From NCBI GenBank assembly GCA_015522475.1, contig WAMF01000013.1, positions 1 through 33,022 on the forward strand: a stretch of DNA of 33,022 nucleotides, given 5' to 3'. The position numbers and the translations under genes were made by a program. The stretch's first letter is position 1. Each line of letters starts with the position of its first letter. Positions 1 to 33,022 of the stretch are shown here, in pieces. This DNA is from Microcaldota archaeon. GTDB taxonomy: Archaea; Micrarchaeota; Micrarchaeia; Anstonellales; J096. Below the pieces are notes generated by a model. It did not search any database. It had not been told where the DNA came from and was given only the letters and a program-made list of their open reading frames with translations.

Positions 1-52
1 AGGTGGACAAGCCCATCTCTTTAAAAGTTTTTCCACGTTATAAAAGGCAAGA

Positions 53-125
53 GGGCCCGTAGTCGAGCGGCTAAGACGTCTCCCTGACACGGAGGAGATC
101 CCAGGTTCGAATCCTGGCGGGCCCA
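53..125 (+). tRNA. tRNA-Val (anticodon GAC)
   Basis: A complete cloverleaf can be drawn. The acceptor stem GGGCCCG pairs with CGGGCCC (118-124), with discriminator A125. The anticodon stem TCTCC/GGAGG encloses loop CTGACAC, giving anticodon GAC, and the T arm holds GGTTCGAATCC. The CCA end is not encoded and there is no intron. A TATA-like TTTAAAAG at 21-28 lies about 28 nt before the 5' end and is a plausible promoter. A dense block of hairpins follows at once. Confidence 0.97.
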
Positions 126-456
126 TATGAGCTTTTCTTTAGAAAAGAAAAGCTCAATCAAAAGAAATTTTGAGCACATATAAGCTCATCTTCTTGATTG
201 AACTTCTTTTTAAGAAGTTCACAAAAAAGGTTCCATCGAAAAATTTGGGTGTTTATGAGCTCATTTCTTGATCAAACTTCTTTCTAAGAAGTTTGTAAGA
301 AAAGCTCAACCAAAAGAAACTTTCTTAGGAAGAAAGTTCCATCAAGGAAGTTTAGATATGTACACTCCTTTTCGATGAAGCCTTTTCCCAAAAGGCTTCT
401 TTTCTTAAGAAGGTCCAAAGAAGTTTCTTTTAAAAAGGAGAAGTTCTATTCTTTGT
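126..456. repeat. Hairpin-rich intergenic region with imperfect internal duplication
   Basis: No gene is supported in these 331 bases. Five perfect or near-perfect inverted repeats with 3-nt loops are visible: 129-155 (12-bp stem, loop AGA), 200-220 (9 bp, loop TTT), 273-295 (10 bp, loop TCT), 318-338 (9 bp, loop AGG) and 377-399 (10 bp, loop CCC). Several arms share CTTCTT/AAGAAG cores. Longer stretches are duplicated imperfectly: 151-166 resembles 303-319, and 183-219 resembles 257-293. ATGAGCTCAT at 255-264 is a further palindrome. The 3' end contains the TATA box of the next gene. The first hairpin may help end the tRNA transcript; the rest is unexplained. Confidence 0.8.
427..437 (+). 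promoter_or_regulatory. TATA box of the YjbQ gene
   Basis: CTTTTAAAAAG is centred 25 nt before the ATG at 457, the spacing expected if transcription starts at or next to the start codon (leaderless mRNA). No ribosome binding site lies between. Confidence 0.65.
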
Positions 457-891
457 ATGGCAGGCGACACAATAGTAAAGCACACAATAATAGCCCACAA
501 ACTAAGGCCCGATGGACACGTGAATATAAGCGCAGAAGTAGAGAAAGCTGTGGAAGAGAGTTCTGTGATTAATGGCCTATGCAACATATTTGCAAAAGGA
601 TCGACGGCCGCACTCATCCTTACGGAAGACGAAGTTGGCCACATAAAAGACTTGTTCAGGGCTCTAGAGCTGCTTGCCCCAAGCAACGCCGAATACGAAC
701 ATCACAAGGCCTGGCACGACGACAATGGGAAAAGCCACGTAAGAGCTGCCTTCCTTCAACAGAGCATAACCATACCTATCGTCGACGGCGAGCTAGACAA
801 AGGCACATGGCAGCACATCATGCTTTTCAACTTAGACACACGAGAGCGCGTTAGAGAAGTTGTTATAACTGTTATGGGGCAAGAAGCGTAA
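457..891 (+). CDS. YjbQ / UPF0047 family protein
   Basis: This 144-residue protein matches the YjbQ (UPF0047) family over its full length, and family members are about 130-145 residues. Known members can replace thiamine phosphate synthase in vitro, hence the label 'secondary thiamine-phosphate synthase', but the physiological substrate is not settled. Visible family features are the histidine cluster H82, H83, H87 and H94, the phrase TIPIVDGEL around 105-113 followed by GTWQ (W118), and the closing REVVITVMG. These His residues probably form the conserved metal/anion site. The ATG is chosen because a TATA box sits 25 nt upstream. It precedes fibrillarin on the same strand with a 54-nt gap, but fibrillarin has its own strong ribosome binding site, so co-transcription is possible. 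Confidence 0.9.
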   Translation: MAGDTIVKHTIIAHKLRPDGHVNISAEVEKAVEESSVINGLCNIFAKGSTAALILTEDEVGHIKDLFRALELLAPSNAEYEHHKAWHDDNGKSHVRAAFLQQSITIPIVDGELDKGTWQHIMLFNLDTRERVREVVITVMGQEA

Positions 892-945
892 GAAATGCAA
901 TGAGAAGCTAAAACCCAGCAGAACGTTAATGTAGAGGAGGATAAT

Positions 946-1656
946 ATGACAAAGCAGCCTAAGCAAGCCAAAAAATCCAAAAAACATGAACCCTATGGAA
1001 AACTTAGTGAGCTGTTTCCTGGTGTATATACAATAAATGGCGAACTCTATACAAAGAGCCTTGTCCCAGGAAGGCGCGTATACGGTGAGAAGCTTATACA
1101 CATGAACAGAGAGGAGTATAGGCGATGGGATCCCTTTAGGAGCAAGCTAGCCGCCGCAATAAAAAAGGGCCTAAAGACGTTCCCCTTCAAGAGAGGAAGC
1201 GAAGTTCTTTATTTAGGCGCGAGCGCGGGCACGACCATAAGCCATCTTTCAGATATATGTATAGAAGGCACCATATTCGGCGTCGAGATAAGCCCTTACA
1301 TGATGGAAAAGCTTCTTAAGCTGGCCAAGGAAAGAGAAAACATTGTCCCTGTATTAGCGGATGCACGTAAGCCGCAAGACTACGCCGACGTAGGGGAAGT
1401 GGACATACTATACCAAGACGTTTCCCAACCGGACCAGCCGCGCATACTTAAGATAAACGCCGAGCGTTTTCTAAAAAGAGGTGGAGATGCCTTCTTAGCG
1501 TTGAAAGCACACAGCATAGATGTAACAAAAGAAAAAGAAGAGCTCATAGACAGTGTGAAGGAAGAACTTGAAGAGCTCTTTGATATAAAACAGGTTATAG
1601 ACATAGCGCCATTCGACGAGGAGCACTACTTTTTGCACATGAAGAGGAGAGCATGA
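946..1656 (+). CDS. flpA: Fibrillarin-like rRNA/tRNA 2'-O-methyltransferase
   Basis: This is the catalytic subunit of the archaeal C/D-box sRNP. With Nop5 and L7Ae it methylates ribose 2'-OH of rRNA and tRNA at guide-selected sites, using S-adenosylmethionine. The 236 residues are usual for archaeal fibrillarin. The SAM-binding strand YLGASAGTTISHL starts at residue 89, the acidic loop is at 112-114, the catalytic-region motif YQDVSQPDQ is at 156-164 with D158, and K187 lies in FLALKAHS. A lysine-rich N-terminal tail of about 14 residues precedes the core. A strong GAGGAGG ribosome binding site ends about 7 nt before the ATG, so this message has a leader. The stop overlaps the next start as ATGA, implying translational coupling. 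Nop5 is not next to it here. Confidence 0.97.
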   Translation: MTKQPKQAKKSKKHEPYGKLSELFPGVYTINGELYTKSLVPGRRVYGEKLIHMNREEYRRWDPFRSKLAAAIKKGLKTFPFKRGSEVLYLGASAGTTISHLSDICIEGTIFGVEISPYMMEKLLKLAKERENIVPVLADARKPQDYADVGEVDILYQDVSQPDQPRILKINAERFLKRGGDAFLALKAHSIDVTKEKEELIDSVKEELEELFDIKQVIDIAPFDEEHYFLHMKRRA

Positions 1657-2108
1657 ACTGGCGCGGGCACGTCCTCTTTGGTCTTGTGCTTTACGCCATC
1701 TTAGCATATCTCTGCCATATCTCGCTCACAACAATCATTATCTTAGGCCCTCTTGCCATGTTCTCGGCTATACTACCAGACATAGACCTAAAACAAAGCA
1801 AAGCAAGAGCCATAATGGACATATTTGCCGTTTTGCTAGCCATATTCTACCCTCTTGCATACATGTACAAGTTGAACCTACTCAAATACATACAAGTGGG
1901 TTGGATAAGTTCGGCAGCTTTCATTGGCCTCTACTTTATAGCTGTAAGATTCTTCATGCCCAAGCATAGAGGGTTTACTCACACAATCGCTGCTACGCTC
2001 ATATATGCCATCCTCATTTACACCGTATTCGGTTGGCTCGAAGGCTGCACAGCCCTCATCGGCTACTCTTCCCATCTATTAGCAGACAAGCATATACGGC
2101 TGGTATAA
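1653..2108 (+). CDS. Membrane-bound metal-dependent hydrolase, YdjM-like family
   Basis: This 151-residue integral membrane protein has about four hydrophobic segments. The conserved polar residues of the YdjM/LexA-binding-associated family are all present: H6 in the first helix, LPDID at 41-45, HRGFTH at 105-110 and SHLLAD at 140-145. Together they form a likely metal site at the membrane face. Bacterial relatives are linked to phospholipid or lipid-phosphate hydrolysis, but the archaeal substrate is unknown. The start overlaps the fibrillarin stop by 4 nt, so the two are probably translated from one message. Pairing a lipid-type enzyme with fibrillarin gives no functional hint that I can defend. 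Confidence 0.8.
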   Translation: MNWRGHVLFGLVLYAILAYLCHISLTTIIILGPLAMFSAILPDIDLKQSKARAIMDIFAVLLAIFYPLAYMYKLNLLKYIQVGWISSAAFIGLYFIAVRFFMPKHRGFTHTIAATLIYAILIYTVFGWLEGCTALIGYSSHLLADKHIRLV

Positions 2109-2262
2109 CCTATCAACATAATGTAAACAATATATAAGCAAGTGAGACTAAGGCCAAAAACAAAAGATCCAAAAATAAGAGCCGCGAAGGAATTCAAAAA
2201 ATTCAAGAGCAACTCCTAAACCAATCCTTAAGGCCTTTAAACATTCGCAGAGAAAGGCTAGC
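2109..2262 (+). promoter_or_regulatory. Intergenic region with ThiI promoter
   Basis: GCCTTTAAAC at 2233-2242 is a TATA-like element centred 25 nt before the ThiI ATG, suggesting a leaderless message. A second TATA-like sequence, CAATATATAAG near 2128-2138, stands 125 nt upstream with no matching start codon. It may serve an alternative longer transcript. A small GAATTCaaaaaATTC inverted repeat lies near 2190. Nothing else is recognised. Confidence 0.5.
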
Positions 2263-3354
2263 ATGACTAATATGCTCTACTTAGCAAAATTCTCTGAGAT
2301 ATTCCTTCATGGCATAAGGCGCAAGATGCTCCTTCACAAGCTCATCGAGCGCGTGAAAGAGGCTTATCCAAGCAGCGAGGTGGAGCATGTCGAGGCGCGC
2401 ATATTGATTAAAGGTGTGAAAGACAGAGGAGAGGGCTTAGCACACACCTTCGGCATCCATTCGTACGTAAAAGCAAAGGAGCTAGAAACACTGAATACAG
2501 CTGAACTGACATCTCTCTTAGACCCAAACAAAACATACCATGTGCGCGTCAAGAAAGCCAACACCCATAGCATAAAAGAAAAAAGCCTGGAGCTCATGCA
2601 GCGCATAGCTGAAGAACTTGAGAAAGCCGGTTATAGGATGGGTGTCAAAAAGGCAGACGACACACTTATGATTGAGTTGAGGCAGGATCGCATATTTGCT
2701 TATTTACTAAGCGAAGAGAAAAAGGGACCGGCAGGCTTCCCCTATGCAAGCTACGGTAAGGGCCTGATTCTCTTCAGTGGAGGTTTCGACTCGCCAGTTG
2801 CTTCTTGGCTAGCTGCAAGAAAAGGCCTAGCTCTCGATTTTCTCATGGTATCACCCAGTAAAGCTGTGCTAGAAGAGAGCTACACCATATACAAAACACT
2901 AGTAGAGAAATGGTGCATAAAGAGCCGTTTTTACTACGTCGACGGAAAGCCCATAATAAAAGCCATAAAATCTCGAGTGGACAAAGGCCTAAGGCAAATC
3001 GTCTTGAAAAAGGCTATATATTATTTAGGTGCTAAATTCGCCCGCTCCTCCGCTATTATAACGGGCGATAGCTTAAATCAGACGAGCACACAAAGGCAAC
3101 TCCTTTTATATAAAATCTATCATAGCTTAGACGGTCTATTCCTCCGTCCTCTTATAGGGATGAGCAAAGAAGAGATTATAGAGTTAAGCAAGAAAGTAGG
3201 CACGTATGAGCTTTCGTCGAAGCAAAAGGAGTTCTGCTCCATTGACAGTGTTGTTAAAGAAGAGGCCAGTTTGGAAGAAATTAGCAAAGCATTCGCCTCT
3301 ATAAGGCCCTTGTTAAAAGAAACCAAAAGGGTTTTGTACGACGAGGATAGATGA
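2263..3354 (+). CDS. thiI: tRNA 4-thiouridine synthase ThiI (sulfurtransferase)
   Basis: ThiI activates uridine 8 of tRNA by adenylation and inserts sulfur to give 4-thiouridine. In bacteria it also feeds thiazole synthesis. The 363 residues run as a ferredoxin-like and THUMP RNA-binding part (about 15-160), then a PP-loop ATPase with SGGFDSPVASWL beginning at 172. The family motif TGDSLNQTSTQ is at 267-277. The C-terminal rhodanese domain of E. coli ThiI is absent, as is usual in archaea. C218 and C325 are candidate catalytic or iron-sulfur cysteines. The ATG is preferred because a TATA box is centred 25 nt upstream. The gene stands alone and converges on the HAD phosphatase with a 49-nt gap. 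Confidence 0.95.
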   Translation: MTNMLYLAKFSEIFLHGIRRKMLLHKLIERVKEAYPSSEVEHVEARILIKGVKDRGEGLAHTFGIHSYVKAKELETLNTAELTSLLDPNKTYHVRVKKANTHSIKEKSLELMQRIAEELEKAGYRMGVKKADDTLMIELRQDRIFAYLLSEEKKGPAGFPYASYGKGLILFSGGFDSPVASWLAARKGLALDFLMVSPSKAVLEESYTIYKTLVEKWCIKSRFYYVDGKPIIKAIKSRVDKGLRQIVLKKAIYYLGAKFARSSAIITGDSLNQTSTQRQLLLYKIYHSLDGLFLRPLIGMSKEEIIELSKKVGTYELSSKQKEFCSIDSVVKEEASLEEISKAFASIRPLLKETKRVLYDEDR

Positions 3355-3403
3355 ACGAATAAGTAAAAATAACTATAAAATAAGCAAGATCAGAGAGAGC
3401 AAA

Positions 3404-4162
3404 TTAAAGCAGCTCTCGCCATGTCTTTATGCACGGCTTCCAAAGGCAGGAGCTTACATTGACGACAAGCTCTATATCTGCAGCTTTAGCAGAGTCTCTA
3501 CCCGGCAAAGAATCCTCGAATGCGACAAAATCAGCCAGTGACAAATGAGGAAAGAAACTTTTAGCCTTCTCGACAGCTAATAGATAAGGCTCTGGATGGG
3601 GCTTCCTGTTTTTGACATCTTCGCCCGTTATGCTGAAAAGGGGCTGGCGAGGCAAGAATTCCAAAAACTGATTCAGGAGTACTTCACGCGTCGTAGTGAC
3701 TATTGCAAAGGGTGTAGAATAAGCCTTTATAAACTCCAAAAAACCATCGACAAAGTGATCTTCTCCCCCTTCAGAGATCCAAGCAGAGAAGCCAGATACA
3801 ACGCCCTCGCGATACGCATCGTAGATTTCTTCAAAGGCGCTTAAATCTATAGAGAGGCGCTCGGCAAACCACTTAAGTGTTGAAGAGCCGCTTATACCTC
3901 TAATCTGCTTGAATTCCTCACCGTTCAGAAGCTCATAAAAAGGCGTGTGAATATCCTTTCTTGCCACAGAAGACAAAGCGTCGGCCATTTTACCAAAATA
4001 ATAAGCCTCTGTATGAATAGCTGTTTCATCCATATCTATAAGAAAAAAGCTTTTTTCGCGTACGGCTGCTTTAAGCTTGTTGGAGGGGGCCTTGAGAGAA
4101 GCAGAAGGTGAGCTATGGGTAGCTGGCTTAGCTGAGCTGCCTAGATGCTTAAAAGAACGCAT
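3404..4162 (-). CDS. HAD-superfamily phosphatase
   Basis: This is a haloacid dehalogenase-type hydrolase of the phosphoglycolate phosphatase / beta-phosphoglucomutase-like group. Motif I is DMDET at 43-47 (nucleophile D43, acid/base D45), motif II is VTTTRE at 155-160, motif III is K187 in KNRKPHPEPY, and motif IV is FEDSLPG at 215-221. A helical cap of about 60-140 sits between motifs I and II. The first 35 residues are Ser/Lys/Ala-rich and lie outside the fold. The upstream ATG is kept because a TATA box (CTATTAAAAAC on the minus strand, 4183-4193) is centred about 25 nt before it. The substrate cannot be told from sequence. It diverges from the XPD gene. Confidence 0.88.
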   Translation of the reverse strand: MRSFKHLGSSAKPATHSSPSASLKAPSNKLKAAVREKSFFLIDMDETAIHTEAYYFGKMADALSSVARKDIHTPFYELLNGEEFKQIRGISGSSTLKWFAERLSIDLSAFEEIYDAYREGVVSGFSAWISEGGEDHFVDGFLEFIKAYSTPFAIVTTTREVLLNQFLEFLPRQPLFSITGEDVKNRKPHPEPYLLAVEKAKSFFPHLSLADFVAFEDSLPGRDSAKAADIELVVNVSSCLWKPCIKTWRELL

Positions 4163-4182
4163 GAGCCTAGATGAGAGAAAAC

Positions 4183-4193
4183 GTTTTTAATAG
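4183..4193 (-). promoter_or_regulatory. TATA box of the HAD phosphatase gene
   Basis: Read on the minus strand this is CTATTAAAAAC, centred about 25 nt before the ATG at 4162. It fits a leaderless transcript and supports the long N-terminal form. Confidence 0.6.
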
Positions 4194-4274
4194 AAGACGA
4201 TAATATAAAACAAGTCAAGTTAAAAACAACGACAAAGGATAAGAAACTGAAGAGAGTTAAGAAAAGTGTGAATG

Positions 4275-4285
4275 CCTTTTAAACC
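4275..4285 (+). promoter_or_regulatory. TATA box of the XPD-type helicase gene
   Basis: CCTTTTAAACC is centred 26 nt before the GTG at 4306. That spacing supports this GTG as the first codon of a leaderless message. No earlier in-frame start competes. Confidence 0.6.
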
Positions 4286-4305
4286 ATTAGGAGTAAATAG
4301 TAAGG

Positions 4306-6144
4306 GTGTTTTTCAGACATAAAGCCCTACGAAAGCATCAAGATGCACTTATAAAGAACGTCAACGAAGCTATAGATGAAAGTGCTGTCCTCTTAGCCCA
4401 CGCTCCAATGGGCCTAGGCAAAACAGATGCTGTATTAAGCCCAGCCCTAGAGTTTGCTGTCAAATATGGGAGACGCGTCCTCTTTCTCACGCCGAAAATA
4501 AGCCAACATGAAATAGCTCTCGATGTGATAAAAGGCCTCAACAAAAAGCATGGACTGAACTTAAGAGCCATCGATCTCATTGGACGCAAGCACGCCTGCA
4601 TACATCCCAGCTTAGCAAACCTAGACCACGACAGCTTTTACACCATCTGCAAGCGCCTTAGACGAGAGGAACTTTGCCCTTTTCATCGCAAAGCAGTGGG
4701 CTATACAAAGGCCGAAAGTCAAGAAGCAGAAGAGTTCCTAAGAGAAGTCCAAAAAGAAGGGCCAGCCCTAAGCCACAAAGATGTTTTGGAATTTGGCAGG
4801 AAAAAGGGCCTCTGCCCCTATGAACTCATGTTAAGGCTAGCAAAGGACGCCCATCTTATTATAGCTGACTATTATCACTTCTTTATACCAAGCGTAAGAG
4901 ACATCCTTATGCGAAAGATAAACGCGAAGTACGACGACTTGATTGTTGTTGTCGACGAAGGACATAATTTGCCAGACCGACTACGCTCATATTTATCGAA
5001 GAGCATAAGCATGTTTATACTCAAGCATATCGATAAAGAGATTGAGATGGTCGGCAGTGAAAAACTCCATTTAGACACTGTGCTTACAAGAATTGAGAAG
5101 GAATACTTGAGCGGCTTGCAGACCCGGAAGAAGGAAGCGCTCGTTAAAAAAGAAGTGGTGGATCTCTTCGTCAAAAAGGCTGAGATGAAAAACGTTGAAG
5201 ATCTCATACAGTATTTATACAACGTGGGCGAGGCCTATACAGAAAGCACAAACCAGCCGAGCAGCGCTATTAGGATGGCAAAATTCCTAGAGGTGTGGAC
5301 AGAAGAGGAGATAGGTTCAATACGCCTCATACGTAAAACGGGGAAGACAACGTCTCTTACGAGAAAATCTCTCGACCCTTCGAGCTTGTCCAATGTTTTA
5401 AACGAAGTCTACGCGGGTGTCATTATGAGCGGAACACTAACCCCCCTTAATATGTATGAAGACATTCTCAACATACGCAAAGCCATAAAAAAGGCTTACA
5501 AGAGCCCCTTCCCAAAGCAGAATAAGCTTAGCCTTATAGTGAAAGGACTAACAAGTAAGTATACACGAAGAGGTACTGAGATGTACAAGCTTTATGCAGA
5601 TAAAATCGACGCCATGTTCAACACCTCGCCGGGAAGCATGGCTGTGTTCTTTCCTTCCTTTGAGTTCTTAACCTATACAAAGCAGTATATAAAGTCGCTT
5701 CCTCTTCTCATACAAAAGCCCAATGCTTCGCCCATAGACAATGCCAAGCTCGTCTCACATATGAAGGGCAATAAGTCCTTGTTGCTGGGAGTTCAAGGTG
5801 GCTCATTGGCCGAAGGCATAAATTTGCCGTCGGGCGAAGTTAAGGTGCTTGTTATAGCTGGGCTAGCTCTCAACGATATGACGCTAGAAACAAAGGCCCT
5901 TATAGAGTACTACAACAAAAAATTTGGGAAGGGGTGGGACTACGCTTATACATATCCAGCCGTAACAAAAGCCCTTCAAGCAGCCGGCAGAGCCATAAGA
6001 AAAGAAACGGACAAAGCAGTTGTTGTCTTCATGGACGAGCGCTTCGGCTGGGCGAACTATTTTAAGCTCTTGCCTTTTGAGGAATACCGCATAACTTATG
6101 AGCCCGAGAAGCACATACGCGCGTTTTTCAAAGGCGGACATTAA
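4306..6144 (+). CDS. xpd: XPD/Rad3-family iron-sulfur DNA helicase
   Basis: This is an ATP-dependent 5'-3' DNA helicase of superfamily 2. Archaeal XPD opens DNA in repair, although its exact pathway in archaea is unresolved. It has 612 residues, within the family range. Walker A is PMGLGKT at 34-40. Four cysteines, C98, C115, C124 and C170, are spaced as the 4Fe-4S ligands of XPD. The DEAH-type box is DEGH at 217-220, followed by the arch region (about 230-330). The late motifs GGSLAEGINL and QAAGRAIRKETD belong to helicase domain 2. The GTG start gives FFRHKALRKHQ, close to the normal Q-motif onset. A 73-nt gap with a ribosome binding site separates it from the rhomboid gene. Confidence 0.93.
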   Translation: MFFRHKALRKHQDALIKNVNEAIDESAVLLAHAPMGLGKTDAVLSPALEFAVKYGRRVLFLTPKISQHEIALDVIKGLNKKHGLNLRAIDLIGRKHACIHPSLANLDHDSFYTICKRLRREELCPFHRKAVGYTKAESQEAEEFLREVQKEGPALSHKDVLEFGRKKGLCPYELMLRLAKDAHLIIADYYHFFIPSVRDILMRKINAKYDDLIVVVDEGHNLPDRLRSYLSKSISMFILKHIDKEIEMVGSEKLHLDTVLTRIEKEYLSGLQTRKKEALVKKEVVDLFVKKAEMKNVEDLIQYLYNVGEAYTESTNQPSSAIRMAKFLEVWTEEEIGSIRLIRKTGKTTSLTRKSLDPSSLSNVLNEVYAGVIMSGTLTPLNMYEDILNIRKAIKKAYKSPFPKQNKLSLIVKGLTSKYTRRGTEMYKLYADKIDAMFNTSPGSMAVFFPSFEFLTYTKQYIKSLPLLIQKPNASPIDNAKLVSHMKGNKSLLLGVQGGSLAEGINLPSGEVKVLVIAGLALNDMTLETKALIEYYNKKFGKGWDYAYTYPAVTKALQAAGRAIRKETDKAVVVFMDERFGWANYFKLLPFEEYRITYEPEKHIRAFFKGGH

Positions 6145-6217
6145 TGAGGCACAGAGCAAAGAGACATGGAAAGGCGTGATGAAGAAGATGGAGAAGTAAG
6201 GCGAGGTGATTAGTAAA

Positions 6218-6847
6218 ATGAGTGGAAATACACGTAAAGGGCATCTTCGTCAGGCTGGCAGTGCAGTGGCATGGCTAACGCTGCTTATCCTCTTAACATT
6301 CGTGCTCCAGCTTACAATTCCTGGCTTTCCACAGGCATTCATATTCAACCCTAAAACGGCTTTAACAAAGCCGTGGGTTTTTGTGACGAGTATGTTTCTT
6401 CACGCGGGTTTAGAGCATCTCTTTTTCAACCTCTTCGCTCTTATCATGTTTGGTCCCCTTGTAGAAAGCAGAATAGGATCGAAGGAGTTCTTAAAAATTT
6501 ATTTTCTCTCGGGCATAGGCGGCAGTGTTCTCTACTGGCTTACAATCGAGCTGGGCCTAGCTCCTGCTATTCCTGCATTGGGTGCTAGTGGAGCCATATA
6601 CGGTATAATGGCGGCTGCAGCCGTTTACTTCCCACGCCTTATTGTATACAGCTTTGGCTTTATACCACTTAAAATGAGGGACGCCCTTATCTTATGGTTT
6701 GCCATGGAGTTTCTTGGCATATTCAATCCCTACTCAGGTATTGCATCTGCAGCCCACGTGGGTGGCATTATAATAGGTTACCTCTACGCAAAGAGGTTGA
6801 AAAGAGAGGAAAACTGGTGGGAAAGCTATTTTTACGCGCAGCAATAA
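6218..6847 (+). CDS. Rhomboid-family intramembrane serine protease
   Basis: This six-helix membrane protein of 209 residues should cleave transmembrane segments of substrate proteins within the bilayer. The catalytic serine is in GASGAIYG (S124 counted from the ATG used here), and the partner histidine is in AAHVGG (H180). The oxyanion/structural residues H67 and N71 are in the HLFFN stretch. No extra domain is fused. I place the start at the ATG at 6218 because GAGGTGAT at 6203-6210 matches the 16S rRNA 3' end at a 7-nt spacing. An in-frame GTG at 6206 would lie inside that site. Substrates are unknown; the many lipoprotein and pilin-like genes in the window are possible clients, but nothing ties them together. 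Confidence 0.94.
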   Translation: MSGNTRKGHLRQAGSAVAWLTLLILLTFVLQLTIPGFPQAFIFNPKTALTKPWVFVTSMFLHAGLEHLFFNLFALIMFGPLVESRIGSKEFLKIYFLSGIGGSVLYWLTIELGLAPAIPALGASGAIYGIMAAAAVYFPRLIVYSFGFIPLKMRDALILWFAMEFLGIFNPYSGIASAAHVGGIIIGYLYAKRLKREENWWESYFYAQQ

Positions 6848-7047
6848 TTAAGATAAGCGTGAGACAAGTAAAAGTGATGCAGACAAGCAGATATATAGTA
6901 TAGTGGTGTAGTATAGTAGTTACGAATATAGAGAAGAAAGGATAAATAAGAAAAAAGAAAGGAAAGGGTGGAGAAAAGGTTAAACGAAATATATGCCCTT
7001 TCCTCTAAGACCCTTCTTTCTTTACGACTTTCTTTCGACGTATTTTG
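6848..7047. other. Non-coding gap between convergent genes
   Basis: This 200-base stretch lies between the rhomboid gene and the minus-strand lipoprotein gene. It contains TAGTATAGT twice within about 22 bases (around 6896-6920) and a long purine-rich run (6930-6980). I see no open frame with coding character and no convincing hairpin terminator. Confidence 0.5.
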
Positions 7048-8007
7048 TCATTTCGTGCACATTGCATAGCAAACGGCATTATCTGCTTCAAGCTGCCATT
7101 GGTTGTTCCTGCAGGTTACTACACAATGGGGATTGGAAGCAAGTGCATGTACGCCTTCTAAGTAACAGAGGGTTTCGCCATTTTGAGCTATAATACAGGT
7201 TTTTGCGGACGTTTGAGTGGATTGGCAGCTGTAGGAATAGAATGTGGGGCTGCTTGTTGAGTTTGTCGTGTTTGTGCTATTAGTTGCGTTTGATGTCTCG
7301 TTGCTGACAGTGCCATTGCCCCAGCTATCTTTGCAGACGCCGTTCAGGCAAATCTCCTTTACATCTAAGCGCTTAACATTGTAGATGGATTGCTCACCGG
7401 CATCGTTGTCCTTATGCAGAACGCTTGCAAGGTCTGGAATGAGGTCATTCCACGAATATATACAATAGCCATTGAGACACAACTTATTCGTTGAAAGAGA
7501 CGAGAGCCCGCTTATACTTTTACCTTCTGTGTCGCTGCCGTTAGTTAAAATGTCTGCCAAAGAGGGCACAGCTGCTTTTGCAAGAATGCGCTCGCACAGC
7601 ACGCTGCCGTTGGAATACACAGCTCTAATAGCTTCGCCTTCATCGCAGGAACCCTTTATACGAAGCTGAATCTCGCTCCTGTCAACGTTTATAGCGCCTA
7701 TTGTATAGTTCTTTATTTGGTCGCCGCTTATAGCACGCTCAGCCACACGGAGATGCTTATACGTGCCTTTAACATCGCCCCCAAACGTCGCGTTTTTGTG
7801 TATGTAAGGATCTAAGTCTAGTTTAAGCTCATTCGCATGAAGGTAGCGCACGTTGAGCACGTCAACAGAAATGGCACTACCGTTGGAAGAGATGTGTTGC
7901 GAGAGGTTCTCTAATAAACTCGTCTCGTCAGCGCTGGGCCCCATACATCCTAAAAGGACAAAGAGGCCAAAAAGTAATACCAGAGAAAACAACATGTAAC
8001 GTTTCAT
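7048..8007 (-). CDS. Secreted lipoprotein with modular surface-protein repeats
   Basis: The 319-residue product starts with a signal peptide ending in a lipobox, LLGC, with C21 as the lipidation site, so it should be anchored outside the membrane. Two small modules recur in surface proteins of uncultured archaea and bacteria. One is SCDEGEAIRAV with a second Cys in VLCER (about 120-140). The other occurs twice as CLNGYCIYSW (177-186) and CLNGVCKDSW (220-229). An Asn/Thr/Ser-rich linker (about 235-255) offers many N-glycosylation sequons before a final part with six more cysteines. The ATG at 8007 has GGTGA upstream and a TATA box at 8043-8052. Longer in-frame forms would spoil the signal peptide. 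A surface role is inferred; the binding partner is unknown. Confidence 0.75.
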   Translation of the reverse strand: MKRYMLFSLVLLFGLFVLLGCMGPSADETSLLENLSQHISSNGSAISVDVLNVRYLHANELKLDLDPYIHKNATFGGDVKGTYKHLRVAERAISGDQIKNYTIGAINVDRSEIQLRIKGSCDEGEAIRAVYSNGSVLCERILAKAAVPSLADILTNGSDTEGKSISGLSSLSTNKLCLNGYCIYSWNDLIPDLASVLHKDNDAGEQSIYNVKRLDVKEICLNGVCKDSWGNGTVSNETSNATNSTNTTNSTSSPTFYSYSCQSTQTSAKTCIIAQNGETLCYLEGVHALASNPHCVVTCRNNQWQLEADNAVCYAMCTK

Positions 8008-8042
8008 AACTTCACCACTTTTTTGACTTTTTTGAGCCGCAA

Positions 8043-8116
8043 CTTTAAAAAGACTGGTGGCCACTTTGGAGCAAATCTTACAAGGTTGGCGAGGATTGAA
8101 AAGGTGCCTTTAAAAG
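8043..8116. promoter_or_regulatory. Divergent promoters of the lipoprotein and L14e-cbf5 genes
   Basis: CTTTTTAAAG on the minus strand (8043-8052) would start a short leader for the lipoprotein. CCTTTAAAAG on the plus strand (8107-8116) would start a leader of about 30 nt for the KOW protein. Both messages then carry GGTGA-type ribosome binding sites, unlike the leaderless genes nearby. Confidence 0.5.
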
Positions 8117-8167
8117 CATTCCTCTATAAGAAAGCGGAGCATATCTTTAGAGTCAACGGGTGAAAAC

Positions 8168-8332
8168 ATGGCACTTATAAAAAAAGGCAGTACAGTTCTC
8201 ATAGTGAAAGGAGCTGACGCAGGCAAGAAAGCAGAAGTTCTCAACATAGAGGGCACGATGCTTAAAATAAAGGTCGAAAATGGCAAAGAGAGGAAGATCT
8301 CCTTCAGGCACGTCGAGCCTCTCAAACCCTGA
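8168..8332 (+). CDS. rpl14e: Short KOW-domain protein, probable ribosomal protein L14e
   Basis: This 54-residue gene is easy to miss. The sequence begins MALIKKGSTVLIVKG and continues DAGKKAEVLNI, a KOW motif, ending SFRHVEPLKP. Archaeal L14e reads similarly (GRVCVK-like opening, AGKK, and a terminal HLEP) and sits directly before cbf5 in many archaea, as here (9-nt gap). Together these point to L14e, a large-subunit protein. It is shorter than usual (roughly 75-95 residues), so only the SH3-like KOW core remains. GGGTGA lies 5 nt before the ATG. A stand-alone KOW protein of another family is the alternative. Confidence 0.7.
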   Translation: MALIKKGSTVLIVKGADAGKKAEVLNIEGTMLKIKVENGKERKISFRHVEPLKP

Positions 8333-8341
8333 TTTTTTATT

Positions 8342-9331
8342 ATGGTCCACAAAAACAGAAAGGGGCAAGAGCCAGTCGAAAGCACTAGAGATGGAAAGGA
8401 AAAGGCAAAGCTCTTGCCACCCATCGACGAGTTCGTAGATAACCACTTTCTCGTTATAGACAAGCCACCAGGCATAATAAGCCACGAAGTTTCATCCTTC
8501 TTTGCTAAGCTGTTCGGCGTAAAAGCAGGTCATACAGGAACGCTTGACCCAGATGTCAGCGGCGTGCTTATAGTGGGCTTAGGTAAGGCTGTAAAGCTCC
8601 AGCAATACATAATGGAGCAAGGAAAAACATACGTCGGTATTGTCAAATTTCCCGAGGAGAAAAGTAAAGAAGAAGTTCTGTCCATATTTAAGTCGCTCAC
8701 AGGTGTCATAGAGCAAGTCCCCCCAAAGGAAAGTGCCGTCGTCAGAAGGAAACGCAAAAGACATGTCTACAGCTTGGATTTATTAGAGTTGAAAGGGCAG
8801 AGAGCACTCTTCAAAACGCACGTCGAGAGGGGCACATACATCCGCGTTCTGTGCGAGCAGATGGGCGGCTACATGGAAGACCTACGCCGAATAGAAACAG
8901 CTGGCATACACGAAAGTAAGGCTGTAATTATGCAACGCGTTCTAGACGCCTATGTGAGCTACAAATGTGGAAATGAAAAGCCTTTGCAAAGCTTGCTGTG
9001 GACACCAGAAAAGTTATTCCTCGAATCGCGCATACCAAAGGTGTTTGTTGATGAAAAGGCTGCTAAAGCTATTGCAAGTGGAGCTCCTTTGTATGCTCCG
9101 GGTGTTGAGCGCGTAGAAGGCGACGTGAAGAAAGGCAAGTGGATAGCTATATCTTATGAAGGTGAAGAAAGGAAACAGGAAAAAGGACAGCAAAGACCTA
9201 AAGAAATGACCAGAAGAAAGTCAATAGAATTAATAGCGGTCCTAAAGGCTGTGACAGACTACGAGGGGCAGAAGAGAGGCATAATTGCAAAAAAGGGCAG
9301 AGTACACGGACACGTGCACAAACATATTTAA
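8342..9331 (+). CDS. cbf5: tRNA/rRNA pseudouridine synthase Cbf5 (H/ACA sRNP)
   Basis: This is the catalytic subunit of archaeal H/ACA ribonucleoproteins, which turns uridine into pseudouridine in rRNA. With partners it can also act on tRNA U55. The TruB-type core has HTGTLDPDVSG at 64-74 with catalytic D69. RGTYIRVLCEQMG (163-175) is the conserved core strand, and a PUA domain (about 231-305) binds the RNA 3' end. The PUA domain carries an extra charged stretch at about 272-293 that I do not expect in this family. The N-terminal 25 residues are also charged and poorly conserved. It is the second gene of a L14e-cbf5 pair. Confidence 0.95.
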   Translation: MVHKNRKGQEPVESTRDGKEKAKLLPPIDEFVDNHFLVIDKPPGIISHEVSSFFAKLFGVKAGHTGTLDPDVSGVLIVGLGKAVKLQQYIMEQGKTYVGIVKFPEEKSKEEVLSIFKSLTGVIEQVPPKESAVVRRKRKRHVYSLDLLELKGQRALFKTHVERGTYIRVLCEQMGGYMEDLRRIETAGIHESKAVIMQRVLDAYVSYKCGNEKPLQSLLWTPEKLFLESRIPKVFVDEKAAKAIASGAPLYAPGVERVEGDVKKGKWIAISYEGEERKQEKGQQRPKEMTRRKSIELIAVLKAVTDYEGQKRGIIAKKGRVHGHVHKHI

Positions 9332-9333
9332 AG
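9326..9333 (+). promoter_or_regulatory. TATA box within the cbf5 3' end
   Basis: ATTTAAAG overlaps the cbf5 stop codon and is centred about 24.5 nt before the ATG at 9354. The next gene can therefore be transcribed separately as a leaderless message. Confidence 0.5.
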
Positions 9334-9353
9334 CTCACTGTCGATAGTTTTTC

Positions 9354-9893
9354 ATGGCAATGGATAAGCGCGTTGTTGAGCGCCTCTATAAGGCGTTCTC
9401 TACGAAGAAGTACCGGGTATTAAGGAAGCTTTACTCGGACCTGGTTAACCAATTAGTTACGGATTTTTCCGACGAGACTCTTGAGTTCGCCATATTGGCG
9501 TATGCATTGGGCAAAATCCTTCTTAAGCAGCACTATGTACACGACGAATACGAAAAGTACAGAGAGGATATTGTAAACACACTCAAAGGCCTAGCAGAGG
9601 GGACATTCACATTCAAAGAATCTATAGCTGCATTGAGGCAAATCCTCAAAGGCATAGAAAGTTTAGATCCAAGATATGTATTCGACGTTGTAACAAAAGC
9701 TAAGATAAAAATTGCCGCTACACTCTATGCAAAAGGCATCTCTTTAGGCAGGGTTGCTGAAATGACTGGCATACCTAAAGCAGAGATTTTGTCCTATGCT
9801 GGTAAGACAATGATGTTTGACAGAGTAAAGGAAGAGATGCCCGTAAAAAAGCGCTTTAAATATGCTGAGGAGGTCTTTGGCCTCGAACACTGA
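9354..9893 (+). CDS. Hypothetical protein with C-terminal helix-turn-helix-like segment
   Basis: I do not recognise this 179-residue protein with certainty. It is predicted almost wholly alpha-helical. The stretch KIAATLYAKGISLGRVAEM, continuing into GIPKAEILSYAG (about 119-150), looks like a helix-turn-helix, and the N-terminal two thirds is a helical bundle with a basic first 25 residues. A TATA box 24.5 nt before the ATG supports this start. The next gene, 77 nt downstream on the same strand, encodes a PIN-domain nuclease, so the two may form a unit. It is soluble, with no signal or membrane segment. DNA or RNA binding is only an inference from the HTH-like pattern. Confidence 0.7.
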   Translation: MAMDKRVVERLYKAFSTKKYRVLRKLYSDLVNQLVTDFSDETLEFAILAYALGKILLKQHYVHDEYEKYREDIVNTLKGLAEGTFTFKESIAALRQILKGIESLDPRYVFDVVTKAKIKIAATLYAKGISLGRVAEMTGIPKAEILSYAGKTMMFDRVKEEMPVKKRFKYAEEVFGLEH

Positions 9894-9970
9894 AGAAGGT
9901 TGAACAGAAGATAGAAAAGATATAGGAGGAAGGAACCACGATTAGAAAAAAGAAAGGAGAAGGTGAGAGA

Positions 9971-10663
9971 ATGGTAAAGGAAAAAGCTGTTTTGTGTGAC
10001 TCGTCTGTTCTTATAAGTTTGATGGATAGTTGCTTCGGAGACATGTTCAGTCTCATCGAGAAAAAGACAGGAGTTTATTTTTATATAACGCCCGGAGTGA
10101 AGCTGGAGATTGTCTCGCATCCCTTAAGCATTCAGATGAAAGCATATGAGCTCTCGGCTCTCCGCATGAAGGCGCTCATAGACAAGAACGTGCTAGAGGA
10201 GATAAATGCCGATACAGAGGAGTTAACAAAGAAACTTATGCAAATAGGTAACAACATCTTTTATGCGAGGGGAAAGCCCATTCACCTCATAGACTTAGGC
10301 GAGACAGATATCATAGCCACAGCCAGCCTACTCAATATAAAAACACTCCTCATAGACGAGCGCACGACGCGCATGCTCATAGAAGCGCCCTTCCAGCTCA
10401 AAGCACACCTCGAGGACGAACTTAGAACATCTGTATATGTGAACCAAGAAAACTTCCGTGAATTCCAGAAATTTGTTGAAGACATGCATGTCATCAGAAG
10501 CGTTGAGCTCTTGGGCATTGCCTACAAACTAGGCTACTTTGAATCATTCGGCAAAGACAAGAAGAAAGCCATAGAAGCAGCCCTTTACAAAGCCAAATAC
10601 TCGGGAAGTGCCGTTCGCTTCGACGAAATAGAGGCATACGTGAAACTGCTCACAAAGGCATAA
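9971..10663 (+). CDS. PIN-domain protein (probable ribonuclease)
   Basis: The first about 140 residues form a PIN fold. The strand VLCDSSVLI carries D10, and later acidic residues are E46, E111 with D113 (LGETDIIA) and D129 (LLIDERTTR), the spacing expected for a metal-dependent nuclease site. A helical C-terminal part of about 90 residues follows, so at 230 residues it is much larger than VapC toxins (about 130). That argues for an RNA-processing or regulatory enzyme rather than a classical toxin. AGGTGAG lies just before the ATG, so it is translated from a leader or together with the preceding HTH-like gene. The target RNA is unknown. Confidence 0.8.
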   Translation: MVKEKAVLCDSSVLISLMDSCFGDMFSLIEKKTGVYFYITPGVKLEIVSHPLSIQMKAYELSALRMKALIDKNVLEEINADTEELTKKLMQIGNNIFYARGKPIHLIDLGETDIIATASLLNIKTLLIDERTTRMLIEAPFQLKAHLEDELRTSVYVNQENFREFQKFVEDMHVIRSVELLGIAYKLGYFESFGKDKKKAIEAALYKAKYSGSAVRFDEIEAYVKLLTKA

Positions 10664-10718
10664 ACCCATATAGGCCCTATTTAGTACGAAGGCAAAGGAG
10701 CGATAGAGGGATAAATGC

Positions 10719-11399
10719 GTGGTAGCAAAGCAGCATCTCCTAATAAATGGAAAGCCTACTGTTGTGGCAGATATGCGCGAGCCCGTCGAGATAACGCTTG
10801 AAATAGAGCAGCAGGGTGTAGAGGTCAACAGACAGGTAATAGACACCGCTGATTATGTGCTATCTGAAGAGCTTGCTGTAGAAAGAAAGAGCTGGCGAGA
10901 CTTTCACAACTCCATAAAGGATGGACGTGTATTCAGACAGATAAAAGAATTGAAAGAGCATTACAAAGAGCCCATACTTATTCTCGAGGGTGCACCGAGA
11001 GGCACGTTTGTATTCGGTGAAGAAGTAAAGTACGACGACGGATTGGCTCCAAACGCCATAAGAGGAGCCTACCTAAGGATTGCCATAGAAAGCGTGCCCA
11101 TTATACAAACGAAAGATTATAAAGCAACGGCTGACGTAATAGGAAGATTGGCGTTGAAGTTGTATGAAGAGGAAAAAAGCCTGGCAGTTGTTAAAGGCAA
11201 GAAGCCCAAGACATTGGAAGAGCAAAAGCTTTTTGTTGTGAGCTCTCTGCCCAACATAAGCGAGAAAAAAGCCAAAACGTTGTTGGAGCAATTTGGCACA
11301 CTTAGAGGCCTATTTAGCGCAAGTAAGGAGGATATAGCAAAACTCAAGGGGTTTGGCAAAGTATCTGCCGAAAAGCTGTGGGAGCTGTTTAACAAATAG
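10719..11399 (+). CDS. XPF/ERCC4-family structure-specific endonuclease (stand-alone)
   Basis: This 226-residue protein joins an ERCC4 nuclease domain (about 12-150) to tandem helix-hairpin-helix motifs (about 175-226). The catalytic signature is present: DMRE at 18-21 and VERKSWRDF at 54-62, the family ERKxxxD. Such enzymes cut 3' flaps and branched DNA as dimers in repair and fork processing. There is no helicase domain, unlike euryarchaeal Hef; the layout resembles the short XPF of Crenarchaeota and some DPANN. The GTG is chosen because GAGGG lies about 8 nt upstream. A nearby ATG at 10715 is out of frame. It lies between the PIN and flippase genes, each with its own ribosome binding site. 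Confidence 0.9.
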   Translation: MVAKQHLLINGKPTVVADMREPVEITLEIEQQGVEVNRQVIDTADYVLSEELAVERKSWRDFHNSIKDGRVFRQIKELKEHYKEPILILEGAPRGTFVFGEEVKYDDGLAPNAIRGAYLRIAIESVPIIQTKDYKATADVIGRLALKLYEEEKSLAVVKGKKPKTLEEQKLFVVSSLPNISEKKAKTLLEQFGTLRGLFSASKEDIAKLKGFGKVSAEKLWELFNK

Positions 11400-11465
11400 A
11401 CAATGAAAAGCAAGCAAGGGATTAAATAAAAATGGAAGGAGTAAAACAAAGGAGGGAGTAGAATT

Positions 11466-12914
11466 ATGAAAGCGGCTAAAATGGCAAGTGCCAACATTAT
11501 TGCGACGCTGAGCAATATGGCTCTCTCGCTGATTTTTGCCCTTCTTATATTTCGATGGGCGCCGACAGCAGACATAGGCACATATTACTTTTGGCTCTCC
11601 CTCATGGTGTTTGCCAACTTCATAGTCGCTGCTCCGCTCAATGGCCTTATATACATACTGCCGAAAAAAAAGCTCAAAGATGCGAAAGCCTATATGCTGC
11701 TCACAGACTTCCTTGTGGGTATTATTGCCCTTATCATCTATGTGCCACTGTTTGCATGGATGCACCTTCCCATGCCTTACCTATTGGCCTTCATGGCCTC
11801 TATAGTAGTAGTTGGCAACGCATCCACACCTCAATTCCTCAATACATTTAGAGAAAAGCTCTTCCTATTCAACGTGTTGGGTGGCCCCATTGCTAAAATC
11901 TCCTACATCATCGGCGCTTATTGGCTAAAAGGCACGTTGACATTCACTGACTTAGCCACGGGTTTATTTTTAGGAACGTTGCTTAAAGCGCTCGTCCTTT
12001 TGTTGGCTAACTTGGAAGGTTTAAGGGTTTTCACGTCGTTGAAGAAGGCTATAGCTGTGCTAAAAGACGTGGGCATAAATCTAAAGGCGGGCATTATGTA
12101 TTATATGACAACTGTGTTGATGGGTTTCCTCTCATGGACAGACATTGCATTTATAGGCCTATTTATGGGCGTTCAAGCCGTCGGCGTATACAATGCCATA
12201 GGCAACATGATGAAGTATATAATGGGTAGCATCCCAGGGGGGCTTACTGCATTCATATTTCCCTTTATAGTCAAGGGCCGAAAGGATGAGAAGGCCTTTC
12301 TTAAGAAGGCGACGATTCTCACTGCTTTGTTTATATTGCCCTTTGCTATCGTCGGTGTCATGCCAGAACCATTTGTGCGTGTTCTAACGGGAAGTAGGTA
12401 TGTAGAGTACGCACATCTGGCAGAGTGGTTTTTACCGGCGATACTTCTCGTGCCTTTCCAAGCCGTACTCATGAATTATTTCTTAGCCAAAAAGAAGGCC
12501 ATAGCCGTGATTTACCTCGTGGCAAGCATAGTTATAAATGTGCTCGTTAACTATGTTTTTGGCGTAGTTTTAGGATGGGGCTTGACAGGCGTTATCTTGG
12601 CTACGTCCGCTTCTGCCGTATTGCTTGTTAGCCTATTGGCATACAAAGCCTGGCAAGAAGATAAGCTCTCTATGAAGCACTTCTTTAGATATCTGCTGGC
12701 TGCTGTTATTGTATCTGCTATTTTATTCGCCGCAAAGCCTTACTTAAAGTTCAGCTATCCCACATCACTCTCAGCCCTCATAATAAGCATTGTGTTGGGC
12801 GGAATTGCATTCGTAATAAGCAGCCTCATTCTAGGCATTGTGTATAGAGAGGAGATACCTGCTTTTATAAACATTGCAAAGAGCCTTATGCCTGCGCAGA
12901 TTGGAGGTAAGTAA
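11466..12914 (+). CDS. Polysaccharide/lipid-linked oligosaccharide flippase (Wzx/RfbX type)
   Basis: This 482-residue membrane protein has about 12-14 hydrophobic helices and no large soluble domain. The opening KMASANIIATLSNMALSLI, the early GTYYFWLSLMVFANFIVAAP and the later long helices match oligosaccharide flippases of the MATE/MurJ/Wzx superfamily. Such proteins move lipid-linked sugars across the membrane for N-glycosylation or surface polysaccharide. No glycosyltransferases are adjacent, so the substrate is open; the Asn-rich surface lipoproteins in the window would be natural glycosylation clients. A GGAGGGAG site a few bases before the ATG fixes the start. A purine-rich stretch follows the stop. 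Confidence 0.88.
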   Translation: MKAAKMASANIIATLSNMALSLIFALLIFRWAPTADIGTYYFWLSLMVFANFIVAAPLNGLIYILPKKKLKDAKAYMLLTDFLVGIIALIIYVPLFAWMHLPMPYLLAFMASIVVVGNASTPQFLNTFREKLFLFNVLGGPIAKISYIIGAYWLKGTLTFTDLATGLFLGTLLKALVLLLANLEGLRVFTSLKKAIAVLKDVGINLKAGIMYYMTTVLMGFLSWTDIAFIGLFMGVQAVGVYNAIGNMMKYIMGSIPGGLTAFIFPFIVKGRKDEKAFLKKATILTALFILPFAIVGVMPEPFVRVLTGSRYVEYAHLAEWFLPAILLVPFQAVLMNYFLAKKKAIAVIYLVASIVINVLVNYVFGVVLGWGLTGVILATSASAVLLVSLLAYKAWQEDKLSMKHFFRYLLAAVIVSAILFAAKPYLKFSYPTSLSALIISIVLGGIAFVISSLILGIVYREEIPAFINIAKSLMPAQIGGK

Positions 12915-13000
12915 AGAGATAAAAGAGTAGGGTAAACGAATAGAAAGAAATGAGTAAGAAAAAAATAGAGCGTACTATATCCTGCTATATAAGTGTTATT

Positions 13001-13597
13001 CTATAAGACCAATCTTGCAATACAACCCCCTTTTCCTTCAGCACTGTTTCCACCGTTTCCAGTTTTTGTCGCCACCTTTGCTAAAGCATAGGGTATGCCT
13101 TTGTATGTAATAATGCAATAAAAGGAATGGCAACGCGGACAGTTAAAGGAGCCTTTCTTGAATGCATCTTCGAGAGCATCCCTATTAAGCTCAACTACAC
13201 CCACTGTCTGAAAGCCGTCTTTTTCTTTTTCCTCTTTGTTTTCTTCGCTTATCTTGTCTTTTGCGCGCTTCATGCGAGGCACAGGGGTAAATGCATAGAT
13301 AGAGGAAATATTGAAAAGGCCCAATGCTCTAACTACGGGTAAAAATGCGGCTGTAGGGCCAAATTCGTCGTAGTAAGCAGCATTCTTAGGGGTTGCAGAA
13401 CGCTTAAAGCTCCTGAATATGCATAAGCCGGGAATTGCTTCTCCTTTTAAAAAAGAGCTGTGCTGCATCATTTCCTTTGATATGGCTCGTATACAGGCTT
13501 TTTTAGTACGCGTCGGTATGCGCAGCGATTGCCCTTCTTTCAATAGAGCGGAAAACGCCTGCAGAAATTCGCTATAAGCTTGAGAAGGATCCTTCAT
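13001..13597 (-). CDS. Hypothetical protein with CxxC motif
   Basis: I do not recognise this 198-residue protein. It appears soluble, with an Ala-rich first part, a highly charged middle (about 113-128, Lys/Glu-rich) that looks like a linker, and a C-terminal part with NCPRCHSFYC (C153, C156, C161) that could hold zinc. The last about 20 residues are Gly-rich. GGACGTGA about 7 nt upstream gives weak ribosome-binding support for the ATG. It stands alone, convergent with the flippase gene, with tRNA-Gly upstream on the same strand. The function is unknown. Confidence 0.65.
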   Translation of the reverse strand: MKDPSQAYSEFLQAFSALLKEGQSLRIPTRTKKACIRAISKEMMQHSSFLKGEAIPGLCIFRSFKRSATPKNAAYYDEFGPTAAFLPVVRALGLFNISSIYAFTPVPRMKRAKDKISEENKEEKEKDGFQTVGVVELNRDALEDAFKKGSFNCPRCHSFYCIITYKGIPYALAKVATKTGNGGNSAEGKGGCIARLVL

Positions 13598-13704
13598 GGT
13601 TTCACGTCCTCAATACCCCATCACCAACAGCACAGACATCCATAGCATCGGCAGATCCACGCAGCGTGTAACAAATGTAAACAAACACAAGTAAGTGTAA
13701 TGAA

Positions 13705-13775
13705 TGCGGCAGCCGGGATTCGAACCCGGGTTTTAGGCTTGGAAGGCCCACGTCCTACCGCTAGACTACTGCCGC
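13705..13775 (-). tRNA. tRNA-Gly (anticodon TCC)
   Basis: On the minus strand the acceptor GCGGCAG pairs with CTGCCGC, followed by discriminator A. The anticodon arm TGGGC-CTTCCAA-GCCTA gives anticodon TCC and contains one G-T pair. The T arm is CCGGG-TTCGAAT-CCCGG. It is 71 nt long, with no intron and no encoded CCA. A TATA-like element read as CTTTTTAAGG on the minus strand (about 13832-13842) lies about 60 nt upstream, which implies a 5' leader removed by RNase P. Confidence 0.97.
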
Positions 13776-13936
13776 GCCTCTTCAACAGAGCTCGCGCCCT
13801 CAGTGCGCTAGCCTTCCTCTATGTAGAGAAACCTTAAAAAGGCTTTCTGGAAATGTCGCCGTCGTCACAGGCGCTGCTTAACCATATTAACCATACGACT
13901 TAATATGTTGATATGTGAAGCGTCTCCACTCACCCT

Positions 13937-14443
13937 CTATTCCCTCTTTAAGCCAATCCAACCTTCATGATGCGCGAAGTGCTGGGAGAACAGCTCCTTT
14001 AACTCAGGAGAGAGCTCTTCTTCTAAGCTCAACACTATGACAAGCTCAACAGCCGCAAAGCTCTTAAACGCATCTTCACTCTTGAGGCCCTCCTCTATTC
14101 TTTTTTCAACCTCTGCCGCTCCCTCAGGCATCTTCTCTCTTAGATAATCTATGAGCCCCATACTCTTTTCGCTTCTTAATTTTTCGTCCCACTTCATAAG
14201 CACCTCTGCTGCCGATTCAATGAGCTCAAAAGCCAATTTCTTATCCTTCGTATAGATCTCATAAAGTTCTTCTCCTAAGGCTTTGTAGTCATTTTCAATC
14301 CCCTTCTCCTTTATCCTATTCAGCAGCTTAGAGACCTTTTCTTTTTGAAACCCTTCTTCAACCAAAGGTTCACCATCTACTCTCCGAATCGTTGACTCCT
14401 TCTTTTCTCTACTAGGTTTCAATAGTTGTTCTTCTGTAGCCAT
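13937..14443 (-). CDS. Hypothetical helical charged protein
   Basis: I do not recognise this 168-residue protein. It is rich in Glu and Lys, has no signal or membrane segment, and is predicted largely helical. The first about 30 residues are probably disordered. The rest, from KEKVSKLLNRIKEKGI to the His/Trp-containing end (FAHHEGWIGLKRE), could be a small helical domain. A TATA-like CATTTATAAAAC (minus strand, about 14471-14482) lies 33 nt before the ATG, which would leave a very short leader. No neighbour suggests a role. Confidence 0.65.
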   Translation of the reverse strand: MATEEQLLKPSREKKESTIRRVDGEPLVEEGFQKEKVSKLLNRIKEKGIENDYKALGEELYEIYTKDKKLAFELIESAAEVLMKWDEKLRSEKSMGLIDYLREKMPEGAAEVEKRIEEGLKSEDAFKSFAAVELVIVLSLEEELSPELKELFSQHFAHHEGWIGLKRE

Positions 14444-14616
14444 AATCCCACATATCTCTTGGAGTAAAAAGTTTTATAAATGTGGACTTTGGCTGCTTTC
14501 TGTTTAAGATCTTTATTTTTGCTTACTTTCTTCGCCGAGGCGTGAGGAGAAGTAAGGATGGGATAGGGTAATAAAAACTGCAAAAGAAATAAATGTGTGG
14601 TTCGAAGTGAGCTGCC

Positions 14617-15003
14617 CTACTGCACCTTCCTCAGCTCCTGCCCCTCTAACAGAAAAGCCTTCCCTTCTTCGAGAAGCGCCGCGTTTCTGTGGAACACGGC
14701 CAGCATATCCTTCAATAAAAGCTCCCTTGAAATCACGACCTTGAACTTACTGGAGAGCACGCGCCTCACGTTGGGGCCCATCTTACGGGCTACGAGCACA
14801 TCAACGTCGTTCAAAAGGGCTTTTATGTGCTCAAACTTCCGGAGGTCGCCGTGGAAGGCCTCTTCTGGCGTCTCGTTCTTCATGCGCTTAAGCAGCTCCA
14901 TACCTTCTGTCTTAAGGCTGTAAATGAGGAAGAAAGGCGCATCGCCAAAATGCCCTTCGAAGAGCTCTTGCCCTTTTTCATCGACGGCTATGGCAAGCCT
15001 CAT
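14617..15003 (-). CDS. NifX/NifB-like dinitrogenase iron-molybdenum cofactor family protein
   Basis: This 128-residue single-domain protein has the family opening MRLAIAVDEKG, then HFGDAPFFLIYSL (18-30), and the later DVDVLVARKMGPNVRRVL strand-loop that recalls the cofactor-binding loop. Family members bind or carry metal clusters. No nitrogenase genes are present, and stand-alone archaeal copies are of unknown function. A DUF134 regulator, often fused or adjacent to this family elsewhere, lies 2.3 kb away on the other strand. Upstream is a TATA-like element (15033-15042) immediately preceded by tandem 10-bp repeats, suggesting regulated transcription. Confidence 0.82.
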   Translation of the reverse strand: MRLAIAVDEKGQELFEGHFGDAPFFLIYSLKTEGMELLKRMKNETPEEAFHGDLRKFEHIKALLNDVDVLVARKMGPNVRRVLSSKFKVVISRELLLKDMLAVFHRNAALLEEGKAFLLEGQELRKVQ

Positions 15004-15198
15004 GCTTTCGCCCCATTAAATACCAAAACATGATAAAATAAGCTATTCCAAACTATTCCAAACTAGGCCGACCTAACTGATAAATTGGCCCTGCTGTCCG
15101 CTGACCTAAAATTGGCCCGCTCCAGATGACTGACATCCCATCCAATATTTGACTCGTTGATAAGTCCAACCAACTAGTTTTAGTTTAGCGCCTCATTT
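15004..15198 (-). promoter_or_regulatory. Upstream region of the NifX-like gene with tandem 10-bp repeats
   Basis: Reading away from the gene, a TATA-like stretch (GATAAAATAA on the plus strand, 15033-15042) is followed directly by CTATTCCAAA twice in tandem (15043-15062) plus a partial CTA. The 10-bp period is one helical turn and occupies the BRE/operator position. Further out, GACCTAA and AAATTGGCCC each occur twice (15070 and 103; 82-91 and 109-118 within the 15.0-15.1 kb block). A transcription-factor site is the simplest reading. Confidence 0.5.
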
Positions 15199-15438
15199 TT
15201 ACTTCTTCCCCTTCTCAAGCTGAGGAATGCCGACAATGAGTGGAATGCCGTTTCTAAAAAGTTTTCTCTTCTCAAGGTTGCTCCAGCAATCCTTGCATAT
15301 GTAGAGCTTGCCTATGTCTTTCCTCTTGACCTTCTTAACGCTCTTTATGCAGTGCTCGCATACAATCCTGCCGCAGTAGTTGCATACGGCGGCGTTCCAA
15401 GTTATGCGTGAGCATCTCTGACATTTTATGGCTGTCAT
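15199..15438 (-). CDS. Small zinc-finger protein with four CxxC pairs
   Basis: The 79-residue product has C6/C9, C19/C22, C27/C30 and C48/C51, enough to bind two zinc ions in a crossed or treble-clef arrangement. The remainder is Lys-rich (SVKKVKRKDIGK), which would suit nucleic acid or ribosome binding. Its start overlaps the cytidylate kinase stop as ATGA, with GGGGGA just upstream, so it is the last gene of the L34e-cmk operon. I do not know a named family. A translation- or RNA-related role is inferred only from the operon. Confidence 0.78.
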   Translation of the reverse strand: MTAIKCQRCSRITWNAAVCNYCGRIVCEHCIKSVKKVKRKDIGKLYICKDCWSNLEKRKLFRNGIPLIVGIPQLEKGKK

Positions 15439-16007
15439 GTCTCTCCCCCTTCAATAGAAGCTTTTTTAAATGAAATGCTTGCCTTTAGAGCACCTTCTAT
15501 GAGAGAGGTTTCCTCCTCTAAGGTGAGCTCCGCTGTATTGATAATAATGTCTGCAGTATTCCAAGGCTTGAATATGTCGATGCCATACACAGCTCTATAT
15601 CGTGCGGCATTCCTGTAATCTCTATCGAGGACATAGGCCTTAGCTCTCTCTTTGTTTATACCATCTCGCTCTATAATGCGAGCTACGCGCACGTCTATAG
15701 GGGCATGAAGAAAAACCTTTAGATCTACATCGTCGTTCACCCATATGGCTAACCAGCTAGAAACGATCACGTTGTCGTGAGTGGAGACAACTTTTTTTGT
15801 GTGGTCATCGAACGCCCTATCTATGGAAAAATCGCTTCTAGCTCTCTCTTCATATTCTTCCAACGTAAGGCCGAGCGCTTTAACAGTGTCCTTGAACGTC
15901 GGCGTGTAGAGAAAAAGCTCAGCTATCTCGCCCTTGAGCCGCTCATACAAGGCGCGGGCGAGGGCTGTCTTGCCCGAGCCCGCCAGCCCCGAAATGGCTA
16001 CCTTCAT
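15435..16007 (-). CDS. cmk: Cytidylate kinase (archaeal short type)
   Basis: This enzyme phosphorylates CMP/dCMP to the diphosphate using ATP. The P-loop GLAGSGKT is at 7-14. The central SIDRAFDDHTKKVVSTHDNVIVSSWLA region corresponds to the nucleotide-monophosphate side of archaeal Cmk. The lid region has RDGINKERAKAYVLDRDYRNAARY, with family Arg/Asp residues. The 190 residues are normal for the archaeal form. It follows L34e after 22 nt and overlaps the zinc-finger gene by 4 nt. The L34e-cmk order is a conserved archaeal arrangement. Confidence 0.92.
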   Translation of the reverse strand: MKVAISGLAGSGKTALARALYERLKGEIAELFLYTPTFKDTVKALGLTLEEYEERARSDFSIDRAFDDHTKKVVSTHDNVIVSSWLAIWVNDDVDLKVFLHAPIDVRVARIIERDGINKERAKAYVLDRDYRNAARYRAVYGIDIFKPWNTADIIINTAELTLEEETSLIEGALKASISFKKASIEGGET

Positions 16008-16029
16008 TAAACCACTTCAGACAGAGGCC

Positions 16030-16326
16030 TCAAATGTAGGGCCTATATATGATGGGAACGGACTCTATATCTCCCGTCAGTTCAACCCTTGCTTTGTATC
16101 GAAGGACGCGCTCTGCACAACTATGGCAAAGCTTACCTGTAAAGGCTCTAGATTTGCCCGTCCTTGTCTTTGCACCCTTGCCCTTACCCAACTTTATAAC
16201 AGCTCCACATATGGCACATCTTTGCTTAACAGCCTTCTCACGCTTCTTCACGCGCAGCTTTGTCCCATGGGCTGTGCGCACATAAACCTTTCTAAACCTC
16301 GACGTTCTATATCGTCTCTGAACCAT
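16030..16326 (-). CDS. rpl34e: Ribosomal protein L34e
   Basis: This is a large-subunit ribosomal protein of archaea and eukaryotes. Its 98 residues have the expected basic N-terminus (QRRYRTSRFRKVYVRTAHG), a zinc-binding pair C37/C40, and a second pair C67/C70 in LCHSCAERV. The start is fixed by GGAGGTGA, a perfect match to the 16S rRNA 3' end, 4-5 nt before the ATG. It heads the L34e-cmk-zinc-finger operon. In many archaea L14e and cbf5 follow cmk in the same cluster, but here they are 7 kb away on the opposite strand. Confidence 0.93.
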   Translation of the reverse strand: MVQRRYRTSRFRKVYVRTAHGTKLRVKKREKAVKQRCAICGAVIKLGKGKGAKTRTGKSRAFTGKLCHSCAERVLRYKARVELTGDIESVPIIYRPYI

Positions 16327-16504
16327 AACTTCACCTCCTTAACTCCTCCAAAGCATCCTTACAGATGCATATGGCCTTATGGCTTTTAATCTCTTAAAGA
16401 GGAGAGTTTAAAAGCTTGCCTCCTGTACAGTGCTTGAAAGCTTTTGGGCAGCACAACTTTAGCATAAACTTTAGTAAAGGCAAATATAAAGCACCTACCT
16501 AAGG

Positions 16505-16522
16505 CTTTAAAAGGTTTAAACC
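16505..16522 (+). promoter_or_regulatory. Two TATA-like elements before the HD phosphohydrolase gene
   Basis: CTTTAAAAG (16505-16513) and GTTTAAACC (16514-16522) lie side by side. They are each about 25 nt before one of two in-frame ATGs (16534 and 16543), so either leaderless start is possible. Confidence 0.45.
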
Positions 16523-16533
16523 CAAACTCTGCC

Positions 16534-17166
16534 ATGCATGGCATGAATGAATCTACCGGCACCGCCAGAAAAGAAAAGCAGAAAAGGCGAACAGAGAGGG
16601 CCCGTCTTTTCTTTGAGTTGGGCTCTCTCAAAGAGACACAGCGCTCGGGTCTTTTTCTCTTGGGGGAGAAAGACGGAGACAGTATAGCCGCACACAGCTG
16701 GCGCGCAGCAGTCATAGCATTCTATCTAGCGAAGCGTGTTGGTGCAGACCCCTATAAAGCAATGGCTATAGCTGTTGTCCACGATATGCCAGAGGCAAGG
16801 ACGGGTGACATAAACAAGGTTATGAACCGCTACGTCGTGAAGGACGAAAAAAGAGCCTTCGACGACATGCTTAAAGGCGTAGATGAGCTAGAAGAATTCA
16901 AAGCGCTCCTAGATGAGTACAACTCCTCTAAAGCAAACAACGCTAAAACAGACAACACAACGCTCGAGGGCAAAGTGGGCAGAGACGCCGATTTACTAGA
17001 CATGATATTTCAGGCTCTTGTGCTCGTCGAGAGAGGAAACAAGCTTGCCTTAGAGTGGGCCATAAATGCAAAAAACGCCCTTCAACTAGAGGAAGCAAAG
17101 AAAATAGCGGAAGAGGCCTTTCAATTCGAGCACCCATGGTGGAAGGGTGTTAAAAAGCTTGACTAG
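16534..17166 (+). CDS. HD-domain phosphohydrolase (YfbR/HDDC2-like nucleotidase)
   Basis: This is a metal-dependent phosphohydrolase of the HD superfamily, in the group that removes phosphate from deoxynucleoside 5'-monophosphates. The metal ligands appear as H54 (AAHSWR), H83-D84 (VVHDMPEARTGD, with E87) and the late aspartate in GRDADLLD (D151). At 210 residues it has the usual length plus a charged insertion at about 128-146. Likely roles are nucleotide-pool cleaning or dNMP dephosphorylation in the cytosol. The start could be either of two ATGs (16534 or 16543), each matched by its own TATA-like element. It diverges from the L34e operon. Confidence 0.87.
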   Translation: MHGMNESTGTARKEKQKRRTERARLFFELGSLKETQRSGLFLLGEKDGDSIAAHSWRAAVIAFYLAKRVGADPYKAMAIAVVHDMPEARTGDINKVMNRYVVKDEKRAFDDMLKGVDELEEFKALLDEYNSSKANNAKTDNTTLEGKVGRDADLLDMIFQALVLVERGNKLALEWAINAKNALQLEEAKKIAEEAFQFEHPWWKGVKKLD

Positions 17167-17323
17167 AATAGGTAGAGCAGAATATAGAGTAGAATACTGG
17201 ACAGTGCTGGAACTAACCAAATAAATAGTAAAGATAATAAGGCAAAGTAAGGATGAACAATAAATGAAGAAGATAAGAGAGTAAAAAGTAGGAAGTCAAA
17301 GAAGCATAAGGCTGAGGGAAAAT
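17167..17323 (+). other. Purine-rich gap upstream of the DUF134 gene
   Basis: These 157 bases are strongly purine-rich on the coding strand and have no open frame of coding character. GAGGG about 5 nt before the ATG at 17324 is the likely ribosome binding site. No clear TATA box is seen, so DUF134 may be read through from the HD gene. Confidence 0.4.
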
Positions 17324-17611
17324 ATGCCTAGAAGAATGAAGAGACGGCGTATAGGGTGGACATCCAATGTGGAAATGTTTAAGCCAGCGGGTATGCCTAT
17401 GGCAGGCGCCAATCCCATAGAGCTAATGCCCGATGAGATGGAAGCCATAAGGTTGAAGGATTATAAGGGTTTAGACCAACAAGCTGCGGCAGAAGCTATG
17501 GGTATATCCCAGCCGACATTCCATCGCATATATATCTCTGCACGTCAGAAAATAGCCACTGCACTCATAGAGGGCAGAGCACTTTTCATAAGGAAAGGTG
17601 ACACATTTTAA
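17324..17611 (+). CDS. DUF134/UPF0251 family DNA-binding protein
   Basis: This 95-residue protein matches the DUF134 (UPF0251) family end to end. It has a basic start (MPRRMKRRRIGW), then MFKPAGMPM, the phrase DEMEAIRLKDYKGLDQQAAA (38-57), and a sigma-70 region 4-like helix-turn-helix, AMGISQPTFHRIYISARQKI. Some family members have cysteines in the first 15 residues; none is present here. The family is often fused or adjacent to NifX/NifB-like domains, and such a protein is encoded 2.3 kb away on the other strand. A transcriptional regulator is likely; its targets are unknown. Confidence 0.88.
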   Translation: MPRRMKRRRIGWTSNVEMFKPAGMPMAGANPIELMPDEMEAIRLKDYKGLDQQAAAEAMGISQPTFHRIYISARQKIATALIEGRALFIRKGDTF

Positions 17612-17635
17612 AGCCTTACTCCCCACATAGACACC

Positions 17636-17671
17636 CTTATATACTATATAGACCAAATAGTATAGACCAAA
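17636..17671 (+). promoter_or_regulatory. tRNA-Gln upstream element with duplicated TATAGACCAAA
   Basis: TATAGACCAAA occurs at 17647-17657 and again at 17661-17671 (period 14), after a CTTATATAC TATA-like element at 17636-17644. The tRNA begins 13 nt after the second copy. The element may be promoter plus 5' leader. Confidence 0.45.
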
Positions 17672-17683
17672 ATTGAGTGAAAA

Positions 17684-17756
17684 AGCCCCGTAGTCTAGTG
17701 GCCAAGGATGCCGGGTTCTGGCCCCGGTGACCCCGGTTCGAATCCGGGCGGGGCTA
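17684..17756 (+). tRNA. tRNA-Gln (anticodon CTG)
   Basis: The acceptor AGCCCCG pairs with CGGGGCT, with discriminator A. The anticodon arm CCGGG-TTCTGGC-CCCGG gives anticodon CTG. The T arm is CCCGG-TTCGAAT-CCGGG. It is 73 nt, intronless, with no encoded CCA. Two direct repeats lie just upstream. Confidence 0.96.
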
Positions 17757-17825
17757 CTCTTTTCTCTGTCTTTTCTCCATTCCGTATAGACGGATAGGCC
17801 CATCCCATTAACCACGCCAATCATA

Positions 17826-17882
17826 TAACGATCATGTAACAATCGCATAACGATCACATAAATTACAACAAGCTTTATATAC
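17826..17882 (+). promoter_or_regulatory. Operator-like 11-bp tandem repeats plus TATA box
   Basis: Three head-to-tail 11-bp units, TAACGATCATG, TAACAATCGCA and TAACGATCACA, occupy 17826-17858, followed by TAA. Fourteen bases later CTTTATATAC (17873-17882) is a good TATA box. The unit length is about one helical turn, so three identical protein contacts would align on one DNA face immediately upstream of the promoter. An activator or repressor site for the next gene is likely. Confidence 0.6.
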
Positions 17883-17930
17883 ATTCTCCACTAAAAGCAA
17901 CTGAAAGGCAAAGTGAGAAATGGTGAAAGT

Positions 17931-19004
17931 ATGGGAAGAAAAGAAATGAAAAGAAAGCTAAAGACACCAAATAAGCTGAATAGGGTGGAACCGGCACCAT
18001 TATTAAGGAGAAAAGAGCTCATAGAGGACAAGATCTTCTACGAAAGTTGTAAACCAGTGGGAAAAGTAAGCGAGCGTGTACACAATGCATTCATAACAGG
18101 AAGAGAAGCGTTTAAGTATGCGATTCTTGAAGTAGAAAATGAGCTGGCCAACAAAATAACCCACTTCAAAAATGCATGGCAAGAAGGCTTGCTTCTCCAC
18201 ATGCTACGGTGCAATCCCTCTTCATTAGGAAATGGGCTAGAAGTTAAAGCTATACGAAAAATCAAGCACCTAAAAATAAAGGAGCTTTACAATCTCGTTA
18301 AAGAGGAAAATAATGAAGAAAGAGCTAACGACTCCAGTTTAACCAGCTTAGTACGGTGGCTTATACATGACGAAGAAGAAGCGCACCTTGCCCTTATGTA
18401 TACAGCTAGAGAAAGTGGAGAAACGGCTAACCTTGTGCTTAAGATAGTGGAGCAATGGCTAGAAGTCGTTCAAAAGGTCTCCCCAGCCTTCCAACCCAAC
18501 CTCTTTCAAAATGCACACTGCACTCCAAGAGAAAGCTTAAGGTTCATATTAAACACATCGTGGGGGGGTTTAAGTGAATCCATTTATGGACTCGTATTCG
18601 AGCTCAGTCCTATGGTGCTTGCCATAAGAAACTTGAACTTTGACACAGCTATAGAGTTTGCAAAGAAGGGCGGAAGCCTCCTTATCCCTCACAAAGGCAA
18701 GAGCCTTACCCCACAGGATATCAGTTTATGGGAAGGCGCTTTCAAAAAAAGAGGTCTTTACTTAGAAGATGTGAAGAAAAGCGACTCTCCTTTAATGGAC
18801 ATCATGGATGTCGTCATAGAAGCAAGTATAGGCATAGAGGCATATGCAAGAGGAGATCTAAGTGAAAAAAACGTTATAATAATAAATGGCCTAAACAGCC
18901 ACAAGGTTTACAGTGCCTTCCAAAAGCTCAATATAATGCATTTCAACGAGAGAGGCAAAAGCCCAACAAAGGAAAGTGAAAAGTCGAACAAAGCCAAGAT
19001 ATGA
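17931..19004 (+). CDS. Orphan protein, function unknown
   Basis: I do not recognise this 357-residue protein. It has no signal peptide or clear membrane helix and is mostly helical, with a basic N-terminus and C-terminus. Features are an acidic patch, IHDEEEAHLALMYTARESGE (about 144-163), the segment WGGLSESIYGLVFELSP (about 211-227), and a short KKGGSLLIPHKGK turn (about 249-261). The start is set at the ATG at 17931, which has GGTGA 4 nt upstream; an in-frame GTG at 17913 would add six residues. A TATA box at 17873-17882 predicts transcription from about 17904, giving a leader that contains this site. The three-unit operator-like repeat implies specific regulation. It stands alone between tRNA-Gln and DtdA. 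Confidence 0.65.
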   Translation: MGRKEMKRKLKTPNKLNRVEPAPLLRRKELIEDKIFYESCKPVGKVSERVHNAFITGREAFKYAILEVENELANKITHFKNAWQEGLLLHMLRCNPSSLGNGLEVKAIRKIKHLKIKELYNLVKEENNEERANDSSLTSLVRWLIHDEEEAHLALMYTARESGETANLVLKIVEQWLEVVQKVSPAFQPNLFQNAHCTPRESLRFILNTSWGGLSESIYGLVFELSPMVLAIRNLNFDTAIEFAKKGGSLLIPHKGKSLTPQDISLWEGAFKKRGLYLEDVKKSDSPLMDIMDVVIEASIGIEAYARGDLSEKNVIIINGLNSHKVYSAFQKLNIMHFNERGKSPTKESEKSNKAKI

Positions 19005-19125
19005 TACAATATATAATACAATACCTATCCGTCTTACAACAGCCCCTACTACCCCTACTCGAGCCTATTGAGTCCTCGTGCCACACATCGTGTCACAGTC
19101 AAAATCACTTCATAACAACCACTTC

Positions 19126-19902
19126 TTATAGTCGCTCTATGGGCAAATCCAACTCCTCAGCCAATGCTTTTATTCTCTGTCTTTGTGGACCTCTAAGACC
19201 TTTCCAATCAAGGGCAAACCCATCGACTTTAACCGTGCTTTTCTCTACCGCTTGCTTTAACACATCATCTGTTGTGCAGTCCATTGCATACTTGGCTAGT
19301 ATGTGTGAGAAGGCCCAACCCCGCTCAACGGTGGCCTTTACAAATTTGGGCGCGTAATGCCCCCCTCCGAAGCCGACAAATACGGACTCAGGCTTCGCCT
19401 CGCTTCTTAAGGCGAGAGGCACGGCCTTAGCCAAAACCTCTGCTAGATCTTCTCTATTCCACATGCTCTCATCGCTGCCTATTTCATAAAAAACAACTGG
19501 ACTGTTAATGGTGGGGCCATGATGATCCACTTCGTATGAAAAGTCTAAGCCCAGCTTTGCCTCTTCGACAAGCTCATAGGCTGCCATAAAAAGTCTGTAG
19601 CTAAAGATAGGGTCGCTCATATTAAGCGTGAAGCCCTTGCCACTCACCCAAGGCTCGCAGGGATTGCCCGGCACATGCAGCGAGAGAAGAGGTATGTTCT
19701 CCTTACTCTTGTGAGGGGAGAGCACAAGGATTTGGTCTGCTTCTGCTTCCCACTTTACTTGATGTTCGACGAGCTTCCAGCTTATATGCCACTCACCTAT
19801 CGAGCCCATCGGAGACAAATGAGAGGATAGCTCAGCCTTTAGATGCTTAGCCATAAGGCTGCTAGGGGCTCTATCTGTATGGACAATGAGCAGTTCGCGC
19901 AT
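19126..19902 (-). CDS. dtdA: D-aminoacyl-tRNA deacylase (DTD2, archaeal/plant type)
   Basis: This enzyme removes D-amino acids wrongly attached to tRNA, protecting translation. The 258-residue product shows archaeal DtdA landmarks: LLIVHTDRAPSSLMAKHL near the start, a central LSLHVPGNP, YEVDHHGPTINSPVVFYEIG with clustered His residues, and FGGGHYAPKF, then WAFSHILAKYAM. The start at the ATG at 19902 restores the family N-terminus MRELLIVH and lies 27 nt from a TATA box at 19924-19934. Longer in-frame forms would read through that promoter. The gene diverges from a TPR gene across only 50 nt and shares the TATA element. Confidence 0.92.
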   Translation of the reverse strand: MRELLIVHTDRAPSSLMAKHLKAELSSHLSPMGSIGEWHISWKLVEHQVKWEAEADQILVLSPHKSKENIPLLSLHVPGNPCEPWVSGKGFTLNMSDPIFSYRLFMAAYELVEEAKLGLDFSYEVDHHGPTINSPVVFYEIGSDESMWNREDLAEVLAKAVPLALRSEAKPESVFVGFGGGHYAPKFVKATVERGWAFSHILAKYAMDCTTDDVLKQAVEKSTVKVDGFALDWKGLRGPQRQRIKALAEELDLPIERL

Positions 19903-19923
19903 ACTCCTCTTTAAACGACAAAG

Positions 19924-19934
19924 CTTATAAAAAG
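19924..19934. promoter_or_regulatory. Shared bidirectional TATA box (dtdA / TPR gene)
   Basis: CTTATAAAAAG reads as a TATA box in both directions (CTTTTTATAAG on the minus strand). Its centre is 24 nt before the GTG at 19953 (plus) and 27 nt before the ATG at 19902 (minus). No second TATA candidate fits in the 50-nt gap, so one element probably drives both leaderless genes. Confidence 0.6.
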
Positions 19935-19952
19935 AGAACGTCAAAAAGGCAC

Positions 19953-21089
19953 GTGCCAAACATAGATGCGGAAGTGTTAAAAGCAGTGGGCAGCGCTTAC
20001 TACGTTAACAACTATACAAAGGATGCCATAGACTACTACGAGAAAAGCCTGAACTATGAAGAAGAAGTAGACACGCACTTATATGTAGGTATAGCCTATT
20101 ACAAGGCAGGCAGAGAAAGCAACAGCGTCGATTATTTCAAGGAAGCGGTCGAGCACTTGAAAAAAGCTGTCGAGAAATATCCGGGAAAAGCCAATTACTA
20201 CTTAGCCTTATGCTATACAAAGCTGGGCAACGCCACGTCTGCTATAACGGCATTTGAAAAATTCAGCAAGAGTACTTACATGGAAGAGGCAAATATACTT
20301 ATAACGTCTATAGAATCTTTCATAGCAAGAAAAGCCAAGAGAATGGAAGACATAAAAGAAGCGTTTGAGAGCTTCTCAGACCCTATTTTAGCAGATGTGT
20401 TTCAATTCCTTCACAAGTATCTTGAAGGCTCCGACATAGAGGAAAGGCTTGCTAAAAAATACGATGCCTCGCCGGAGCAAGGCCTAGCTTACGAGATCGA
20501 ACACTACTATAAAAAGGTGTTTGGCGAAGAGAAGGGCGAGTCGCCTCTCATAAAGCACGTAAAAGTTATACTCTACATCCTTAAGGGGGAGGAAGCTGAG
20601 AAAGAATTCCCTCGACTAGGAAAGTATGGCCTAACGAAAAGATTCATAAGCACGCTGCCCGTTCTAACGCGTGCCATAGTAAGCGAGTTCGTCAAGGAAT
20701 TCGGGGGCAGCGAAGCAGTTAAAGATCTGCCCTATCTTATTATACGCCTTTTCCAGCCCATAAAAGAATTGAGCAAAGCATACAAAGCTGTGCTTAAAGG
20801 AAAAAGGATAAGCAGAGCGAAGCTCGTCAGCCGGCTAAAGGACTTGAGCCGTAAATTAAGGGATAAAGAGCTGACGAAGAGGATTAAGTATATAGAGAGT
20901 GGTAAGGGATACAGGACGTACATACTTCAGACGATTGTATTAGCTATTCAAAGGGGACTCGGTGCTCTCCAACGAAGGGCTGAAATGTTCTTCGACGAGA
21001 GAGAACTAAGGAATGTTATGAAACTCCTTATATCTGACTTAAAGCTTTCACAACAAGAAAAGACAGAGCTACTCTTAGGCCTAGAATAG
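19953..21089 (+). CDS. TPR-repeat protein
   Basis: The 378-residue product opens with three or four tetratricopeptide repeats (about 5-115). The pattern is clear in AVGSAYYVNNYTKDAIDYYE, LYVGIAYYKAGRESNSVDYF and YYLALCYTKLGNATSAITAF, with the expected small and aromatic residues. The remaining 260 residues are helical and charged, of no recognised family. It has no signal peptide, so it is probably a cytosolic scaffold. The GTG is chosen because the shared TATA box is 24 nt upstream. The gene is followed after 54 nt by rtcB on the same strand with its own promoter. Partners cannot be inferred beyond that proximity. Confidence 0.82.
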   Translation: MPNIDAEVLKAVGSAYYVNNYTKDAIDYYEKSLNYEEEVDTHLYVGIAYYKAGRESNSVDYFKEAVEHLKKAVEKYPGKANYYLALCYTKLGNATSAITAFEKFSKSTYMEEANILITSIESFIARKAKRMEDIKEAFESFSDPILADVFQFLHKYLEGSDIEERLAKKYDASPEQGLAYEIEHYYKKVFGEEKGESPLIKHVKVILYILKGEEAEKEFPRLGKYGLTKRFISTLPVLTRAIVSEFVKEFGGSEAVKDLPYLIIRLFQPIKELSKAYKAVLKGKRISRAKLVSRLKDLSRKLRDKELTKRIKYIESGKGYRTYILQTIVLAIQRGLGALQRRAEMFFDERELRNVMKLLISDLKLSQQEKTELLLGLE

Positions 21090-21113
21090 CCTATTTAAGT
21101 TCTGTACATTAAC

Positions 21114-21122
21114 GTTTTAAAG
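21114..21122 (+). promoter_or_regulatory. TATA box of rtcB
   Basis: GTTTTAAAG is centred 26 nt before the ATG at 21144, fitting a leaderless message independent of the TPR gene. Confidence 0.6.
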
Positions 21123-21143
21123 AGAACGTAGGGATATGAGAGT

Positions 21144-22574
21144 ATGGCTATAAAGCGTCTCTCTTCAGCTATATTTGAAATGGAAAAAGAAGGCACAATG
21201 AATGTGCCGGCTCACATTATAGCGACGCCAGGTCTGCTCGAAGGCATGAGGCGGGACAAAACACTCTGGCAGCTCAAAAATGTGGCATCTCTACCGGGTA
21301 TTGTCGAAAAAGCACTGCTTATGCCGGATGGGCATGAAGGCTATGGCTTTCCTATAGGGGGCGTAGCTGCCTTCGACGCTGAAGAGGGTATAGTCTCACC
21401 CGGTGGTGTAGGCTACGATATAAACTGCGGCGTCCGTCTCCTTCTGACAGATTTAAGCAGAGAGGACATGGAGAAAAAGCAAAGAGAGATGGCCGAAACG
21501 CTCTTTAAGCATATACCGACGGGCTTAGGGGCTGAGCAAAAAGAGAAGTTAAGTGGAGAGGCGTTGGATGAGCTTGTCGAGAATGGGTTAGATTGGGCTA
21601 TAGAACACGACATAGCGAGAAAGGAGGATAAAGAGCACATGGAAGAGTTTGGCAAAATGGCCGAAGCAGATGCGAGCAAAGTGTCTGCCACAGCTAAGAA
21701 GAGAGGAAAGAGGCAAGTAGGCACGCTTGGAGCAGGCAACCACTTCGTCGAGGTGCAGTATGTGCAGCGCATTTTTGACGAAAAAATAGCGAGAGCTTTT
21801 GGCCTGTGGGAAGGCCAAGTTGTCGTCATGATCCACACAGGGAGTAGAGGTTTTGGCCATCAAGTGGCTAGCGATTATATACACGCATTCATGCCTCTAG
21901 CTCGAGAGAAAAAGCTCTTCTTGCCGGATGAGGAGCTTGTGTACTTGCCTATAAAAGAAGAATTAACCCAAGATTACTTATCAGCTATGAAGGCAGCCGT
22001 CAACTTCGCCTTTGTCAATAGGCAAATGATAACAAAAGAAGTAAGAGATAGTTTTTACAAGGTGTTTGGGGAAAAGGCCGGCGGGCTTCCTCTCTTATAT
22101 GACGTGGCACACAACATAGCCAAAGAGGAATGGCATACAGTAAACGGCAAAAAGCAAAGGCTTATGGTGCACAGAAAAGGTGCTACAAGAGCCTTTCCAA
22201 AAGGAAGAAAAGAGCTGCCCTCTGCTTATATAGACGTCGGGCAGCCCGTGCTTATACCCGGATCAATGGGAACGTCTAGCTATGTCCTTGTAGGCAAGGA
22301 AGCGTCTCTAGATGTAAGTTTTGGAAGCTCGTGCCATGGAGCAGGCAGGGAGATGAGCAGACGAAAAGCTATACACACATTTAAGGGAGAGGAACTTGTC
22401 AAGGAGCTGTGGCAAAAGGAGCATATATACGTTAAGCCAAAGACGTGGAAGGTCGCTGCCGAAGAGGCGCCGCAAGCATATAAGGACGTGGACAGCGTGA
22501 TTAAAGCAGTAGAAGAGGCTGGGATAAGTGCACCCGTCAGTAGAAACAAACCCCTTGTGGTGGTCAAGGGGTGA
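21144..22574 (+). CDS. rtcB: RNA-splicing ligase RtcB
   Basis: RtcB joins RNA ends bearing 2',3'-cyclic phosphate or 3'-phosphate to 5'-OH using GTP and Mn2+. In archaea it seals tRNA exons after intron removal. All key residues are visible: PDGHEGYGFPIGG (61-73), YDINCGVRLL with C95, GAGNHFVEV with H199, HTGSRGFGH with H230, H322, and SSCHGAGREMSRR with the guanylylated histidine H397. At 476 residues it is the normal intein-free length; inteins are common in archaeal rtcB, but none is here. It converges on smc, with a 230-nt purine-rich gap after the stop. Confidence 0.97.
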   Translation: MAIKRLSSAIFEMEKEGTMNVPAHIIATPGLLEGMRRDKTLWQLKNVASLPGIVEKALLMPDGHEGYGFPIGGVAAFDAEEGIVSPGGVGYDINCGVRLLLTDLSREDMEKKQREMAETLFKHIPTGLGAEQKEKLSGEALDELVENGLDWAIEHDIARKEDKEHMEEFGKMAEADASKVSATAKKRGKRQVGTLGAGNHFVEVQYVQRIFDEKIARAFGLWEGQVVVMIHTGSRGFGHQVASDYIHAFMPLAREKKLFLPDEELVYLPIKEELTQDYLSAMKAAVNFAFVNRQMITKEVRDSFYKVFGEKAGGLPLLYDVAHNIAKEEWHTVNGKKQRLMVHRKGATRAFPKGRKELPSAYIDVGQPVLIPGSMGTSSYVLVGKEASLDVSFGSSCHGAGREMSRRKAIHTFKGEELVKELWQKEHIYVKPKTWKVAAEEAPQAYKDVDSVIKAVEEAGISAPVSRNKPLVVVKG

Positions 22575-22804
22575 AGTGTTAAAATAGTGAAATATTAAAA
22601 TAGTTAAAATGAATAATATGTGAATAAATTGAAAAAAGAAAGAAAAGAAAGATAAGAAGAGTGGAAAAGAAGGAGTAAGTAATAAATAATAATAGACAAG
22701 AAGTACAAAAAAATAGGAGATAAGTGTTTAGGGAAGTACTTAGAGAAGGAATGGGAAAGAATAGTCAAAGAAATAATCAAAGAGATATCAAAAGTATTAG
22801 AAGA
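22575..22804 (+). other. Purine/AT-rich gap between convergent rtcB and smc
   Basis: The gap starts with TTAAAATAGT occurring twice within 25 bases and continues as a long purine-rich run. No hairpin terminator or RNA gene is seen. An open frame of Lys/Glu codons runs through the last 120 bases into the antisense of smc, but it has no start codon and looks compositional. Confidence 0.45.
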
Positions 22805-25800
22805 CTATGTGGAAGAGGATGTAGCGCTTCCTTTATCTTCCTCTTTACCTCTTGTTGCTTCTTTGTTTTTACTATCCTCATCTTTTTCTTTATCGTCTTC
22901 ATCTCTTCCTTCGGGTTTTCCTTCAGCTTTCCTCTTAACATCGTCGGGCACGCGGATTTCTACGAACCTAGAAGCGCCCCTCTGCTTGCTAACGCCAATG
23001 ATAACATCTGCCTTTGAGGCTACATTCTCTTTGTGACTCACAATTATGAATTGGCTCTGTTTGCTTAGGTTTCTTATGAACTCTGCCATTCTATCGCTGT
23101 TTAGCTTATCGAGTGCAGCATCCACTTCATCAAATATGTAGAAGGCTGAAGGCTTTACTGCATTGAGTGCATAGAGAAAGAAGAGAGAAACGAGCGTCTT
23201 TTCACCACCAGCAAGCGAGTCTATGTAGACCTCTTTACCTTCCCTTATAACGCGTATGTGAAGCTTTGCTTTGTCTATGTCCTTTGCATTTTCTAAGACG
23301 AGTTCACCCACGCCAAAGTCTTTTATGAAGCCGAACATTTCCTTGAACTTTTTGTTGAGTTTCTCGAATGCAGCTAGGAAAGCATCCTTCTTTTTCTTCT
23401 CGATTTCCACCATCATGTGGAGCACTGCTTCCTTCTCTTGCTTAAGCTTTTCCAGCTTATCTTTGACGCCAGCTAGCTCTTGTTCTATTCTCTCATATGT
23501 GTCCTCTGCTGCGAAGTTTATATTCTGCATGCCTGCCATGAGCTTTTCTATGTCTTCGAGCTCTTTCTTGAGTTTGGAAAGGGGCTCATCTATGAAGTTG
23601 AATGCTTGGGTTGCTGCAGGAGAGGATGATGAAGAGGCTAAGGAAGAAGATTGTGTGGAGAGTGTAGACGGAGTATTATTTGGATTATCCCGACTATTTG
23701 ACATATTTAGACCGTTTAAGCTAAAGCCCATTTTGGAGAATTCCTCTGATAGAGTAGAGAAGCGTTCCTTAAGAGAGGCCAATGATACTTCCAAATTCCT
23801 CAACGACTTGTCTATTCTGCCTATCTCCTTCTCAGCTTTAGCCTTTTCACCACCCAAAGACTGCATGTCTCTCTCGATGGCTTTGATTCTGTCTGTGACA
23901 GCCTCGATTTCTTTGTACTTCTTGGACAGAGTCTCTTCTAAGTCGACGAGCTTAGCTGAGATAATGTTCTTTTTATCCCTAAGTGTTCTTTCTCTAGATA
24001 TTAAGGAAGAGATGTGCTTTGCTAGCTCCTCTCTCTTGACTCTGAGCTTCTCTATTTCGCGCTCGAGCGCTAGAGCCATTTCCTGCTTTGCCTTTATACG
24101 TTCCTTCTTTGAAGCAAACGCCGCTATTTTATCTTGGACCTTTGCTTCTAGGGATTTTCTCTTGACCTTTTTCTTAGTTAGCTCCCCTCTCAACATGTCG
24201 AGCTTGGGCACGATGCCTTTGAGTTCCGCCTTAAGCTGAGAAAGCTTTTCTTTTATAGACGACGAACTTTCTCCGCCTGCTTGCTTTATGATTTTATCCC
24301 TTTCTTTTTTCATGGCTTGAAGCCTTGCTCTTTCAGCCCTCAGCGACGAGAGCTCCTCCCTAATGGATGTAAGCTCATTGAGAATAGCTGCCTTTTCTTC
24401 CCTCAATGTATCCATTTCCTGCCTAACTGTCTCGACCATTTTTGAACTGGCTAAGCTGCTCTTACTCTTTCCGCCAGATATAATGCCGCTGCTCTCGAAA
24501 ACCTCACCTTTTAGCGTCACTATGCGCCTGAACTTGCCCTTGTGCCTATTGGCATCGTCAAAATCCTTAGCTAAAACAGTATCGCCGAAGACAAATTTTA
24601 TGGCTTTCTCAAATGCAGGATCGTATTGAATCATGTCTGTCATTAAAGGCAACTCGCCCTTTGTTGGCTCAGCTGTGCTTTTTATAGCGTCGAGCGGAAT
24701 GAAGGTTGCCTTTCCTGCTTCTGCCTTCCTTAAGTAGGATATGATGGTCTTAGCGGTGTCGACATTGTCGACTACAATGTAAGCAAGGCGTGAGCCGCCC
24801 GCTGCATCTACAGCTTCCGCGAGGGAGGAGCTAAACTCTATAAGGTCAATAACTCTGCCGAATATACCTTGGACTTTGCCGCTCTTTCTAAGTTCATCTA
24901 TGAGAAGATAGGTGCTGCCCTGCGACGTCGAAACGCTGGCTCTAAGCACAGCGTACTTTTCCCTCAGGTCTATAAGCTTGCTGTCCACTTTCCTTAGGCG
25001 CTCGTTGAGCGTCTTCTCTCTGGAAAATAGCTGCGTTGTCTTCGTGTTTATAAGCGAGAGCTCTCTTTCCACGTCTGTGCTTTCTTCTTCTGGAGAGGCT
25101 AAAGCTGAGAACTTTTCAAGTTCTTTTTCCACATTGGCTTTTTTCTCTTCGAGCTCTGCAATTTGTTTTTCCAAGCTTTCGATGGCTGCATCTATGGCTG
25201 AGAGCTCCTTCATCTCCTTAACTTCCTCGAGTTTAATGTTGGACTCCTCCTTTAGATGGTCGAGTTTTTTAACTTTTTCTGCCAGCTCTTCTTCTATGGT
25301 CTTCAATTCTTCTTCAGCCCTAATTCTTTGATCTGTTAGCTCTTTCGTCTGGACTGCTATGACTTTTTCTTCGCCTTTGAGGGCTTCCGCCTTTTTGAAC
25401 AGCTCATCCCTTTCCTTTATAGCAAGGAGCTTCTCGTCGAGCTTTGCCCTTTCTTCAGCTAGCTCCTTTACGCGTTCCTCTACATCTTGAAGCTTAGCTT
25501 GCCATTCCTTGAGTTCAGCCTCTAGTTGAGCCTTCTGCGATTCTTGTCTAGAGAGCATTCTGCCTACGTCGTCGAGCTGCTTCTTAAGAATGCTTGCCTT
25601 CAAATCCCTACGGCGCTCTTCTAGATTTCTGTATTTTTTGGCTTGCTCCATTTCCTTCTCAAGGTCGCGGAGTATACGAAGTTTCTCGCCTATAATAAGG
25701 TTAGCTTCATCTATACGTGCAGAGACAGCCTCGAGCTCTCTCATGGCCTCTGCCTTTTTCATCTCATAGATGGCCGTGTCTGCAAGTTCGTCGATATATA

Positions 25801-26233
25801 TCTTTCTATCAGCTGGCTTCATGTGCACAATTTTATCTATCTCGCCCTGAGGGATAATGGAGCTCTTCACGTTGCCCATGTTCTTTCTGTGAAGGAATTC
25901 CTTGAGGTCTTTAAGCAAGATGTTTATGCCATCCTTTGAATACGTGATCTTCCCGTTTGAGGCTACTGTGCGCGTTATCCTATAGCGCTTATCCCCATCT
26001 CTCAGCGTCAGTGTAACGCTCGCTTTTGTGTAGCCAGGATGAAGAAGCTTTTTGAGTGTGTCGACACGCAGACGCTTCTTTGAGCCCTCACCGAGAGCAA
26101 AGAGAATAGCGTCGCATATATTGCTTTTTCCTGAGCCGTTTGGTCCCACTATGGCATTTACGGCTGGACTGAATACGACGTGTGCCTTTTTGAAAGACTT
26201 GAAGCCCGAAAGGTCGACTGCTTCTATATACAC
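22805..26233 (-). CDS. smc: Chromosome segregation protein SMC
   Basis: SMC dimers organise and segregate chromosomes using ATP. Walker A GPNGSGKSN is at 30-38, followed by long coiled coils, a hinge domain at about 425-590 (with GKVQGIFGRVIDL and the Gly-rich SSGIISGGKSK), a second coil, then the signature SLAGGEKTL (from 1006) and Walker B FYIFDEVDAALD (D1035). Its 1142 residues are family length. Two oddities are a Ser/Asn/Pro-rich low-complexity insert in the C-terminal coil (about residue 890) and an acidic/Lys/Ser tail of about 45 residues after the ATPase. I choose the GTG at 26233 because it gives MYIEAVDLSGFKSF, the usual start, 25 nt after a TATA box; a TTG at 26251 would add six residues. 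Confidence 0.96.
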   Translation of the reverse strand: MYIEAVDLSGFKSFKKAHVVFSPAVNAIVGPNGSGKSNICDAILFALGEGSKKRLRVDTLKKLLHPGYTKASVTLTLRDGDKRYRITRTVASNGKITYSKDGINILLKDLKEFLHRKNMGNVKSSIIPQGEIDKIVHMKPADRKIYIDELADTAIYEMKKAEAMRELEAVSARIDEANLIIGEKLRILRDLEKEMEQAKKYRNLEERRRDLKASILKKQLDDVGRMLSRQESQKAQLEAELKEWQAKLQDVEERVKELAEERAKLDEKLLAIKERDELFKKAEALKGEEKVIAVQTKELTDQRIRAEEELKTIEEELAEKVKKLDHLKEESNIKLEEVKEMKELSAIDAAIESLEKQIAELEEKKANVEKELEKFSALASPEEESTDVERELSLINTKTTQLFSREKTLNERLRKVDSKLIDLREKYAVLRASVSTSQGSTYLLIDELRKSGKVQGIFGRVIDLIEFSSSLAEAVDAAGGSRLAYIVVDNVDTAKTIISYLRKAEAGKATFIPLDAIKSTAEPTKGELPLMTDMIQYDPAFEKAIKFVFGDTVLAKDFDDANRHKGKFRRIVTLKGEVFESSGIISGGKSKSSLASSKMVETVRQEMDTLREEKAAILNELTSIREELSSLRAERARLQAMKKERDKIIKQAGGESSSSIKEKLSQLKAELKGIVPKLDMLRGELTKKKVKRKSLEAKVQDKIAAFASKKERIKAKQEMALALEREIEKLRVKREELAKHISSLISRERTLRDKKNIISAKLVDLEETLSKKYKEIEAVTDRIKAIERDMQSLGGEKAKAEKEIGRIDKSLRNLEVSLASLKERFSTLSEEFSKMGFSLNGLNMSNSRDNPNNTPSTLSTQSSSLASSSSSPAATQAFNFIDEPLSKLKKELEDIEKLMAGMQNINFAAEDTYERIEQELAGVKDKLEKLKQEKEAVLHMMVEIEKKKKDAFLAAFEKLNKKFKEMFGFIKDFGVGELVLENAKDIDKAKLHIRVIREGKEVYIDSLAGGEKTLVSLFFLYALNAVKPSAFYIFDEVDAALDKLNSDRMAEFIRNLSKQSQFIIVSHKENVASKADVIIGVSKQRGASRFVEIRVPDDVKRKAEGKPEGRDEDDKEKDEDSKNKEATRGKEEDKGSATSSST

Positions 26234-26251
26234 AGAGGAAATGGAGCCCAA

Positions 26252-26557
26252 GTGTTTTTAAGCGTAGTCTCTGCAGTTTTTAGGCCATTGAATAATAGCA
26301 GAAAGAGATGCATGACCTTTCACAATTCACGATTTAATTCACGATTTTTCGGCTCCGTATAATTTTGTGTAGCTTATCCTGTTTTCTTATTTCCCTATTT
26401 TTTATTTTATCTTATTATCTTGGTTTTTTGTCTTCCTTATCCCCTTGCGCTTCCCTTTTGCCCTTCTTTGCTCTTCTTTACTTTTTGATACCCTTCCACT
26501 CTATAAATTCCCTTTTACTCGTCTTACTACCGCCTTCGCCTTTTTGCCCTTTGTCCT
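26252..26557 (-). promoter_or_regulatory. Non-coding region between GINS and smc, with smc promoter and 12-bp tandem repeat
   Basis: These 306 bases separate two minus-strand genes. The smc TATA box is CTTAAAAAC on the minus strand (26254-26262), 25 nt before the GTG start. About 62 bp further out AATTCACGATTT is repeated perfectly in tandem (26324-26335 and 26336-26347). The rest (26370-26550) is extremely pyrimidine-rich on the plus strand, that is purine-rich in the GINS transcript direction. No RNA gene or credible protein gene is seen; plus-strand frames here are leucine/serine runs caused by base composition. Confidence 0.55.
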
Positions 26558-27091
26558 TTAGAGGTCTTCTAACCCCTCTTCAGAAAAAGAAGCCTTTTTT
26601 GACGAACTCTCTGTGCTCAAATTGCCATCCTCTTTGCCCTCTCTCGTTTCATGCGCTTCTGTTTCTTTTTTGCCATCGTTGCCATCGATCTTCTCAGCCT
26701 TTTCAGCCCTCTCAGCCTTCTTTTCAAGTTTATCTCCAGCTCCAACTCTTCCGGCTTTGCCCTCTTTAACTGCTTCTACCTCTTTTTGGAAATCTTGAAC
26801 AGCAGTATACACACGCATGAAGAAATCCTCCTCTGGCCCAACAAGATGTTCTGGCATCTCGCCCTTTGAGGCAAAGAACACAATCTTCTCTGTGCGCTTC
26901 GCTATAATCTTCTCTATGGAGCGGAGCACACCCATGTACTCACCGTAAAACTCCTCTGGGTTGGTCTTCATCTTGGCAGAAGACTCTGCTTCAAGCTCTG
27001 CCATTTGCTCATAAAAGTCATCTGGCACCTCCACCAACTCACTGTTTGAGAGCTCCTCTCGTTCAATCTCGCGAAGCCTGTGATAGTCCAT
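26558..27091 (-). CDS. GINS complex subunit (Gins51/Sld5-Psf1 type), A domain plus disordered tail
   Basis: GINS joins MCM and the GAN/Cdc45-like protein in the archaeal replicative helicase. The first about 90 residues match the helical A domain of the archaeal Gins51 type: MDYHRLREIEREELSNSELV, VPDDFYEQM, then the helix RSIEKIIAKRTEKIVFFAS and the later VYTAVQDFQKEVEAV. The usual small beta B domain after it is not visible. From about residue 100 the 177-residue protein is a Lys/Glu/Ser/Gly low-complexity tail. The ATG at 27091 (or 27094) is preferred: it fits the family N-terminus and is 26 nt from the palindromic TATA box. An in-frame ATG at 27133 would translate the promoter. Confidence 0.78.
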   Translation of the reverse strand: MDYHRLREIEREELSNSELVEVPDDFYEQMAELEAESSAKMKTNPEEFYGEYMGVLRSIEKIIAKRTEKIVFFASKGEMPEHLVGPEEDFFMRVYTAVQDFQKEVEAVKEGKAGRVGAGDKLEKKAERAEKAEKIDGNDGKKETEAHETREGKEDGNLSTESSSKKASFSEEGLEDL

Positions 27092-27111
27092 CATAGCCTT
27101 TTGGAAGGGAG

Positions 27112-27122
27112 CTTTTAAAAAG
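27112..27122. promoter_or_regulatory. Shared palindromic TATA box (GINS / trm1)
   Basis: CTTTTAAAAAG is nearly self-complementary. Its centre is 26 nt from the ATG at 27091 on the minus strand and 26 nt from the ATG at 27143 on the plus strand. One element can therefore drive both leaderless genes, and this symmetry decides both start codons. Confidence 0.6.
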
Positions 27123-27142
27123 TTGAGTAGCATATGGATGGC

Positions 27143-28459
27143 ATGCCTTCCAATTTTTCCAAGCCATCTTCCAAGCCCCCTTTCAAATCCCCTTCCAAGC
27201 CTTCCAGACCATCGAGCGGCCCAAAAAGCACCTCAAGAGACATTGGACATGCTGTGCATACAAAGTGCACCAAGCATGCCCTGCATGCTAAGCATGTTGT
27301 AGAAGGAGCTGTAGAAATAGAGCTCTGCCCATCTGTTTTCTATAATCCGCATATGCAGCTCAGCAGGTCACTCAGCGTGCTAGCTGCAAAGGCCATAATG
27401 AGCTGCGAAGAGGAAAAGGCGGAACATGAAGGAGGAGCAGCGCGAAAGCAAGGCTCATTTATAAAAGCGCTCGACGCCTTCACTGCAAGTGGTGTAAGAG
27501 GGCTGCGCTATGCTAAAGAAGCGGGCTTCGACGTGGATTTCCTCGATTTAAGCAAAGGAGCTGTCGAGTGGTGCAAGAGAAATGTTAAGAAAAACGGCGT
27601 TAAAGGTAAGGTTTGGCATAGGGACGTCGTTGAATTCCTTACATCCAACGACGCCATAAACGAGCAATACACGTTCATCGAGCTCGATCCCTTTGGCAGC
27701 CCCATACCCTTCCTTTGGCCAGCTTTTTATTACCTCGTGAGAACGGGCGCCAGAAAAAGGCCCGCTTATCTTTCCATAACCGCCACAGATGGGCCAGTGT
27801 TATGTGGCCTTCAAAAAGAAGCGGCGAGAAAATATTACAAGGTGGAGCCCTTGCACAACAGCTTCTGCCATGAGACAGGGCTCCGCATCCTTATAAGAGC
27901 AGCTGCAGAGACAGCTTTGCTCTTAAACGCTGGTGTGGAGCCCCTTGTCAGTTTTTACTACAGGCATCAATTCAAAACAATCCTACGTGTCCAAAAGGGC
28001 GAAGACGCAGCTAGGAAAACGCTCTTCTTTATAGGCAGAGCCATCGACCCCTTCACAAAAAAGGCATATGGCCCTATTTGGCTAGGTCCTCTTCACGACA
28101 AGCAAACAATTAAAGAAATGGAAAGAAAAGCAAGGGAAGCAAAGGAAAGAGCTGAACAGGAGAAGAAAGAGAAAGGTGAAAAAGGGGAAGGAGGAAAACG
28201 CGGATTGTGGCGAAAAAGCCTTGTATACGTCGAGGCATTCGAGAAAGAGCTGAACATAGATAAGCCCTACTTTTTCTCTCTGCCAGACGTGTTTAAGCGC
28301 TATGGCATAAAGGGTAACATGCTTTCTGTAAAGAAAGTTATAAGCCTACTTAGACAGAAGGGATACAAAGCCGAGCCCACACACATAGACAGTGAAGGTG
28401 TAAAAACAAACGCCAGCGTCGAAGAGCTCGTTAAGCTCATAAAAGCACATAGACGTTAA
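27143..28459 (+). CDS. trm1: tRNA (guanine-26 N2)-dimethyltransferase Trm1
   Basis: Trm1 methylates G26 of tRNA twice with S-adenosylmethionine. The SAM site DAFTASGVRGLRYAKEAG begins near residue 111, the acidic strand VDFLDLS is near 132, and the catalytic ELDPFGSPIPFL is at about 181-192. The ITATDGPVLCGLQ and SFCHETGLRILIR blocks follow. A Lys/Glu-rich segment (about 337-362) interrupts the C-terminal domain, and about 50 N-terminal residues are Ser/Pro/Lys/His-rich and outside the fold. The 438 residues are somewhat longer than typical archaeal Trm1 (about 380) because of these. I use the ATG at 27143, placed 26 nt after the TATA box; an in-frame ATG at 27134 abuts the alternative GINS start. 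Confidence 0.94.
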   Translation: MPSNFSKPSSKPPFKSPSKPSRPSSGPKSTSRDIGHAVHTKCTKHALHAKHVVEGAVEIELCPSVFYNPHMQLSRSLSVLAAKAIMSCEEEKAEHEGGAARKQGSFIKALDAFTASGVRGLRYAKEAGFDVDFLDLSKGAVEWCKRNVKKNGVKGKVWHRDVVEFLTSNDAINEQYTFIELDPFGSPIPFLWPAFYYLVRTGARKRPAYLSITATDGPVLCGLQKEAARKYYKVEPLHNSFCHETGLRILIRAAAETALLLNAGVEPLVSFYYRHQFKTILRVQKGEDAARKTLFFIGRAIDPFTKKAYGPIWLGPLHDKQTIKEMERKAREAKERAEQEKKEKGEKGEGGKRGLWRKSLVYVEAFEKELNIDKPYFFSLPDVFKRYGIKGNMLSVKKVISLLRQKGYKAEPTHIDSEGVKTNASVEELVKLIKAHRR

Positions 28460-28552
28460 CGCCCGCACAGAAGACGCTTCAAAGCCTACAAAGGCTTAGA
28501 GGAGCCTCAAAGGCTTACAAAACATACATAACTTGAGAAACTTTGCAAAACT

Positions 28553-29692
28553 TTAAGCCAACTTCAAATGGAGAAAGCCGGCGATGCTCTTCAGAAGGCC
28601 ATTCATAACGAGCTTCTTAGCTAAAGCTATGAACTCGCGCACAGAAAGCCTGCTTAACCTCTCTTTGAGCCATTTAGTATAGAGGCGCTCAGCTTCTAAA
28701 ACACGCAAGAGGAGGGCAACACTTTTTTTATGCTCTATGAGCCACTTCAGGCGTTTTTGGGTTAGCTTGGGAAACTTTGGCAAGATGTGCTTGGCAAAGT
28801 GCTCTAAGCCATTCTTTTTTATGTCGTCTATAGCCTCGCCATACAGCTTCTCCAGCTCATCCAGCTTTTTTAGGATAGCGGCTTTTCTCTCAGCAGCTTT
28901 GTCCATGTTCTTAGGTGTTTCCTTAATTATATCGTCGACATCTTTAAGCACGTCTGTGTCAAAAGATTGGCCAAAAGGCCCTTTTTTGCCGTCGAGCTCT
29001 CTGTCAAGTTCTTTGGCAAGCTTCTCAATCTGGCCTTCTACCTTCTTTTTGGCTTTCTCATCGACGAAAGAAGCCGCTATATAATCATCAACGAGTGTAG
29101 GGTCTCTATTGGCAACAGATGCCTCTGCAACAATGTAGTCTATGTCCTTTATCTTTATCTTGTGCTTTACAGGAAAAACCTCTACTTTCTTCGTCGTTGG
29201 ATCTACATAAACAAGGGCAAAGCCATCTTCTATCTCGCTCTCCTTATACACGACATCCTTCTTGAACCGCGGCGACGAAGTTGACGAAGAGGAATTTGCG
29301 AGTTTCAAGCCCGGCTCCTTAAAGCGCTGAATCTGAGCCTGAGCCGCTTGGATTTCTTGCCCTTTCACAACGACGGGCTGCGGCAACTCGAATTGTTGCA
29401 TAGCCACGTTCACTTGAGTAATCTTTAAAGTGGAAGGCAAAGCCATCGCAGCCCCGAACGGCGTAGGTGGTGGATTATTTTTCGGGCTGTTGGTTCTTGT
29501 TGGGCTCTCCCCAATAAGGGAAAAAACAAAGGGCAGAACAAGCGCGCTTGTTAGAGAAACACCACCTGCAATCGAGACGGCGGATGCATTTTTGGCAAGA
29601 GACGGGATCTCCTGTAAATAAGTCAAGCGCTCTGTTAGGCTAGTAGACGCTTCAAGTTGAGCCCCACCTGCTTGCCCATCTCCACCATTCAT
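28553..29692 (-). CDS. Hypothetical single-transmembrane protein with Pro-rich and coiled segments
   Basis: I do not recognise this 379-residue protein. It has a soluble N-terminus of about 36 residues, one transmembrane helix (about 38-60, NASAVSIAGGVSLTSALVLP onward), then a Pro/Asn-rich stretch (KNNPPPTPFG) and a Gln-rich segment. A small beta-looking part follows (DVVYKESEIEDGFALVYVD; about 145-200). The last 180 residues are charged and helical, ending in a Leu-rich C-terminus. A TATA box (minus strand, 29712-29721) is centred 24-25 nt before the ATG, supporting the start. It lies directly downstream of two pilin-like genes on the same strand but has its own promoter. The short cytosolic N-terminus, one TM helix and Pro-rich linker loosely recall VirB10-like bridging proteins; that is only an analogy. 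Confidence 0.65.
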   Translation of the reverse strand: MNGGDGQAGGAQLEASTSLTERLTYLQEIPSLAKNASAVSIAGGVSLTSALVLPFVFSLIGESPTRTNSPKNNPPPTPFGAAMALPSTLKITQVNVAMQQFELPQPVVVKGQEIQAAQAQIQRFKEPGLKLANSSSSTSSPRFKKDVVYKESEIEDGFALVYVDPTTKKVEVFPVKHKIKIKDIDYIVAEASVANRDPTLVDDYIAASFVDEKAKKKVEGQIEKLAKELDRELDGKKGPFGQSFDTDVLKDVDDIIKETPKNMDKAAERKAAILKKLDELEKLYGEAIDDIKKNGLEHFAKHILPKFPKLTQKRLKWLIEHKKSVALLLRVLEAERLYTKWLKERLSRLSVREFIALAKKLVMNGLLKSIAGFLHLKLA

Positions 29693-29711
29693 AAAAAGAT
29701 AAGAAGGGCAA

Positions 29712-29721
29712 GATTAAAAAC
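29712..29721 (-). promoter_or_regulatory. TATA box of the single-TM protein gene
   Basis: On the minus strand this reads GTTTTTAATC, centred 24-25 nt before the ATG at 29692, consistent with leaderless transcription. Confidence 0.5.
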
Positions 29722-29768
29722 AGTATCTGTCAGGGCCCGAGTTTTTTAACATTATATTGCGCATGAGA

Positions 29769-30110
29769 TTAATGGAATGTACAGTTGTTTGGATCGTACG
29801 TCATACCAAGCATAGCCGCGAGCACTTGAGGAATGATAAGCACTAAAAGCAGACCTATAACTGCGCCAGCTAGTAAACTATGGCTCCAAAGAATAGCCCT
29901 AGCTCTCATTTCAGCTCCTAACATCTGGCCAGCAGCATAGGAAATGCTTGAAAGAGCAACCATAACAATGGCAAGATTCCCTATAACCTGATAAAGAAAC
30001 TTGCAAAGTTGTTGAAGAGCAGTTTGCAAGTTGCTCGTAGCTGCACTCACCATGCTAAACGCAAATATTTCAAAAAGAAGAAAGAGAACAAAGAGGGTTT
30101 TTATTTTCAT
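29769..30110 (-). CDS. Small VirB2/TrbC-like pilin candidate, copy 2
   Basis: The 113-residue product has a signal peptide (about 1-23, ending MVSAA), then a helical segment with LQQLCKFLYQ, and two long hydrophobic helices (about 42-63 and 79-100). They are joined by a short polar loop, GAEMRARAILW. This signal plus two-helix hairpin with a small basic loop is the layout of VirB2/TrbC conjugative pilins. It is clearly a paralogue of the preceding gene: both share Y-A-x-G-x-x-L-G-x-E-M-x-A-R-A-x-x-W, one Cys early in the mature part and one Cys near the C-terminus (NNCTFH). A 9-nt gap and a GGGTGA site overlapping the upstream stop indicate one operon. Family assignment is by architecture, not by a strong motif. 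Confidence 0.6.
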   Translation of the reverse strand: MKIKTLFVLFLLFEIFAFSMVSAATSNLQTALQQLCKFLYQVIGNLAIVMVALSSISYAAGQMLGAEMRARAILWSHSLLAGAVIGLLLVLIIPQVLAAMLGMTYDPNNCTFH

Positions 30111-30119
30111 TGCCTGGGC

Positions 30120-30491
30120 TCACCCACAAGTCTTCTCTAGATCGAGGCTCGGCACAAGCTTGCCTAATAAGTAAGGTAGAATTATGAATAGAATCACACC
30201 TATAATTGTATAGACGATAAGATTAAGAGCCCAGCTCTTAGCTCTAGCACCCATTTCTTGGCCAAGCACATGGCCACCAGCATATATAACTGCCGCTAGC
30301 ACAACAATAGCCACGATTAAAGGCCCAAATATGCTCTTTACCAAGTCATACAAGTCGCACAAAGCGCTACTTATTCTTTGAGCTGCTTCACCACTAGCGC
30401 CGGTTGAGCCTCTTCTTGCAACAGCACCAGAGACTAGAGCACTACCTACAAGTAATAAAAGGAATACTGCCATAAGGGTCTTCCTATACAT
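30120..30491 (-). CDS. Small VirB2/TrbC-like pilin candidate, copy 1
   Basis: This 123-residue protein begins with a signal peptide (MYRKTLMAVFLLLLVGSALV, likely cut after SGA), then a Gly/Ser/Arg-rich start of the mature chain. A first hydrophobic helix (about 57-78) with Cys in SALCDLYDL just before it, a loop GQEMGARAKSW, and a second helix (about 91-112) follow, ending with EKTCG. The two cysteines could pair to lock the hairpin. The ATG at 30491 is chosen because GAGGTG lies about 7 nt upstream; the in-frame TTG at 30506 would cover that site. A TATA-like element (minus strand, 30528-30537) gives it a promoter separate from the lipoprotein gene upstream. If it is a pilin, partner ATPases must lie outside this window. 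Confidence 0.6.
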   Translation of the reverse strand: MYRKTLMAVFLLLLVGSALVSGAVARRGSTGASGEAAQRISSALCDLYDLVKSIFGPLIVAIVVLAAVIYAGGHVLGQEMGARAKSWALNLIVYTIIGVILFIILPYLLGKLVPSLDLEKTCG

Positions 30492-30527
30492 GCCATGACA
30501 CCTCAATACATTTCCTTCAACAAAATG

Positions 30528-30537
30528 TTTTTAAAGG
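30528..30537 (-). promoter_or_regulatory. Promoter of the pilin-like gene pair
   Basis: CTTTAAAAAC on the minus strand sits just past the stop of the cysteine-repeat lipoprotein gene. It predicts a start of transcription near 30506, leaving a leader with the GAGGTG ribosome binding site. Confidence 0.5.
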
Positions 30538-30539
30538 GA

Positions 30540-31391
30540 CTACTTACACTCTCTCGTGTAAGGATCACATATCTGCCCCGTGCCACAGTCACTGTCCATG
30601 TTGCATCTGCCCGGAAGAACGACACATTTTCTCTCCGCTTGATTGCAATATTCCCATTCTGCGCAATCGTTGTCTGTGTTGCATCTTCCTCTCTGTGGCG
30701 TGCATTCGTGCGTTTCTTTAGAACAATATTCCCAGCTGTTGCATTCAGAACTTGTATCACAGTAGCCGGGTAAGGCCCTGCACTTGTGAGTAGCGACATT
30801 GCAGTACTGCCAATCACCACAGTCCTCGTCTATATTACAAAAACCTTCCTTTGGAATGCATTCTGTATCATTGCAAACTTCCCATGCATTGCAATCTTTA
30901 TCTGTAAAACAGCGGCCAGCTATAGGCACACATCTGTGCTTATTACATATCTGCCAAGCAGCTTCACAGTCGTAATCGTTGTTGCAATAGCCGGGTTTTG
31001 TCACGCAGACATGATCTTCTGAACAAACTTGTGTAGATGTGTTGCAGTCGAGGTCGCTGGCACAGAAGCCTTTAGCCGGGACGCAGGTATGGGAGCTAAG
31101 GTTGCATACTTGCCAGTTCTCACAGTCTGCATCCATAGAGCAAGCTCCTTGCTTCGGTATACAAGCGTGTGTCTTCAAATCGCATACTTCCCATGCATTG
31201 CAGTCTTTGTTAGCTGCGCACATACCTTTGGCTGGAACGCATGTATGAGAGCTAAGGTTGCACGTTTGCCACGTCTTACAATCTGTGGCTTTTGAACACT
31301 TCGTTATGCCAGAACTCACACAGCCCGAGAGAACGACCGCTAAAAACAGAAGAGCCACGACTACGAACGCGAATAGAAGTTGCCTATCCAT
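30540..31391 (-). CDS. Lipoprotein of ten tandem four-cysteine repeats
   Basis: The 283-residue product has a signal peptide with lipobox LSGC (C24), so it should be lipid-anchored outside the cell. Almost the whole mature chain is ten repeats of about 26 residues, consensus C-x4-DC-x2-W-x2-C-x5-H-x-C-[VI]-P-x2-G. Each has four cysteines, and repeats 4, 5 and 6 have small length changes. Repeats 1 and 3 share NLSSHTCVPAKG exactly, showing recent internal copying. Forty repeat cysteines suggest a disulfide-rigid rod or binding surface, as in small cysteine-knot/EB-like modules. GGTGAT lies 5 nt before the ATG. It precedes the two pilin-like genes on the same strand. The ligand is unknown. Confidence 0.78.
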   Translation of the reverse strand: MDRQLLFAFVVVALLFLAVVLSGCVSSGITKCSKATDCKTWQTCNLSSHTCVPAKGMCAANKDCNAWEVCDLKTHACIPKQGACSMDADCENWQVCNLSSHTCVPAKGFCASDLDCNTSTQVCSEDHVCVTKPGYCNNDYDCEAAWQICNKHRCVPIAGRCFTDKDCNAWEVCNDTECIPKEGFCNIDEDCGDWQYCNVATHKCRALPGYCDTSSECNSWEYCSKETHECTPQRGRCNTDNDCAEWEYCNQAERKCVVLPGRCNMDSDCGTGQICDPYTRECK

Positions 31392-31449
31392 GAAACATCA
31401 CCTTTACTTTGGGCCTATTTGAGGAGGAAGTGTTTTTAATAGTTGTGGA

Positions 31450-32118
31450 TTGTGCGGACAGTCCAGCAAGAAGGAGCGTCTAAAATATCAAGACAGAACG
31501 CGTAAGCGTAAGGTTAAAAATATATCCATGCAAGAACAGATTATGCAACTCAAAAGGCTCAAAAGCAAGAGAAGAAGCAAAGGGAAAAGATACGCAGAAT
31601 ACGAAAGAAAATACGGCAAAATGCTCGTTAAGAAGGCATTAGAAAGGTTCAAAAAGCTTGACGGAGCCCACATAACCACAACGCTGATAGGAAGCAGCAT
31701 TATTTTGAGCCCGTCTGTGGGAACAGCAATAGCCCTCGTAGAAAAAAGTGATGTCTCAAGAGGAGATGTTTTCTGGGGACTTGCCTTTGCACTCCTTGGA
31801 AGCAAGATTTCAATAAAGCTGGGAAGAGAAGTGGAAGAGCTCCTCTTTCCTAAAGAGAAGCTAGCAGAGTGGGCACTGCTTCATAGAATATTCTCTCACA
31901 AAAAAGACGGCTCCTACTTAATAGAGAAAACCATCGGGTTTGCCGGCGTATGGGGTGGCTTTCTGGCTACACTCACAAACCCGCTCTTAGGGGCGCTCCT
32001 AGTCTTGACCTCTACAACGACGCTTCTATATGCCGTGGAAGCTCAAATTTATCAAAAGGGGCTTGAAGACCTTAACGTGGATAAGGCCTTTGAGCTGCTC
32101 AAGGACCGTCTTTTATAA
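31450..32118 (+). CDS. Hypothetical membrane protein with basic N-terminus
   Basis: I do not recognise this 222-residue protein. Its first about 70 residues are very basic (RKRKVKNISMQEQIMQLKRL and RRSKGKRYAEYERKYGK) and probably cytosolic. Hydrophobic segments follow at about 77-98, 106-121 and a pair at about 165-200 (GFAGVWGGFLATLTNPLLGA and LLVLTSTTTLLYAVEA), giving perhaps four membrane passes. The start is uncertain: a TTG at 31450 gives the full frame, while the first in-frame ATG at 31528 would shorten it by 26 residues, and neither has a good ribosome binding site. It diverges from the cysteine-repeat lipoprotein gene, with a TATA-like GTTTTTAATAG between them (31431-31441). Confidence 0.55.
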   Translation: MCGQSSKKERLKYQDRTRKRKVKNISMQEQIMQLKRLKSKRRSKGKRYAEYERKYGKMLVKKALERFKKLDGAHITTTLIGSSIILSPSVGTAIALVEKSDVSRGDVFWGLAFALLGSKISIKLGREVEELLFPKEKLAEWALLHRIFSHKKDGSYLIEKTIGFAGVWGGFLATLTNPLLGALLVLTSTTTLLYAVEAQIYQKGLEDLNVDKAFELLKDRLL

Positions 32119-32181
32119 AAACTTCGGCCTCTAAGCTCAGCTGTTTTAGCAGCTATGGATTGGTAGCTACCAGCTGCGCAC
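32119..32181 (+). promoter_or_regulatory. tRNA-Thr upstream leader with palindromes
   Basis: A TATA-like CTTTTATAAAAAC (about 32109-32121) overlaps the preceding stop codon and lies about 67 nt before the tRNA. In between are AGCTG-TTTTAG-CAGCT (about 32140-32155) and the perfect 12-bp palindrome TGGTAGCTACCA (32161-32172). The tRNA is probably made with a structured leader. Confidence 0.4.
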
Positions 32182-32253
32182 GCCTCCGTAGCTCAGCGGC
32201 AGAGCGACCGCCTCGTAAGCGGTAGGTCGAGGGTTCAAATCCCTCCGGGGGCT
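32182..32253 (+). tRNA. tRNA-Thr (anticodon CGT)
   Basis: The acceptor GCCTCCG pairs with CGGGGGC (one T-G pair), with discriminator T. The anticodon arm ACCGC-CTCGTAA-GCGGT gives CGT. The T arm is GAGGG-TTCAAAT-CCCTC. It is 72 nt, intronless, and has no encoded CCA. The AlkD-like gene begins 27 nt downstream. Confidence 0.96.
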
Positions 32254-32280
32254 TGTGGTTTTTATTAGAACGGTGAGAAG

Positions 32281-32850
32281 ATGAACAAAGGAAAAAGTAT
32301 AGCTCTTGCAGTAATAGATTTTCTTAAGTCTAATGCTGAGGAGAACGAGAAGAAACAATGGCTTAGGACCATAAAGGTTCATGAGGATGTATATGGAGTA
32401 AAACTAGCTAGGATTAATCCTATGATCTCTGAATGGACCAGGGATGGTGCCTCTTTTGAAGACGTCTCTTCTCTATGGGAAGATGGAAAGGTGGAGTCAA
32501 GAATCATCGCTGCGAAATTGCTGGGAAGAATAGGGAGAAGGGATGTGGAAAAAACGATGAACCTGCTAAATACCTTCTCTAAAACGTTGAGAGATTGGCC
32601 CACCACAGATACCCTAGCTACGCAGGGAGTGGGGGCCATTTTAAAGGAAAAGAAAGAGGACATAAAAAAGCTAGCTTTGCGCTCTTTAAAGAGTAAAAAC
32701 ACCTGGACAAAACGCTTTGGTCTTGTTCTTTTTATTAACTTTCCAAAAGATGGAGCTGCAAAGGAGATATTGCTGAACTACTTAAAAAGTGAAAATTACT
32801 ATGTAAGAAAGGCTGCTGAGTGGTTAAAAAGAAAAATAGAGAGATCATAA
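32281..32850 (+). CDS. AlkD-like DNA alkylation repair protein (HEAT-like repeats)
   Basis: The 189-residue all-helical protein resembles the AlkD family, HEAT-repeat glycosylases that remove alkylated purines from DNA. Supporting stretches are GVKLARINPMISEW (about 39-52), the helix pair around IIAAKLLGRIG (75-85), TWTKRFGLVLFIN (about 140-152) and the closing NYYVRKAAEWLKRKI, typical of the AlkD C-terminal helix. AlkD proteins are usually about 220-240 residues, so this is short and activity is uncertain. GGTGAG lies just before the ATG. Its isoleucine codons are mixed (7 ATA, 3 ATT, 3 ATC), unlike the near-exclusive ATA of other genes here. Together with its place right after a tRNA gene, this suggests acquisition from elsewhere. 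Confidence 0.75.
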   Translation: MNKGKSIALAVIDFLKSNAEENEKKQWLRTIKVHEDVYGVKLARINPMISEWTRDGASFEDVSSLWEDGKVESRIIAAKLLGRIGRRDVEKTMNLLNTFSKTLRDWPTTDTLATQGVGAILKEKKEDIKKLALRSLKSKNTWTKRFGLVLFINFPKDGAAKEILLNYLKSENYYVRKAAEWLKRKIERS

Positions 32851-32917
32851 AAATAATCCATAGAAATGAGCCACGTTAGTTCCGCTTTCAATAATAAAAA
32901 AGAAAGAAGAGAAGGAA

Positions 32918-33022
32918 TTACTTCTCGTAGACTGCCCAAACGCCGCCTATAATGGCTAAGATGCCACCAAGGGGCACTGCCCATGAAGCTATAGAGGGCA
33001 CATAGTAGCCAAACGCTATTAT
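32918..33022 (-). CDS. C-terminal end of a membrane protein (partial)
   Basis: On the minus strand an open frame enters from the window edge and ends at a TAA, giving the last 34 residues: a hydrophobic helix (ASWAVPLGGILAIIGGVWAV) and a short YEK tail. The stop context and the clean helix support a real gene, but the family cannot be told from this fragment. It converges on the AlkD-like gene. Confidence 0.5.
   Translation of the reverse strand: MIAFGYYVPSIASWAVPLGGILAIIGGVWAVYEK

Follow-up and report, generated by a model that had tools for sequence, protein, structure and literature searches.

In archaea, the Ced and Ted systems consist of a minimal set made up of a two-helix pilin, a VirB6-like channel with a pilin-like front end, and a VirB4-like ATPase (PMC9905601). 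These two systems are mutually unlike in sequence; the front end of CedA is CedA1-like, and TedC has a cleavable signal peptide (PMC9905601). Among ultrasmall bacteria, Patescibacteria possess a T4SS with a chromosomal VirB4, most of them without relaxase, and close to virB4 they have VirB2-like pilins of the T4SS_pilin family (PF18895), in arrays of 2-11 divergent members (PMC12102498). In the pilins TrhA (H-pilus) and TrbC (RP4), the ends of the mature subunit are joined by peptide-bond cyclisation, with C-terminal trimming, and pili cannot form without this ring closure (PMC12037004). It is an open question by what means DPANN archaea attach to their hosts and exchange material with them, and the 2025 T4SS nomenclature review mentions neither DPANN nor Micrarchaeota.

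The window that we analysed, a DNA stretch of 33,022 nucleotides, is one contig (C13) of the 910-kb genome assembly (23 contigs) of a tiny-genome DPANN archaeon, Candidatus Micrarchaeota archaeon. Its minus strand encodes, 9 bp apart and in this order, two small proteins that start with ATG, pilin A (P0002; 30120..30491, 123 aa) and pilin B (P0001; 29769..30110, 113 aa). Their similarity exceeds chance and marks them as paralogues (31% identity over 114 aa, BLASTP E=4e-14), and they share a loop of the form G-x-E-M-x-A-R-A-x-x-W between two long hydrophobic helices (GQEMGARAKSW in A, GAEMRARAILW in B). By inspection of the sequences, each protein has exactly two cysteines, one near either end of the hairpin: Cys45 (codon 30357-30359) and Cys122 (30126-30128) in pilin A, and Cys36 (30003-30005) and Cys110 (29781-29783) in pilin B, all on the minus strand. 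AF2 modelling with a 47-sequence alignment predicted a hairpin of two helices (residues 36-75 and 78-112) with pLDDT >90 in the core. Together with the putative N-terminal signal peptides, which were judged by eye only, the sequences and the model give both proteins the layout of small exported proteins with a signal peptide, two hydrophobic helices and a short basic loop. An earlier note, made from the sequence alone, had described tandem paralogues with a signal peptide, two helices, a common loop and paired cysteines; this held and the positions were confirmed, the signal peptide remaining a by-eye call. Its placement of one cysteine at the C-terminus of each protein also held, and that of the other before the first helix did so only in part: in the AF2 model, the first cysteine lies within the first turns of helix 1, not strictly before it. 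A third paralogue, devoid of cysteines, is encoded elsewhere in the same genome (L037:9459-9767, minus strand).

Of 59 relatives, 58 have homologues of pilin A; a genome typically encodes two to six of them, frequently as tandem copies (2-4 per locus). The family profile matched 135 of 146 genomes sampled from the phylum Micrarchaeota, across which the two-cysteine hairpin layout is conserved. The commonest Pfam match in this family was T4SS_pilin (19 of 47 homologues, best E-value 3.6e-6), followed by TrbC (PF04956; 9 of 47, best 2.6e-5). Comparably weak matches to EamA, Yip1 and Cyt_bd_oxida_II concerned fewer members than the pilin families. The two window proteins score below the curated Pfam cut-offs for TrbC and T4SS_pilin (16.6-19.2 bits versus 26.6-27.9); by this criterion they are pilin-like and not formal members of either family, so that the sequence match alone is a lead and not a proof. 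Searching the family profile against PDB chains produced no significant match (the R388 pilin TrwL appeared only at E=0.32) and detected neither CedA1 nor TedC. A Foldseek search of the hairpin model against the PDB likewise found nothing, which is uninformative since the hairpin is too simple.

The two cysteines are kept or lost jointly: among 66 scored pilins, 58 had both, 7 had neither and 1 had only the first (Fisher p=1e-8), the second cysteine of this single exception falling just outside the scoring window. The test ignores relatedness, and kinship inflates its significance. At least two joint losses are clearly independent, the independence of the others being less clear. One affects the middle gene of a tandem trio (L017), in which both flanking pilins retain both cysteines; the other affects the third-pilin lineage of the genus, in which the copy of one genome (G002) retains both and those of two others (G000 and G001) have none. 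The N-terminal cysteine is mostly situated 25, 22, 21 or 18 residues before a conserved tyrosine, offsets that fall mainly on one helix face (mean resultant length 0.80, n=59), and the C-terminal one lies on a tail ~45 residues past the loop (offset 47 to 61). Both positions are predicted to face outward, and cysteines elsewhere in the hairpin are nearly absent (3 of 70). Two DsbA-like proteins over cut-off are encoded in the window's genome, and in one relative (L183) a DsbA-like gene lies 31 bp upstream of a pilin with the cysteine pair. VKOR was discarded as a disulfide source, being absent from the window's genome and present in only 3 of the 59 genomes. From the coupled presence and absence of the cysteines we infer that a disulfide probably ties helix 1 to the C-terminal tail within each pilin, the oxidation state itself also being an inference.

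In the phylogenetic tree, the orthologues of pilin A formed a clade (6 genomes, support 91/93) separate from that of the pilin B orthologues (8 genomes, support 97/94). The separation of these clades across the taxonomic family indicates that A and B were established before the family diversified and were kept side by side; the two are, therefore, an old two-subunit pair in this family, in contrast with the near-identical tandem pilin copies of other families (L012, L045). The maintenance of two old orthologous lineages suggests that both are probably used, either in a hetero-pilus or as alternative subunits, although co-assembly is unproven and a single filament containing both has not been established.

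The window's genome encodes, on another contig (C3), a VirB4/TraC-like ATPase of 525 aa (L038:7499-9076), identified by profile matches (DUF87, 2.6e-12; TraG P-loop domain, 7.6e-9) and by a match to the PDB structure of VirB4 4ag5 over residues 64-338. When compared with plasmids, 4666 of its 4904 matches were in conjugative-typed records, the named ones being mostly TraC/VirB4. We rejected a HerA-like identity for it, given that, with the P-loop near residue 70, a HerA-type N-terminal domain would hardly fit in front. The same contig also encodes another DUF87 protein, 626 aa long (C3:2300). Directly upstream of the 525-aa ATPase, a gene present in 59 of 59 genomes (here L038:6646-7476) encodes a protein of 276 aa that has two membrane helices and that no Pfam family describes. 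The eight best PDB matches of its AF2 model (pLDDT 91.9, 63 sequences) were all R388 TrwK/VirB4 or VirB3-VirB4 complexes (probability 0.90-1.00), the fold matching best the VirB4 N-terminal domain, with the caveat of E-values of 0.01-0.07 and TM-scores of only 0.31-0.38. An hhalign comparison of the 276-aa protein with one PrgI/SCF-like pair, from the Vallitalea plasmid pVpro, was not significant. The simplest reading, predicted from the model and homology, is that the 276-aa and 525-aa proteins represent a split VirB4 preceded by VirB3-like helices. The window's genome would then have the VirB4 ATPase with N-terminal domain expected of a T4SS, the latter domain being recognised by predicted fold only. 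The order 276-aa gene, ATPase and genes for proteins of 213, 236 and 833 aa is kept across the phylum, and most genomes outside the window's family have two copies of the 276-aa gene. Other families also contain a second compact module (L094:7224-9185 and on; also L095, L096 and L199), which in L094 consists of a signal-less two-helix protein of ~81 aa, a VirB6-like protein with six transmembrane segments, a 276-aa homologue, the ATPase and a 236-aa homologue.

At the end of a third contig (C1), the window's genome encodes a row of three polytopic proteins that we call VirB6-like (L036:15235-19969). None had a Pfam match above cut-off, one showed a weak TrbC match at its N-terminus, and the label is derived from their topology, their place in operons and the fusion to pilin domains, without a profile match. 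Aligning the front ends of VirB6-like proteins with the pilins by hhalign gave a weak, only suggestive, similarity (E=0.003, probability 10%). The resemblance is clear in fused members: in L052, L053 and L107, a polytopic VirB6-like protein opens with at least one pilin domain, which recalls the CedA1-like front of CedA. A pilin-channel fusion of this kind is the 534-aa polytopic protein at L053:8214-9818 (minus strand), which starts with two successive pilin domains. The VirB6-like row of the window's genome is immediately preceded by an open reading frame (L036:8551-15159, plus strand) for a 2202-aa protein with an N-terminal signal-like segment; it is possible that this protein is a large surface component of the apparatus.

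The operons of relatives link these genes. In L166, L170 and L171, the motor genes are immediately preceded by rows of six VirB6-like homologues; three tandem pilins lie directly in front of the motor in L158 and L162, and two in L192; and L194 has on one strand two tandem pilins, six VirB6-like genes, two 276-aa homologues and the ATPase. Pilins encoded together with VirB4 and VirB6 homologues, as expected of VirB2/TrbC-type conjugative pilins, were found in L145, L158, L162, L192 and L194, and these pilin-motor operons tie the pilin family of the window to a type IV secretion-like machine. In a rough estimate without a formal test, the number of pilins and motors within 15 kb of each other in these draft genomes looked no higher than expected by chance, so we restricted the linkage evidence to directly adjacent operons. 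In the window's genome the pilins, the ATPase module and the VirB6-like row are all present but unlinked and, because they lie on different contigs, their cooperation is inferred from the relatives.

The earlier note had read A and B as VirB2/TrbC-like pilins, a claim to which the Pfam matches, weak though in the lead, lend some support and the operons of relatives far more. It had named two observations that would refute it: the absence of a VirB4-like ATPase, which the genome does carry, and better profile matches to an unrelated two-helix family, where T4SS_pilin and TrbC in fact lead by count and E-value. The VirB6/CedA-like channels that it proposed to look for have a counterpart in the polytopic row, with the reservation made above about its label. 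The two-subunit version that it suggested agrees with the two orthologous lineages, co-assembly aside, and its disulfide is supported by the coupled cysteines but not demonstrated. The Ced/Ted type holds as an analogy of architecture only, without sequence relation to CedA1 or TedC in the PDB-chain search.

We found no PF03432 relaxase, the only relaxase family looked for, in any of 29 genomes, and no PF02534 (VirD4) coupling protein in the window's genome; 3 of the 29 genomes had weak or giant-ORF matches to the latter. By these searches, the relaxase plus VirD4 of a conjugative T4SS are not present. In the absence of a PF03432 relaxase and of a clear coupling protein, a role in Ced/Ted-like DNA uptake or exchange, or in host-cell contact or secretion, is favoured over plasmid conjugation; this is an inference, made without data on import activity. 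Two relatives have giant open frames, 4596 and 3271 aa long (G024:C15:89226, in L204, and G019:C6:8809), that show a P-loop match of coupling-protein type and recall the SPEARE-type proteins of nanohaloarchaea (PMC10266531).

Two further genes flank the pilin pair, also on the minus strand. The downstream one (28553..29692) encodes a 379-aa protein with one predicted membrane helix followed by a charged helical domain, predicted to be likely cytoplasmic, and its function remains unassigned. Each of the three genomes sampled from the genus has it following the A-B pair, the homologues directly after the pilins matching at E=4e-49 (L003/L042) and E=2e-32 (L004), and no convincing homologue was found elsewhere among the sampled loci. 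On the other side, 48 bp upstream of pilin A, lies the gene of a 283-aa lipobox protein (30540..31391) with repeated Cys-rich (DUF7107/Dickkopf-like) units and Pfam matches to DUF5885, DUF7107 and Ldl_recept_a. This gene was not found beside the pilins of relatives. Since some pilins of relatives carry comparable Cys-rich tails as fusions (L046:7834-9123, 429 aa; L040:13464-15185, 573 aa), this lipoprotein-like protein may be a surface or pilus-associated adhesin and a fourth member of the cluster, its membership being uncertain. Among other pilin neighbours, a 1404-aa membrane AAA ATPase with an internal intein carrying a LAGLIDADG domain (L041:178-4392, minus strand) is encoded a few kb from four tandem pilins, and in L040 a related ATPase (17643-19901) comes immediately after a pilin.

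Our preferred explanation is that A and B are, most probably, paired major VirB2-like pilins of a chromosomal type IV secretion-like apparatus, with disulfides tying them on the surface of the pilus; their function and the oxidation of the cysteines are both inferences, and no pilus has been observed. Judging from the sequences, both precursors would be exported and lose their signal peptides. Each pilin would then sit in the membrane as the hairpin predicted by AF2, with an inferred topology that places the Arg-rich loop inside and both ends outside. A disulfide between the cysteine at the start of helix 1 and that near the C-terminus, supported by their coupled conservation but not shown, would join the two ends on the outer face; by our own analogy, this cystine would do what head-to-tail cyclisation does for TrhA and TrbC. 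Finally, the split VirB4 (276-aa membrane partner and 525-aa ATPase) and the VirB6-like proteins, identified by homology and operons, may extract and polymerise the subunits into a pilus whose lumen would be lined by the basic loops.

A and B might belong to the same machine as membrane-bound channel parts and not as filament subunits. No filament has been observed, and the fusion of closely related domains to the front of polytopic VirB6-like proteins means that the fold also serves inside the membrane complex. However, the signal-peptide-like starts and the tandem arrangement of 2-4 copies at a locus are in keeping with an abundant exported subunit, and the archaeal CedA1 was itself once thought to be a membrane part and later shown to form pili (PMC9905601), so that we consider this reading improbable. 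That the proteins come from an unrelated two-helix membrane family, such as a transporter fragment, and resemble pilins by chance can practically be ruled out. The similarly weak matches to EamA, Yip1 and Cyt_bd_oxida_II speak for it, but the pilin families are hit by more members and with better E-values, and the association with a VirB4-type motor in operons is specific.

The cysteines also admit other readings. The disulfide could connect neighbouring subunits (A-A, B-B or A-B) and cross-link the pilus wall, a variant that does not exclude the preferred explanation. The tail that carries the C-terminal cysteine, with its variable offset, gives that residue reach. Nevertheless, the pair is also present in pilins that apparently have no second copy at their locus (e.g., L050), and the L017 copy lost both cysteines while its neighbours keep theirs, as expected for self-pairing subunits; on balance we lean against this variant. 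Much less probable is that the cysteines form no disulfide and instead bind metal or carry a lipid or another modification. There are only two of them, conserved in position, and the genome has no VKOR, but two thiols alone make a poor metal site, DsbA-like proteins are encoded in the genome, and a neighbouring exported protein has regularly spaced cysteines typical of extracellular disulfides.

The open-access literature searched, which left out most subscription papers and bioRxiv preprints, yielded no account of this system; to that extent, the type IV secretion-like apparatus inferred here for Micrarchaeota as a phylum appears to be undescribed, its structure, oxidation state and function not having been shown. 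A near-universal apparatus of this type would be a concrete candidate for the attachment of DPANN archaea to their hosts and exchange with them. A bolder reading, which in our opinion could as easily fail as hold, is that Micrarchaeota ancestrally own a T4SS-like pilus made of at least two disulfide-locked ('pseudo-cyclic') VirB2-like subunits, with a split VirB4 and a VirB6-like row, for contact or DNA exchange with other cells, for example hosts.

The apparatus parallels that of epibiotic Patescibacteria (PMC12102498): an ultrasmall lineage, a chromosomal VirB4 mostly without relaxase, several divergent pilins, and T4SS_pilin as the commonest pilin match. It differs in being archaeal and in its split VirB4, its rows of several VirB6-like genes, its conserved pilin cysteine pair (the word 'disulfide' is absent from PMC12102498) and its own accessory genes (213, 236 and 833 aa). 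With Ced and Ted it shares the three-part minimal set, so far as the proteins labelled VirB6-like are its channel, whereas it belongs to another phylum and has multiple pilins with a cysteine pair, extra conserved subunits and several VirB6-like proteins in a row. Its motor resembles bacterial VirB4/TraC (R388 TrwK, F TraC) in the P-loop domain by sequence and in the N-terminal domain by predicted fold, but the latter has a gene of its own and is preceded by two membrane helices, in a VirB3-like position. As in TrhA and TrbC, the ends of the mature pilin would be covalently joined, here by a cystine, so far only inferred, instead of a peptide bond. If true, this end-to-end clamp, an idea that simple biochemistry could test, would be a third pilus design beside the open and peptide-cyclised pilins of conjugation type.
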